NCBI GenBank assembly: GCA_015178975.1
Contig: WHVD01000159.1
Coordinates: 62,001-126,000 of the forward strand
Reading direction: 5' to 3'
Source: Hysterangium stoloniferum
Lineage: Eukaryota > Basidiomycota > Agaricomycetes > Hysterangiales > Hysterangiaceae
DNA length: 64,000 bases
Shown here: one piece after another, positions 1 through 64,000 of the stretch
Position numbering within the stretch: position 1 is the first letter of the stretch
How the letters are laid out: each line of letters opens with the position of its first letter
Made by a program: the position numbers and the translations under genes
The notes under the pieces: generated by a model
Told to the model about the DNA's origin: nothing
Seen by the model: the letters and a program-made list of their open reading frames with translations, nothing else
Database searches by the model: none

Positions 1-186
1 CAAAATACCTTTCAAGTTCGTCAGTAGTAGATTTGGTGGCTGCTTACATGAGGATGTCAGTTTCTTGCGACCTCTATTTTATCACGATTGGGGATTTGGC
101 GATGAAGGGATAGGAAAAGGTGCTCAAGAATAAATTTCAACAAACCGTACCTTTATTATTAGATAACCACCAGAGACGCCTACCCA

Positions 187-2988
187 ATGCTTATCTCCCA
201 TCACATCAACACCTCCACAATGCAGAATACTTTGCAGAACGCAGAAGTACCACTAGCACGCGCTGGATACACAACCGAGCTTCCCGATAGCTTCCCTATT
301 GGACGGCATAAAGTGCAACCGCGAGTAAACGTGACGGAACTTCAAGCGCACTTGCGCCTGCTTGGGGCGGTTCATAAACTCAAGCAGGACGTGCAAGCCC
401 AACGGGATGGTATCGCGGCGACGGATCCGCACCTCGCCTGGATCGTGTATGTGAATCAAGCCGTTTGTAGGTTCTATGCATGGGCGGCAGCTCCCTGGGA
501 CATGGGCACTCCTGGTTTCAACGAAACGGCTATCCCGCCACTGGATGTGGTGATGGTGTGGCACTCGTACCTTCTTGCAAGTGCATGACTATGATCGTCT
601 CATTTTTACTGAATATTATCTTGTCTCAGAATCCACGAGCATACTATGAGGATAGCATGCGCATGGACTCAACCTATGCCACCAACCTACAAATTATCGA
701 GTAAGGCCTTTGTCCTTTCATCTCAGCCGTCCGAAGACTGAGTTAGATCCTCTATGTAGAACTATGTCATTATCCCTTATTTCGTCTCTGATCGACCCAC
801 AAACCCTCATACCATTTACTCCTTCTGCCGAACGCCAAGAATTTTTCGAGTGCACAACATCCATGCCCTTCACACCGCCTCTCATTATGAACCATTCCGA
901 CACATTATCTCAGCCCATCCCCTGCCCACATTGCCTGGTTCCAAATTACCTGGTAAAATTGGTGGCAGCTGACAACAAAGGCTTTACCCAGTCCAGATTT
1001 GAACATCTTTGCGAGCGGTGCAGAAACCCGTTCACCAAAGAGAGCATCGGTGTCAAGAGATTTGCTTTGGAGCTAGCAAAGAAACGGGCAGGGGTCGTGA
1101 TTCATCTTTCGTAAATGGCATTTCACATCGAACGACAGCGACACTCACCTTCATGATAGCGAAACATTGCTCGATCCGAAGACTGGTGTCGTTGACGTCA
1201 CTGCTGCCGATGGATTCATTAAGAGGCTCTTTGCGGTACGTCCACTCTGTGATCGACCTGCCTCATGTCCAGAACATGACCGAAAGACAGACTTCTGACG
1301 ATCTCTTTAAAATGGATAAATCAATTTTACCGATCGAGATCGCGGAAGAAGCACAGCGACTGGCTACTGGGCTCGGCTACAGTTACAACACACTCTTAAC
1401 CAAGCTCCACTCCTCCGTACGCCCCAAGTTTGTGGACGCTGAGGGAGTCAAACCGCTTCCTAGGTGAGGGACCTCCTTCTAACAAAGATATATTCTTCCG
1501 AGTGCCAACATATCACCAGGATACAGCGCCTTGCTGCCGCATATAGCCATTCAGGGTTGGCATCAATAGATCTGGTTGGTGCAGTCCTCCGCCAACAAGG
1601 TTTCATAGATAAGATGGTTGGCCTTGGATGGACGCAGCCTAATCGCTTTGACCGTGCTGAGGATTTGGCACCCCTTGTTCGTTCGGTGGCGAGATACCAT
1701 GCATTCCTTGATTTGATGGAAGCCACCACTAGCACTTTCTATGTCCCTACTCTGGTGAGCATCTACAAAAGTCATTCGTCCAGATCTCTGATCGCATTCA
1801 CAGGATATTGTAGGTAAAATAACTTCCGAAACACACAGGAATTGACTCCCTGCTTGATAGGACTTATCATGGCATTCTCATCAGCTTAAAGGATCACAGT
1901 ATAGGCGCGATACCATGGCATTCCTTGGGCGTACTCCAAACCACGATGATAGTATCGAGGCAAAGACACTCTCTACCGCCTACGACCTCACTGCGAAGGC
2001 CTGGAGAGATCGTTTTGGGGTGCCATATAATGGATGCGGGCGTGTCCCCAAATACGACCAGAAATCCCGCGTGAGTGGATTCATCACTTCGCTCAGCCCC
2101 ATCGTCTGGGAAGACAAGGGCCCTCCTCCAGCCTTTACTCCCATCGATAATCGCCCAGACCTCATCAGCATAGAAGACGAAGCCGATGGTTTCCATCCCT
2201 GCGAGCATAAAGTGCAGTTTGGAGGTCCCTGGGCGTTAGCAGCTCTAGAGAATTCAAGGGAGCAGAAAGGCGCTGCTGGAGATGCGTGGCGTGCTTTGCT
2301 GGCGAAACAGAATGAGAAGTGGGGAGATCATGATCAGCGGGAGGACCCCTCCGATGGGTATGGGTACTACTACTATCCATACTGGGGTGTCTCGGTGACG
2401 CCTTCGTACGGGTAAGCGCCAACAGCAATCCACATTTGAATTTGTTGGCTAATGATGGATCTCATCTGCTTGGAACACAGACACGGAGGCACAGCCAGCA
2501 CATGTGGTATGGGATGCGGCGCATCTGGTTGTGGTGGATGTAATGGCGGTGGTGTAGATGGGGGTTGTGGTAGTGGTTGCGGTGGTGGCTGTGGTGGTGG
2601 CTGTGGTGGCAGTAAAGCAGACGGAGCTTGTGGTAGTGGCTGTGGTGGTGGCTGTGGTGGTGGATGTAGCGGCAGTAGTGCAGATGGAGCTTGTGGTGGT
2701 TGCGGTGGCGGCTGCGGTGGCGGCTGCGGTGGATGTGGTGATGGTAGTGCCGATGGAGCTTGTGGCAGTGGTTGCGGTGGTGGTTGTGGTGGTGGCTGTG
2801 TGAGTGGTGATCTTACGTCTGACAAAGGGAATTCATTGATTATGCACAACAGGGTTAATGGCGCATCAGCCTTCACTTTTGCGGTAGGATTTCCCTGGGA
2901 TATCGGCTTCTGTAACCATCATCTAGTATTTCATCAATTGATCGGGCACATGCACCACAAGGGCGGCATCTGTGGAACAAATAATTAA
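187..2988 (+). CDS. Glycine/cysteine-rich DUF1399 (GRDP-like) protein, nine exons
   Basis: Exons that keep one frame are 187-576, 630-700, 760-1110, 1160-1235, 1273-1463, 1520-1754, 1804-1809, 1861-2411 and 2481-2988, giving about 792 residues. The family signatures are two W-H-(S/T)-(Y/H) blocks: LDVVMVWHSYLL at the end of exon 1 and DIDLSWHSHQL across exons 7-8. Each is followed by a Tyr/Asp-rich helix, and a CPHC/CERC zinc-like pair lies in exon 3. The last exon is a low-complexity tail of CGGGCGGGC repeats, as in fungal glycine-rich domain proteins. Intron 1 has a GC donor (GCAAGT), and exon 7 is only 6 nt. The biochemical role of DUF1399 proteins is not established; plant members are linked to development and stress. 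A second ATG at 220 is possible. The 3' end could contain one more intron near 2800, so the last 60 residues are least certain. Confidence 0.85.
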
Positions 2989-4339
2989 TTTGTACTAAGA
3001 CTTCAACGATTCAAATAAATTCATGTCTATAGTTTTGACTACTTGCCAGACGCCAAGTAGGTTTCTCTGGATTCAATCCTGTTGTAAATAAGTAAAGTAC
3101 TCGCTGGGCTAGGTCGGCTTTATCTTGGATTGCAGTAGTGCATTGTCATGCCAAAGTCCGAAGAAGTTTTGATGTTCCAAGACTGGGGGGGGTGGCGCGC
3201 GAGCTGCCGGGGGCATTTATGAAATTTGTTGCGGCCCACAACCCCGGTTTTATAAGGGACAGACGAGCAGTTCCCGGAGACTCCCCTCCATCAATTACAA
3301 TATTAACAAACGGAGAGCTAAAATTAATATTAAACCAGTAACATTGCTCGAAGGTGGATCGGTTGCGACGGTGGCACAAAAACACAGTCGCAACAATGGA
3401 TAAATCTAAAGCAGACGTTGGGCAATAAACGAGAGTCCATTTTCACCACAGGAGTCAGGTATGTTATATAGATATAGTGGGCCCTGTATTAACTGAACAT
3501 GGCAATAATACTACCCCTAAGGAAACTAAGGCTGTTCGTTGGTGATTCATTCTTGAACGCCTTCTCCAAGTTCTCTTTTGCTTCACCGTCGAATCCCGAC
3601 TCACATTGTGTGATCTGGAAAGATCTAATCTTTTCGACATTCACCCAGTATGGTCCAGAGCTAGACTTGTGTAATCTCAAGTGGGGTGAGGGTTGATATC
3701 AACTCACTAATTCACGTCATTGTCACATATCGGCCGATCAGTTTACTGTCCGAACGGGCACCGAACAAACACCCAAACGCGGAGGGCGAATGAGTGCTGG
3801 AGCGGGAATCAAAAATTTAACAGTCTTATGGACGAAATTGACGTCATTAATACAAGCCACCCCGAGTGCCTCAAGAGACTGAAAAAAGCACTCTAAAGTT
3901 ACTGGGCATACCCGGGCGACTAGTAGAGGGAAAAGACCGCTGACTTCGAACACGCCGAGAAGGAGAACCAGCCATGCTTCGCACTCCATTGGATCCAGAG
4001 CTTGAACCTCCCGTTTTTAATTCTTCTACCCTTTCCATTGTCACAGCATCTGCCCCTATGTATTATTATGAGGTCAACTATTCGAATAATCATTTTAATG
4101 TAATATATAATCTGGGCACTTATTTGTATCTGTCTGCATTTTTGATAAAATTTGTGCCTTTGTATTTGGCTATATTATGAGATTTATAATAATTTTATGG
4201 CTATATATTTTGAATATTATAAGGAAGTCTCAGTTCAGACAGCGAATGTTACTGCTCAAGTACCAAAATGCTATCCAACAGAGTTGGCTTCTCCCCGCTG
4301 TCTCACAAAGACACTTTTAGTCATGGGGCCCGCTTCTGG
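2989..4339. other. Intergenic, no gene recognised
   Basis: Only short unconnected ORFs occur here, with no family motif. The stretch separates the 3' end of the DUF1399 gene from the 3' end of the F-box remnant on the other strand, so it would hold two convergent terminators. Confidence 0.6.
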
Positions 4340-5812
4340 TTATAGCATGTTAATAAACCACCAAGTGAAACACAAATTATACGGCTGTTCACCTTTGACA
4401 ACAATGATATCGAACATGCCCAGAGAAACGTGTCGGAATTGAATCGGCCAGGACAATTCCTTGTCGGTCAAACCTTGGAAAGAGCCGAACCATTCACCCC
4501 AGATGTTTCCATGGAGGGTAGCATCCACCCTGAAGTGGCGACTTCCCATGAACTTAATCATCCTTAATGGAAAGCGACGGGCACAAGAGCTCTCGGGGAG
4601 TTAATGGTCGAGAAGTCAATATCGTGATGGTCTCGGCATTCACTATACAGTGGTTAAATTCCAATGTTTGGAGTAAGGGGAATTTTGTGTCCCAACTTGA
4701 ATATCCATATACCGTAGTGTCCATTCGCTGTTCGTAACAAAGAAAAAAATGGTTAAACTTTTTGCGTTTGCTGTCTCCGCGCGCAGTGACAACTTTTGGA
4801 TTGGGGGGACGCTCTTTGTACCCAGTACCCATTAGTGCGGAGAGGAACAGCCCAACATCGGATTCCCCCGGATGGCACATGGTTTCAAGCTCTTCGACGC
4901 GTTTGGAACGTTGAGAGCGGAGAGAAATTCGTACGAATCGTACCCGGAGAGCATCTGAATACCGATATAACGCAAAGTAGGGATATATATCCTATTAGGA
5001 ATAAGAAGGCCTTTTGTATCGAGAATATAATAAAGCATAAATTGTAGCCCGCGCAGCTAGATGTTTACCAACGTCGACAAAGTGCTCATGTCCATTAAAC
5101 ACCGCAATTTCCATGACGGCCAAACCGTTTAATTCTCGAATGCGGGTAGGGTCAAGGGTTAGAAATGCGAGTAGATACCGACAGCCGTTCAGCCGCAATA
5201 TCTCGAGTTGTGGCACATTAAATGATCCCCCAGCTTGCGTAAAGCCACTTCCATTGGTTCAGGTAACTTGTCCCACCCTGTGATAGACATCTCTTTCAAG
5301 AATGATGCATGCAGTGGCAGCCTATCCCTTCGAAAGATAGAGATATTCAGTGAACCACGAGGGAAACGCTCCTCTCAACTCTGGGATTCGATGGATATTG
5401 TCGAGGACAATGTCCATATACCTTTTCGCCAGATCTCGCTCCATGGTGATATAAAATGTAAATCTGAATGGGAGCGATACGGAGTAATCAAGCCACATCT
5501 GGAAGATACGGCATTGATCCAATTTAAATCCCTGGCCCATGTTGGCATCCTGCCATAACCGCGGTCTTCCTACAGCTGTTTCGCCCCAATAACGCAAGAC
5601 ACGGAGAAATAGGAGGGGTGCAGCTGCAAATGAATAAACCGAGTGGGCGATGGAAGACAGTAGATGAATATCTCTCCTAGTAGTTCAGGAGGAAGTCGCT
5701 GAATGGGAGTTGGAGATGAACCACGAGAAATCTGGAGTAACGATGAGGCGTCTTCATTCAACGAGCACATTCGAAAAAGGTGGTGATATAGATGGCAAGT
5801 GGTTAAAGCCAA
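4340..5812 (-). pseudogene. F-box/LRR-type gene, probably decayed
   Basis: Reading leftwards from 5812, the sequence encodes an N-terminal F-box core, IQRLPPELLGEIFIYCLP. This is followed by APLLFLRVLRYWGETAVGRPRLW and a WLDYSVSLPF block, the usual order in the large Agaricomycete F-box family (F-box, then CRxWREIA, then RLW, then WLxRSxxLPL). Downstream pieces (about 4995-5216 and 4340-4880) keep leucine-rich LEILRLNGC-like stretches. The F-box and the APLLFLRV block lie in different frames near 5630 with no intron-sized gap. A stop follows SKG at 5322, and later blocks need further frame changes. A functional protein would bind SKP1 through the F-box to form an SCF ubiquitin ligase. The frame breaks favour a pseudogene, but unrecognised introns or sequence error could explain some of them. 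Confidence 0.55.
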
Positions 5813-8313
5813 CAGAGCAGTAACTCACGCCCATCACATGACATACCATCTCATCAAACAAGCAAAGTGTCTTAATATAGCACCCTTCCTACCACCGTCA
5901 CTTCAACCCACTCAAGGTCAAAGACATATTACACAATCGAGCGATAGAGATCCTAATAGTGATTCCAGACGTAAGCCTAAAATCAGTTTTTTTTATTTCC
6001 CCTCCTACAGTGGGGCGTCCGGCTCCGCATTGGCATACTTTCTATTTCGTCCAGCGAGCTCATTAATTACTGTGAGACTCCACGTAGATAATGTGATAAA
6101 TTTTCACTTCCTGTTGGCCTGACTTGAATGACTTTACCTGAAAATTCTTGTCCCCCAGATTCCCGCACCTATAAATCGAGAACTCTAAGAATGAATATCG
6201 GGATGGGGGAGGGGACCAACCGTCGAGTTTCTAGACTCGGTGAAGATTCATATTTGTTCGTCTCCTTGCAAATGTTAAATCCGACCCGCAATAGGAGCGA
6301 TGTAGAATAGTCCAGCCACATGAGGTATATATAGCGTGAATCCGGTGAAAATGTGCACCGTGTGTCCCCACGCTCTGAGTCGTGGAATTCATTTAGCTAT
6401 ATCCCGGAGCTAATGGTGGCAACAGCGGGAGTAGAGACATATGCTTTAACCGCAACATCTGGGGTCACACCATCGCGTCCGGGTTCATGGCGCGAGCGGT
6501 ATTTTACATGTTTTGTTTTCAACACCGCTAGCCAGCAGACCAGGTATGTAAGCTGTTGACTTTTCTGGGATTTCGGGTTAGCGACGGATTGCGAGCATTA
6601 GGGCTCGGGTCGCAGCATTGGGGATTCACCGCGTACTATGGGTTACATAAGGTCTATTTGTACTTATTTAGTCCTTATCCGTTTACAACGAGTACTGCCA
6701 CCTCACTCAGACAAACGGAAAGTTATACAGTCTAGGAACAGCACCACGAAAACTTAACATAAGCCTGGCGACCAAAAACTTGACCTTGGTCCAGTGACGC
6801 TTTTCAAAGTATGCAATACATTGCATGAAGTCTTACGATACATTCATTATCAACAAAACTTCCTTTCTTGGTACCTTGACAGGCTTTTCCTATCGGTCTC
6901 GGTTACCAACCCGGTCATCCTTTCAAGTGGTCGACGGATCAACTCCAAGGAGACGTTGAATTTGCACTTGTCTCTTGCTTCGTTTAAATAGCCAGCTTCT
7001 TGCTATTGGCGATGGGGATTTCATGAAGAGCCCGATGCTATACATTTGGGGCTTTTGAGAATGCTGCAGATGGCTTCTGTCTTGTTGAACTGGATGGTGT
7101 GGATGTGCATGAGGTGATGTAATCATCAGACTAGTTGGTCAATAGGTCCACGCATTCGCCGCAATACAAGACCGGCTTGCATTTAGTTAACTCAAGTATG
7201 TGCAAAGAATGAAGAGCATTGTAGACTTGGCTGTAAATTTCAACATAACCCGGAGCTCCGAACTACTTGAAGGAAGGATCTTCTGCTTAATTTTGCACCT
7301 ATTTTACTTAACGGGCATTAAGCATGGTAAGTAGACGTTAAGTAGTAGGTTTAGTCACTCTTGGATTTTCCTGATAGTCTATGATCAACCCCAAAACATT
7401 ACCTGATTAATGAGCTTCAAGAGAGCAGATACATCGGACGGCAAGTTCCTTAACGGCAATTCAGTGTCTTGGTTGAATTACTGAAGGGATCCAATACAAT
7501 GAGGGAGATTGATGTACGGGCTAAAACGAGCGGCAGAGAGCAACGTCTCGGACAGGGAGAGCCCAGCAAGTCAGAGGGAATGAGAACAAGTGTTAAAAAC
7601 AGAACCCTTTCACGGGTGCCCCCCCCCCCCCCCAGGTTTAACAAAATTATTAAAATATACCTTTCGTCATAATTAGATAAAGAGCGATATAATGAAAAAA
7701 AAAAAAAAAAAAAAATCTTTGAGTGCTTTTCAAATTCTCATAAGGGAATTGGAAAAATCTACGGCAAGTTAGGGCAGCTACATAGATGACCTAGATCGCC
7801 TAGATATAGTTACAATCAGTCTAAGATAGCCGAACCGCGCTAGTAGTGAAACGATACTGGGGTATCGATTGCAGCCCGGCTCTCGGCGTGATCGGACGTG
7901 CAACTTGGATTTTCGCTCCCAGCTTGACTTTGACTGTTGAAACATTGCTTGGTAGAAATATGCAATATGGCATTCTATATAACATTTTCAGATCATATTT
8001 ATCGATTTTAGGCCCTTTCACTGTTTTTACTAAGATGTGTTGATTGGAGAACCACTCGCTCACAGTTTGATCGCTAGTAAATATCGAATATGAAGCCAAG
8101 ATTAATCGTGTCAATGCCATCCGACACGTTTATAATAATTAAACGATTGTAAATACGATACACAATAAATGAGAAACAACGATCTATATGTTACGAATCA
8201 AGTTGCCCAAAGAGACCATGATTAGTACATCCCTTGCGCCACTGCTTTCTATATACCTTCAAATTTTCGGTACAACTACACCAGCGAGATAAATAACCCC
8301 CCGTCCTTCTCCT
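5813..8313. other. 2.5 kb intergenic stretch with homopolymer runs, no gene recognised
   Basis: No ORF here shows a family motif or splice-linked extension. Notable simple sequence is a run of 15 C at 7619-7633 and a run of 21 A at 7695-7715. Nothing else is supportable. Confidence 0.55.
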
Positions 8314-10381
8314 TTACCAGCCCAACAGCTCAAATACAACGGGCGCGCCTTCCGATGCGATCATCCCAATTCCAGCGTAGACAATCATCTTGGTCAACAC
8401 TACAAACAAAAAAAAAAAGCAACACAGGGTCAGAAAGCCGTCCACAGGCCGAATAATGCAGCAGCCATAATAAAAAGCCCAAAAACGCTCACCATCCGCA
8501 TCATAATGCTTCCTCCCAGGCGCCTCATGACCATGCACGCTCTCCCCGCCCCCGCCCCCATTCCCATTACCATTACCAAACGCCAGCCGGTCCTTCTCCA
8601 GGCATCTCCCGTTCCCGTTCCCGTTCCCGTTCCCAAGCCCCCCTCTCAACTTCAGCCCCGACCGCGACGAACGCGTCGTACTCATCCCCGCCGCACTCGG
8701 CAGATCAATCACACTCGGGATAGGAAACATGCCACGCTCGGGCGGGACGTGCTCGTAGTCCGTCGCGGGGGTATAGAAGCGCCGCGTGGGGAGCGTCACG
8801 AGGAGGGCGGCGGAACGGTAGATGGGAGGCAGGATCATGTGTAGGAGGGATTTTGCCGTGAGGCGCCAGGTGAATATTGTGAGGACGCCTGAGGGGTGAG
8901 TGAGTGATGGGTGGCATGGGATGCGAGGTGATTGATATCTTACCGAAGAAGAGCTTGACACTGCAGTAAAAGAGCCAGCTGGGCCAGGTGTCCCATACAG
9001 GGTTGACTCTGATCTCACCGGCCAGAAGGCCAAAGTTGTGTCTGTGCCACTGGCCAATAAGTACGCCAACGATAGACGACACAAACGCGATAGAGTCCTC
9101 AAAGCAAGGGCAGTCATCAACAGGCTGCGGGTGCTGGTTGATCATCACGACCGCTGGATTACCACAAAGTCAGTTTATGAGTTATAGCCAGGGCTGAAAA
9201 AAAAAGAAAAAAAAAACAACTTGCCCATAATCAACAGTATCACGGGCACTACGAGCCAAAGATCAATCTCAGGCCAGGACACGCAAATGCAAAAAAAAGA
9301 AAGAAACGTACGTGACCAGCCAGTATTCGCAATCCACTCTTCCAGCCAATCCTCCATGACCCAGTAAGCCGCCCAGGCGGCCGCCCCCACAATCATGCCG
9401 ACCGTACAGTCCGTAAAGCTATGCATGCCGCAGTACAGGCGGCCGTATATGATGCTGAACACATACCATGCAAGCATGATCTGCACGGTATACAGAGCAG
9501 TGGACGTTATGCCGCCTGTGAGGTAGAAGCGGTAGATGAGGGTATGGATGTACAAGATGATGGATATGGAATTTGTCGAGTGTGTGGAGGGGAAGCCGTA
9601 CTCGAGGTGGTGGTTGCTGATGGCTGGCAAAGCGCGTCAGTTACAGGAAGGAGAGCGATAGGTGGTGCGAGAACGTACTGAGGCGGGTGACGGGCGGGGA
9701 GAAGGGGCGGGGGGAGCACAAGAGATCTTTAATGAAGGACGACCAGTATACACCCATGCCTATCACCGTGACCAGCCTGTGTAGACGAGAGACAGTCAGA
9801 CAATTGATACGCCAAGTGCTGCGAGCTGTTTACCCTCGACCAGTCCTATCATGCCCAAAGAAAAAGAAGGCGGGCAGAAGCGTCATGAAGAACGTGTGTG
9901 TCCCCAGCGTGGAGGTATACACAAAGTACGCATCCAGCCAATCTGTCCGCACCCGCGTCTTGCACACGCGCGCGCGCAAAAAACCTCAGCACAAAAACCC
10001 ACACGACACACATGCACACACGTGTGCCCGCGCTGGCTGGCGGCGGCTCACCTGCATCGCGGCGAGCACCCCGCTCTCCGTTTTCAAGTTCTCCACCAGC
10101 CTCCGCCGTATCGCAACCCTCCACCACGCCAGTGTGGATTCGTAGACATCGTCCGGGAGGATGCCGGCACTGCTCGGCTCATAAGCCACCTCGGCGGGCT
10201 TTTCGCTGACGACTTGCGCCGCGGGTGGTGGTGGTGGGGGGGCCGCCGTGGGCACAGGTGCCGGAAGAGCTGGTGCTGCAGGGGACGGAGAACAGGCTCT
10301 GGTCGAAGGCTCCGAGCCGTGTTCTAAATAAAATTTGCCAGTTTGGCTGGCATAATTGGGCGTTGTTGGCCGTATCTCCAT
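8314..10381 (-). CDS. LCB3: Long-chain-base-1-phosphate phosphatase (PAP2 superfamily), eight exons
   Basis: Exons on the minus strand are 10381-10052, 9958-9834, 9776-9679, 9623-9312, 9248-9225, 9153-8944, 8888-8493 and 8399-8314, giving about 526 residues in one frame. The PAP2 phosphatase motifs are all present in order: KDLLCSPRP (motif 1), YGFPSTHS (motif 2) and GRLYCGMHSFTD (motif 3). The PVDDCPCFEDSIAF block is typical of the fungal sphingoid-base phosphatase branch. Several hydrophobic segments flank the motifs, as expected for an ER membrane enzyme. The enzyme removes phosphate from dihydrosphingosine- and phytosphingosine-1-phosphate and so controls the balance of sphingoid signals. 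The N-terminus is a Pro/Ala-rich extension, and exon 7 encodes a Gly-Asn repeat made of GGGAAC-like hexamers. Intron 5 has a GC donor (GCAAGT). The start at 10381 is the only in-frame ATG that reaches exon 1. Confidence 0.9.
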
Positions 10382-11252
10382 GGGAGTGTGTGTGTGTTAG
10401 GGGGGTCGAAGAAGGGATCGTTTTGGGGGGCGAAGGAGGTCGTCAAACGTACCCAGACGATCAGCTAGTTTTTGACTAAGCGGAAATTCTGTTTATCCCA
10501 TCAAAGTCAAATCAAAGCCTAGACTTATATATAGCCTGGCAGTCGGCTCTCTTTCCTCTGGGGTTACCGATGAACGACTAGAAGGGGTATCGTGGTGGTT
10601 GTTATTGGCTATATGGGTCTTACGGCGGAAGTAATACTGTGCGTCATACACTCCCATCATTTTCATATATATCAGTTGTCATGCGCCACAGTGTCACACT
10701 ATCGGCTGTCACCAGAATTAAAAATGCCTCAGTCCACATCAAAGAAAATAATATCGTGACCATTTATTATCATACAAGGTATTCGAGCGTGGGACGTACG
10801 GGCTTGAGCTGCAAACCGTCGCTGTGACTAAGGCGCGTGACGAGATGCAGCAATGAGGAATCACATACAGCGAAATATAGGCAGGGGGAGATGATTGGAA
10901 ATTTGAATGGACAGGATGAGACTAGGTAGGTAGGAGGACAACAGATAGGATAGTAGGATTTGGAAGTAGGAAGTAGGAAGCAGTAAAACAGCGAATAGTG
11001 CTGAGAGGATAGGTAAGAGAAGGTGGCGCGCGCGCGAGAACATCAGACAAGCAAAGGGGATAGCGAAAGTCGGGAGATGGAGAGGGGGTGAAACGGACAA
11101 AAACCATGTAAGGCAAGGCATAGGAGAAAAAGAACCAAACCCAAGACTAACATTTCAGAACCAAAAACCACCACCACCGCTACTCCAGTGTTTTTTGTCA
11201 TATCCACAGATTCAAACGATGGCACCAGCACCACCGATCCGAATCCACATCT
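10382..11252. other. Intergenic, upstream of the LCB3-like gene and downstream of the bZIP gene
   Basis: This should hold the promoter of the LCB3-like gene and the terminator of the bZIP gene. It has purine-rich stretches and a short GC alternation near 11026. No gene or defined element is visible. Confidence 0.5.
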
Positions 11253-13443
11253 TCATTTCTTCCCAATGACAGCCGCACACGTTCTCGAAAAGACACCCCC
11301 ACTCGCATTATTCGACGCCGACGCCGGCTCCTTGTCACTCGCATTCACACTCGCACCCCCCAGCGACAACGCCTTCATGCTATTCTGCAGAGCATCATCC
11401 ACGTCCACAACGCGCACGACGGCCTTGCCCTCGAGCACTCGCTGGACTTTCTCGTGGTCCCACTCGCCTGCCGCTGCCGCCTTTGACGATGACGGCACAG
11501 ACGAGGATGAGGATGAGGACGGCACCGGCTTCGCAAATGCATCCCAGAACGCAGAGCCCAGACGGGAAAGGAGCGTCTGACTCGCGAGCGAGGCAAGAAG
11601 CGCATGTTGAGGTTGAAGATCTGCAGCGGCGGCGGCGGTGGTGGTAGTGGCGCGGGAAAGCGGTGGTGACGAGGGAGGCGTGGGATACGAAGAATGATAC
11701 GAAGCAGCAGCAGCAACAGAAGATGACGAAGACGCAATGCTCTTCCCCGACAACAATGCCGCCAACGTCGGGCTCGCAAACTTGGGCACCAGATTTTCGT
11801 CCTTCTGCGCCGGCGAAGTAAAGAACGCAGGTCGCATCGCACTCGCCAAAGAAGACCCAGGGATCTGACCACCCACCCTTTGCTTCTGCCCCGCCTCGCG
11901 CGCCATTCGCCCCCACAACTGCATACGGTACGCATCGAGGCTCTTCATCGTAAACGGCGTCATATCCGCAAACACATCAAAGTTCGCACCAAGATCGCGC
12001 TGCTGGAACGGCGAGGGCGGCAACTTCTGACTCGGCGTCGTCGTACCAAACCCACCAAAGTGCGGAAGATTAAGCGCAGGATTGATATTCTCCTGCTCAC
12101 GCTGCTGTCGGTGTTGCTGCGTGTGGTCCTCCGCAAACGCGCCGGGGAACTCGGGCACGAGCGTAGCGTGCACGGGGGTGATTCCACCCGCTCCGAAAGG
12201 GGCATTGCTGCCGCCCCAGAATGCACGGGAAGCGGAAGCGCGCGGACTTGTCGGGAGGTCTTTTTGGGTGTTGGGCTTGGAGAGTGTGCTGGTGCGGGTG
12301 CTGCGCTTGGTGTTGGTGGCTGCGGGGAGGGAGGAGAGCGGTGCGGGCGGGGGAAGGTCGGCGTCGGCACGGCCCTCGAGCATGGCACGTTTGAGCGCAT
12401 CGACTTCCTGACGAAGAGCATCATTTTCAAGTTTGGTAGATCCGAGTTCTTCCCGAATAGCTTCAATGAGGCGGTCACGGTCTGCGATGTCGCCTTCGAG
12501 TGTGGTGATGTACTCTGTGCGTGAAACCATTAGCCACAGGGTCTATGCGGGATACAGATAGCCCACCTTTACGACGAACGCGGAAGTTTCTCGCGGAGAT
12601 CTTGTTTCTTAGTTGACGCTTCTCCTTGCTGCTCATCTTCTTATACTCCTCTGGACTGGGTCTCCAATCATCATCATTCTTATCTTTGGACGCCAAGGCA
12701 GAAGTGACAGCAGAAGAAGTCCGTTTGACAACGCCGCCAGATGCAACAGTGCCTTTGCGGCCCTTGCCCTTGCCACCGGCCTTGACCGGCTTGATCAACT
12801 CTTCGCCATCGTCCTCCGACTCGTCTGAGTCTTCTTCAGGCCGGCTGCGATGCTGTTGTGGCTGGGACTTTTGAGCGACAGCAGCTGGCTTGATAGCAAG
12901 CCTAGGGTCTATTGCATTCATGTCAAATTTCTCGGGTGGGAAAGTAGCGCTGGGGGGTGTATCTGGGCTTGAGATGCTAGCAGCGCCAGAATACGAGCCG
13001 AAGAAGTCGTAGGGTGTCGAAGAGGCCGGGGACGTTCCAGCATCACTCAAGGAGCCATTCGTGGCGCTCATTCCGATGGCATCGTCGAAACCGGCGTCAG
13101 GAAGGGAAAACTGGTCGTACAGGGATGGGTCAATGTTAGGGTCAGTGATCATTGGGTCGAAGGCATCCGTCTGGGTTGTTGGAGGAGTCACGGGTGGGAA
13201 GGAGAAAAAGGTTGAGCTTGGTGAGGTGGAGGCTGCGTATGAAGGAGAGCCCTGTCTTGACTGAGAAGAGGAAGAAGGGCCGAAGAGTTCTATGTTGAAG
13301 AGCTCTTCAAAGTTCATAATTGCGGTGGAGTTGGGTGGGGGAGGAGCAGATTGCTCAATGTCAAGCACGGCGGCCATTGGGGTTGAAAAGTTGGAAGTTG
13401 GAGAGCTATGTGGAAGTGGAGAGAAAGAAACGCGGAAGAACAA
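11253..13443 (-). CDS. bZIP transcription factor
   Basis: Two exons, 13443-12567 and 12514-11253, are joined by a 52-nt intron that falls inside the DNA-binding domain. The product has about 712 residues, or about 690 if the ATG at 13377 (MAAVLDIEQ) is used; that context looks more natural. The basic region RNKISARNFRVRRKEYI contains the NxxxARxFRxRR signature. A leucine zipper-like heptad run follows (TTLEGDIADRDRLIEAIREE, then LENDALRQEVDAL). The first half is Ser/Pro/Thr-rich and acidic, which suggests an activation region. The second half is disordered, with poly-Ser and poly-Ala runs. The protein should bind DNA as a dimer in the nucleus. No specific ortholog (such as a stress or sulfur regulator) can be assigned from sequence alone. 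The gene is divergent from the DcpS gene. Confidence 0.88.
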
Positions 13444-13909
13444 GAGCCAGGGCGTCTAAAGATGGGGCCACGCAGACACGGCTGCGTTGGCGCCTATTCC
13501 AACTATCCACGACGGGCGGCAGTTTTTTTGAGTACGCCTCTGATGCCGAGGGTCGGTTGTCTTACCCTTTGTAATTACAATCAAACTGCGCGCTACTGCG
13601 AGCTAATGATTTCTCAGGTTCTGTGCACGTGACTTAACCCTAAAGCGGGTGGTATACGCATGTTTAGGGCATGTCTAGCGGTGCTGTTCGAGAAGTTGGG
13701 GGTGGGAGTGCGGAATCGGAGGGGTTGAATGCGCATTGGAATCGGTTAACGTTCAATATTACTCCTCTTATCTACCCCTGCTTCAACTAATTCACATGCA
13801 AATATTTTTAGGAGGTCACCTCGGCAGCCTCTGATTTCGGCATCAATGCACTGCATCTCTAATATATTACTCTACAAATCATCCTACTAATCCATATCAC
13901 TAATTCCTG
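13444..13909. promoter_or_regulatory. Shared intergenic region between divergent bZIP and DcpS genes
   Basis: The bZIP start and the DcpS start face away from each other across about 0.5 kb, so both promoters must lie here. The strand immediately upstream of the DcpS ORF is AT-rich, with an ATATATTAC stretch near 13861. No specific operator motif can be defended. Confidence 0.5.
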
Positions 13910-15292
13910 GTGCATACACCGTGTACCTTGATTAATATCGATTCGTCGACGAGCGTCAAAGCCCGATCGTCGCGCGCCCTTAGAACTCCAGCTCAAGATC
14001 CATCTATGCAACGCGAAATAGACATCGAATTGCTTCGAAAATTCCAGTTCGAAAGGGTGTTAGACGATGGTATTCCCGTGCCTTTGACCATCCACGAAAC
14101 ACGTCCTTAATGCCACATATTTTGCTGAAAAACAGATCCACTTGTTCATTCTTTATATATTTTAGGGAAACTCCCAGATGTGGCTAATGCAAATTCGTAT
14201 GCACCTGCCATCATCTCGTTGCATAAAACACATCTCCCCCTTGATTCTGCAAACACCGTGTTCCAAGAACTGCTGGAGCGAGTCAGGCCAATAGAAGCCA
14301 ATGATATTGTAGTCTGGTGTCTTATGATGTGACCGTATATGTTAACTTATTGCTACCCTTACAGTATCATTGGCTTTTCGGTTGGCTAGCACCCAGTGTG
14401 ACAATTCCAGATGTCAAAATCAACATTATATTTCCGGCTACAGATCTACACATCCGCAAAGTAAGATTCACTCTTCTACAACGGAAAGCATACTAAAGAC
14501 TTGAATAATTTCTTAGTACTCGAAGCAGCGAATAGTGATGGTTACTGAAACCCCAGAAATTTATCGAACCGTCGTTCTGCCCTACATCGCAAGTCTTCCA
14601 CGATCTCGCTTTGAATGGTGTGCCGTTTTTCTGTGCCGTTAGCTTTAGCTGACCGATTATCCTCAAGGGTCTATAACATACTATCGCACAAAGTCGAAGT
14701 CCATAAAATCCTTTACGAAGATGTATCTCCCGAAACTGGCTTCATTATTATCCCAGATATGAAATGGGACCTCAAAACATTGGCATCTTTATACCTTGTC
14801 GCCATAGTACATTCGCCGTCCCCGAAAACACTCCGCGAGCTTACTAAAGAACATATTCCTATGCTACAGTCCATCCGGAGAGAAGCTGCCAGAGTAGTAA
14901 CGGAGAAGTGGGGTCTAGACGGCGAACGTGATCTTCGCTTTTACATTCACTATCAACCATCATATTGTAAGTTTTTGCAACCCTAGTTCGTTGAAAAATG
15001 GCATTGACACTTCTTCGCTGAAGATCACTTCCACGTACACATCGTAAATGCAAATTATGCGGGTTTCAAGGGCGTTGCTGCTGGCCAAGCACATATTCTT
15101 GAAGACATCATTTCCCTGGTATGTCCTCTCTTATAAATCGTTGTCCGGCGCCAGTAATTGCTCGCGATGTAGCTCGAGCTTTCTCCTCCGACAGGTCCGA
15201 CCTTGCTGGCTCAGAGGACGTTGACCTATCAGCTCGGGGAACAACACGGTCTATACCAGGCTATGCTAGCAGTACAGGAATCATCGAAGTGA
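13910..15292 (+). CDS. DCS1: Scavenger mRNA decapping enzyme (DcpS/DCS1, HIT family)
   Basis: Frame-consistent exons are about 13910-14102, 14166-14308, 14365-14460, 14517-14617, 14668-14966, 15024-15118 and 15179-15292, giving about 346 residues. Diagnostic pieces are the N-terminal LLRKFQFERVLDD, the central YHWLFGWLAPSVTIPDVKIN, then GFIIIPDMKWD, and the histidine triad HFHVHIVNANYAG, ending with TLTYQLGEQHGLYQAM. DcpS hydrolyses m7GpppN left after 3'-5' mRNA decay, using the middle histidine of the triad as nucleophile. The triad is split from the preceding exon by the intron at 14967-15023. The least certain boundary is the end of exon 1: the donor could be at 14103, or at a GTATTC a little upstream. 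A shorter start at 14006 is also possible. The gene looks intact. Confidence 0.88.
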
Positions 15293-17435
15293 CGATCATG
15301 TGTCTTGATAGTTTCTCATCATATTTAGGGGGACCGATCAGCTTGGCCATATGAGATCCCGTAAACGTGTTCTCTCGCCTCTTCCAGAGTATTCAATACG
15401 TCTCGCTTTGCCTCGTGTAAGATAAAGATCCTACGGTCTTTGACACTTGGTGCAGAGGTCAAACTGTTCTTGATGATTTGACCGATTCACGTGCGAGTTG
15501 GAGGGGCCAAGTGATTTGCTACTGCATAGCTTGAAATGCAGACTGTGAGGTTGCATTTACACGAAGCCTCATCCCTGTTCTGTTTACGCACTAGACATCG
15601 TGCATTCTTGCCTCTTTCCCTCTGTGCCTCGGTCCGATGAGATATACTCGCGAGGAGCCATTGATCATCGAGAAGACAAATGAATTGCAATCCTCCCATT
15701 AATAAAATAGCCCTGTAGGGTACATACCCTGAGTGAGTCGTAGTGTGCTTTCGATCTGAAGGTATTGGTGGTGGTTTCATCACAGCTTCCATTCATCCCA
15801 CGATGATGTATAACATCCAACACCGGCATGTGATTTTGGTGAGATAATTCCTTTGGCTGATCACCAACGAGATACCCCCCCCCAGAAAATAGACGAAGCA
15901 CTTGGCCGCGTAAGGTAACAAACAGTCCTTATGCCAAGCCCAAACAAAATCACGCATGAACAGTACCCGGTTTGGTCTGTGAGGGTCGATTGTAAATACC
16001 ACCGTAACTTTAAATACATCAAATTGGGCCAGAGACAGCGAGTTTCGGGGTTCCCTCTTTAAGTATAGGTTATCGTTTGGAGCGGCAGCGTCGCCTGGCT
16101 ACCCGTGAGTCTCTTACGCTTTCCCTCCCCACTTTCAGCCTGCCCGGCAGGTGGAGTCTCCGTAGCGAACCAATTCCGGTATCATTTCGGGGCCCGAGAG
16201 GAGCTTCACAGCGGATTGTGAGTGGAAGGAGAACGTTTCGCTGGGCTTCGCGTGTTGGGGTTCGTGTCAAGAAGTGCACAACCGTCTCATTTTTGTAGGG
16301 GATTCTGGACAAGGGAGTCCACACGCAGCGAGCAGCCGGACCAAGGAAGCGTGTACCTCAATTGTGGCTCATCTAAGAGATACGATCTCATTTTCTAATT
16401 CAGGCACATGTTTTATGTGATGTTATATCCTGCAACCACATCCAGCAGTATTGTGGATTCTGAATCGTATCATGCTCTGTCCAATTACAGGATGGATAAG
16501 GGATTCAAGATCCCACTGGACTGCACAAAATTGAAGGAGTTTATATTTAGCAATATGATAGCTACCCGATCACTCCCCATCCACCGTTTAGATCATTAAA
16601 AACAATTTTAACTCTTATAAGGATCCAATGGACGACCATTGGAGTTTGTATAAAATAAGCCTCTATTAAGGCTCCTTAAAATTTTTGGAGTGGGGGTTAT
16701 TTCCGGTGCTACTGTTGTTGACCAACGGGTACGGATGGACACTGTCTCGATGTATCCGAGTCCTTATTGGAAAATCTAAAAATTGCATTCACATACCTAA
16801 TAAGTTACAGCGGGGAGCTTTTACGTTCCCTTCTCAAGTCTGGCTGGCTAGCCTTTCGACTGCACTCTGAGTCTCCCGCCCATCGGATCTCACTCGCCAC
16901 TACCAGGGCAGGACATCGCGGCGTTGGTATGGATAATGAGCAGCTACGCAAGCTGTTTTGAGATGATAAAAACCACAAGCGAAGATGGTAAATATAACGA
17001 GACTTGCGTCATTGTCGCCGGGGAGAAGTGGTGCGGGAAGGGTTTGGTTTCGACTTGAGGGGCCATTGTTCCTTTGAAATGACGTGTTCCCCTCGGTCAA
17101 CCACTCGTGCATGAATTTTCTCTGGCAAGCTGGTACGGGCAGCGGTGTACTTCATATATACTCTTCGCAGTCGTAACTGGTCCTGCACTGGATAATGTGG
17201 TTTTATGGGATGTGTCGTAATCAGCTCTGAACCATGACAATTGGCTGCGTGCGTGCGGGTTATTGTTGTTTTTGGAATTTCTAGAGATGAGAGTGGTGGC
17301 GTGTACACTTATTTATATGATTCAGAAGCAATGGCATGAACTTAACTTACATAATAAAATAAAATAACTTCTGCGCACTTTCGACATACATAACAAGATT
17401 GAAATCGACTTCACCCAAGAAGACTATCCTGTATA
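15293..17435. other. 2.1 kb intergenic stretch, no gene recognised
   Basis: Short ORFs on both strands lack family motifs and do not connect through plausible introns. The right part serves as the upstream region of the hydrolase gene. Confidence 0.5.
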
Positions 17436-18610
17436 ATGCCCACTTTAACTGTCAATGATGCAGGCACAAGCCTCTACTACCTCGATAGTGGTCCACTCCC
17501 CAATGATACATATGTAACAATCTTTATTCTACATGGTTTTTCATTCCACTCCCCCGTTTTTAAACGGTTGTTCCCACTCGCTCTTACATACAATCTTCGA
17601 ATTGTTGCAATAACTCGTCGCGATTACCCAGGATCAACCCCGTCCAGCCAAAATGAACTTGATGTTATAACTCAGGGCGGTGCTGATGATATGATCCGAT
17701 TTTTGGGTGACAGAGCCAAAGAAATTGCCGTGTTTATGGACAAATTTATCCAAGAACAAGCGATTCCCAAACCGAGTGCTGATGGGAAACTAGGTGGCGT
17801 CGCCCTGTGTGGATGGTCCTTGGGAAGTTTGCAAGGCCTTGCTTTTATGGCCTTGGCAGCAGACTTCCCTCCAGATGTAGTAGGACGATTGAAGCATTAC
17901 TTAAAGACTTACATCATCTATGGTAATGTTCTTTTGTTTGACAACACGGTAGTTTGGGCCAAAGTAATTTTAATACAGAATCTTCTCTTGGATATGCTGC
18001 TTCCCCAAAGAGCTATCATCCCCTCCTTGATCCTGCCATTCCTGCTGCCGAAAAGAATTCCACCTTCGTCTCATGGATCTCTGGGTACTTTAAACATTCC
18101 GGCATCGATACCCAGGATTTTACTGGGCTGGCATCTCACCCATCTCCCCACCGCCCTCCATCCAGTGCAACATTTTCTGTGGAGGATATCGCCAGTTTCT
18201 TTGATCCCACAGGCGGCCCGCGATCAGACGAGCACTTTATTAAGCAAGCTTCTGCTGCGATAGCAATGAACGACATCAGGCAGAAGGCATTCTTTCCTTC
18301 TGATAACGTATGGCCTACGACGCGAGTCGATCTGGTATGGTGTGACGAGACAATATGGGGTGTTATATCTGGTCTCTGGAAGTTGGAGAAGGAACTAGGA
18401 GAGAACGTTCTGAAAATCCCTGGTGTAAAGCGGCGCCCCCTGAATACCGTTTCAATTCCTGGCAGCAATCATTTTGTGAGTCTACTGGTCTGACAAAGCG
18501 CTTCGGCATTACTTACATTAAGATCCCCAAAGGCGCATTGGGATGACCCCGACAAATTACTGAAGGTTTTTTCCAGTGTATTATCCACCTCCAGACCTAG
18601 GACTCAGTGA
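17436..18610 (+). CDS. Alpha/beta hydrolase
   Basis: Three exons (17436-17922, 17979-18475, 18533-18610) give about 353 residues in one frame. The fold is shown by the oxyanion segment FILHGFSFHSPVF, the nucleophile elbow CGWSLGS, and a C-terminal PGSNHFAHWDDPDKLL that supplies the catalytic histidine. A lid-like insertion carries helices typical of the fungal epoxide-hydrolase/esterase-like branch. There is no signal peptide, so it is probably cytosolic. The substrate cannot be assigned. The last exon was chosen because it restores the HWDDP motif and ends at a natural stop; reading through the donor at 18476 would end almost at once. The gene converges on the calcineurin gene. Confidence 0.82.
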
Positions 18611-19094
18611 GGGGAGTTTTCCTAATACCTTCACTCTTGAATTGTATGTAGTAGCAATGCTCAAATCAGAGCTGATCGAATGTTCGTATTAGTGAAGTGG
18701 AGGGTCACGATGTATACCCATGTGTTGCCATCAAGCTCCCTATTGGCGTTGCTAGTGATGATAGAACATTACCTATCTTGAATGATCATTTCGCAGTTAT
18801 CATGGTCGAAGGATATCTGGATTGTCCGCAGCCCTTGCCCTGATGGTCCCAATTTTTCCAGTTTTCTTAGATCAAACTATTAAACTTAAAATGTGAAGCA
18901 AGCCAGATCTCGTATCGTAGGGCAATCATGGTCGACTTGAGCAACTTTTATCATATAGGACTTTATTCTACGGTACAAGTACAGGTCAATGATTTGAAAA
19001 TGAAAAACGGTTAAGATAGTGGCTACAATCATTCATTAGCGCCAACCTGGTACCATATCGACCAGGGCAGATATCATCAAATTTGGGATATCCA
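18611..19094. other. Convergent 3' intergenic region
   Basis: About 0.5 kb lies between the stop of the hydrolase gene (+) and the stop of calcineurin A (-). It must hold both 3' UTRs. No ORF or repeat is visible. Confidence 0.5.
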
Positions 19095-21573
<2,479 letters not shown>

Positions 21574-22168
21574 TGTTGTGGACTGGGAGCTATGGTGGGT
21601 GGCAGGGTTGCATGGAGGCACAGCCAGAAAGATCACAGACTATGAGCGTCTCACGAGACCAATCCGGGTGACATTAGGCGCGTAGCATTGCCTCAGACAT
21701 AGGCCTCGTGTTGAGATTTGGCCCAATAGCTTAAATTATAACAGGACTTGTTACTAGGTAATATCGTCAGAGAGTTAAGTTCATATAGCTGGACAGAACC
21801 GGGTGATACCGCTTTTCACATATTGTTCCAAGCTATTCATACTGACTGCTGACACTAATCCAAGACTCATGTGGTACGAAAAATCACCCTATGATTTGAG
21901 TGGTAATAATAAGTCAATATACTGGCTTGCGGGGCTTGTCATTAAGGCAGTGCTCGGCATCTTACCAATTTGAAACTATCGCACCGCTTCTGTCAACTTG
22001 GAAAGCCTCGCTTGCTTCGCTCTCGTCCATGACAAGGTCTTAAACAAAATATCAACCATTTGCCTCAGTCGTAAACAAGTTCGAAGAAGTGCACACTTAA
22101 AATCGAATAGGCTTGATAAAATAGATGTCTATACCGGTTTTTCTTGAGATGGCACCGTGCCCAACAAA
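21574..22168. other. Upstream region of calcineurin A
   Basis: No gene is visible. This interval should contain the CNA1 promoter, and it marks the edge of the gene-bearing half of the window. Confidence 0.5.
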
Positions 22169-22228
22169 GGGGCTGAACTGTTGAACGGGGCTGAACTGCT
22201 GAACGGGGCTGAACTGCTGAACGGGGCT
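22169..22228 (+). repeat. 18-bp tandem repeat, about 3.3 copies
   Basis: The unit GGGGCTGAACTGCTGAAC is repeated head to tail three times plus a partial copy. The first unit differs by one base. It lies in non-coding DNA just outside the Tc1 remnant. Confidence 0.85.
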
Positions 22229-22459
22229 ATTCGCCGTTATTCAGCGCTTCACGCTTGAGATACTCAAGATGTGGTATGGCAGCACGAGGACTCTTAAAGT
22301 CTTGCCCCTGGTGTGCGTGTAGCTCATGCCAGCTTGGAACAGAACCCACAAGGATGTCAAACACATGGATATACCCCAACTAGGCAGAAGGCACAAAATT
22401 AAGGTGATATTATTGACTGCTATCATTACATACATCTATAAGTCGTCGCGAATCCTAGC

Positions 22460-23837
22460 ATTCATTTTTATTTCTCCTCTGCCTGGTGGGCCAGGAAAAT
22501 TACAAGAAAATTCACGTGACATCTATTTGATGTTCTAATTAATATGTGACATGAAACGTCACATTTTAACTATCATTCTTATCATGAAAGCTATTTCCCC
22601 TCTCAAAAGAGAACAAGCCATCTCTCTCCTACAAAATGGACTCTCCAATCGGAATGTAGCCTCTACAACAGGTCTTAGCAAATCTACTATCAGTAGAATT
22701 GCTCAGGAGATAGAGATAGACAAAGAAAACCTGAAAGGAGGATGTCCATCCAAGCTTTCTCCTACTAACCAAAAGAGGATCATATATCAAATCACCTCTG
22801 GCAAACTAGATAATGCTATCCAGGTGACACACTACATTAATTCCATCAATAAATATCATGTCTCACCCAAAATAGTCAGAAGGACTTTGAAACAGCATGG
22901 TTTCAAAGCTGTAGTCAATGCAAAAAGACCTTTGCTCAAGGCTCAACATAGACCAGGTTAAGCTTTGCCCTCAAGTACCAAAACTGGACTGTGGATGATC
23001 AGAAAAGGGTCTTGTGGTCTGATGAGACCAATATCAATAATATTGGGTCAGATGGACATCAATATGTGTTGAAGAAAGCTGGAGAACCACTTTCTGATAG
23101 GACAACCCAACTTAGAGCCAAGTATGGAGGTGGAGATATCATGGTGTAGGGCTGTATGGGTTGGAATGGAGTGGGAATGCTTGCAGAGATTGAAGGAAGG
23201 ATGGATTCTGCACAATATGTGGAGATCCTGGCTCAGCATTTGTCCCAGAGCATTGAAGATTTGGATATTCCAACAGATAAGGCCATTTTCCAGCAGGATA
23301 ATAACCTAAATACATATCCAAGATGGCACAAAAATGGTTTTTTGAAAATCATATTCAGGTGTTAGACTGGACAGCACAGTCTCCTGACCTGAATCCCATA
23401 GAACATCTTTGATTCCACCTGAAGAAACAGCTCCAGAAATATCCTTCACCATTAAAGGGAGTTTAGGGGTTATAGGAGAGGGTGGGAGTGGAATGGGCAA
23501 AGATTGAGCCTCAGAAGTGTCAGAAACTGATTGAAAATATGCCCAGAAGACTTGATGCTGTAATAAAGCCTAAGGGAGGCCATACAAAGTACTAGGATAA
23601 CAAGATACATATCTGATTCAAAAAGGGTGGTTGCAAAACTGTCCCAATGATTGGTCATTTTTAAATATTCACTGTGACACCAATATCCATCTATATTATG
23701 TAATATTTGGATATATCAACGCTAGTATGCTAAGGTATATCTGAGAATAATTTCACTATTTTAGAAAATTTATTTGGTGGGTTATAAAGCATTTATTGAG
23801 AATTACCAAAACATTGGGACAGTTTTGGAAGCCACTG
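22460..23837 (+). mobile_element. Tc1/mariner transposon copy 1, defective
   Basis: The transposase starts at 22551 or 22584 (MKAISPLKREQ) with a helix-turn-helix: LLQNGLSNRNVASTTGLSKS followed by TISRIAQEI. A second DNA-binding helix set lies near 22860. The DDE region is still visible in pieces: LWSDETN near 23020 and IFQQDNN near 23285. Stops at 22960 and 23148 and further changes break the frame, so no active enzyme is expected. The 3' end is TTTTGGAAGCCACTG at 23837 next to TA (23838-23839). An inverted partner of this end lies internally near 23622. No matching 5' terminal repeat was found, so the left end near 22460 is approximate and may be deleted. The right end abuts a truncated Gypsy LTR. 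Confidence 0.8.
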
Positions 23838-23839
23838 TA

Positions 23840-24428
23840 TATGATTCTGTCTTACACACCAGTCACTGGACTCTGCCCAGACAACCCATCAGCTCTCTAA
23901 CTAAGCCCCATTCCCATTATGGTCAAATGACCTATCATGTTTTGTACTCCACTCCCATTCTGTTCTGTCCCTAACACCTAGTCTGGTGTTTACTCATCTC
24001 ATTTCATGATTACTTGTTTTGATCTTTATTATTACCAGATTTGGTATTGCATACATTCCACAGTCTATATACATAGTCTATATACATAGTCTAGCTAATA
24101 TTGTACATACAATCTGGTCAGAAAATCAACTTAGTTCTCCCCCAGTAACTTAGTATATACCCCACTCAATTACCATCTCTCATCTTTGAAATACAACACT
24201 ATTGACCTCATCACAGCCCACAGGTTTTCGGATTGACTTTCCAATCTATTGACTGTTTGACCTATCAACCTTTCGACAACTCCTGGACTCTTCAGGTTTC
24301 CTGTCCACCTGTCTGAAATTGGACACTATGATCTTGTGAGGGCACAGCCTATAAGCTGAAGCCAAGCCCTACTGGATCATCCGTGGGTTTCTCTGGAAAC
24401 CCTCTGTGAGCCTACATGTACCTTAACA
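23840..24428 (+). repeat. 5' LTR of Gypsy copy A, 5'-truncated
   Basis: This matches the 3' two-thirds of the roughly 800-870 bp LTR seen at 31735, 36624 and 42568. It ends in CCTTAACA. It contains two TCTATATACATAG TATA-like boxes (about 24063-24092), followed by ATCTGGTCAGAAAAT at 24112-24126, the probable RNA start. A conserved block GCCTATAAGCTGAAGCCAAG lies near 24347. Confidence 0.8.
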
Positions 24429-24430
24429 GT

Positions 24431-24443
24431 ATTTTCTGACCAG
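24431..24443 (+). promoter_or_regulatory. Self-complementary primer-binding site of Gypsy copy A
   Basis: ATTTTCTGACCAG begins two bases after the LTR end and is the exact reverse complement of CTGGTCAGAAAAT at 24114-24126 in the LTR. This matches the layout of self-primed Tf1/sushi-type elements rather than a tRNA primer site. Confidence 0.7.
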
Positions 24444-25232
24444 GACTCACAGATTGTGTCAATATGCCACCAAGAAGAAAAGCACCTATACAGGAAAACA
24501 TACCTGGACCCTTGACTCTTCATTCCCCACTCACTTTGTACACCAGTCAGACACTCACAAACCAGCTGGACACCATGAATGAATCCCATATTAAAGAACC
24601 CCCAGAAAACCCAGACAATTCCAAGTACAAGGATGAGTCTGTGGCCCCCAACAAGGGCAAAAGTGTCAAAAGTCCCCCATCTAATCAGTGACCACAGTGT
24701 TCAGATCCCACTTCTGAGTTGTTAGCAATCACTTTAGATAAAATGATGGATCACATGCTCAGAGAAAACAAGAAAAAGGATCAGGAACCTCCATAGTCAA
24801 AAGTCAACACTCTGGAACCTCATCAATTTCTGTGATCAATCTACCACATTTTCCACAGACTCCCAAAAAGTCAATTATGCACTCTCATACCTCTTGAGAA
24901 TCCACATTGAAATGGTTTGAACTGGCTTTTAGTGGACTTTCTGAGGAAGAGCTGACCTGGCTTGAAGATTGGAATGCATTTGTTGAAGAGCTAAAGACAA
25001 ACTTTGGCCCGTACGACCTGACTGGAGAAGCCGAGAATAGCCTCACCAATCTTCATATGAAGGACAACCAGTGCATCACAGACTACATTGTCCAATTCAA
25101 CAATCTTCCAGCATGTTGTCAATAGGGTGACCACTCTCTGCCACCAGTTCTATGCCGGTCTGCCATCCTGCCTCAAGGATGAAGTCTCAAAAGGTGAAGA
25201 TGGCAAACCCAAAACATTGTCCCATATGTGCC

Positions 25233-26634
25233 TGTAATGTATTAGACTTATTTTAATATTATTTTCTGGAAAAAGGAGTCCAATGCTCTATCAAAGTGTG
25301 CAAATACTCAATTCACAACAAGGTAAAATAATTTAAGTATTTGATATTAATCAGTGGCAGTCTAAATGGACTTAGAACCCCTGAAGTCAAGAGTTTACTT
25401 GAATATATGCACCCTACTTCGCAAAGAAGGTTTTTGAGAGCTGCTTATGTAAGCTTGTTCTTTTTCTGTGAAAACAACCACTAAAATATGAATAACAATT
25501 TACTGATTCCAAAACTAGATTCAACTTCGATTCTAGCTAGTTTATATATATTTTATACTATTTATCAAACAGTAAAAATATTAATAAACAGGTCAAAAGA
25601 TCAACTATAGAATAAAACAATATTTGGCAATATATGCTTTATTTAAATTAATATACTGGATCTACTGTGATACTAACTTATCAGGATCTTAATGTAGTCT
25701 GTATGATTCTGCAAGAATATTCTCAGTATTTAATTATAAGCCAAACCAGGAGAAATTAGAATTATATTCTAATTTCAAACAATAAAACAAACAATTTATT
25801 TATTACTTGGTTGATAGCCAACAACTCTAACCGAGGTGGCAACGATTCCAACAACTTAAATAGAAGTTAGAAAAAGTAATAAAGCCAGCTACTCAATTAA
25901 GAGGTGGCAAGGGGGAACAAATAAGTCAACAACTCAGATTGAGGTGACAAGGTGAACTACTTGGGCCAACAACTCTAACCGAGGTGGCAAAGGTTTCCAA
26001 CAACTCAAATAGAGGTGGAATTAAAAGTCCAACAGCCCTGATAGGGGTGGAATAGCCTGCTTGCTGCAGTAACACACAGATGTGGGTGGATAAAAAGTTA
26101 TATTTTCACGGCTGGAGCAGAGCTCCTTATATACAATAAAATGTGAGACATTTTTGAGACATATTACATCATTACTATCCTAATTTAGCTATTCCTGGGG
26201 AAGCTTCTGGAATGCTCCAGGAATTTCCGGTTTTTTCTACAGTAGCATACGTGATGATGTAATCTATTCCCGCGCCTTTCGTGTATGTCATCCGTGCGCC
26301 TTTGTAATCATCGCGTCGTGTGACTGTCACATTATGTGACCGTCGCGCCTTGTGACCGTCGCGCCTTTTTGTGACGACTGTCACATGATTTTCTCGCGCG
26401 TTGTGTAATTAGCGCCTGGTGGCCGGTTTGATAGTATTTAGTTAAAAAAGAATAAATTCATAACTTCTTCAATATTTAAGATAAAAATGTAAAATAAATT
26501 GTAGAAATTCAACGAAATTTAAAAGATATTTATACAAATTTTATCATCGCAATATAAGTACATTTCACAAGCCATTTTGGCTATTTCGGCTTTTGGGGGA
26601 CTTAAAAGGTAGAAAACTAATAAAATACATAACA
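25233..26634 (-). mobile_element. Solo LTR, 1.4-kb family, nested in gag of copy A
   Basis: The element runs TGTAATGTATTAG...AAAATACATAACA (TG...CA) and is flanked by a perfect 5-bp duplication GTGCC (25228-25232 and 26635-26639). Removing it restores a continuous copy-A gag reading across the junction, so it is a clean insertion. It is the reverse complement of the element at 46038-47533 and differs mainly by fewer 16-bp minisatellite units (about two here). It codes for nothing recognisable. The 1.4-kb length is large for an LTR, and no partner LTR or internal region is present. Confidence 0.85.
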
Positions 26635-28931
26635 GTGCCTCAAGGCTCAAAATGCAGATGCACACTATTGGGATTGTCGAGAAGAATTTGCCTGTGAGAC
26701 CTCCATGGAAAAGACCAACAAGTCCATGGTGAACAAACCCAACAACAATACCCCATCTCCCAGCAATGAAAACTCCATGTAATCTGATTGGAAGAATGAC
26801 AAGAAGTCTTCCAACAACAACAACAACAGCAAAGGTCAGCAATCCAGTAAACAAAATGGAAAAACTGACCTCACAGGCAAGCTCAGGCCTGATGGCAAAC
26901 TTACCCCAGAAGAAAGGCAGTGTTGTATAGATAACAACCTTTGTCTCTTGTGCAGAAAACCTGGTCATTGAGTTCTGGAATGTCCATTGGTGAAAGCAAA
27001 CTCTGCAAAAGGTTGTGTGACCAAGACTCCCTGCATGGAATCTTTGTCAAAGGACAAACTGGCTTCCAATCCAAAAAAAGAGTAAGCAACCCCACAGACT
27101 CCACATGGGTTGGGGGTTGCATTACCTCTCCATGCATTCATGAGTTTACTTGTCTTAACACATCCACTCTTTTGAACTCTGACTTGTTTTTTATTAAACT
27201 GGTGTCTAATATGATTCCAAAATTCATTTTCGCAGCACTCATAGATTCCAGCTCAGCTCATTGTTTTTGAGACACAAAATTCATATAAAAAATCTGTTGT
27301 CAACTTATCTGATAAATCCAGTTGGACTCCAACTTTTTGATGGCACAAGCAATTCAGTTATCACCCAAGCTTGTGACTTATTATGTTCTCAGGACATTTC
27401 AGGCTCAACAAGACTCTATCATTGATAAGAAGAGAATATACTTGGCCCAGACTCCAAGATTTCATTAAGCACTATTGTAAATCTTGCATCACTTGTCTAC
27501 ACTCCAAATCACAATGTCACAAGCCATATGGCCTTTTAAAACAACTCCCAGTACTGGAACACCTGTGGAATTCCATCTCTATGGATTTCATTGAACACCT
27601 ACCGGACTCTGAAGGTTTTTCCACCATTCTAGTCATTGTTGACAGATTCTCAAAACAAGCCATTTTCATCCCCACACATGACACCATCACATCCATGCAG
27701 TTAATGGAACTTTTTATTATCAATGTATTTTCCAAGCATGGAGTCCCATCCCACAAAACATCCGATTGAGGATCAGAGTTTGTATCTCACTTCTTTAGAT
27801 CCCTCAGGAAATCCTTGGACATCAAGTTACACTTCATGTCTGGACACCACCTGGAAGGTGATGGACAAACCAAGCATCTCAATCAGACATTGGAACAATA
27901 TCTCCATGTATATTGCAACTACCAACAGGACAATTGGAAATCCTGTTACCACTTGCAGAATTTGCTTACAACAATGCACCCTCGGCCACTACTGGCATTT
28001 CCCCATTCTTTGCAAATAAAGGGTACAATCCAAATATTATGGTACACCCAGAATGGAACCTTGCCTCAGCCCATGCTCAAGAATTTGTCACAGACCTCCA
28101 CAAACTCCATGAAGAACTCCAAACCATGATAAAATCTGCCCAAGAACAATATCAGCATTCAGTGGACAAAAACCAGGTTCCACCACCCAACTTCAAAATT
28201 GGTGACTGTGTTTTTGTCAAAGCTCAATTCTTCCGGACTACCTGTCCATCAAAGAAACTCACTGAAAAATATTTAGGTCCATTTGAGTTAATAGCACAAG
28301 TTGGTTCAGTTTCATGGACCCTGTGGCTTTGTGAGGACCAGAAAACCTGCCGGGCTCTGGACCCCATCCTATATGCACCTGACTCTCTATACCAGGTCAC
28401 AGTTACCTGGAAAACCCACCAGGCTCCGGATACCACCTTATACATAGGTACCTGACTTCTGTCTCATGCATCAGTCATCAGACAACCTGCTGGGCCCCAC
28501 ACTTGTCAAACCAACCTATGCCCGACTCTGCTGGGACCTGTACACTTCAAACCTGTCTACAGTATGTCCAACTCCATTTTCATGCACCAGTCACTGGACT
28601 CCACCCGGACAACCTGTCAGCTCTCTAACTGAGCTCTGCTCCTATTATGGTCAAATGACCTGTCATGTTTCAGACTCCACCCCCATTCCGTTCCATCCCT
28701 AACACCTAGTTTGGTGTTTATTCATCCCAATTTATGTTTACTTGTTTAGTCTTTCATTATTACCAGATTTAGTATTGCATACATTTCACAGTCTATATAA
28801 TCTAGCTGATGTTTGTACATACAATCTGGTCAGAAAATTGACTAAGTTTTTCCCAGTAACTCTAGCACCTACGTATGAATAGATTCTAACACATATTGAT
28901 ATATTAGGAAGAATAGATGGGAAATTTATAT

Positions 28932-28973
28932 CCATTTATGCTAGTCTATTTATGCTAGTCTATTTATGCTAGT
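28932..28973 (+). repeat. 14-bp tandem repeat, three copies
   Basis: CTATTTATGCTAGT occurs three times in a row (the first unit differs at one base). It lies between the truncated end of Gypsy copy A and the Crinkler-type gene. Confidence 0.85.
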
Positions 28974-29095
28974 CAAATGTGTTTTTGAGGGCATTTTGAG
29001 GTGTTCGCGGCAGTCGCAACACCCTGCGCGGCACTTTCCCATGGCCCTACCCAGATGGGTGGCGGAAGCCACTGCTTATCAAGCTCGTCCTCAAC

Positions 29096-30690
29096 ATGTC
29101 TGATGAAAACTTCAAACGCATCCACGCACACTTTTGGGGTCAAAGTAGGGTCAACATAGTCGAAATAGCGGGAAAGAGCTACTCGACCGTCGACATCACG
29201 TTCGTCGAGGTCCCACAAAACTCTCGTCCCGCCGACATCCTCCTAGTTCGTGAGGAGTATATACTCGCTTACAACACCATTCTCGCGGATACGCTTAAGG
29301 AGGGACGGCGCAGATCTGCCTTTTTAGTCACAGGTCACCCAGGAATCGGTGCGTCGGATCGACCACCCCTAAAGCATCAACTAATCTAAGTCGATAGGAA
29401 AATCACTGTTCTTGTTGTACCTTTTGTTCCGTCGACTCGAAGAGCAGGAACCCGTCGCTCTTCAGATCGACGCCGATGAATTCGTCCTCTTCAGCATGAA
29501 CGGCGTAAGTCTGCATTCGGGGAAGGCGTCTTCCGCCTATGACATTCCAAAGGGTGCCTGGGCACTTTCCGATTCCTGGGGTGAACTACTCGGGCCTTGC
29601 AACGCCTTCCGAACTCCACGAGCACACGTCATACACACGAGCTCGCCGTCTTCTCGTCGTTGGAAGGAGTGGAAAAAGCAGCTTAGCGCTGACATGTACA
29701 TTATGGACATATGGTTGTTGGAGGAGCTTCAAACATTGTTGTACGTGGTATCATCTCATCTACACGTTATTACGCTGAGACATTCGTACTAGCATTATCT
29801 CCGGGCTCGATGTTAAGGACGGTGTGGCCCTCTCTGAGAAATATGGGCCGAACCCTAGGGTTATCATCGACATTCTCATTAAGCCGGGGATGGAGAAGAG
29901 ATACCTTGTTGATGTGCAAGATGGGGCCAACACGCTTGCAAGCCAATTCGCATCAGATTTTTCGGATCTCCAAAAGCTGGATTTCAGTTCCGGCATTTCC
30001 TCCAAGATATTCACTGCCAGGCCTAAGAATCTGACATCGCGACGGCAGCATAGTCTGTATATTCCGACGCCATTTCTAGCTAGGACCCTTGGTGAAGCTG
30101 TGTCTGGTCAGGCGGTAGCCCAACAGCACGAGTTCTTCGTGATTCTCAGCGGTCACCCGTCTCTTCGCAGCGCCGCGGGATGGCTCTTTGAGAGTTACGC
30201 CCACACCCTACTCTCTAACCCGATGCGCGCACCACTTAAAGGATATCTCCGCAATGACTCAAAGCCGTACTTCATTCCTGCCCCCGGTAAGATAATATCA
30301 GGCGCGACCCCGCTGAAAACCATCCAGCCCCCGTTCGATTTTTACTGGCGACCTCGAGAGTCTAACTTCAAGGGTATCGATGCTCTCATTTGCTCTGGTG
30401 ACGTTGTTTGGGCACTACAGTTTACGATAAGCGCTTCTCATAGTTTTGGGACTATTGGCTTCGATGAGGTTTATAAAATTATGAATTATAAAAAGATTGT
30501 TAAGTGGTGCCTGGTTATAGTAGGCCCAGAAAGGTGCGAAGCGGAATACGCCCGGGATCGCCAGGTCTTGAAGGGTCGATGGAAGGATAAGGACGTTCAA
30601 GTTTACGCATGTGAGCTGCCGCTCGGTAAATTTGTGGAAAACGAGAAGCAGCTGCTTCAGGCTAATTTGAACGAGGTATGCACACAGTGA
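29096..30690 (+). CDS. Crinkler-type protein: P-loop region plus C-terminal nuclease-like domain
   Basis: The start MSDENFKRIHAHFWG is followed by ILLVREEYILAYNTILADTL and a Walker A motif GHPGIGKS, which is completed by splicing 29348 to 29398. A segment FLLYLLFRRLEEQEPVALQI follows, as in P-loop genes of the Crinkler group common in Agaricomycetes. The long final exon (about 29800-30690) carries HPSLRSAAGWLFESYAHTLL and FKGIDALICSGDVVWALQFT. The latter resembles the PD-(D/E)xK-like C-terminus of that group. Members are variously proposed to act in nuclei or in defence; the role here is unknown. Exon joins between about 29570 and 29830 are not settled, so whether the copy is whole is undecided. 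It is the only host gene recognised in the repeat block. Confidence 0.65.
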
Positions 30691-31734
30691 TTACTACCTT
30701 GTGGATCTTTTGTATTCATAAATGTCAACACGGGAACAGGCTAGTAAGACATATCCGGTGAATCGAACAGTGGATTCGGATGTTCCAATGAACGAACCCT
30801 AGTGATCCCCTTTTACACATCTGTCATGATCCTCGTCTCATTTTTCTGCGCCAAGTCAGGGCGTCGCCCGAAAACCTATGAGATACTGCATGATCTGGAA
30901 CGCTGACCGAGGTGAGAAATAAGATATCCTGTGATGAAGGATGTAATCCTGCCCGTCTTACCACACATTGGCTACATTATTCCGACCCGATCAAGATCTA
31001 TTATTTTATCTCGCTGCCTTGATCATCCTTTTGTTCTACTTATAATTCCTTAAACCTTATTTCCATCATCCCATTGTTAATTCAGGTATATTAGATTGAC
31101 AATAGTCCTTTCCGAGGGTAGTTAGTTATTCCACCCCCCTACCAGATAGCTATCATGTTCTCCCCTTATGATCAACAAAGAGAACTTTGTCCTGTCCGTT
31201 GCTGACTGAGTGAGGCTGATACCAACAGCCTTTCAAAGAGCAGAGTATCAGCAAGGGATGGGATATGAATGGGATCGGCGCTGTAGCTTCACTTGAAATA
31301 AGTTGGTCCTGATCAATCATTAGTTTTATATATATACTTGTCCGTCTCCCTTGCAGCTTGCGTTTCTACGTACTGCGTTCTTGACGCATTTTTGCGAAAG
31401 TCCCAATGCCGTCGACTATGAGGCCGTCATTTTTGATGGGAGTTTGAAAGCCTTGAAGACCATTCCCTGTCTTCCATAATTGCATATTTTTTCAAAAAAA
31501 TTCAATGGAGAATAGCTTACATATCATGCTTAAAGAGAGGTGCTTTATTATTACAAGCTTGTGAGGCAAATGAGCTCTCAACAAAAACTTACTTTTGAAT
31601 CACAATCCTGGTTCTACCATAGAAGATCAGTTTACATTGTAAAATTCAGCTTCAGTATAGCTCACCCTCAGCGATCAAAATGAAGTCTTGTGCCTGTATT
31701 TATTAGCTTCATGCTAAGGACCCTGCGGAAGAAG
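30691..31734. other. Intergenic, no gene recognised
   Basis: Only short ORFs occur. A block of about 45 bp near 31180-31225 reappears in inverted form near 32577-32630, on the other side of the next solo LTR. Confidence 0.5.
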
Positions 31735-32569
31735 TGTTAGGATACACACACAGGCTGGGTTTCCAGAGAAACCCGCGGGATATCCGGTAGGACTTGGCTT
31801 CAGCTTATAGGCTGCGCCCTCGCTAAATCGTGTTGTCCAATTTCAAACGGACGGACGGGGATCCTGGGGAGTCCGGGCGGGGTTCGTGGGTTGTAGGTCG
31901 TAAGTCGGAGGTCATGGGTTGTAGGTCGGGGGTCGTGGGTCATGAGTTGAGTTGGTTGAGAGAGGTAGATGCGCCGGAGCCTGTGGGCTCCAACTAGTGC
32001 GAGCGATGTGAATCGAGTAAGGTTTTAGAGTGGAAAATATTATTAGATTACTGGGGGGAATCTAAGCTAATTTTCTGACTGGATTGTATGTACAACATCT
32101 GCCAGTTTATATAGACCGTGGAATGCATGACATACCAAATCCAGTAATAATGAAACGAAACTAACAAAACATAAAACGGGAATAGTAAACACCAAATTGG
32201 TGTTAGGAATGGAACGGAGCGGAGTCCAAATCATGACAAAGCATAACCCATAACGGGAAACAGAGCGGGAGTGGAGTCCTAAATTGTGACAGGTCATTTG
32301 ACTAAAATGGGAATGGGGCTCGATTAGAGTGGTGACGGGATTCTAAGCGGGGACCGGTGACTGATGCGTGGGACGAAGACGGACATAGACAGAGACAGAG
32401 TCTGGGGGAAGTCCGGTGACTGATATGTGTCGTAATGAGGTCGAATGTAACGAGTCTTGACGTAACGGAGTCCGGGCAGGAAATCCTATAAACAGACGAT
32501 TGGTGCTTGTAGTGTGTGGGGGCGTACGGGTTAGTGCCCAGAGTCCGGCAGGATTGTCCGGTCGTAACA
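31735..32569 (-). repeat. Solo LTR of the Gypsy A/B family
   Basis: The 835-bp element runs TGTTAGGATACACAC...GGTCGTAACA with a perfect 5-bp duplication AGAAG (31730-31734 and 32570-32574). Orientation is minus, judged from the conserved GCAGCCTATAAGCTGAAGCC block and the CAGTCAGAAAAT start-site motif. No internal region is attached. Confidence 0.88.
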
Positions 32570-34886
32570 AGAAGCATGTAAGGCTGTCAGTATCAGCCTC
32601 ACTCGGTCAACATGGACAGGACTAAGTTTTCTTTATTTTTAAAATATCAGTAGGAGACAAGGTGAATGTGAGGTTCCCTAGGGAAGAGTGGGGAAAGGAT
32701 TAATGGTCGAAGAGAAGATTGATTCTATCACTATAGGATATGGGTTTTATGTAGTCAAGGTGAATGTGGCAGGAGAACAAAGAACCACATGATCAGGCAC
32801 AAGGGCACTACTTAACAATCAAGTGGCAGAACAATGAGTGGTTGATAGGAGAGGTTGGTGATGATGTATGTGGTAAGGTGGCCAGGCTTACAAAGCACCA
32901 GATTAGTGAATAGAAAGAACTCGCGGTAAGGCTCATGTACAATCACACTCCGTTGTGACTTTTCAATATCATTCTGGAGAACAGTAAAAGCAGATGAGAG
33001 AGATTACCATACAGGAACAGTTTGGTTTCTTGGGACTCTTCCCAGCCAACATTCGCCAGAGCATGAATAGCCTCTTTAACATCTGCCCGATCGAAGTACA
33101 GTGGGCATAGCTGTATTGCGTGAGGGTCCTAACTCAAAATGATTGTGATCGTGCCAAGAATATTATGACCTCCCAAACGGCCATTGATAACGATCACTGG
33201 CAGATTATTCCACTAACGTTAATGCATAGTTTGAAGAATAAACAAGCATCTGGCTGCTGGCATTTGAATCGAAAGACATCAAGAGAAATAATTGCTATTA
33301 CTTCAATCAGATGTGAGGAATGCTTCACATGCTTTAGAATGAAATTTTCTTACTCGTAGCTTAATTGTCATGGCTGTTCCAACTTGAGTATCTTGCCCTT
33401 AACCTGAGTCCTGGATCTCGATATATATTTTTAGAAATGGTGAGCTGGCACATGGATGCATATGATCTGACTGGATTTCTTACGCCCAGGCCCAGCCGCA
33501 TTGTGGATATGATTTGGAGAGGGCCGGCGATAGTAATGGGTGCTGCAGACTTGTCACAGAGGAGCAGACTTAAATGTTGTCCAGGCTCGGCACCAAGGAA
33601 GTGGGTGTGGCGGCATGTAGGCTTGAAATGGCGCGAACACTGGCGCACACCAGCATAAAGTCAAGTGAAGCTGAGTGGGTCTTGGATCACTAGCCGAGGT
33701 GGGCATGGCAAAAAGAGCTTGGAGTGTTGCTGGTTGTTGTTACTTCTGCGAGTAAATGTGCTACCCATCGAAGCCAGCAGTGGAATGTGCTGTATTGTAA
33801 ATATTGTGTGGCCAATGAAGTGGCCCACTGGTTGTCTTGCTCCTTTGAGTTCAGAGGTTCAACGGTCATGAAATAAAAAGAACTGTCACAGATGCTGCAA
33901 GCACCCTGTGAGATGGGAGACGAAGGAACAGAGACAAAGAGAAAAGGAAAAGTGCTAGTGAACAATGTCATTGGGTGAGACCTATGATCACTAAAGAACT
34001 CGGACAAATGTAATTTGTCCAATCAAACATGTTAGGCATTGGTATTTACATTTACATCAAGTATCACAGATTTTTAAATTTGAAAGGCTGTGGGAACCTT
34101 GTCCTTGAAATCTGAAGGTGTCGACTGCCGCAACTATGCCTTCGACCATAGCTAAGTGCCCCCTGTATGCTCTCTGTGGTGCCAGTGCTATGGGAATGCA
34201 GCTTTGCTTCTATAAAAAGCCCCTTAATCAACTGACTGTGCCCCTCCTTACTCCAGCCCACCCCACTGTGATGATGGACATGGCACTGCAGACACGCTGG
34301 AATTGTAACATCTTTACAGATGAGGGAGAACAGAAATTTTGAGCTGTAGCGGACAAGATCATGGAGGATTGTAAATCTCTCTGAAACAATTGGTATGTTG
34401 TTGACCTGCCTGCATGCATGGTCCATATAAAACACAATGACATACAGTTAAGGATTTCGTGTGTTGTGTATGATACCTAAATGTGTTATCTTAATCAGAG
34501 GTGGGTACTTCAGAAAACTTGAATTTATGCAACTATAGCTACATCACTCACTCTTGCTAAAAAAAGCCTCTCAATCTGTTGTGGCAGAATGAAAAATGCA
34601 CATGTCAACAACTCCTCGTAGTCCCTTACCTCTGCATTAACCCCTCCGCCGTGTCTCTTGTCAAAGGTCCACTTGATATTTGTGGGACAACACAATCTGC
34701 TGGATTTTCCTGAGGACAGTGTTAGATATTGTGACTTGGCACGTTCGATAATGTTGGTGAATCTTCATCTTAGCTGTTCATGTGCATGTCTGTGTCCAAG
34801 AAATATTCACTATCAGGCTTATTAAAGATCTATTGAAACAAAAATATATTGGCACAAGACTGGAGGGTGGCATAGCAAAGGAAATG
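32570..34886. other. 2.3 kb without recognisable genes
   Basis: Short ORFs on both strands show no domain. AT-rich and non-coding in character; it may be degraded transposon sequence, but no family could be named. Confidence 0.5.
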
Positions 34887-35608
34887 TGTTAAGAACTGAA
34901 AACTGACTAATGTCGGTGGCCGACAGGGACCAATCGGAAGGACTTGGCTTCAGCTTATGTGCTGCGCCCTCGCAAATATCCGTAGGGTGTCCTTAGATTT
35001 CAGGTGGGCGAAGACTGATCCTAAAGAGTTCTTTTCGGTGAGATACCGATCGGAACCGAAGGACAAGTCGAGCGTCGGGCCAAGGGGTCGGGGCCGGGAG
35101 TGGGCGAGTGCACGTGGAGGGGGATGGGGGGATTCTTAGTATGAGACTATTACAGGCGTATGAGGGTATTCTGAGTCGATATTCTGATTGCCTAGTAACT
35201 ACAACTACAGCGGGTTCATATACAAGTAACAGGCGTCTAGAAAATACTAATGGGGAGAAGGGGGGAAAACGGTATTAACAATAAGCTTGACTAGGAACGG
35301 GAAGTTTATGATTAGTTTGGAGGCCGATGATAACTGAGAGCGGGATTACGATAAAAGGAAATAGTTCAAGGACTACAAATATAGATAGACATATGTGAAA
35401 CATAAGATTGAATGGATCAACATAATAAAAGGGGACATATCAAAGTTTGACCAGACAATACAAGTTATTTGACATGGGTGTAAACGGAGTTTGATCTTCG
35501 CGAAAACATTCGTCAGCATCGGGGCCGATGTTTTCCGAGATGGTGACTTGAACTGTTGATAAGTGGCGATAACCTCGGGACCGATAGGGTTGCGACACGG
35601 TCGTAACA
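34887..35608 (-). repeat. Solo LTR, 720-bp family, copy 1
   Basis: TGTTAAGAACTGAAAACTG...CACGGTCGTAACA is flanked by a 5-bp duplication AAATG (34882-34886 and 35609-35613). It is 722 bp and closely matches the 720-bp element at 51221-51940 in the opposite orientation. It shares the CTTGGCTTCAGCTTATGTGC block with the Gypsy A/B LTRs, but the rest looks unrelated. Confidence 0.85.
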
Positions 35609-36238
35609 AAATGTATCAATAATGTGTGAGGTTTATGTACCTGCATGGTGTATATCATCAACCTTCTGATCCAATTTGGAATCTTTGGTGCCAAAGTGGT
35701 GTAGGATGACAGCTTCTTGAATATATGAGAACTCATTTGTGACAACTCTTAACCATGCACATCTGTGTACCCATATTGTATGCATTGAGAGTGTAAAGAA
35801 GGCAGAAACATCATACTATGTAACATTCTGGGGATTTTAACTAGCAGATCTTCTGAGAAGTTACAATAATAATGATTCAGAGTTTCTAGCATGAGAGCAG
35901 TTGTCACAACAGCCAGAAGCAAAAGAACCATGAGATGGGCCATCTGAGAAGCCCACAACAGTTCATCAGAAAACAGCAAGTAACCACTCATAAGAGATAT
36001 CCAATATCCCCATGGTTAAAATCGAGTCCTAGAAGCTTCAGAAATAGCAAGGAAGGCACCAGACGGGGGGGATGTGTCAGTCAGGTAAGACCGGTATATA
36101 TGCCGATATGCAAATGTATACACCAATACCTGAAAGATTTTCTTAAAAGCCACATGAACACATCTATTGGAGCTGATAGAACATATTTGTGACCTGAACC
36201 ATGTTTGCTAGCTTGGTTGTTGACTTCCACCTGGTATC

Positions 36239-36492
36239 TGTTAGATTTGGAAATACAATATCTATTAGAATGTTCAAGCTGTTATAAGTCCCAAGTAGGC
36301 ATCAGTCCAGATGTGACTGTATGAGTCCCAGTGTTGCATCAGAAGGACCTTATAGAATATGTATATATAATCCATTATATTACACTAGACCAATAGGTCC
36401 AGTAGCTCAGTGGTTAAGAGCACTGCTTATATAAAGCCAGAGGTCCTTGGTTCAATCCCAGGCTAGGTCAATTCTTTTCTATACCTTTAACA
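36239..36492 (+). repeat. Small TG...CA element (solo LTR/TRIM type) carrying a tRNA-like gene, copy 1
   Basis: The 254-bp element TGTTAGATTTGGAAATAC...CTATACCTTTAACA has a perfect 5-bp duplication GTATC (36234-36238 and 36493-36497). A second copy at 58899-59113 has its own duplication GATAC. Both carry the same tRNA-like segment near the right end. The size, TG...CA ends and 5-bp duplications point to a miniature LTR family rather than a SINE. Confidence 0.8.
36396..36469 (+). tRNA. tRNA-like sequence inside a miniature LTR
   Basis: The segment has a pol III A box (TAGCTCAGTGG), a B box (GGTTCAATCCC), a clean T arm and D arm, and an acceptor stem that mostly pairs. The anticodon arm folds imperfectly around TATATA, so an isoacceptor cannot be assigned with trust. 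It is more likely a tRNA-derived promoter of the element than a working tRNA gene. Confidence 0.55.
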
Positions 36493-36623
36493 GTATCAAC
36501 TTCTCAAGCCCACTGACACTGTGTAAGGATTTGAACACCACTGGATGACTCTCCATAGAGCTAAAACTCTAAGTTCCTAATTCAAACTGACAGCTGTGAC
36601 AGGTGACAGGGTTTAGAACTTGC

Positions 36624-37490
36624 TGTTAGGGTACGTACATGATGGGTTTCTGGAGAAACCTGCAGAATATCCAGTAGGACCTGGCTTCAGTTTATAGGCT
36701 GCACCCTCGTGAGATCGTGTTGTCCAATTTCAGACATGTGGACAGGAATCCTGGGGAGTCTGGGTGGGGTTCGTGGGTTGAGAGGTTATGGGTTGAGAGG
36801 TCATGGGTTGAGAGGTCGTGAGTTGAGAGGTCGTGAGTTGAGAGGTCGTGAGTTGAGAGGTCGTGAGTCAAGATAGATAAGAGAGATAGATGTGCTGGAG
36901 CCCGTGGGCTCTGACTAGCATGAGTGGTGTGATTCAAGTAGGAGTTTAGAGCAGAAAATGTATTAGATTACTGGGGGGAATCTAAGCCGATTTTCTGACT
37001 GGATTGTATGTACAACATCTACCAGACTAAATAGACCATGGAATGAATGACATACCAAATCCAGTAATAATGAAACAAAACTAGCAAAACATAAAATGAG
37101 AATAGTAAACACCAAATTTGGTGTTACGAATGGGACAGAACAGAGTGGAGTCCGAATTGTGACAAATCATAAACCATAATGGGAAACGGAGTGGGAGTGG
37201 AGTCCAAATCGTGACAGGTCATTTCACTAAAATGGGAATGGGGCTCTGTTAAAGGGATGATGGGTTTTACAAGTGGGGTCCAGTGACTGACACATGGGAC
37301 AAGGTTGGACATAGACAGGGACGGAGTCTGGTGGGTATTCTGGTGACTGATACACAATGTAATGAAGTCGAACATAGACAAGTCTGATATACGGAGTCCG
37401 GTGGGAATTCTGGTAAACTGACAATGGGTGCATATAGGGTGCGGGGTGTATAAGAGTGCCCGGATTCCGGTGGGAATTCCGGTCATAACA
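36624..37490 (-). repeat. 3' LTR of Gypsy copy B
   Basis: 867 bp, TGTTAGGGTACGTACATG...GGTCATAACA. A purine tract AAAGGGAGGGTAC lies directly next to it at 37491-37503 (minus strand), as expected for a polypurine tract. It includes a short GAGAGGTCGTGGGTT-like tandem stretch near 36778-36865. Confidence 0.88.
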
Positions 37491-37503
37491 GTACCCTCCC
37501 TTT

Positions 37504-37779
37504 ATGCCAAGGATCACTGAGGGTATAGAGGCCCAAAACGAGTTGCTCCGGAAGAGCAACAAAGTCCAAATTGTGGTGGCAAAGGAACTTTGCGGACTCC
37601 GTGAGGAGTTTTGGAAGTTCCTGGTGGAGTATGGCAGCTATATGTATGAAGAGCCGCAAGTTGGGAGTTCCAAGGATGCTGGGTCAGATGAGGATGGGGT
37701 TCCCATGGAGGTTGCAGAGCTCCCTGAGGAGATGGCTGAGGAGGTGGGGAAAAAACACAGTCCCATAAATGTAGACTGA
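37504..37779 (+). CDS. Antisense acidic ORF between pol and the 3' LTR of copy B
   Basis: The 91-residue ORF starts MPRITEGIEAQNELLRKSNK, runs through a predicted coiled-coil-like helix (REEFWKFLVEYGSYM), and ends with an acidic SDEDGVPMEVAELPEEM tail. It is on the strand opposite to the element's gag-pol. A similarly placed ORF of similar character lies at 63495-63779 beside copy C. Function is unknown, and no expression evidence is available. Confidence 0.45.
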   Translation: MPRITEGIEAQNELLRKSNKVQIVVAKELCGLREEFWKFLVEYGSYMYEEPQVGSSKDAGSDEDGVPMEVAELPEEMAEEVGKKHSPINVD

Positions 37780-37983
37780 GAAAAATATAATAAAATTTTA
37801 ATAATAGTTTTTTTTTTGAAATCATAAAAGTAAAATGTGAAAAATCATCAAAGTCAAAGTCCACGGAGAATCTGCTTAGGGACTTGAAAGACATGTCAGA
37901 ACCTGTAAAAGCAAAGAGAGACATAGGGTGACAGGGAATAATGAAAATCAGTCCAAACGTAACATGGGGTCCGCAGAGTGCAG

Positions 37984-39573
37984 TCAGAGAGAAGATAGTG
38001 GTCCAGGTTTGAGTGGATAAGCTGTATGAAAGTCAGTAACGATTTCTGTGGTATTACCAAGTTCTGCGGCCAAAATCCATGAGGTTTCTTCATCGGTGCC
38101 CTTGTAACCCACCCACTTGACCAAGTAAAGCAGTTTACAAGTGCATTGACACTTGTCAATTTTCAAATCTAAAATTTGTGAGATTTCAAACTCGGGTTCT
38201 CTGTCAATAATGACCGGAGGGGGTGGAGATTGCACGTGATCCGGAATAGTGTTAGCAGTACAAGGTTCTAACATAGAAACATGAAATACTGGGTGTACCA
38301 CATGCATGCTATCTGGAAGCCATAGGGTCCAAGAGACTGAACCTACTTGTGCAATAATTTCAAACAGACCTAAATATTTTTCAGCAAGCTTTTTTGATGG
38401 ACGGGTAGTCCAGAAGAATTGAGCTTTGACAAAAACATGGTGGCCAATCTTGAAGTTGGGTGGCAGAATCCAGTGTTTGTCTGCTGAATGTTGATATTGC
38501 TCTTGGGCGGACTTTATTGCAGTCCAGAGTTCCTCATGGAGCTTGTGGAGGTCCCCGGTGAACTCTTGAGTGCAAGCAGAGGTGAGATTTCGTTCTGGAT
38601 GTACTGTAATATTTGGATTATATCCTTTATTTGCAAAGAATGGGGAAACACCAGTAGTGGCCAAGGGTGCATTGTTGTAAGCAAATTCTGCAAGTGGTAA
38701 CAAGGATTTCCAATTGTCCTGTTGATAATTGCAATATACACGGAGATATTGTTCCAATGCCTGATTGACGCATTCGATTTGTCTGTCACCTTCTGGGTGA
38801 TGTCCGGACGTGAAATGTAGTTTCATGTCCAAGGATTTCCTGAGGGATCTAAAGAAGTGAGATACGAACTCTGATCCTGAATTGGAAGTTATGTGGGACG
38901 GAACTCTGTGCTTGGAAAATACATGGATAATAAAAAGTTCCACTAACTGCACAGACGTAATTGTATCATAAGTAGGGATAAATATACCTTGTTTTGAGAA
39001 TCTGTCAACAATGACTAGAATGGCGGAAAAGCCTTCGGAATCTGGTAGGTGTTCGATGAAATCCATAGAGATGGAATTCCACGGGTGTTCTAGTACTGGG
39101 AGTTGTTTCAAAAGGCTGTATGGCTTGTGTTGCTGAGATTTAGAGTGTGGACAAGTAGTGCAAGATTTACAATAGTGCTTAATGAATCCACAGAGTCCGG
39201 GCCAAGTGTATTCTCTTCTTATTAATGATAGAGTTTTGTTGTACCTGAAATGTCCAGAGAATGGATGATCATGTTTGTACTGAAGGATCCTGAGGTGGAG
39301 GCCATTGGAGTCCGGTACATAGATCCAATCGCCAAGTCTAACAAAACCATGCTGATCAAGAGACCACTGGGGTTGATCGGGGTCCACAGGATTGTCAAGG
39401 TGAGCTTTAGTTATTGGGTCTAGCAGAATTGCCGATAGAATATCTTGATATAACTTCTCAATATCCATAATGATAATTCCATGGACAATGAGATTGATGA
39501 GGAAAGTTGCGTGGACTGATGCGGTAAGTTGTTGATTCGTGAAAATAGGTTTCAGGTTGTGTGGGTTTACCAT
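37984..39573 (-). pseudogene. Integrase and chromodomain region of copy B
   Basis: One open segment of 529 residues. It contains the H2C2 zinc-binding region (HPFSGHFRYNKTLSLIRREY through CKSCTTCPHSK), the rve core (ISMDFIEHLPDSEGFSAILV; ECVNQALEQYLR), the GPY/F-like module near 38400, and a C-terminal chromodomain (LLYLVKWVGYKGTDEETSWI) that marks the chromovirus lineage. It is part of a broken element. Confidence 0.88.
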
Positions 39574-39616
39574 GGCATAGTCATTGCTCCCCTCTTTAGG
39601 ATAGACATCCCATTGT

Positions 39617-41142
39617 CTAGTTAAAGCATCGGGTTTGCCACCGAGGTGGCTGGGTTCGAAAACAGATAATCATATTGAAAGCGGATAGATATTCAGACCA
39701 GCAGGCCTGCAGATGGGTCAAAAGTTTTGTAGTAGAAAAGTATTGGTTTTTGTGATCTGTTACAATGTCAATCAGAGTTCCTGAGCCTTCCAAATAGTGT
39801 CGCCACACTTTGAAAGCTGAAAAAATTGCCAGGAGTTCCTTATCATGAACGTCATAGTTGAGCTCTGCTCTGGTAAAAGTCCGGGACAGAAAAGCTATGG
39901 GGTGGACTTCTCTGTTGGAGTCCTGGATAGACAGAATGGCTCCAAGCACATCCGTGTTAATAATAGCAAGTCTTCGCATAAACCAAAATCGTGATCGAAT
40001 CCACAATGATGAATGTATGCACATATACCATAACGCCATAAGGGGAACTAACTCCTTATTTCTCCTTAATGATGCAATTGGCTAGAAACTTCGAGTATCT
40101 AAATTTCTCCTTTTTACTCTCCTAAAGACTCCCAAAAATAATTACAAAGTAAATAAAAGAAGACAAAATTTGCCATGTACCTCAGTGAAAGTTATTCACT
40201 CACTCACTGAGATTTGTGTTTAGACTCTATCCTTCTGAATTCTTGTCTTCTACAGTCCGAGGTGTCCGTTTCAACAATGAGCGGGAAGTCCAGTTTCCAA
40301 TGCGACAGAATAGGAGCTGAAGAAAAAGAATTTTTTAAAAGATTGAAAGCTTTTTGACACTTATCATTAAAATTCCACGGAGTATCCTTATGCGTAAGAC
40401 AGGTAAGGGGAACCGTGATGTCAGAATATCCACGGATAAACTGTCTGTAAAAATTGGCAAAGCCAAGGAAGGATTGTATATCTTTAACTTTTCAGGGTTC
40501 AGGCCAATCTTTGATGACTTGCACTTTAGTTTCATCCATGTGGAGTCCGTCGGGTCCCATTATGAAACCCAGGTATTCCATGGAGTCCGTGTCAAAAGTA
40601 CATTTTTTACCATTTGTGAATAAACCATGTTGTCTGAGTCTCTGGAGAACTTCACAGACTTGTTTGTCATGTTCTGTGGGATTCTCGGAGTAGATAAGAA
40701 TGTCATCCAAGTAAACAATAACACATACATTGAGCATGTCAGAGAAAATGTCATTGATAAAATGCTGAAAAACAGACGGAGCATTGGTGAGTCCAAAGGG
40801 CATCACCAACCACTCAAAGGCCCCGTAGTGGGTTCTAAAAGTGGTTTTCCATTCGTCACCCATGGTGATCTGGACCAAATGATAGGCGTGTTTGAGATCT
40901 ATTTTGGTGTAAATCCATGCATTCTGTGGAGCATTGAGCAGATCAGATATAAGTGGAAGTGGATACTTATCCTTTTTGGTGACAACATTGAGTCCTCTAA
41001 AATCAACACATAGTCTAAGGGATCCATCCTTTTTTCTGACAAACAGAACAGGTGCTCCGAAAGGAGACTTTGAGGGTCGGATAAAACCTATGGACAAATG
41101 TTCATCCAGGAAATCGTGGATTGCGGAAGGTTCTGTGGACAA
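39617..41142 (-). pseudogene. Reverse transcriptase and RNase H region of copy B
   Basis: Reverse transcriptase is seen at 41142-40492, with [40 protein letters not shown] and the [11 protein letters not shown] active-site block. RNase H follows at about 40330-39617 (LSRTFTRAELNYDVHDKELL) and is interrupted by the 300-bp element at 39955-40254. The region is broken. Confidence 0.85.
39955..40254. repeat. 300-bp TG...CA insertion in the RNase H region of copy B
   Basis: The element runs TGTTAATAATAGCAAGTC...TTGTCTTCTACA. The flanks ATCCG (39950-39954) and GTCCG (40255-40259) match at four of five bases and look like an aged target duplication. It interrupts an otherwise recognisable RNase H sequence. 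It codes for nothing and is probably a solo LTR or miniature LTR element. Confidence 0.6.
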
Positions 41143-41235
41143 GAGCGGGTAAATATGTCCTAGGGGTGGCTGGGCGCCATCTTCGAGATCAATTTTTAAG
41201 TTGTATTCTCTGTGGGGCGGAAGCCGGTCAGCTTT

Positions 41236-42583
41236 TCACTTGCTAAAAACATCTGTGAAGTCATGATAGTTCTCTGGGACACCTTCTAGGTCAGTGGCTT
41301 GCTCAGATGCAGATACTGGAGTTGAAAAACATCCAGTTGCTTCATCAATTTTTAAGTTGATAGTGAATGCCTGGGACCCATCCATTTTTGTAGCCCTAAT
41401 AAAAGATGCAGCATTAATCAGAGAAATAGACAGAGGTGCCATGGGTTCCAGGGAAGCCATGGGTGCTGTAGGGATCACAGGAGTCCTCGAGACTGCAGGT
41501 GCTGGGAAGGCCATGGGTGCCATGGGTGCCGTGTCAGGTGCAGTTTCCTCAGCTGCCGCCGGAGTCTGGAATGTTATACTGTTAGCTATCCAGTCAATCA
41601 ACGGATTGTAGTGGGTAAGCCAGTTGTGTCCTAGGACCACTGAGCAACTTAAGTCTAACTGGGTCACATAGAAAGTGACCAATTGAGATGTTCCACATGG
41701 GAAACAGATGGATAAATCACAAGCTTGGGTGACAACCAAATCACTTGTGCCATCGAAGAGGCAGAGGCTGACAGGATTTATCAGATAAGTTGACAACAAA
41801 TTTATTTGCATGAATTTTGTATCTAAAAAACAATGAGTTGAGCCAGAATCTATAAGAGCTGAACAAATGAATTTCAGAATCATATTAGACATAAGTTTAA
41901 TGAAAAATGAATCGGAATGTGAAAGAGCAGATGTGTTGAGGCAGGTAAACTCTTGAATGTGTGGAGAGGCAATGCAACCCCCAACCCGTGCAGAGTCTGT
42001 GGGGTTGCTTACTCTTTTTTCAAGTTGGAAGCTGGTTTGTCCTTCAACGGGGTTTCCATGGAGGTCTTGGCTGTTCGACCCTTTGCAGAGTTTGCTTTTG
42101 CCAGTGGACATTCTGGGATGTGATGACCGGGTTTTCCACACAAGAGACAGAGGTTATTGTCCATATGACATTGTCTTTCCTGTGGGGTTAATTTGCCATT
42201 GGGTCTGGGTTTCCCTGTGAGGTCGTGTTTTCCAGCTTGCTTGCTGGACTGTTGACCCTTGTTGTTGTTGTTGTTGTTGTTGTTGTTAGAAGACGTTTTA
42301 TTGTTCTTCTTGTCGGATTGTGTGGAGTTTTGGTTGCTGGTTGACGAGTTGTTGTTGTTGGTTTTATTGGCCGTGGACTTATTCACTTTGTCTGTGGAGG
42401 TCTCGTGGGCAACTTCTGCATGACATTCCCAATAACGTGCATCCGCATTTTGAGCTTTGAGGTGCATACGGGACAGGGTTTTTGGCTTGCCATCTTCTCC
42501 TTTCGAGACTTCATCTTTAAGGCAGGATGGCAGACTGGCATAGAATTGGTGGCAGAGAGCGGGATCATGTTATGACCAAGCAT
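41236..42583 (-). pseudogene. Protease and gag C-terminus (zinc knuckle) of copy B
   Basis: The aspartic protease core LIDSGSTHCFLD and VVLGHNWLTHYNP are in the segment 42141-41236. Upstream (42467-42009) lies a gag tail rich in Asn/Ser/Lys, with a CCHC knuckle NNLCLLCGKPGHHIPECP. The protease segment also carries an Ala/Pro/Met-rich spacer near 41460-41560. It belongs to the broken copy B. Confidence 0.8.
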
Positions 42584-43378
42584 CCTGCTGGACTCTGGGC
42601 ACTAACTTATACGCACTCACGCCCTATACACACCCATTGTCAGTTTACCGGAATTCCTGCTGGACTCTGTACGTCAGACTCGTCTACATTTGACTTCGTT
42701 ACATTGTGTTTCAGTCACTGGAATACCCACTGGACTCCGTCCCTGTCTATGTCTGACCTCATCCCATGCATCAGTCACCGGACCCTGCTCGTAAAACCCA
42801 TCATCCCTCTAACAGAGCCCCATTCCCATTTTAGTCAAATGACCTGTCACGATTCGGACTCTGCTCCCACTCCGTTTCCCATTATGGTTTATGATTTGTC
42901 ATGATTCAGACTCTGCTCCATTCCGTCCCATTCCTAACACCAAATTTGGTGTTTACTATTCCCATTTTATGTTTTGCTAGTTTCATTTCATTATTACTGG
43001 ATTTGGTATGTCATTCACTCCATGGTCTATTTAAACTGGCAGATGTTGTACATGCAATCCAGTCAGAAAATCAGCTTAGATTCCCCCCAGTAATCTAATA
43101 CATTTTCTGCTCTAAATCCCTACTTGAATCACACCGCTCACACTAGTCGGAGCCCATGGGCTCTGGCGCATCTATGTATCTCTCTTACCTATCTCAACCT
43201 ACATCTCAACTCATGACCTCTCGACCCACGAACCCCACCTGGACTCCCCAGGATTCCCGTCCACCTGTCTGAAATTGGACAACATGATCTCATGAGGGCA
43301 CAGCCTATAAGCTGAAGCTAAGTCCTACCGGATATTCTGTGGGTTTCTCCAGAAACCCGTTGTGTATGTACCCTAACA
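42568..43378 (+). repeat. Solo LTR of the A/B family nested in gag of copy B
   Basis: The 811-bp element TGTTATGACCAAGC...TATGTACCCTAACA is in the orientation opposite to copy B. Flanks GATCA (42563-42567) and GATTG (43379-43383) fit one original GATCG target. The gag reading on both sides corresponds to adjacent positions in copy A gag, so this is a clean insertion. Confidence 0.85.
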
Positions 43379-43383
43379 GATTG

Positions 43384-43859
43384 CCCCACTGACAACAAGC
43401 TGCAAGATTATTGAATTGGACGATGTAGTCTGTGATGTGCTGCGTGTCCTTCATATGAAGATTTGTGAGACTGTTCTTGGCTTCTCCAGTTGGGTCATAC
43501 GGGCCAAAGTTGGTTTCAAGCTCCTCAACAAAAGCATCCCAATCTTTGAACCAAAGCGGCTCTTTCTTGGAAAGTCCGCTAAAAGCCGGTTCAAACCATT
43601 TCAATGCAGATCCCAACAAGTACGAAAGTGCATAGTTGACTTTTTGGGAGTCCATGGAGAATGCAGCGGATCGATCGTGGAAATTGAAGTGAACTTGCAT
43701 GAGGAAAGTAGAGAGTTTGTTTGGGTTGGAACCTGTGAAGGGTTCCGGAGCATTGACTTTTGACTGTGGGGGTTCCAGATCTTTCTTTTTGCCTTCTCCG
43801 AGCATATGATTCATCAACCTTTCTAAAGTGATTGCTAAATACTCAGAGGCAGGATCCAA
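43384..43859 (-). pseudogene. Gag capsid region of copy B
   Basis: The segment encodes a Ty3-type capsid with APEPFTGSNPNKLSTFLMQV, NYALSYLLGSALKWFEPAFS and FVEELETNFGPYDPTGEAKN, ending just before the nested LTR at 43378. It closely matches gag of copy A near 24830-25125. Confidence 0.8.
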
Positions 43860-43915
43860 AAGCGGCGGTCGATCATTGGACAGAGGATTTTCGACACCTT
43901 TGCCCTTGTCGGGGG

Positions 43916-44556
43916 TGTGAGAGGTATGGCGAAATACACTCAGGAAATATATGTAGTCTGGATGAGCTCATGCTATATTTCCTTTATTATTTCTACTCTC
44001 TCTATTTTATTATACACTTATAATTAGTTCGATGACCTATGTATGCAGTACATCGACTCTTGTGGGCACATACACGCCAGACTCATGTATTCTAGTGCCT
44101 GTAGTTAAAACTCAGACACTTTTTTACCTCACAACCACAACTTACCCAGACACACATTTAGTGTCCTGTAAGTCATGATTGAGGTATCGTCTCGACCGTC
44201 ACAGATGGGCTTCAACTATCCATGCAATCATAGTTTCAAACTGTGCCAGTCGAAACTCCACTTATATCTCCATCCGCGTGGACAACATCCACACTACTCT
44301 ATCATTTGACTCTCATTACTCTTTTTCTACACTTGAGCAGTCACTCAGAATCGCACCTAACAGTCGATTCCCTTTATTCGTTTTAGCTATCTACTCTACC
44401 TTAGATAGTTACTTCACTCAGACATATTGAACTAAATAGTCAATACTTGTTCAGCTGTATTGAACTTAGACAGTCAATACCACTATGTGTTGTACCTAAA
44501 CGGTTGATATTCTTTGTATATACATAGAACGGTTAGAACTTCCACCACTCTTCACA
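43916..44556. repeat. 641-bp solo LTR nested in gag of copy B
   Basis: TGTGAGAGGTATGGCG...CACTCTTCACA is flanked by a perfect 5-bp duplication GGGGG (43911-43915 and 44557-44561). It separates the acidic-repeat part of gag from the capsid part. It matches no other repeat in the window, so it belongs to a separate family. It contains no ORF with a domain. Confidence 0.75.
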
Positions 44557-44566
44557 GGGGGCCACA

Positions 44567-45300
44567 GATTCATCCTCATGCTCAGATTCGTCCTGGTGCT
44601 CGGATTCGTCCTTGTGCTCGGATTCGTCCTTGTGCTCGGATTCGTCCTTGTGCTCAGATTCGTCCTTGTGCTCGGATTCATCCTTGTGCTCGGATTCGTC
44701 CTTGTGCTAGGATTCGTCCTTGTGCTCGGATTCGTCCTTGTGCTCAGATTCGTCCTCATTCTCGGATTCGTCCTTGTGCTCAGATTCGTCCTCATTCTCG
44801 GATTCGTCCTCATTCTCGGATTCGTCCTCATTCTCGGATTCGTCCTCATTCTCGGATTCGTCCTCATTCTCGGATTCATCCTCATTCTCGGATTCGTCCT
44901 CATTCTTGGATTCGTCCTCATTCTTGGATTTGTCCTCATTCTCGGATTTGTCCTCATTCTCAGATTCTCAGATTCGTCCTCGTTCTCGGATTCATCCTCG
45001 TTCTCGGATTCCTCCTCGTTCTTGGATTCATCCTCGTTCTCAGATTCATCCTCGTTCTCGGATTCCTCCTCGTTCTCGGATTCATCCTCGTTCTCGGATT
45101 CTTCCTCGTTCTCAGATTGGTCCTCATTCTCAGATTTGTCCTCATTCTCGGATTCATCCTCGTTCTTGGATTCATCCTCATTCTCGGATTCCTCCTCGTT
45201 CTCAGATTCATCCTCGTTCTCGGATTTGTCCTCATTCTCAGATTTGTCCTCATTCTCAGATTTGTCCTCATTCTTGGATTCGTCCTGGTTTTCCAGGACT
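44567..45300 (-). repeat. 18-bp minisatellite in gag of copy B, about 40 units
   Basis: Units of the form GATTCGTCCTCATTCTCG (plus strand) repeat with no spacers for about 730 bp. On the coding strand they specify an acidic Asp/Glu/Ser/Asn/Lys hexapeptide array near the gag N-terminus. Copy A has only a short non-repeated equivalent. Long ORFs on the opposite strand are by-products of the 18-bp period. Confidence 0.9.
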
Positions 45301-45457
45301 TCTTCGATATGGGGTTCTTCCATGGTTTCCGACCAGTTTGCAAGTGTCTGGCTGGTATACAAAGTTAATGGGGAATGAAGAGTCGACGGTCCAGGTAATG
45401 ATGCCTGTGCATGTGCTTTTCTTCTTGGTGGCATATTGAAAACAATCTGTGAGTCTT

Positions 45458-45468
45458 AGTCAGAAAAT
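45458..45468 (-). promoter_or_regulatory. Self-complementary primer-binding site of Gypsy copy B
   Basis: On the minus strand ATTTTCTGACT starts two bases after the 5' LTR end. It is the exact complement of AGTCAGAAAAT inside the LTR (plus coordinates 45821-45831). Spacing and position are the same as in copy A. Confidence 0.7.
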
Positions 45469-46037
45469 ACTGTTAGGGTACGTACATGATGGGTTTCCAG
45501 AGAAACCCGCAGAATATCTGGTAGGACTTGGCTTCAGCTTATTGGCTGCACCCTCGTGAGATTGTGTTGTCCAATTTCAGACAGGCGGACAGGAATCCCA
45601 GGGAGTCTGGGCAGGGTTCATAGGTTGAGGGGTTGTAGGTCAGAGGTCGTGGGTCAAGAGGTCGTGGGTCAAGAGGTCGTGGGTCAAGAGGTCGTGAGTT
45701 GAGATAGATAAGAGAGATAGATGCGCTGGAGCATGTGGGCTCCAACTAGCATGAGCGGTGTGATTCAAGTAGGAGTTTAGAGCAGAAAATGTATTAGATT
45801 ACTGGGGGGAATCTAAGCCAATTTTCTGACTGGATTGTATGTACAACATCTGCCAGACTAAATAGACGGTGGAATGAATGACATACCAAATCCAGTAATA
45901 ATGAAACAAAACTAGCAAAATATAAAATGAGAATAGTAAACACCAAATTTGGTGTTAGGAATGGGACGGAATGGAGCAGAGTCCAAATCATGACAAATCA
46001 TAAACCATAATGGGAAACGGAGCAGGAGCGGAGTCTG

Positions 46038-47533
46038 TGTTATGTATTTTATTAGTTTTCTACCTTTTAAGTCCCCCAAAAGCCGAAATAGCCAAAATGG
46101 CTTGTGAAATGTACTTATATTGCGATGATAAAATTTGTATAAATATCTTTTAAATTTCGTTGAATTTCTACAATTTATTTTACATTTTTATCTTATATAT
46201 TGAAGAAGTTATGAATTTATTCTTTTTTAACTAAATACTATCAAACCGGCCACCAGGCGCTAATTACACAACGCGCGAGAAAATCATGTGACAGTCGTCA
46301 CAAAAAGGCGCGACGGTCACAAGGCGCGACGGTCACAAAGCGCGACGGTCACAAGGCGCGACGGTCACAAAGCGCGACAGTCACAAGGCGCGACGGTCAC
46401 AAGGCGCGACGGTCACAAAGCGCGACGGTTACATAGTGTGACAGTCACACGGCGCGATGATCACAAAGGCGCGCGGATGACATACACGAAAGGCGCGGGA
46501 ATAGATTACATCATCATGTATGCTATTGTAGAAAAACCCGGAAATTCCTGGAGCATTCCAGAAGCTTCCCCAGGAATAGCTAAATTAGGATAGTAATGAT
46601 GTAATATGTCTCAAAAATGTCTCACATTTTATTGTATATAAGGAGCTCTGCTCCAGCCGTGAAAATATAACTTTTTATCCACCCACATCTGTGTGTTACT
46701 GCAGCAAGCAGGCTATTCCACCCCTATCAGGGCTGTTGGACTTTTAATTCCACCTCTATTTGAGTTGTTGGAAACCTTTGCCACCTCGGTTAGAGTTGTT
46801 GGCCCAAGTAGTTCACCTTGTCACCTCAATCTGAGTTGTTGACTATTGTTCCCCCTTGCCACCTCTTAATTGAGTAGCTGGCTTTATTACTTTTTCTAAC
46901 TTCTATTTAAGTTGTTGGAATCGTTGCCACCTCGGTTAGAGTTGTTGGCTATCAACCAAGTAATAAATAAATTGTTTGTTTTATTGTTTGAAATTAGAAT
47001 ATAATTCTAATTTCTCCTGGTTTGGCTTATAATTAAATACTGAGAATATTCTTGCAGAATCATACAGACTACATTAAGATCCTGATAAGTTAGTATCACA
47101 GTAGATCCAGTAGATTAATTTAAATAAAGCATATATTGCCAAATATTGTTTTATTCTATAGTTGATCTTTTGACCTGTTTATTAATATTTTTACTGTTTG
47201 ATAAATAGTATAAAATATATATAAACTAGCTAGAATCGAAGTTGAATCTAGTTTTGGAATCAGTAAATTGTTATTCATATTTTAGTGGTTGTTTTCACAG
47301 AAAAAGAACAAGCTTACATAAGCAGCTCTCAAAAACCTTCTTTGCGAAGTAGGGTGCATATATTCAAGTAAACTCTTGACTTCAGGGGTTCTAAGTCTAT
47401 TAAGGCTGCCACTGATTAATATCAAATACTTAAATTATTTTACCTTGTTGTGAATTGAGTATTTGCACACTTTGATAGAGCATTGGACTCCTTTTTCCAG
47501 AAAATAGTATTAAAATAAGTCTAATACATTACA
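46038..47533 (+). mobile_element. Solo LTR, 1.4-1.5 kb family, nested in the 5' LTR of copy B
   Basis: TGTTATGTATTTTATTAG...CTAATACATTACA has a perfect 5-bp duplication GTCTG (46033-46037 and 47534-47538). It is 1,496 bp, against 1,402 bp in the inverted copy at 25233-26634; the difference is accounted for by extra 16-bp units. A TATATAAGG box lies at 46635-46643. Downstream is a set of degenerate CCACCTC...GTTGTTGG repeats (46717-46950). Near identity of the two copies suggests recent activity of the family. Confidence 0.85.
46300..46450 (+). repeat. 16-bp GC-rich minisatellite inside the large LTR
   Basis: About eight units close to CACAAGGCGCGACGGT, some with AAAGCGCG in place of AAGGCGCG. 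The copy at 26281-26395 has about two units. The repeat lies upstream of the TATA box, so in U3. Confidence 0.88.
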
Positions 47534-47825
47534 GTCTGAATTGTGACAGGTCATTTGACTAAAACAGGAATGGGGCTCTGTTAGAGGGATGATGGGTTTT
47601 ACGGGCGGGGTCCGGTGACTGATGCATGGGATGAGGTTGGACATAGACAGGGATGGAGTCTGGTGGGTATTCCTGTGACTGATACACAACGTAATGAAGT
47701 CAAACATAGACAAGTCTGACGTACGGAGTCCAGCGGGAATTCCGGTAAACTGACAATGGGTGTGTATAGGGTGCGGGTGTGTATAAGTTAGTACCTGGAG
47801 TCCGGTGGGAATTCCGGTTGTAACA

Positions 47826-49235
47826 CTTGCTATTAAAACTGTAGAGCCAATTTCCATAAAATTGGGGATTAGATATATGACTGGACCATCATAGCCATCC
47901 CATTGTTGTGACCTTCTAATGCCACCACCCATGATCACAGCACCATACATATTTACCTTCAATACATTCTGTTGTGATTCAGGCCCACATGTTCTTTTCC
48001 CCTTTAGGCCCACATGTTCTTTCCCTTTGTTTCTGTTCATCCCATTATTCCCTTTTGTCCTCTGTGCTCATTGTTTCCTTAGTGCCCATTGTTACCTATG
48101 CCCTATTTTTCCCTTTTGTGTCACCTCCCACTATTGTTTGCAATTGCACTTAAATACATACATGTGGATGGACATCAGATACCTCAGGAGATTTACTCTC
48201 TATAAGTTGAATGAGGTATGTTGCTCTGTTCACTAACTACTAGACAAGATACTGACTCTATACTAGATATTATCTGTTTTAGTTATTACATGTTCAGTGT
48301 TCATGGATGTATACAAAATAATGAATGAGAAGTCAGAATATGAGCAGGAGGATCCAGAACATGCATATGGGCTCATGTGTATGTTTTAATGCATTTTTAG
48401 ATAATCTAAATACAACAGCTGAGATATCACAACCATGTAGGCATGACTCTAGCTGGTAAATTGGAAAACATAGAGAATGTGTTGAACACCAAAACCCCAT
48501 ATGGATAGGAAATAATGAATTGAGAGGGGGAAGTTGAGTAGTGTACATATCAGTGGGAGGGGCATCTAGCTTGGTGGAAGGAAAGGAAACAGAACATGCA
48601 GGACATGGTTCAAAGGTGCCGTAAGACATTCAAAATGAATAGAAAAGTGGAGATGTTACCACCATTGAAAGCTTGACTCATATTTCAATCTACAGCCTAT
48701 TTGTTTGTAACCTGTGTATTTATTTGTGTAAATTGTTTGATGTATTTCACTAAATGTTAAATAATGTATTTGCTCACCAGTAAATCTTGAGAGACTTTCC
48801 AGACAAAAAGGGTATAGCAATGAACAAAGCAGGAGTTGCAGCTGCAGACCAGATACATATGTAGAGGCCAGGTGGCAGGGTGGAAACAAATGACTGAAAA
48901 GGATATATGGATTAATATGTATATGACACATTGAGAATTAGGTACTCACAAAAAATTATGAATGAGGGTCCTGACCCTTGTTCATAATTTTTCATCTAGA
49001 CAGATCATCCACCTTCAAAAGGTGATGTGACAGCTTCCCTGTCATTGCTTAACCATCAACATACCAGCAGTATCACTTAGAACTGAGAGTTTAGAATTCT
49101 AGCACTATGGAGAGTCATCCACTATGCATACATATGTATATATGAATATGAAATTCTGACAGTTGACAACATTTACCAGGTAATGTGGCAGGAGAGCATG
49201 CACAAGTGTTGTAGTATTGTTTCTGTTGGAATATG
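47826..49235. other. 1.4 kb without recognisable genes; contains a palindrome
   Basis: No coding domain is visible. A strong inverted repeat occupies 48951-48992 (AAAAATTATGAA near one end, TTCATAATTTTT at the other). A block near 49080-49130 has an inverted relative near 36530-36590, which suggests an old repeat. Confidence 0.5.
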
Positions 49236-49723
49236 TGTTAAGTTCCAGATCTCAGGGTGGAATTTCTGGTGGGTATTCCAGGGGTTCTGGATGTCCAGAG
49301 TCCAGAGAGTTCTGGATATTGAGTGTACAGAAAGACAGAAGGGACAAGAAACTAATTAAAACTGAGAAGTTGTTACGACCAGACAATCCCGCCGGACTCC
49401 CGGCACTAACCTGTACCCCACCATGCCCTACACGCACCAAATGTCTGTTTATAGGATTTCCTGCCTGGACTCCATACATCAAGACTTGTTACGTTCGACC
49501 TCATTATGACACATATCAGTCACCAGACTTCCCTGGACTCCGTCTCTGTCTATGTCCATCTTCCTCCCACACATCAGTCACCGGACCCCGCTCAGAATCC
49601 CATCACCACTCTAATTGAGCCCCATTCCCGTTTTAGTTAAATGACCTGTCACAATTTGGACTCCGCTCCCGCTCCATTTCCCGTTATGGGTTATGCTTTG
49701 TCACGATTCGGACTCCGCTCCGT

Positions 49724-51121
49724 TGTAGAGAGTTCAATCGGAAAGAGACTAATATGGCTATAGTCTCAAGTCACATCACAGCACAAATTCTTATATATCC
49801 TTTGGCACTCAAGACGACTTCTACACAGCCAAATCAGTTTCATCAAACAGACGACCAAAACTCCATCATGTTCAACACTGCATTGTCCTCCAAAGTAACC
49901 CTCAGTTCCTACTCAAAACCGACTCTTCACTCCCAAATAGAACTCCAGCCAATAACATCTCGCTTCTCCTCATCCTCAGACATCATTTCCAAGCCCCTAC
50001 CAGCCCACTCATGCTCCTCCAAGAAATACCATCGTTTCCTCCGTTGACAAGGTATTCGACTCCCATATGCTCCAGACGATCCTGCCTTCATTCGTATAGA
50101 ACACTATGATGACTCCTCCGAAATCCTCCACTATTGATTCGATCGAGTGTTCCAGCAGGACTGTTCCCCACTGTCATTGGGAATCTGTTACATGGCAACA
50201 TTCACTCCAATAGGAGATCACAGAGGATCCAAGTTATTCAGGACCCCAATTCCAGAGGGAAGTTAAGTAGAGCCTCGTCGAGGTCGTCATTGTTTCGTGT
50301 TCCTTGCGTGGTTGTGGAGCCTACTCACCACCTGGTTCTAAAATGGTGATTGACTGCATTCCCTCCTTATACTGCAAAACTAGGAACAGAATACATCCAA
50401 TCTCGGTTCATCAATTGGTAATATTGTCAAGATTTTGAAATTGAGCATAGCATTTGAGGGTGACGCATTATCATGGGATTCTTGAGTGTTTCTGACTCAT
50501 ATCATCGATGTTTCATCAGCCATCACTTCTATTACTCCATCATCCCTATTGTCTGACTCACTTCCCCTATTGTTCTATTGTGTTTCCCCATTTATCTGTA
50601 TCACATGTCTGATCTCATCTTTTGTTTGTCATTCTCTTATTGTTCAGTGCAGCCTCCCCCTATTATTGTTCACAGCTTTACTAACACTCCTATTGTGATG
50701 ACTCAGAAATGACTCACACCATATTGCATCGTTATTGTGTCGTTGTTTTTAGATGTTTGTTTTGACCTGTGTTTCCTCATGTATATAAGGGCCTCTCTTT
50801 TGCCCACTATTGAACAAGCAATTTCGTTGTATCTCATTTCGAAGCTCATTCTTAAGGACAATCTCTTAAGTCTTACTCTCAGTCTCACTCCAAGGGATAC
50901 TATAGTGTCTCTTATTGTTGAAGTTCTACATTCTACGACATTGGGCTTACATCAGCCTTTTGTATTCATCTTCAACTACGTCATCCAAGGTCCGATCTCT
51001 AGCCTCTTGCTCTGTGTGTTTGGTTATAGACTGGTTTCAAGAACGACTGTGTCAGTGACCATCATAAGGACTTGACCATTGCACGCAGGTTATTAGGTAT
51101 ATTCCTAGTAACAAACTTACA
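49724..51121. mobile_element. 1.4-kb TG...CA insertion of unknown family
   Basis: TGTAGAGAGTTCAATCG...GTAACAAACTTACA interrupts the A/B-family LTR. The flanks CCGT (49720-49723) and CTGT (51122-51125) fit a 4-bp duplication with one transition. A small ORF at 49754-50047 is rich in Ser/Thr and has no domain. It may be a solo LTR or a non-autonomous LTR element. No internal direct repeat marking paired LTRs was found by eye. Confidence 0.6.
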
Positions 51122-51220
51122 CTGTTCCATCCCATTCCTAACACCAAACTTGGTGTTTATTATTCACGTTTTATGTTTTGCTCGCTTCATTTCATTATTA
51201 CTGGATTCAGTATGACATTT

Positions 51221-51940
51221 TGTTACGACTGTGTCGCAACCCTATCGGCCCCGAGGTTATCGCCACCTGTCAATGTTTCAAGTCCTTCTCTCGGAAACCA
51301 TCGGCCCCGAAGCTGATGAATGTTTCGCGAAGATCAAACTCCATTTACGCCCACGTCAAATAACTCGTATTGTCTGGTCAAACTTTGATACGTCCCCTTT
51401 ATTATGTTGATCCGTTCAATCTTATGTTTCGCATATGTCTATCTATATTTGTAGTCCTCGAACCATTTCCTTTTATCGTAATCCCGCTCTCGGTTATCAT
51501 CGGCCTCCGAACTAATCATAAACTTCCCGTTCCTAGTCAAGCTTATTGTTAATACCATGTTCTGCCCTTCTCCCCATTAGTATTTTCCAGACGCCTGTTA
51601 CTGGTATATGAACCCACTGTAATTGTAGTTACTAGGCAATCAGAATATCGACTCAGAATACCCTCATACACCTGTATCAGTCTCATACTAAGAATCCCCC
51701 CATCCACCTTCGCGTGCGCTCGCCCACTCCCGGCCCCGACCCCTTGGCCCGACGCTCGACTTGTCCTTCGATTCCGATCGGTATCACGCCGAAAGGTACT
51801 CACTAGGATTAGTCTTCACCCGCCCGAAATTTAAGGATATCCTACGGATATTTGCGAGGGCGCAGCACATAAGCTGAAGCCAAGTCCTTCCGATCGGTCC
51901 CTGTCGGCCACCGACATTAGTCAGTTTCCAGTTCTTAACA
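51221..51940 (+). repeat. Solo LTR, 720-bp family, copy 2
   Basis: TGTTACGACTGTGTCGC...TTTCCAGTTCTTAACA is flanked by a perfect 5-bp duplication CATTT (51216-51220 and 51941-51945). It is the reverse complement of 34887-35608, with high similarity over its whole length. It is the innermost layer of the nest. Confidence 0.88.
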
Positions 51941-52834
51941 CATTTACTCCACGGTCTATTTAAACTGGCAGATGTTGTACATACAATCCAGTCAGAAAAT
52001 TAGCTTAGATTCCCCCCAGTAATCTAATCCATTTTCCACTCTAAACCCTTGCTTGATTCACATCACTCTCACTAGTCGGAGCCCATGGGCTCCGGCGCAT
52101 CTACCTCTCTCAACTATCTCGACTCACGACCCACAACCTCCGACCTATGACCTACGACCTACAAACCCCACCTGGACTCCTCGGGATTCCTGTCCACCTG
52201 TTTGAAATTGGACAACACGATCTAGCGAGTGTGCAGCCTATAAGCTGAAGCCAAGTCCTACCGGATATCCCACAGGTTTCTCCAGAGACCCACCCTGTGT
52301 GTGTATCCTAACAGAAGTACATACATGACTATGGAAGACTATATAGATGTTCCAATAATTGTACTACAAGTCTGGGAGTATAATAAGACCTATTTGGAAC
52401 TGTTTCCAAACTAAGCATATAATAACAAGTCAGATAAAAGAGGAGACAAAGATGGGGACAGATCAGGGAATAAGTACAAGAACAGTAAATAAATGAATGA
52501 ACATCTGTCAACCAGTCAGTTACCAAATGTGGAACAAAGGAAGTGAGTTGGAATATCCACAGATATCTGATACTATCCATAAATGGATCTTAACACTATA
52601 ATGATTAAGTGTGTGTATTTCCAGGAAAGCCACAGGTTCCAGGCAGGTCAGAACCTTGGTATAGAGAAGTGACAAGTGTTGACAGGGATGATCAGGTGAA
52701 GGTTGGGTCATGGATTAAAGATGTATATAGAGAAATGTGGGGAGTCTGGGTTGGGAAATGGCCAAGGACACTCAGAGATGCTAGCTGGGAAAGGGCAGAG
52801 TCCAATGGGTTCTGGGCCATAACAGGAGGTGACT

Positions 52835-53892
52835 AGTCAAAAGCAGAATATCCATCAAATCAGCTCTGGGAAGCTTGACAATGCTGTCCAAGCCACCTAA
52901 TTCATAAATTCCACCATATCTACCTCTGTCACTCCTCAGACTGTTAGGAATGTGTTGAAGGAAGCTGGCTTCAAGTCAGCAACAAAGAAGAAAGTCCTTA
53001 TGCTCAAGGGGTCTCATCATCAGCAACGTCTAAAGTTTTGCCCAATACCATGAAAATTGGACTATGGAGGACTGGAAGAGGGTGTTGTAGACTGATGAGA
53101 CAAAAATCAATAAGATTGGGTCAGGTATATGTTTGGAAGCAACAAGGGGAACCAGTATCAGACAGGACCAGCACACCAACTGTCAAACATGGAGGGGGGA
53201 ATAACTTGATGGTTTGGGGATGTATGGGCTGGAATGGGGTGGGGAAGCTGATAGAGGTGCAAGAGAACATGGATGCAGTGCAGTATTGTGAGATTTTGGA
53301 GGAGAGAGTGGAGGAGAGCATTGAAAGTTTGGAGATGGCTGAGGATAAGTGGCACTTCCAACAGGACAATGATTCAAAACATACCTCAAAAAAGGCAGAC
53401 CAGTGGTTTTCTGACAATAACATTATTCCCATAAAGTGGCTTGCCCAATCCCCTGATCTAAATCCCATTGAACACCTCTGGCAACACCTCAAGGCCAAAC
53501 TCCAACAATATGACATACCACCCAAAGGAGTACATGAATTATGGGACAGGGTGGCAAAGGGGTGGACTGAAATACCACCAGAGACATGCCAGAAGCTAAT
53601 AAAAAGCATGCCTAGGAGGATACAGGCAGTTTCAAAGGCAAAGGGGGGTCATACAAAGTATTAGATTGTAAAATAATAGAGGGTCAAAAAACTGCCCCAA
53701 TGAGTGATTATTTTGTTTGATTTATTGAGCAATAGGTTTTGATTGGAATCACATGATTTCTTAAGTTGGTAGATAGCCAACATGTTCTAGTATATCATGT
53801 GAATTTTTCAGAATTCTTGCTGATGTCATTCCTTCACACAATACCAATCTTTCTAAAATGCACAAACATTGGGGCAGTTTTTTGACCCACTG
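52835..53892 (+). mobile_element. Tc1/mariner transposon copy 2, 5'-truncated
   Basis: The 3' two-thirds of a transposase is well kept. The open segment at 53038-53664 includes MVWGCMGWNGVGKL, the second catalytic aspartate in WHFQQDNDSKHTSKKA, and AQSPDLNPIEHLWQHLKAKL with the third catalytic position. The upstream part (52835-53037) is related to copy 1 but has stops, and the N-terminal helix-turn-helix is missing, so it cannot make a full enzyme. The 3' end is GCAGTTTTTTGACCCACTG at 53892 followed by TA. A 214-bp inverted-repeat module forms this end (53679-53892). Confidence 0.85.
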
Positions 53893-54464
53893 TATATACA
53901 TAGTCTTCCATAGTCATGTACTTACTCCTCAGTTTTAATCTCAAACTACATAGTCTTGCTCCTTTGTTCTTTCTGTACACTCAATATCCAGAACTCTCCA
54001 GACTCCAGACATCTGGAACTCTCCAGAACTCTGAGTATCTATAAACACTCTGGCATATATCTGTCCTCTGAAATATGGACACCTGAGTGAGTGCATGAGA
54101 GTGCAGCACATAAGCTGAAGCCAAGTCCATCCTGTATTGTGGTAATATGTGAAGATCTGTTCCCAGAGACTCCATGGAGTATTTCCTGGACATCATATCA
54201 GGTTCCAAACCATCTTCTGGACTAGTATCAAGATCTGGAATCTGCTGGAACCTAACCCTCATCCCTCAAGTACCCTTCACCTCAAATCCCATTCTGTGCT
54301 TTTCAGCAGAGATGGATTTCATAGTGGTGGTAAGGAGTCAAGGAGATGAATGAACAAAGTTCAACATGCCAAATTGATACAAATAAGGTCACATGATATG
54401 TTGATGATTTACATGACCCACTCCTACTTTATACTGGTGTAACATTGAAAATCAGAGAAAATAA
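53893..54464 (+). repeat. Fragment of the family-D LTR
   Basis: Starting at the TA where Tc1 copy 2 ends, the sequence matches the reverse complement of 49236-49370 plus 52314-52350. It carries GCAGCACATAAGCTGAAGCC near 54100. Its right limit is uncertain. The layout suggests that the Tc1 copy inserted into, or was joined to, this LTR. Confidence 0.5.
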
Positions 54465-54466
54465 TA

Positions 54467-54680
54467 GAGGGTCAAAAAACTGCCCCAATGAGTGATTACT
54501 TTGTTTGATTTATTGAGCAATGACCTTTGATTGGAATCACATGATTTCTTAAGTTGGTAGATAGCCAACATGTTCTAGTATATCATGTGAATTGTTAAGA
54601 ATGTTTGCTGATATCATTCCTTCACACAATATCAATCTTTCTAAAATGCACAAACATTGGGGCAGTTTTTTGACCCACTA
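54467..54680. mobile_element. 214-bp MITE identical in layout to the 3' end of Tc1 copy 2
   Basis: The ends are inverted copies of GGGTCAAAAAACTGCCCCAA. TA flanks both sides (54465-54466 and 54681-54682). The whole unit matches 53679-53892 closely and has exactly the same length. It has no coding capacity. Confidence 0.8.
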
Positions 54681-55271
54681 TAGGTGTTCCAATTATTGTA
54701 CTACAAGTCTGAGAGTATAATAAGAGCTATTTGGAACTGTTTCCAAACTGAGCATATAATAATGAGTTGTCCCAGATACCTCAATCTTCCATACTTATCT
54801 GTAACTTCTGACCAGACTTTTGTCCATGGAACATTTCCAGTTCTCATACTTCTGAACCCAATCCTTGTTCTGCATTTGGTAACTTGTCCATTGACAAGTG
54901 TTCATTTGTTTGCTTGTTGTATTCCCATTTTGGAATACCTCCCCTAATCCATCTTATTGTGATCCTAGTTTGTAGTACAATAACAAAAGAACTTATATTA
55001 GTTTCTGCACATTTGTATTCTACCTTAGGTCTGATATCGACTTAGTTTCTTATTCCTTCCTTCTTTCTGTATGCTTGATATTTGGAACTCTTCAGAACTC
55101 TGAATATCCATAATCTTCCAATGTAAATCCCATCTCTAAAATTAAGGACATTCTGAGTGTTTGTGTAGGGGTGCAGCATATATGTAAGCTGAAGCCAGTG
55201 TCCTGACCCTATCTGGAAGTTCCCAAGTTCCTGGTTATTTTCTGATAGTTCCAGAATAAGTTCCTGACATG
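54681..55271 (+). repeat. LTR-like region, family-D related, upstream of copy C
   Basis: The first part resembles the family-D sequence near 52350 in the opposite strand sense. The last part has GTAAGCTGAAGCCAGTGTCC and ends in GGCACTTAACA. It may be the 5' LTR of copy C, since C-type gag begins 0.75 kb downstream. The left end is uncertain and may be a composite of two fragments. Confidence 0.45.
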
Positions 55272-55580
55272 GCACTTAACAGTATAGGAGGATAACACAA
55301 AACTTTAGGAGTTATTTATCCACTAAAGTGTATATATTTATATTGTTTGTAAAATTAATATTTAAGCAAATTCAGTCTATCAGATGACATTCTGTAGAAT
55401 AAGGAAATATCAATATTTATCTTGTATCTGACAAAAGTTAGTCAAACAAACATATATAGATTATCCTTTTGGGGATAAATTCCACAACAAGGATTGGTTG
55501 GCCAGATAGTTCTGGTTAACTTTCTTAACCAAATAAATTTAAATTATATGAACTACATTTGAAAGTTTGCATAATATACA

Positions 55581-55862
55581 AGAGAATGCATCTCATCCCA
55601 AAGATTAAGTCATAACCCAAATAATTTTGGTTAACTATAATGTTTGTGGACATTTTAAAAGTCACAGAGATACTAGAGAATGCATCTCATCCCAAAGATT
55701 AAGTCATAACCTGAGTAATTTTGGTTAACTATAATGTTTGTGGACATTTTAAAAGTCATAGAGATACTAGAGAATGCATTTTATCCCAAAGATTAGGTAA
55801 CAACCCGGATAATCTTGTATAACCATGACATTCCTGCATATTTTAAAAGAGCATACAAGTCT
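55581..55862 (+). repeat. 94-bp tandem repeat in the leader of copy C, nearly three units
   Basis: Units start at 55581, 55675 and 55769 with AGAGAATGCATCTCATCCCA or a close variant. The first two are nearly identical and the third is more diverged. They lie between the putative 5' LTR and gag. Confidence 0.85.
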
Positions 55863-56027
55863 TAAAGATCAAATTTTGGGGTAATGAAATATAAACCCCT
55901 AAAACATGTAGTCATAGCCAGAGGAAGTAGTCTCACTTAAAAATATGAGGAGTTTTTCATAAAATTTTGTATATTCAATGAATTTTGACTATCCTCCATA
56001 TCAGATCAATCCTGTGACTCACTCATT

Positions 56028-56727
56028 ATGGGTCCCAAACACAAAGCTGCCAAAGGACCATCCCAACTTCAATCCCCATTGCAACTTTATACCACTCAAC
56101 CCGAAATCCCAGTTCAGCCCACAACGTCAGCTTTCATCAAAGAAGTCATTGAGGTAGCAAAAGATCCTGATGCTCCTGAAGTTTCCAACAACAATGATGA
56201 AAAAGAACAGCCAGATAAACTGAAAAAGAAATCTTCCAATGATCCAACTGAAAGGTTGTTCATCAATTCCATTGTAAAATTTGCTGACTATCTGAAATCC
56301 ACTGAGGAAAACAAAGAATCCTCCCATACCAGAGTTAAAGAACCCAAACCATTTACTGGCAAGGATTTGAAAAAATTGAAGAATTTCCTTCTTCAATCCC
56401 ATTTCAACTTCCATGATCAACCCACTGCTTTTAAATCTGACAGTCAAAAAGTCAATTTCACACTCTCATATCTCAAGGATACCACTCAGGATTGGTTTGA
56501 ACCCAGACTTTCCAGAATATCTGATGAGACACCCATATGGCTTGATGACTGGGATGCATTTGTTGAAGAACTGGAAACTAACTTCAGACCTTACGATGAA
56601 TCCAGTGAAGCAGAAAATGAACTAATGACACTCAAGATGAAGGACAATCAACAAGTTTCTTATTATCTCATCAAGTTCAATACCCTCATGCACATTGTGG
56701 TTGGGACAATTCCACTCTCAGACACTA
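56028..56727 (+). pseudogene. Gag N-terminus and capsid of copy C
   Basis: The segment starts MGPKHKAAKGPSQLQSPLQL and contains the capsid signatures KPFTGKDLKKLKNFLLQSHF, NFTLSYLKDTTQDWFEP and FVEELETNFRPYDESSEAEN. It stops being gag at the nested LTR that begins at 56728. Confidence 0.8.
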
Positions 56728-58207
56728 TGTTAAGAAGTGCATGTGGAGCTTATTGGAGGGTTCCCAGAGAAACCCATGGGAAAGCTGGTAGGACTTGGCT
56801 TCAGCTTATAGGCTGCACCCTTGTGAGATCATGTCGTCCAATTTCAGATGGGCAGACAGGAATCCCAGGAGTGGTTGGCAGGTTGAGAGGTTGGAGGGTC
56901 AACTGTGGGAATCCTGCAAAGGTTGAGGGGTTGGGTGGTGATGGGTCAGAGTTCTCATGATAGATAGGTCGGAGCCCATGGGCTCCGATGAGGTAAATAG
57001 TGGTGTGTTTCAAAGAGGAATAGAGTGGGAAATGTACTGAGATTATTGGGGGAAATCTAAGCTGATTTTCTGACTGGATTGTATGTACAACATCTGCCAG
57101 AATATATAGACTGTGGAATGTATATCATACCAAATCCAGTAATAATGAAATCCAAACTAGTAATCATGAAATGAGATAAGGAGGATATCTGAAAACTATT
57201 AAGTATACCAAATTCTAATATACTCTAAAGGTCATTTAAACATCTGGGATGTGATTCAAACATAATTTGGTTTTTAAAAGTTTCAAAAAGTTTTAAACTC
57301 TCTTGTACATTACAAACTAAAGAATCTTTCTGGACAAGAGTAGACAATAAAAAAAATTAGTAGTTTGAAATACTAATACTTTTAAAAAATAGATACTTTT
57401 AGATAGTCCATTCCATGCATATGTATATCATTGGCACCTCTAAATACATATGTATTACTCCGGAATGGATCTGTCAATCTGAACAGATGTCTACTTGATT
57501 CAACATACCCAGAATATATAGGTGATTTCACTTAATAAAGAAGGCCATAGGATGAAAAATTTCAATTATATATCACATATTTACTAGGAAATAACTACAG
57601 TTTAGCTTTTAAAAAACAAATCAACAACAAAAGTATTAGCAAGTATTTACATAACTTGGAAAACCATATACAATAGGTTCTATTAATTGACTCTGAATTG
57701 TTTAAGATGTAATATGGAGAATTATTTCTTATGATTGGTGGTTAACAATATAATAGTCTCAGAGGATATATCACTATTTAAAGATGGAGTTTTGTAGAAA
57801 TATAAATTTTACCAGTAAACATCTGATATTATGTATAATGATTATGGACAACCTCCTAAGTAAACACCAAATTTGGTGTTAGGAATGGAACAGAGTGGAG
57901 TGAAGTCTGAAATGTGACAGGTCATTTGACCATAATGGGAACAGGGCTCAGTTAGAGAGCTGATGGGTTTTCTGAGCAGAGTCCAGTGACTGATGTGTGG
58001 GACAGGGTCAGGGATAGACAGGGATGATGTGTGTGGGGTCTGGGTGGGTATTCCGGTGACTGGTACATGAGATAATGAAGATCAGGCAAGGATAGGTCTG
58101 ATGTCCAGGTTCCAGCAGGTATTCCAGTAAACTGATAACTGGTGCATGTAGGGTGTGGGTGCATATAGGGTAGTGCCCAGAGTCTGGCAGGTTTTCTGGT
58201 CATAACA
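56728..58207 (-). repeat. Solo LTR of the A/B family in gag of copy C, itself interrupted
   Basis: TGTTAAGAAGTGCATGTG...TTTCTGGTCATAACA has flanks CACTA and CACCA that match at four of five bases. The LTR proper is about 800 bp; a 677-bp DNA element (57180-57856) sits within it. Confidence 0.82.
57180..57856. mobile_element. MITE, possibly PIF/Harbinger type
   Basis: The short terminal inverted repeats are GGAGGATATC and GGAGGTTGTC (right end read on the minus strand). A TAA duplication flanks them (57177-57179 and 57857-57859). The interrupted LTR reads ATAAGTAAACACC at this point in its uninterrupted relative near 59790, which fixes the borders. The element is AT-rich and has no transposase ORF. 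A TWA-type 3-bp duplication is typical of PIF/Harbinger elements. Confidence 0.65.
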
Positions 58208-58898
58208 CACCATTTCTATATGGGTCATCCATCACACCTAAAAGATGACATCTGCAAAAAAGAAAAGCTGAAAACTCTCCAACTCATGCAGATGAAAGTT
58301 CAGACATCTGATACCCATTATTGGGAATGAAGAGCAGAATGTTCTCAAAGCAATAAGGCATCATCTAGTAAGTCTTCTGGCAACAACTCTGGTAATAACA
58401 CTGGTAACTCAGGCAATAATACCAGCAAATCAAATTCCAATCAGAAGAAAGACAAGATATCCAATAAGGAAAAACAGTCAACTTCCGATAAACCTGACAT
58501 TTTTCATTTGTTGGGTTCTGATGGTAAACTCACTCCAAAGGAGAAACAACAATGCATGGATAACAACCTCTGTCTTTTCTGCAGAAAAGGTGGACACAAG
58601 GTTTCCAACTATACTGTTAAGTCAAACTCTTCCAAGGCTCACATGACAACTTCCACTACAACTTCAACATCCAAGGAAAAACCTGCCACAGTGTCATAAA
58701 AAAGAGTAAGTAGCCCTCGGAATCTGCACAGACAGAGGGTTGCATTGACTCTCCCCATGTTTCTGAGATTGTCCATCTCAATGCATCTGCTCTTTCTAAC
58801 CCTGACTCATTATTTGTAAAACTCATTTCTGACCTTCTTGGAAATTTAGTGTTCTGAGCTCTGATAGATTCCAGCTCCATGCATTGTTTTGTAGATAC

Positions 58899-59113
58899 TG
58901 TTAGAATTGGAAATACAATATCTACATCAGTCACTTGTTACTGTTATAAGTCCCAGTGTTGCATCAGGAGAGGGATAGATATGTATATATAATCCATTAT
59001 ATCACACTAGACTAATAGGTCCATAGCTCAGTGGTTGAGAGCACTGCTTATATAAAGCTAGAGGTCCTTGGTTCAATCCCAGGCTGGGTCAATTCTTTTC
59101 TATACCTTTAACA
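58899..59113 (+). repeat. Miniature LTR element with tRNA-like gene, copy 2
   Basis: The 215-bp element TGTTAGAATTGGAAATAC...CTATACCTTTAACA has a perfect 5-bp duplication GATAC (58894-58898 and 59114-59118). It sits in the protease region of copy C. It lacks about 40 bp near the middle that copy 1 (36239-36492) has. Confidence 0.82.
59018..59090 (+). tRNA. tRNA-like sequence inside miniature LTR copy 2
   Basis: It has the A box (TAGCTCAGTGG) and B box (GGTTCAATCCC), a T arm and a D arm, as in the copy at 36396. The anticodon arm again folds imperfectly, so it is best read as a tRNA-derived pol III promoter. Confidence 0.55.
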
Positions 59114-59319
59114 GATACCACCTTTGCCACAAAACATAATCTGAAACTCCATTCTGTTCCCACAATCTCTTTGTGTCTGTTTGATGGCACTAGCAACATG
59201 GCAATTACTCATGCCTGTGACATGTCTATCTGGTTCCCATGTGGAACATCCCAGATGGTTACATTTTTCATAACACAGTTGGACTCTAGCTGTTTGGTTG
59301 TTCTTGGATACAACTGGCT

Positions 59320-60173
59320 TGTTAAGGAGTGTGTGGAGCTTATCGGAGGGTTTCCAGAGAAACCTGTGGGAAAGCCAGTAGGACTTGGCTTCAGCTTATA
59401 CATAGGCTGCACCCTCACGAGATTGTGTCATCCAATTTCAGATGGGCAGATGGGAATCCTGGGGAGTCTCGGAGTGGTTGGTGGGTTGAGAAGTCGGGGA
59501 GTCGGCTGTGGGAATTCCACAGAGGTCGAAGGTTCAGGTGGTGATGAGTTGGAGGTTGAGTAATAGATAGGTCGGAGCCCATGGGCCCCAATGAGGTAAA
59601 TAGCAGTGTGTTTCAAAGAGGAGATTAGAGCAGAAAATGTGCTGAGATTACTGGGGAGAATCTAAGCTGATTTTCTGACTGGATTGTATGTACAACATCT
59701 GCCAGACTATATAGACTGTGGAATGTATGTCATACCAAATCCAGTAATAATGAAATACAAACTGGTAATCATGAAACAAGATAAGTAAACACCAAATTGG
59801 TGTTAGGAACAGGATGGAGCAGAGCGGAGTCTGAAATGTGACAGGTCATTAGACCATAGCGGGAATGGGATGGGAGCAGAGTCCAAAATGTGACAGGTCA
59901 TTTGACCATAATGGGAACAGGGCTCAGTTAGAGAGCTGTCAGGTTTTCCAAGTGGGGTCCGGTGACTGATGCATGGGATAGGGTCAGAGATAGACAGGTG
60001 TGGGTCCCAGCAGGTATTCCAGTGACTGATACATGAAGTAACAAAGGTCAGGCAAAGACAGGTCTGATGTCTGGAGTCTGGCAGGTATTCCAGTAAACCG
60101 ATAACTGGTGCATGTAGGGTGTGGGTGCATATAGGTTAGTGCCCAGAGTCCAACGGGTTTTCCGGTCATAACA
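59320..60173 (-). repeat. Solo LTR of the A/B family in the protease region of copy C
   Basis: The 854-bp element TGTTAAGGAGTGTGTGG...TTTCCGGTCATAACA has a perfect 5-bp duplication TGGCT (59315-59319 and 60174-60178). It is closely related to the LTR at 56728-58207, which suggests one subfamily was active in this area. Confidence 0.88.
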
Positions 60174-60376
60174 TGGCTCACCTGATATAATCCATTGATT
60201 GACTGGGTATTGGGCAGTATAACATTCCAAATTCCCAACACTTCTGTTCCTCCTGCAGCATCTAATCTGGCCAGCACCTCTTTAATCTCAATGGCATTTC
60301 TGGCTTCTACTGAAACCTCCAAACCTCCAAAAATCTCTCATCAATGCTGCAGCATTTGTTAGGATGAGTAAACTGG

Positions 60377-63345
60377 ATGGATCAGTGTTTTTTGATCAGC
60401 TTAAAAGTTGATGAAGCATCTGGACATTTTGCAACTCCAGAATTATCTGAGCTAAAAGCTGACCTGGAAGGAGTTCCTGAGAAATACCATGAGTTTGCAG
60501 ATATTTTCAGTAAGCAAAAAGCTGACTGGCTTGTACCACATAGGCCTTATGACTTAAAAATTGATATTGAGCCTGGTTCAAACCCTCCCTTAGGACCTAT
60601 TTACCTGTTGTCCCAATCAGAACTTTTGTCTATTCAGGAGTTCTTGAATGAACACCTGTCAATAGGTTTTATCCACTTCCACTCATTACCAACTTACTTG
60701 ATGCCCCACATAAAGCTCAAATTTACACCAAAATAGACCTTAAACATGCATATCACTTGGTCCGAATTTCTGAAGGCAATGAATGGAAGACTGCTTTCTG
60801 CACCCACTATGGATCCTTTGAATGGTTGGTTATGCCTTTCAACCTTACCAACACACCTTCTGCTTTTCAACATTTTGTTAATGATATATTTTCTGACATG
60901 CTTGATGTATATGTTATAGTCTATTTGGATGACATTTTGGTAATTTCCAAAGATCCCACTCTTCACAATGAACAAGTCCACGAAGTTTTCTGAAGACTCT
61001 GAAAAGAAAATGGTTTTTTTACTAAGCTATTTTGACATGGACTCTATTGAATATTTAGGTTTCATTATTGGGCCTGATGGTCTCCATATGGTATGGATGA
61101 AACTAAAGTTCAAGTTGTCCATGATTGGCCTGAACTACAGAAAGTCAAGGATATCCAGTTATTTTTAGGCTTTGCAAATTTCTATTGTTGTTTTATTTGG
61201 AATTATTCAGATATTACAATACTGCTCACTTGACTTACCCTGTGAATCTCAACCAGGGGTTTTTAACGAAAAATGCTGTTCCACCTTTCAGACTTTAAAA
61301 AATGCCTTCACTTCCACTCCAATTCTCTCTCATTGAAAACCTGATGTTCCAATTATTTTGGAAACTGATGCTTCCAATTATGCAATTGCCACAATTCTTT
61401 CCATTCAAGATTCTGATGGTGAAATTCACCCAGTTGCATTTCTTTCCTGGGCACTTTCAATTTCTGAACTCAACTATGACATTCATGATAAGGAACTTTT
61501 GGCTATCTTTGAAGCTTATTGGCAGTACTATCTTGAAGGTTCTGCAATTCTGGTTGACATTGTTACTGACCACAAGAATTTGGAATACATTTCAACTACT
61601 ATACTTTTGACCAGTCACTAAGCCCAATGGTCCAAATTTCTCTCTGCTTTCAATATGATTATCCATTTCTGACCCAGACATCTTGGTGGAAAACCAGATA
61701 CCATGACTTGATAATGGGACATCTATCCTAAAGAGGGGGAAAGTAACCATGCTATTGTTAACCTACACAATATGAAACTGGTCTTTACAATGCAACAACT
61801 TTCCCCATCTATCCAAGTGACTTCTCTCTACCATCCAATTATGCATAGCATTATGATTATGGACATTGAGCAACTACATCAAGATATCCTCTCCACACTC
61901 ACTTCCAATCCCACTCTCAAGCCACACCTAGAAGTTCCCCCAGATTCCAATTAACCCCAGTGGTCCCAAGACTCTCAAGGTTTCATCCATCGTGATGGAT
62001 GTATCTACATTCCAGATTCTGACAATCTCCAACTGTGTATGTCAGTACAAACACAAACATCCAATCTCTGGACATTATGGCATTAACAATACTCTTGGAT
62101 TAATCCAAAGAGAATATACTTGGCCCAATCTCCAAGATTTTGTAACCCAGTTCTGTAAGTCATGCACCACCTGCTTATCCTCTAAATACTAGAGACATAA
62201 GCTGTATGGCTTTCTCAAGCAACCTCTGATACTGGAAAAACCCTGGAATTCAATTTCTATGGATTTCATCAAACAACTTCCATCTTCCAAAGGCTATACA
62301 TACATCCATTCTTGTTGTTGTAGACCAATTCTTGAAACAAGGAATTTTCATACCCACTCACAATACAATCACATCCTTGCAACTAGCAGAACTTTTCATC
62401 ATTCACATATTTTCCAAACATGGTGTTCCATCTCATGTAACTTCCAATTGAGGTTCCAAGCTCATTTCCCATTTCTTCAAGACTCTCAGAAAAGCTCTCA
62501 ATATGAAATTACACTTCACCTCAGGATATCATCTGGAAGGTGATGGACAAATGGAACATGTCAACCACACCCTGGAACAATACCTCTGCATTTATTGCAA
62601 CTATCAACAGGACAACTGGAAATCCCTTCTTCCACTCACAGAATTTGCCTACAATAACTCTCTGAATACCACTACCAGCATCTCTCCCTTCTTTACCAAT
62701 AAAGGATGCAATCCTAAACTCACAGTACATCCTTAATGAGATCTTGCATCCACTCATGCTCAAGAATTCATTACTGACCTCAATGAGTTACACCAGGAAC
62801 TTTGGAAAGCTATTTCTTCTGTCCAGGAACATTATCAATGTTCTGTGCATAAAAACAGAATCCTGCCTCCTAACTTCAAGATTGGAGACTATGTTTTTGT
62901 AAAAGCTCAATTCTTCTGAACTACCCAACCTTCCAAAAAACTTGCCAAGAAATTCTTAAGTCCTTTTGAGATCATAGCACAAGCTGGCTCACTTTCCTGG
63001 ACTCTCCAACTTCCCAATAGTATGCAAGCAGTTCATCCCATTTTCCACATTTCCATGTTAGAGCCTTGTGTTCCTAACAACATCCCAGAATGTACTCAAC
63101 CTCTGCCTCCTCTGGTCATCATTGATGGAGAACCCAAATTCAAAGTTTCCAAGATTTTGGACTCTAAAATCAACTATTGCCAATGTACTTGTAAATTGCT
63201 TTATTTATTCAAATGGGCAGGCTACGAAGGTACTGACAAGGAAACTTCATGGACATTGGGTATGGAACTTGGACATGCTATGGAAATTGTAACTGACATC
63301 CACACCACTTATCCTAGTAAACCCAGACCTTTATTGGCACTCTGA
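60377..63345 (+). pseudogene. Pol region of copy C (reverse transcriptase to chromodomain)
   Basis: Recognisable parts in order are a reverse-transcriptase start (ISLKVDEASGHFATPELSEL onward), [20 protein letters not shown] and [11 protein letters not shown] near 60900, RNase H (METDASNYAIATILSIQDSD near 61358), the integrase H2C2 and core (HFTSGYHLEGDGQMEHVNHT near 62510), and a chromodomain (LLYLFKWAGYEGTDKETSWT near 63200). The parts lie in several frames with several breaks. Confidence 0.82.
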
Positions 63346-63494
63346 TTTTCCATTCCCTGTCTGTCTGTCTGGTTTCCAACCATTTCTAATCATTTCTGAC
63401 ACTTCCGATACTACTCTCTTTCACAGAAGATTTTTAAGTCACAACCAAGACATTTCTTTTTGTGCAAGTCAATTAATTTAAAAAAAAGATACAA

Positions 63495-63779
63495 CTACTT
63501 CAGTGTTTCCAGTACTCCAAATCCCTCCTCCACTTCTACTCCCATCTCATTGGTGATCTCCACTCCAATTTCCACTCCCCTCACCATTTCCTGCACCTCA
63601 TCATCTTCACTTTCCAGCCTTTCTCCTGACACCCACCTCTTCTCAACCATATCCACCAACAGACCATTCAGCTCATCTTTTTCCTTATCAGCATATCTTT
63701 CAGAAACCACAATTATGCTGATACTGACCATTACCTTCTCCAAGAATTCATTCTGTTTCTGGAAGTTCTGATTCATCAT
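63495..63779 (-). CDS. Antisense acidic ORF downstream of pol in copy C
   Basis: The 94-residue ORF begins MMNQNFQKQNEFLEKVMVSI and continues through a charged helical stretch (YADKEKDELNGLLVDMVEKR) to an acidic SEDDEVQEM segment. It lies on the strand opposite to pol, just after the chromodomain, like the ORF at 37504-37779 in copy B. Both share a QNE(L/F)LxK start and an acidic tail. Function is unknown. Confidence 0.4.
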   Translation of the reverse strand: MMNQNFQKQNEFLEKVMVSISIIVVSERYADKEKDELNGLLVDMVEKRWVSGERLESEDDEVQEMVRGVEIGVEITNEMGVEVEEGFGVLETLK

Positions 63780-64000
63780 CTGGAATCCCCTTTCTTGGAT
63801 GTCATTATGGCACTCTAAGGTCTCTCAAGCCTTCATTAATTCCATCCCAATGAATACCATTGCATTGACAGTATCTCTGAGGAGTATGATGGTGGCATCA
63901 TCCACACTTGGCCCTACTGTTTCTGTAGGCTTGGTTGTTTCCATAGGTTTGGTTGTTTCCAAGGTTTCCACAATTGCTATTTTTCCTGCCTTCTCAACCT

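Follow-up and report, generated by a model that had tools for sequence, protein, structure and literature searches.

The window, by which we mean the whole 64-kb stretch of DNA analysed here, contains two copies, A and B, of a short LTR-like sequence. The copies have the ends TGTTAG...TTTAACA in common and can be aligned over their whole length, apart from a large gap on the left and several small ones. A preliminary description of this DNA had claimed TG...CA ends, different perfect 5-bp duplications (GTATC, GATAC) and a tRNA-like segment with intact A and B boxes for both copies, and all of these are present, the A box and the B box being identical between the two. The Rfam gathering score for tRNA is 29 bits, which copy A exceeds and copy B just fails to reach; the segment of copy A is also detected by ARAGORN, with no amino acid assigned. 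A blastn search (E up to 10) returned no third copy in the 64-kb window, only short chance matches. The features are listed below, with the basis of each in brackets.

36234..36238, no strand: left 5-bp target-site duplication GTATC of copy A (sequence)
36239..36492, plus strand: solo LTR copy A, 254 bp (sequence, alignment)
36362..36370, plus strand: TATATATAA in copy A, a candidate TATA element for pol III or pol II, 26-34 bases upstream of the tRNA-like segment (sequence)
36396..36470, plus strand: tRNA-like segment of copy A, 41.1 bits to RF00005 (Rfam, ARAGORN)
36403..36413, plus strand: A box TAGCTCAGTGG of copy A (sequence)
36449..36458, plus strand: B box GGTTCAATCC of copy A (sequence)
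36475..36478, plus strand: TTTT right after the tRNA-like segment of copy A, a possible pol III terminator (sequence)
36493..36497, no strand: right 5-bp target-site duplication GTATC of copy A (sequence)
58894..58898, no strand: left 5-bp target-site duplication GATAC of copy B (sequence)
58899..59113, plus strand: solo LTR copy B, 215 bp, with a deletion in its left part (sequence, alignment)
58984..58992, plus strand: TATATATAA in copy B (sequence)
59018..59091, plus strand: tRNA-like segment of copy B, 28.2 bits to RF00005, slightly below the gathering score (Rfam)
59024..59034, plus strand: A box TAGCTCAGTGG of copy B (sequence)
59070..59079, plus strand: B box GGTTCAATCC of copy B (sequence)
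59096..59099, plus strand: TTTT in copy B, a possible pol III terminator (sequence)
59114..59118, no strand: right 5-bp target-site duplication GATAC of copy B (sequence)

Copies A and B are solo LTRs of a TRIM. The host is a fungus, perhaps a basidiomycete; a piece of its RPB2 has its best scores with polymerase II of S. pombe and budding yeasts. In the 111-Mb assembly that we searched (554 contigs), the same LTR occurs in pairs around a short interior. The element L009 measures 255+66+255 bp (576 bp in total) with identical LTRs and the outer duplication CATGT, and L010 measures 254+66+254 bp (574 bp) with two differences between its LTRs and the outer duplication CAACA; in L011 the right LTR is truncated. 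The interior starts with GGTTATGGGCCCCG, which over 14 nt is perfectly complementary to the host initiator tRNA in its anticodon arm (a pattern search found the gene of this tRNA at three genomic places), and ends before the 3' LTR in the purine tract CAGGGGAAG. Priming of the element by its own tRNA-like part is not supported, as the primer site matches the initiator tRNA over 14 nt. The earlier claim that the copies moved like LTRs is supported by L009 and L010, with their paired LTRs, short interior, primer site and purine tract. The preliminary description had also named missing pairs, missing duplications and varying, SINE-like ends as signs against such movement; we find consistent 5-bp duplications and constant ends.

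The family is numerous. A 26-base segment spanning the B box has 312 genomic matches (144+168, at most 3 mismatches), its backward-read control none, and junctions between the interior and the 3' LTR, in which the purine tract is joined to TGTTAGA, number 82, 78 of them without mismatch (control 0). Among the 100 listed of the 157 matches to the pattern joining LTR and primer site, 69 belong to this family and 31 to a second one, and 59 of these 69 listed junctions are paired with an interior-LTR junction 61-62 bases on. Given 312 B-box copies against 82 interior-LTR junctions and 69 listed LTR-primer-site junctions, many copies must be solo LTRs or fragments. We fetched 39 places (L009-L047) and left out two without full-length alignment; the remaining 37, which are the best-scoring places and not a random draw, gave 39 full-length LTR alignments. 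A perfect 5-bp duplication flanks 29 of the 39, matching outer flanks occur in four further rows (two paired elements), and, with the outer flanks of paired elements counted, the duplication is present at 31 of the 37 places. The other six consist of two mosaics, one truncated element and three places without duplication. L014 and L015 have common flanks and may represent one insertion. Eleven LTRs at ten of the fetched places are identical over 255 bp, indicating recent movement.

The combination of an LTR with a tRNA-like gene, called unusual in the preliminary description, has in fact been described: TRIMs with tRNA-like LTRs were named Helenus by Kojima 2024 (PMC10886601). By its anatomy the present family is best placed in this already described kind, every anatomical feature tested being present. 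Like Helenus, with its published length range of 311-1263 bp, it is a short non-coding two-LTR element (L009 576 bp, L010 574 bp, interior 66 bp). It carries an A/B-box tRNA-derived sequence in the LTR (copy A, L009 and L109 above the cut-off, copy B just under), a primer site adjoining the 5' LTR and directed to the anticodon loop of the initiator tRNA (here the 14-nt perfect complement) and a polypurine tract before the 3' LTR (82 junctions, control 0), and several families per genome and many solo LTRs are found in both cases. Fungal Helenus elements, reported from rust fungi and a few Agaricomycetes, duplicate 5 bp of their target, are primed in most cases by the anticodon loop of the initiator tRNA and have a link to Copia (PMC10886601); here the 5-bp duplication is found at 31 of 37 places outside the window and at both window copies. 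Tandem arrays, which we also find, are stated there for a zebrafish family. A mosaic of TRIM and Copia at the primer site, in contrast, occurs here and is not mentioned in the accessible parts of that paper, which call the pol III promoter function of Helenus unproven. The parallel with Cassandra drawn in the preliminary description is apt, as both are TRIMs whose LTR contains a pol III gene and both form tandem arrays (PMC7215508); Cassandra, however, is a plant element with 5S rRNA, whereas in this fungus Rfam reports tRNA only, which rules out a Cassandra-type 5S element. Ajax likewise is a TRIM with a small-RNA-derived promoter, yet it is 5S-derived and known from two nemertean worms (PMC10886601), in contrast to the tRNA that alone is reported by Rfam here. 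In the openly accessible literature since 2024, Helenus retrotransposons came up in Kojima 2024 and in a meeting report, and a search for TRIMp3 returned no other relevant title.

L116 (C16:165700-166700), in which three 128-bp LTRs alternate in tandem with two 155-bp interiors and the outer duplication is TCGTG, represents a second Helenus family of the same genome. The first 14 bases of its interior are the same as in family 1, and its tRNA-like part, which scores 46.8 bits and has one non-standard pair, is read as tRNA-Ile(TAT). Only 34 bp of the LTR precede this part, and the first TTTT is absent in two of the three LTRs. The B-box segment of this second family has 450 genomic matches (243+207, control 0).

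The partner of the TRIM is likely a Copia-type element, judging from what follows its primer site elsewhere in the genome. The junction of AACA with GGTTATGGGCCC has 1174 genomic matches (579+595, at most one mismatch; control 0), so that junctions of LTR and primer site far outnumber the 82 TRIM interior-LTR junctions. A 358-residue Copia-type piece contains a Pol_BBD domain followed by a weak rve (integrase) match below the curated cut-off; gag followed by integrase is the Copia order. A genome search with this piece gave at least 163 matched stretches (114 of 665 candidates scored), several of them within open frames of 1284 or 1416 codons. Among the eleven gag N-terminal matches listed for contigs C1-C46, seven have an exact primer-site junction 593-598 nt ahead of the Copia-type gag start; the other four have no primer site upstream among the sites listed, a listing that leaves one-mismatch sites outside. 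A Copia-type copy on contig C1 has LTRs identical over a 306-base match, which includes the base preceding the LTR, AAACG can be read on both its outer sides, and directly after its LTR stands the same 14-nt primer site as in the TRIM. The last part of a Copia-type frame on C1, which may be RNase H, gave no PDB match. Beyond LTR ends and primer site we saw no likeness between the TRIM and Copia-type interiors. Mobilisation of the TRIM by Copia is supported by these sequences, not proven.

The two kinds of element also occur fused. In a mosaic on C113 (L002/L108) a Copia-type LTR end is followed by a TRIM interior and a TRIM LTR, and these by a Copia-type leader and gag. The TRIM unit lies precisely at the primer site, with a Copia-type LTR on one side and a Copia-type interior on the other; the Copia-type leader and gag begin at a primer site again. 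The TRIM interior is 88% identical to that of L009, with the primer site altered, and compared with the C1 copy the Copia-type parts have 87% (LTR end) and 75% (leader) identity; the frame on the gag side contains Pol_BBD and then a weak rve match below the curated cut-off. A second mosaic, L070/L017 on C543, is arranged in the same way between parts of another element, X; no gag match was found within the 1.5 kb examined. A Copia-type coding region is demonstrated in one of the two mosaics read. Two more candidates come from junction positions alone (C259 near 33.3-33.6 kb, C35 near 1081.4-1081.7 kb). In the simplest account of the mosaics, the RNAs of the TRIM and its partner would have been copied in one particle. 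Our search of the openly accessible literature for chimeric LTR elements at primer sites returned no title on TRIMs.

Tandem arrays form a second kind of compound structure. L109 on C4 consists of four LTRs and three interiors of subfamily s2 within one outer duplication, CAACC, and tandem (interior-LTR)n arrays are bounded by an intact outermost 5-bp duplication. Six arrays emerge from the spacing of the 69 junctions among the matches listed; the largest, on C534, has six junctions at a spacing that alternates between 318 and 356 bases. In the matches listed, a few contigs (C35:906-1086 kb, C534, C543, C182, C514, C109, C137) hold dense groups of TRIM copies and tandem arrays, in a manner resembling retroelement-rich blocks. 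For Cassandra arrays, template switching during reverse transcription is one proposed cause (PMC7215508). We tentatively suggest, at somewhat less than an even chance, that one mechanism yields both arrays and mosaics: Helenus RNA would be packaged together with Copia RNA, and a minus strand that has reached the primer site would anneal to the primer site of the second RNA and enter a further lap. Linking such template-switching laps to mosaics with the partner is the part that goes beyond the Cassandra proposal.

Taken together, we consider it probable that the family is a non-coding Helenus-group TRIM of about 575 bp, transcribed by pol III from a tRNA-derived promoter in its LTR and moved by Copia, and that the window holds its solo LTRs. 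In such a cycle pol III would start near LTR position 150, aided by the A and B boxes and by the upstream TATA, would read through the 5' LTR, its TTTT included, and the 66-bp interior, and would stop in the 3' LTR. The RNA would then enter Copia particles, where the initiator tRNA would prime through its anticodon arm. Copia reverse transcriptase would copy the TRIM RNA in trans and Copia integrase insert the product with a 5-bp duplication, and recombination between LTRs would leave solo LTRs such as copies A and B.

That pol III transcribes the TRIM we infer; the conservation of its tRNA-like part bears on this view. Between the LTR subfamilies s1 (L009) and s2 (L109), the 158 bases before the tRNA-like part have 104 identical positions and 57 changed or gapped ones (65% identity), as against 70 identical and 6 changed or gapped within it (92% identity); in the tail 21 are identical and one is changed or gapped. 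The contrast is significant (Fisher p = 1e-7), and two comparisons with copy B give values below 1e-6. All four aligned LTRs agree in the A box, the B box, the TATA block TATATATAA and TTTT. Within the tRNA-like part the s1-s2 changes fall on the anticodon side, and copies A and B differ also at an acceptor or D-loop base. This conservation contrast fits selection on a promoter. Losses in single copies do occur: the last two bases of the A box are changed in one LTR of L010, and TTTT is broken in L011.

How a full-length RNA would arise is the chief problem for transcription by pol III. TTTT begins 5 nt past the tRNA-like segment, inside the LTR. In 33 distinct 3' flanks of host tRNA-like genes, which come mostly from one tRNA-Lys family and are not a random sample, the first T run has a length of at least 5 in 28 cases and is TTTT in 4, with none in the remaining one; the terminator run of the host initiator-tRNA gene is TTTT only. 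TTTT is thus a plausible terminator, and pol III RNA may end short of the primer site, in which case a full-length RNA needs read-through in the 5' LTR. Multi-element transcripts have been reported for Cassandra, presumed to arise by read-through of intervening LTRs (PMC7215508).

These features give rise to the strongest alternative, which we regard as unlikely though worth serious weight: the TRIM would still be moved by Copia, but its genomic RNA would be made by pol II from the LTR TATA, the tRNA-like part yielding a short separate pol III RNA or acting as an insulator, enhancer or targeting element. The TATATATAA block, unchanged across the four aligned LTRs, could serve pol II just as well, and with TTTT after the tRNA-like part in all four, a pol III transcript would terminate some 14 nt short of the primer site. 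However, a TATA-like motif also lies 18-32 bases upstream of 19 of the 33 distinct host tRNA-like genes (mostly tRNA-Lys; no background control), so that a TATA fits pol III too, and TTTT stands at the short end of the host T runs. Moreover, the second family has only 34 bp before its tRNA-like part, yet 450 B-box copies.

Since the cloverleaf of L109 is largely kept, selection on structure is possible as well. The tRNA-like part would then be retained for its RNA fold, which might serve packaging, reverse transcription or nuclear handling, and promoter function would be at most an additional reason. To this reading we assign a small probability, clearly below that of transcription by pol II. 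The Rfam tRNA scores of 45.4 bits for L009 and 48.6 bits for L109 agree with it, as do the absence of any non-standard pair in L109, where one extra base in the anticodon stem is the only departure, and the tRNA-Ile(TAT) of the second family with its one non-standard pair. On the other hand, the s1-s2 differences are confined to the anticodon side and leave the A and B boxes untouched, ARAGORN gives no amino acid for copy A, and the primer site matches the initiator tRNA and not the element's own tRNA-like part. The extra anticodon-stem base of L109 and the missing amino acid of copy A may likewise tell against a reading of family 1 as functional tRNA.

Short non-coding elements with a tRNA-derived internal promoter include the tRNA-derived SINEs, which have no LTRs, no primer site and no fixed 5-bp duplication. 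That our copies are such a SINE or a dispersed tRNA pseudogene with chance LTR-like ends, as the tRNA-like part and the short length might suggest, is next to impossible, being refuted by the paired elements with their primer site and purine tract, the fixed TG...CA ends without a 3' tail and the 5-bp duplications.

To the known kind of element, transcribed as we think by pol III and moved by Copia, the present data add a mosaic of TRIM and Copia, the contrast in conservation along the LTR and the question of how full-length RNA is made when a TTTT, a possible terminator, lies between promoter and primer site. The autonomous mover of such TRIMs has so far been inferred mainly from primer sites in common and from likeness of the interiors; identical recent TRIM copies, Copia-type copies with long frames and a recombinant, all in one genome, make the question of the mover directly testable. 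For genome annotation, the 762 tRNA-like B-box segments of the two families (312 + 450) may inflate tRNA counts.

Some further observations concern the surroundings. LTR positions 18-35 (L009 634-651) are identical over 18 bases to L087 1467-1484 (= L084 220-237) and to L094 1467-1484. In each of the two places the match (E 0.002) precedes a tRNA-Lys-like gene by 17-34 bases, and near matches are present at further such genes; either chance or a common upstream element for pol III may account for it. Clusters of tRNA-Lys(CTT)-like genes that contain introns and have conserved flanks lie on C112 (about 0.91-1.22 Mb, both strands) and C68 (about 0.74-0.85 Mb), as seen among L084-L107. Within the window, open frames at 37984-39573 and 56028-56960 encode Tf2-like integrase/SH3 (weak chromodomain) and retrotransposon gag domains, by which they are classed as Ty3/gypsy-type remnants near the two LTRs. 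The segments 25218-26641 and 46031-47548 are inverted copies of about 1.4-1.5 kb, 96-98% alike in three pieces. An open frame at 2452-2988 runs across a repeat with many glycine and cysteine codons; at 44455-45400, long open frames contain a tandem repeat with a unit of 18 bases.
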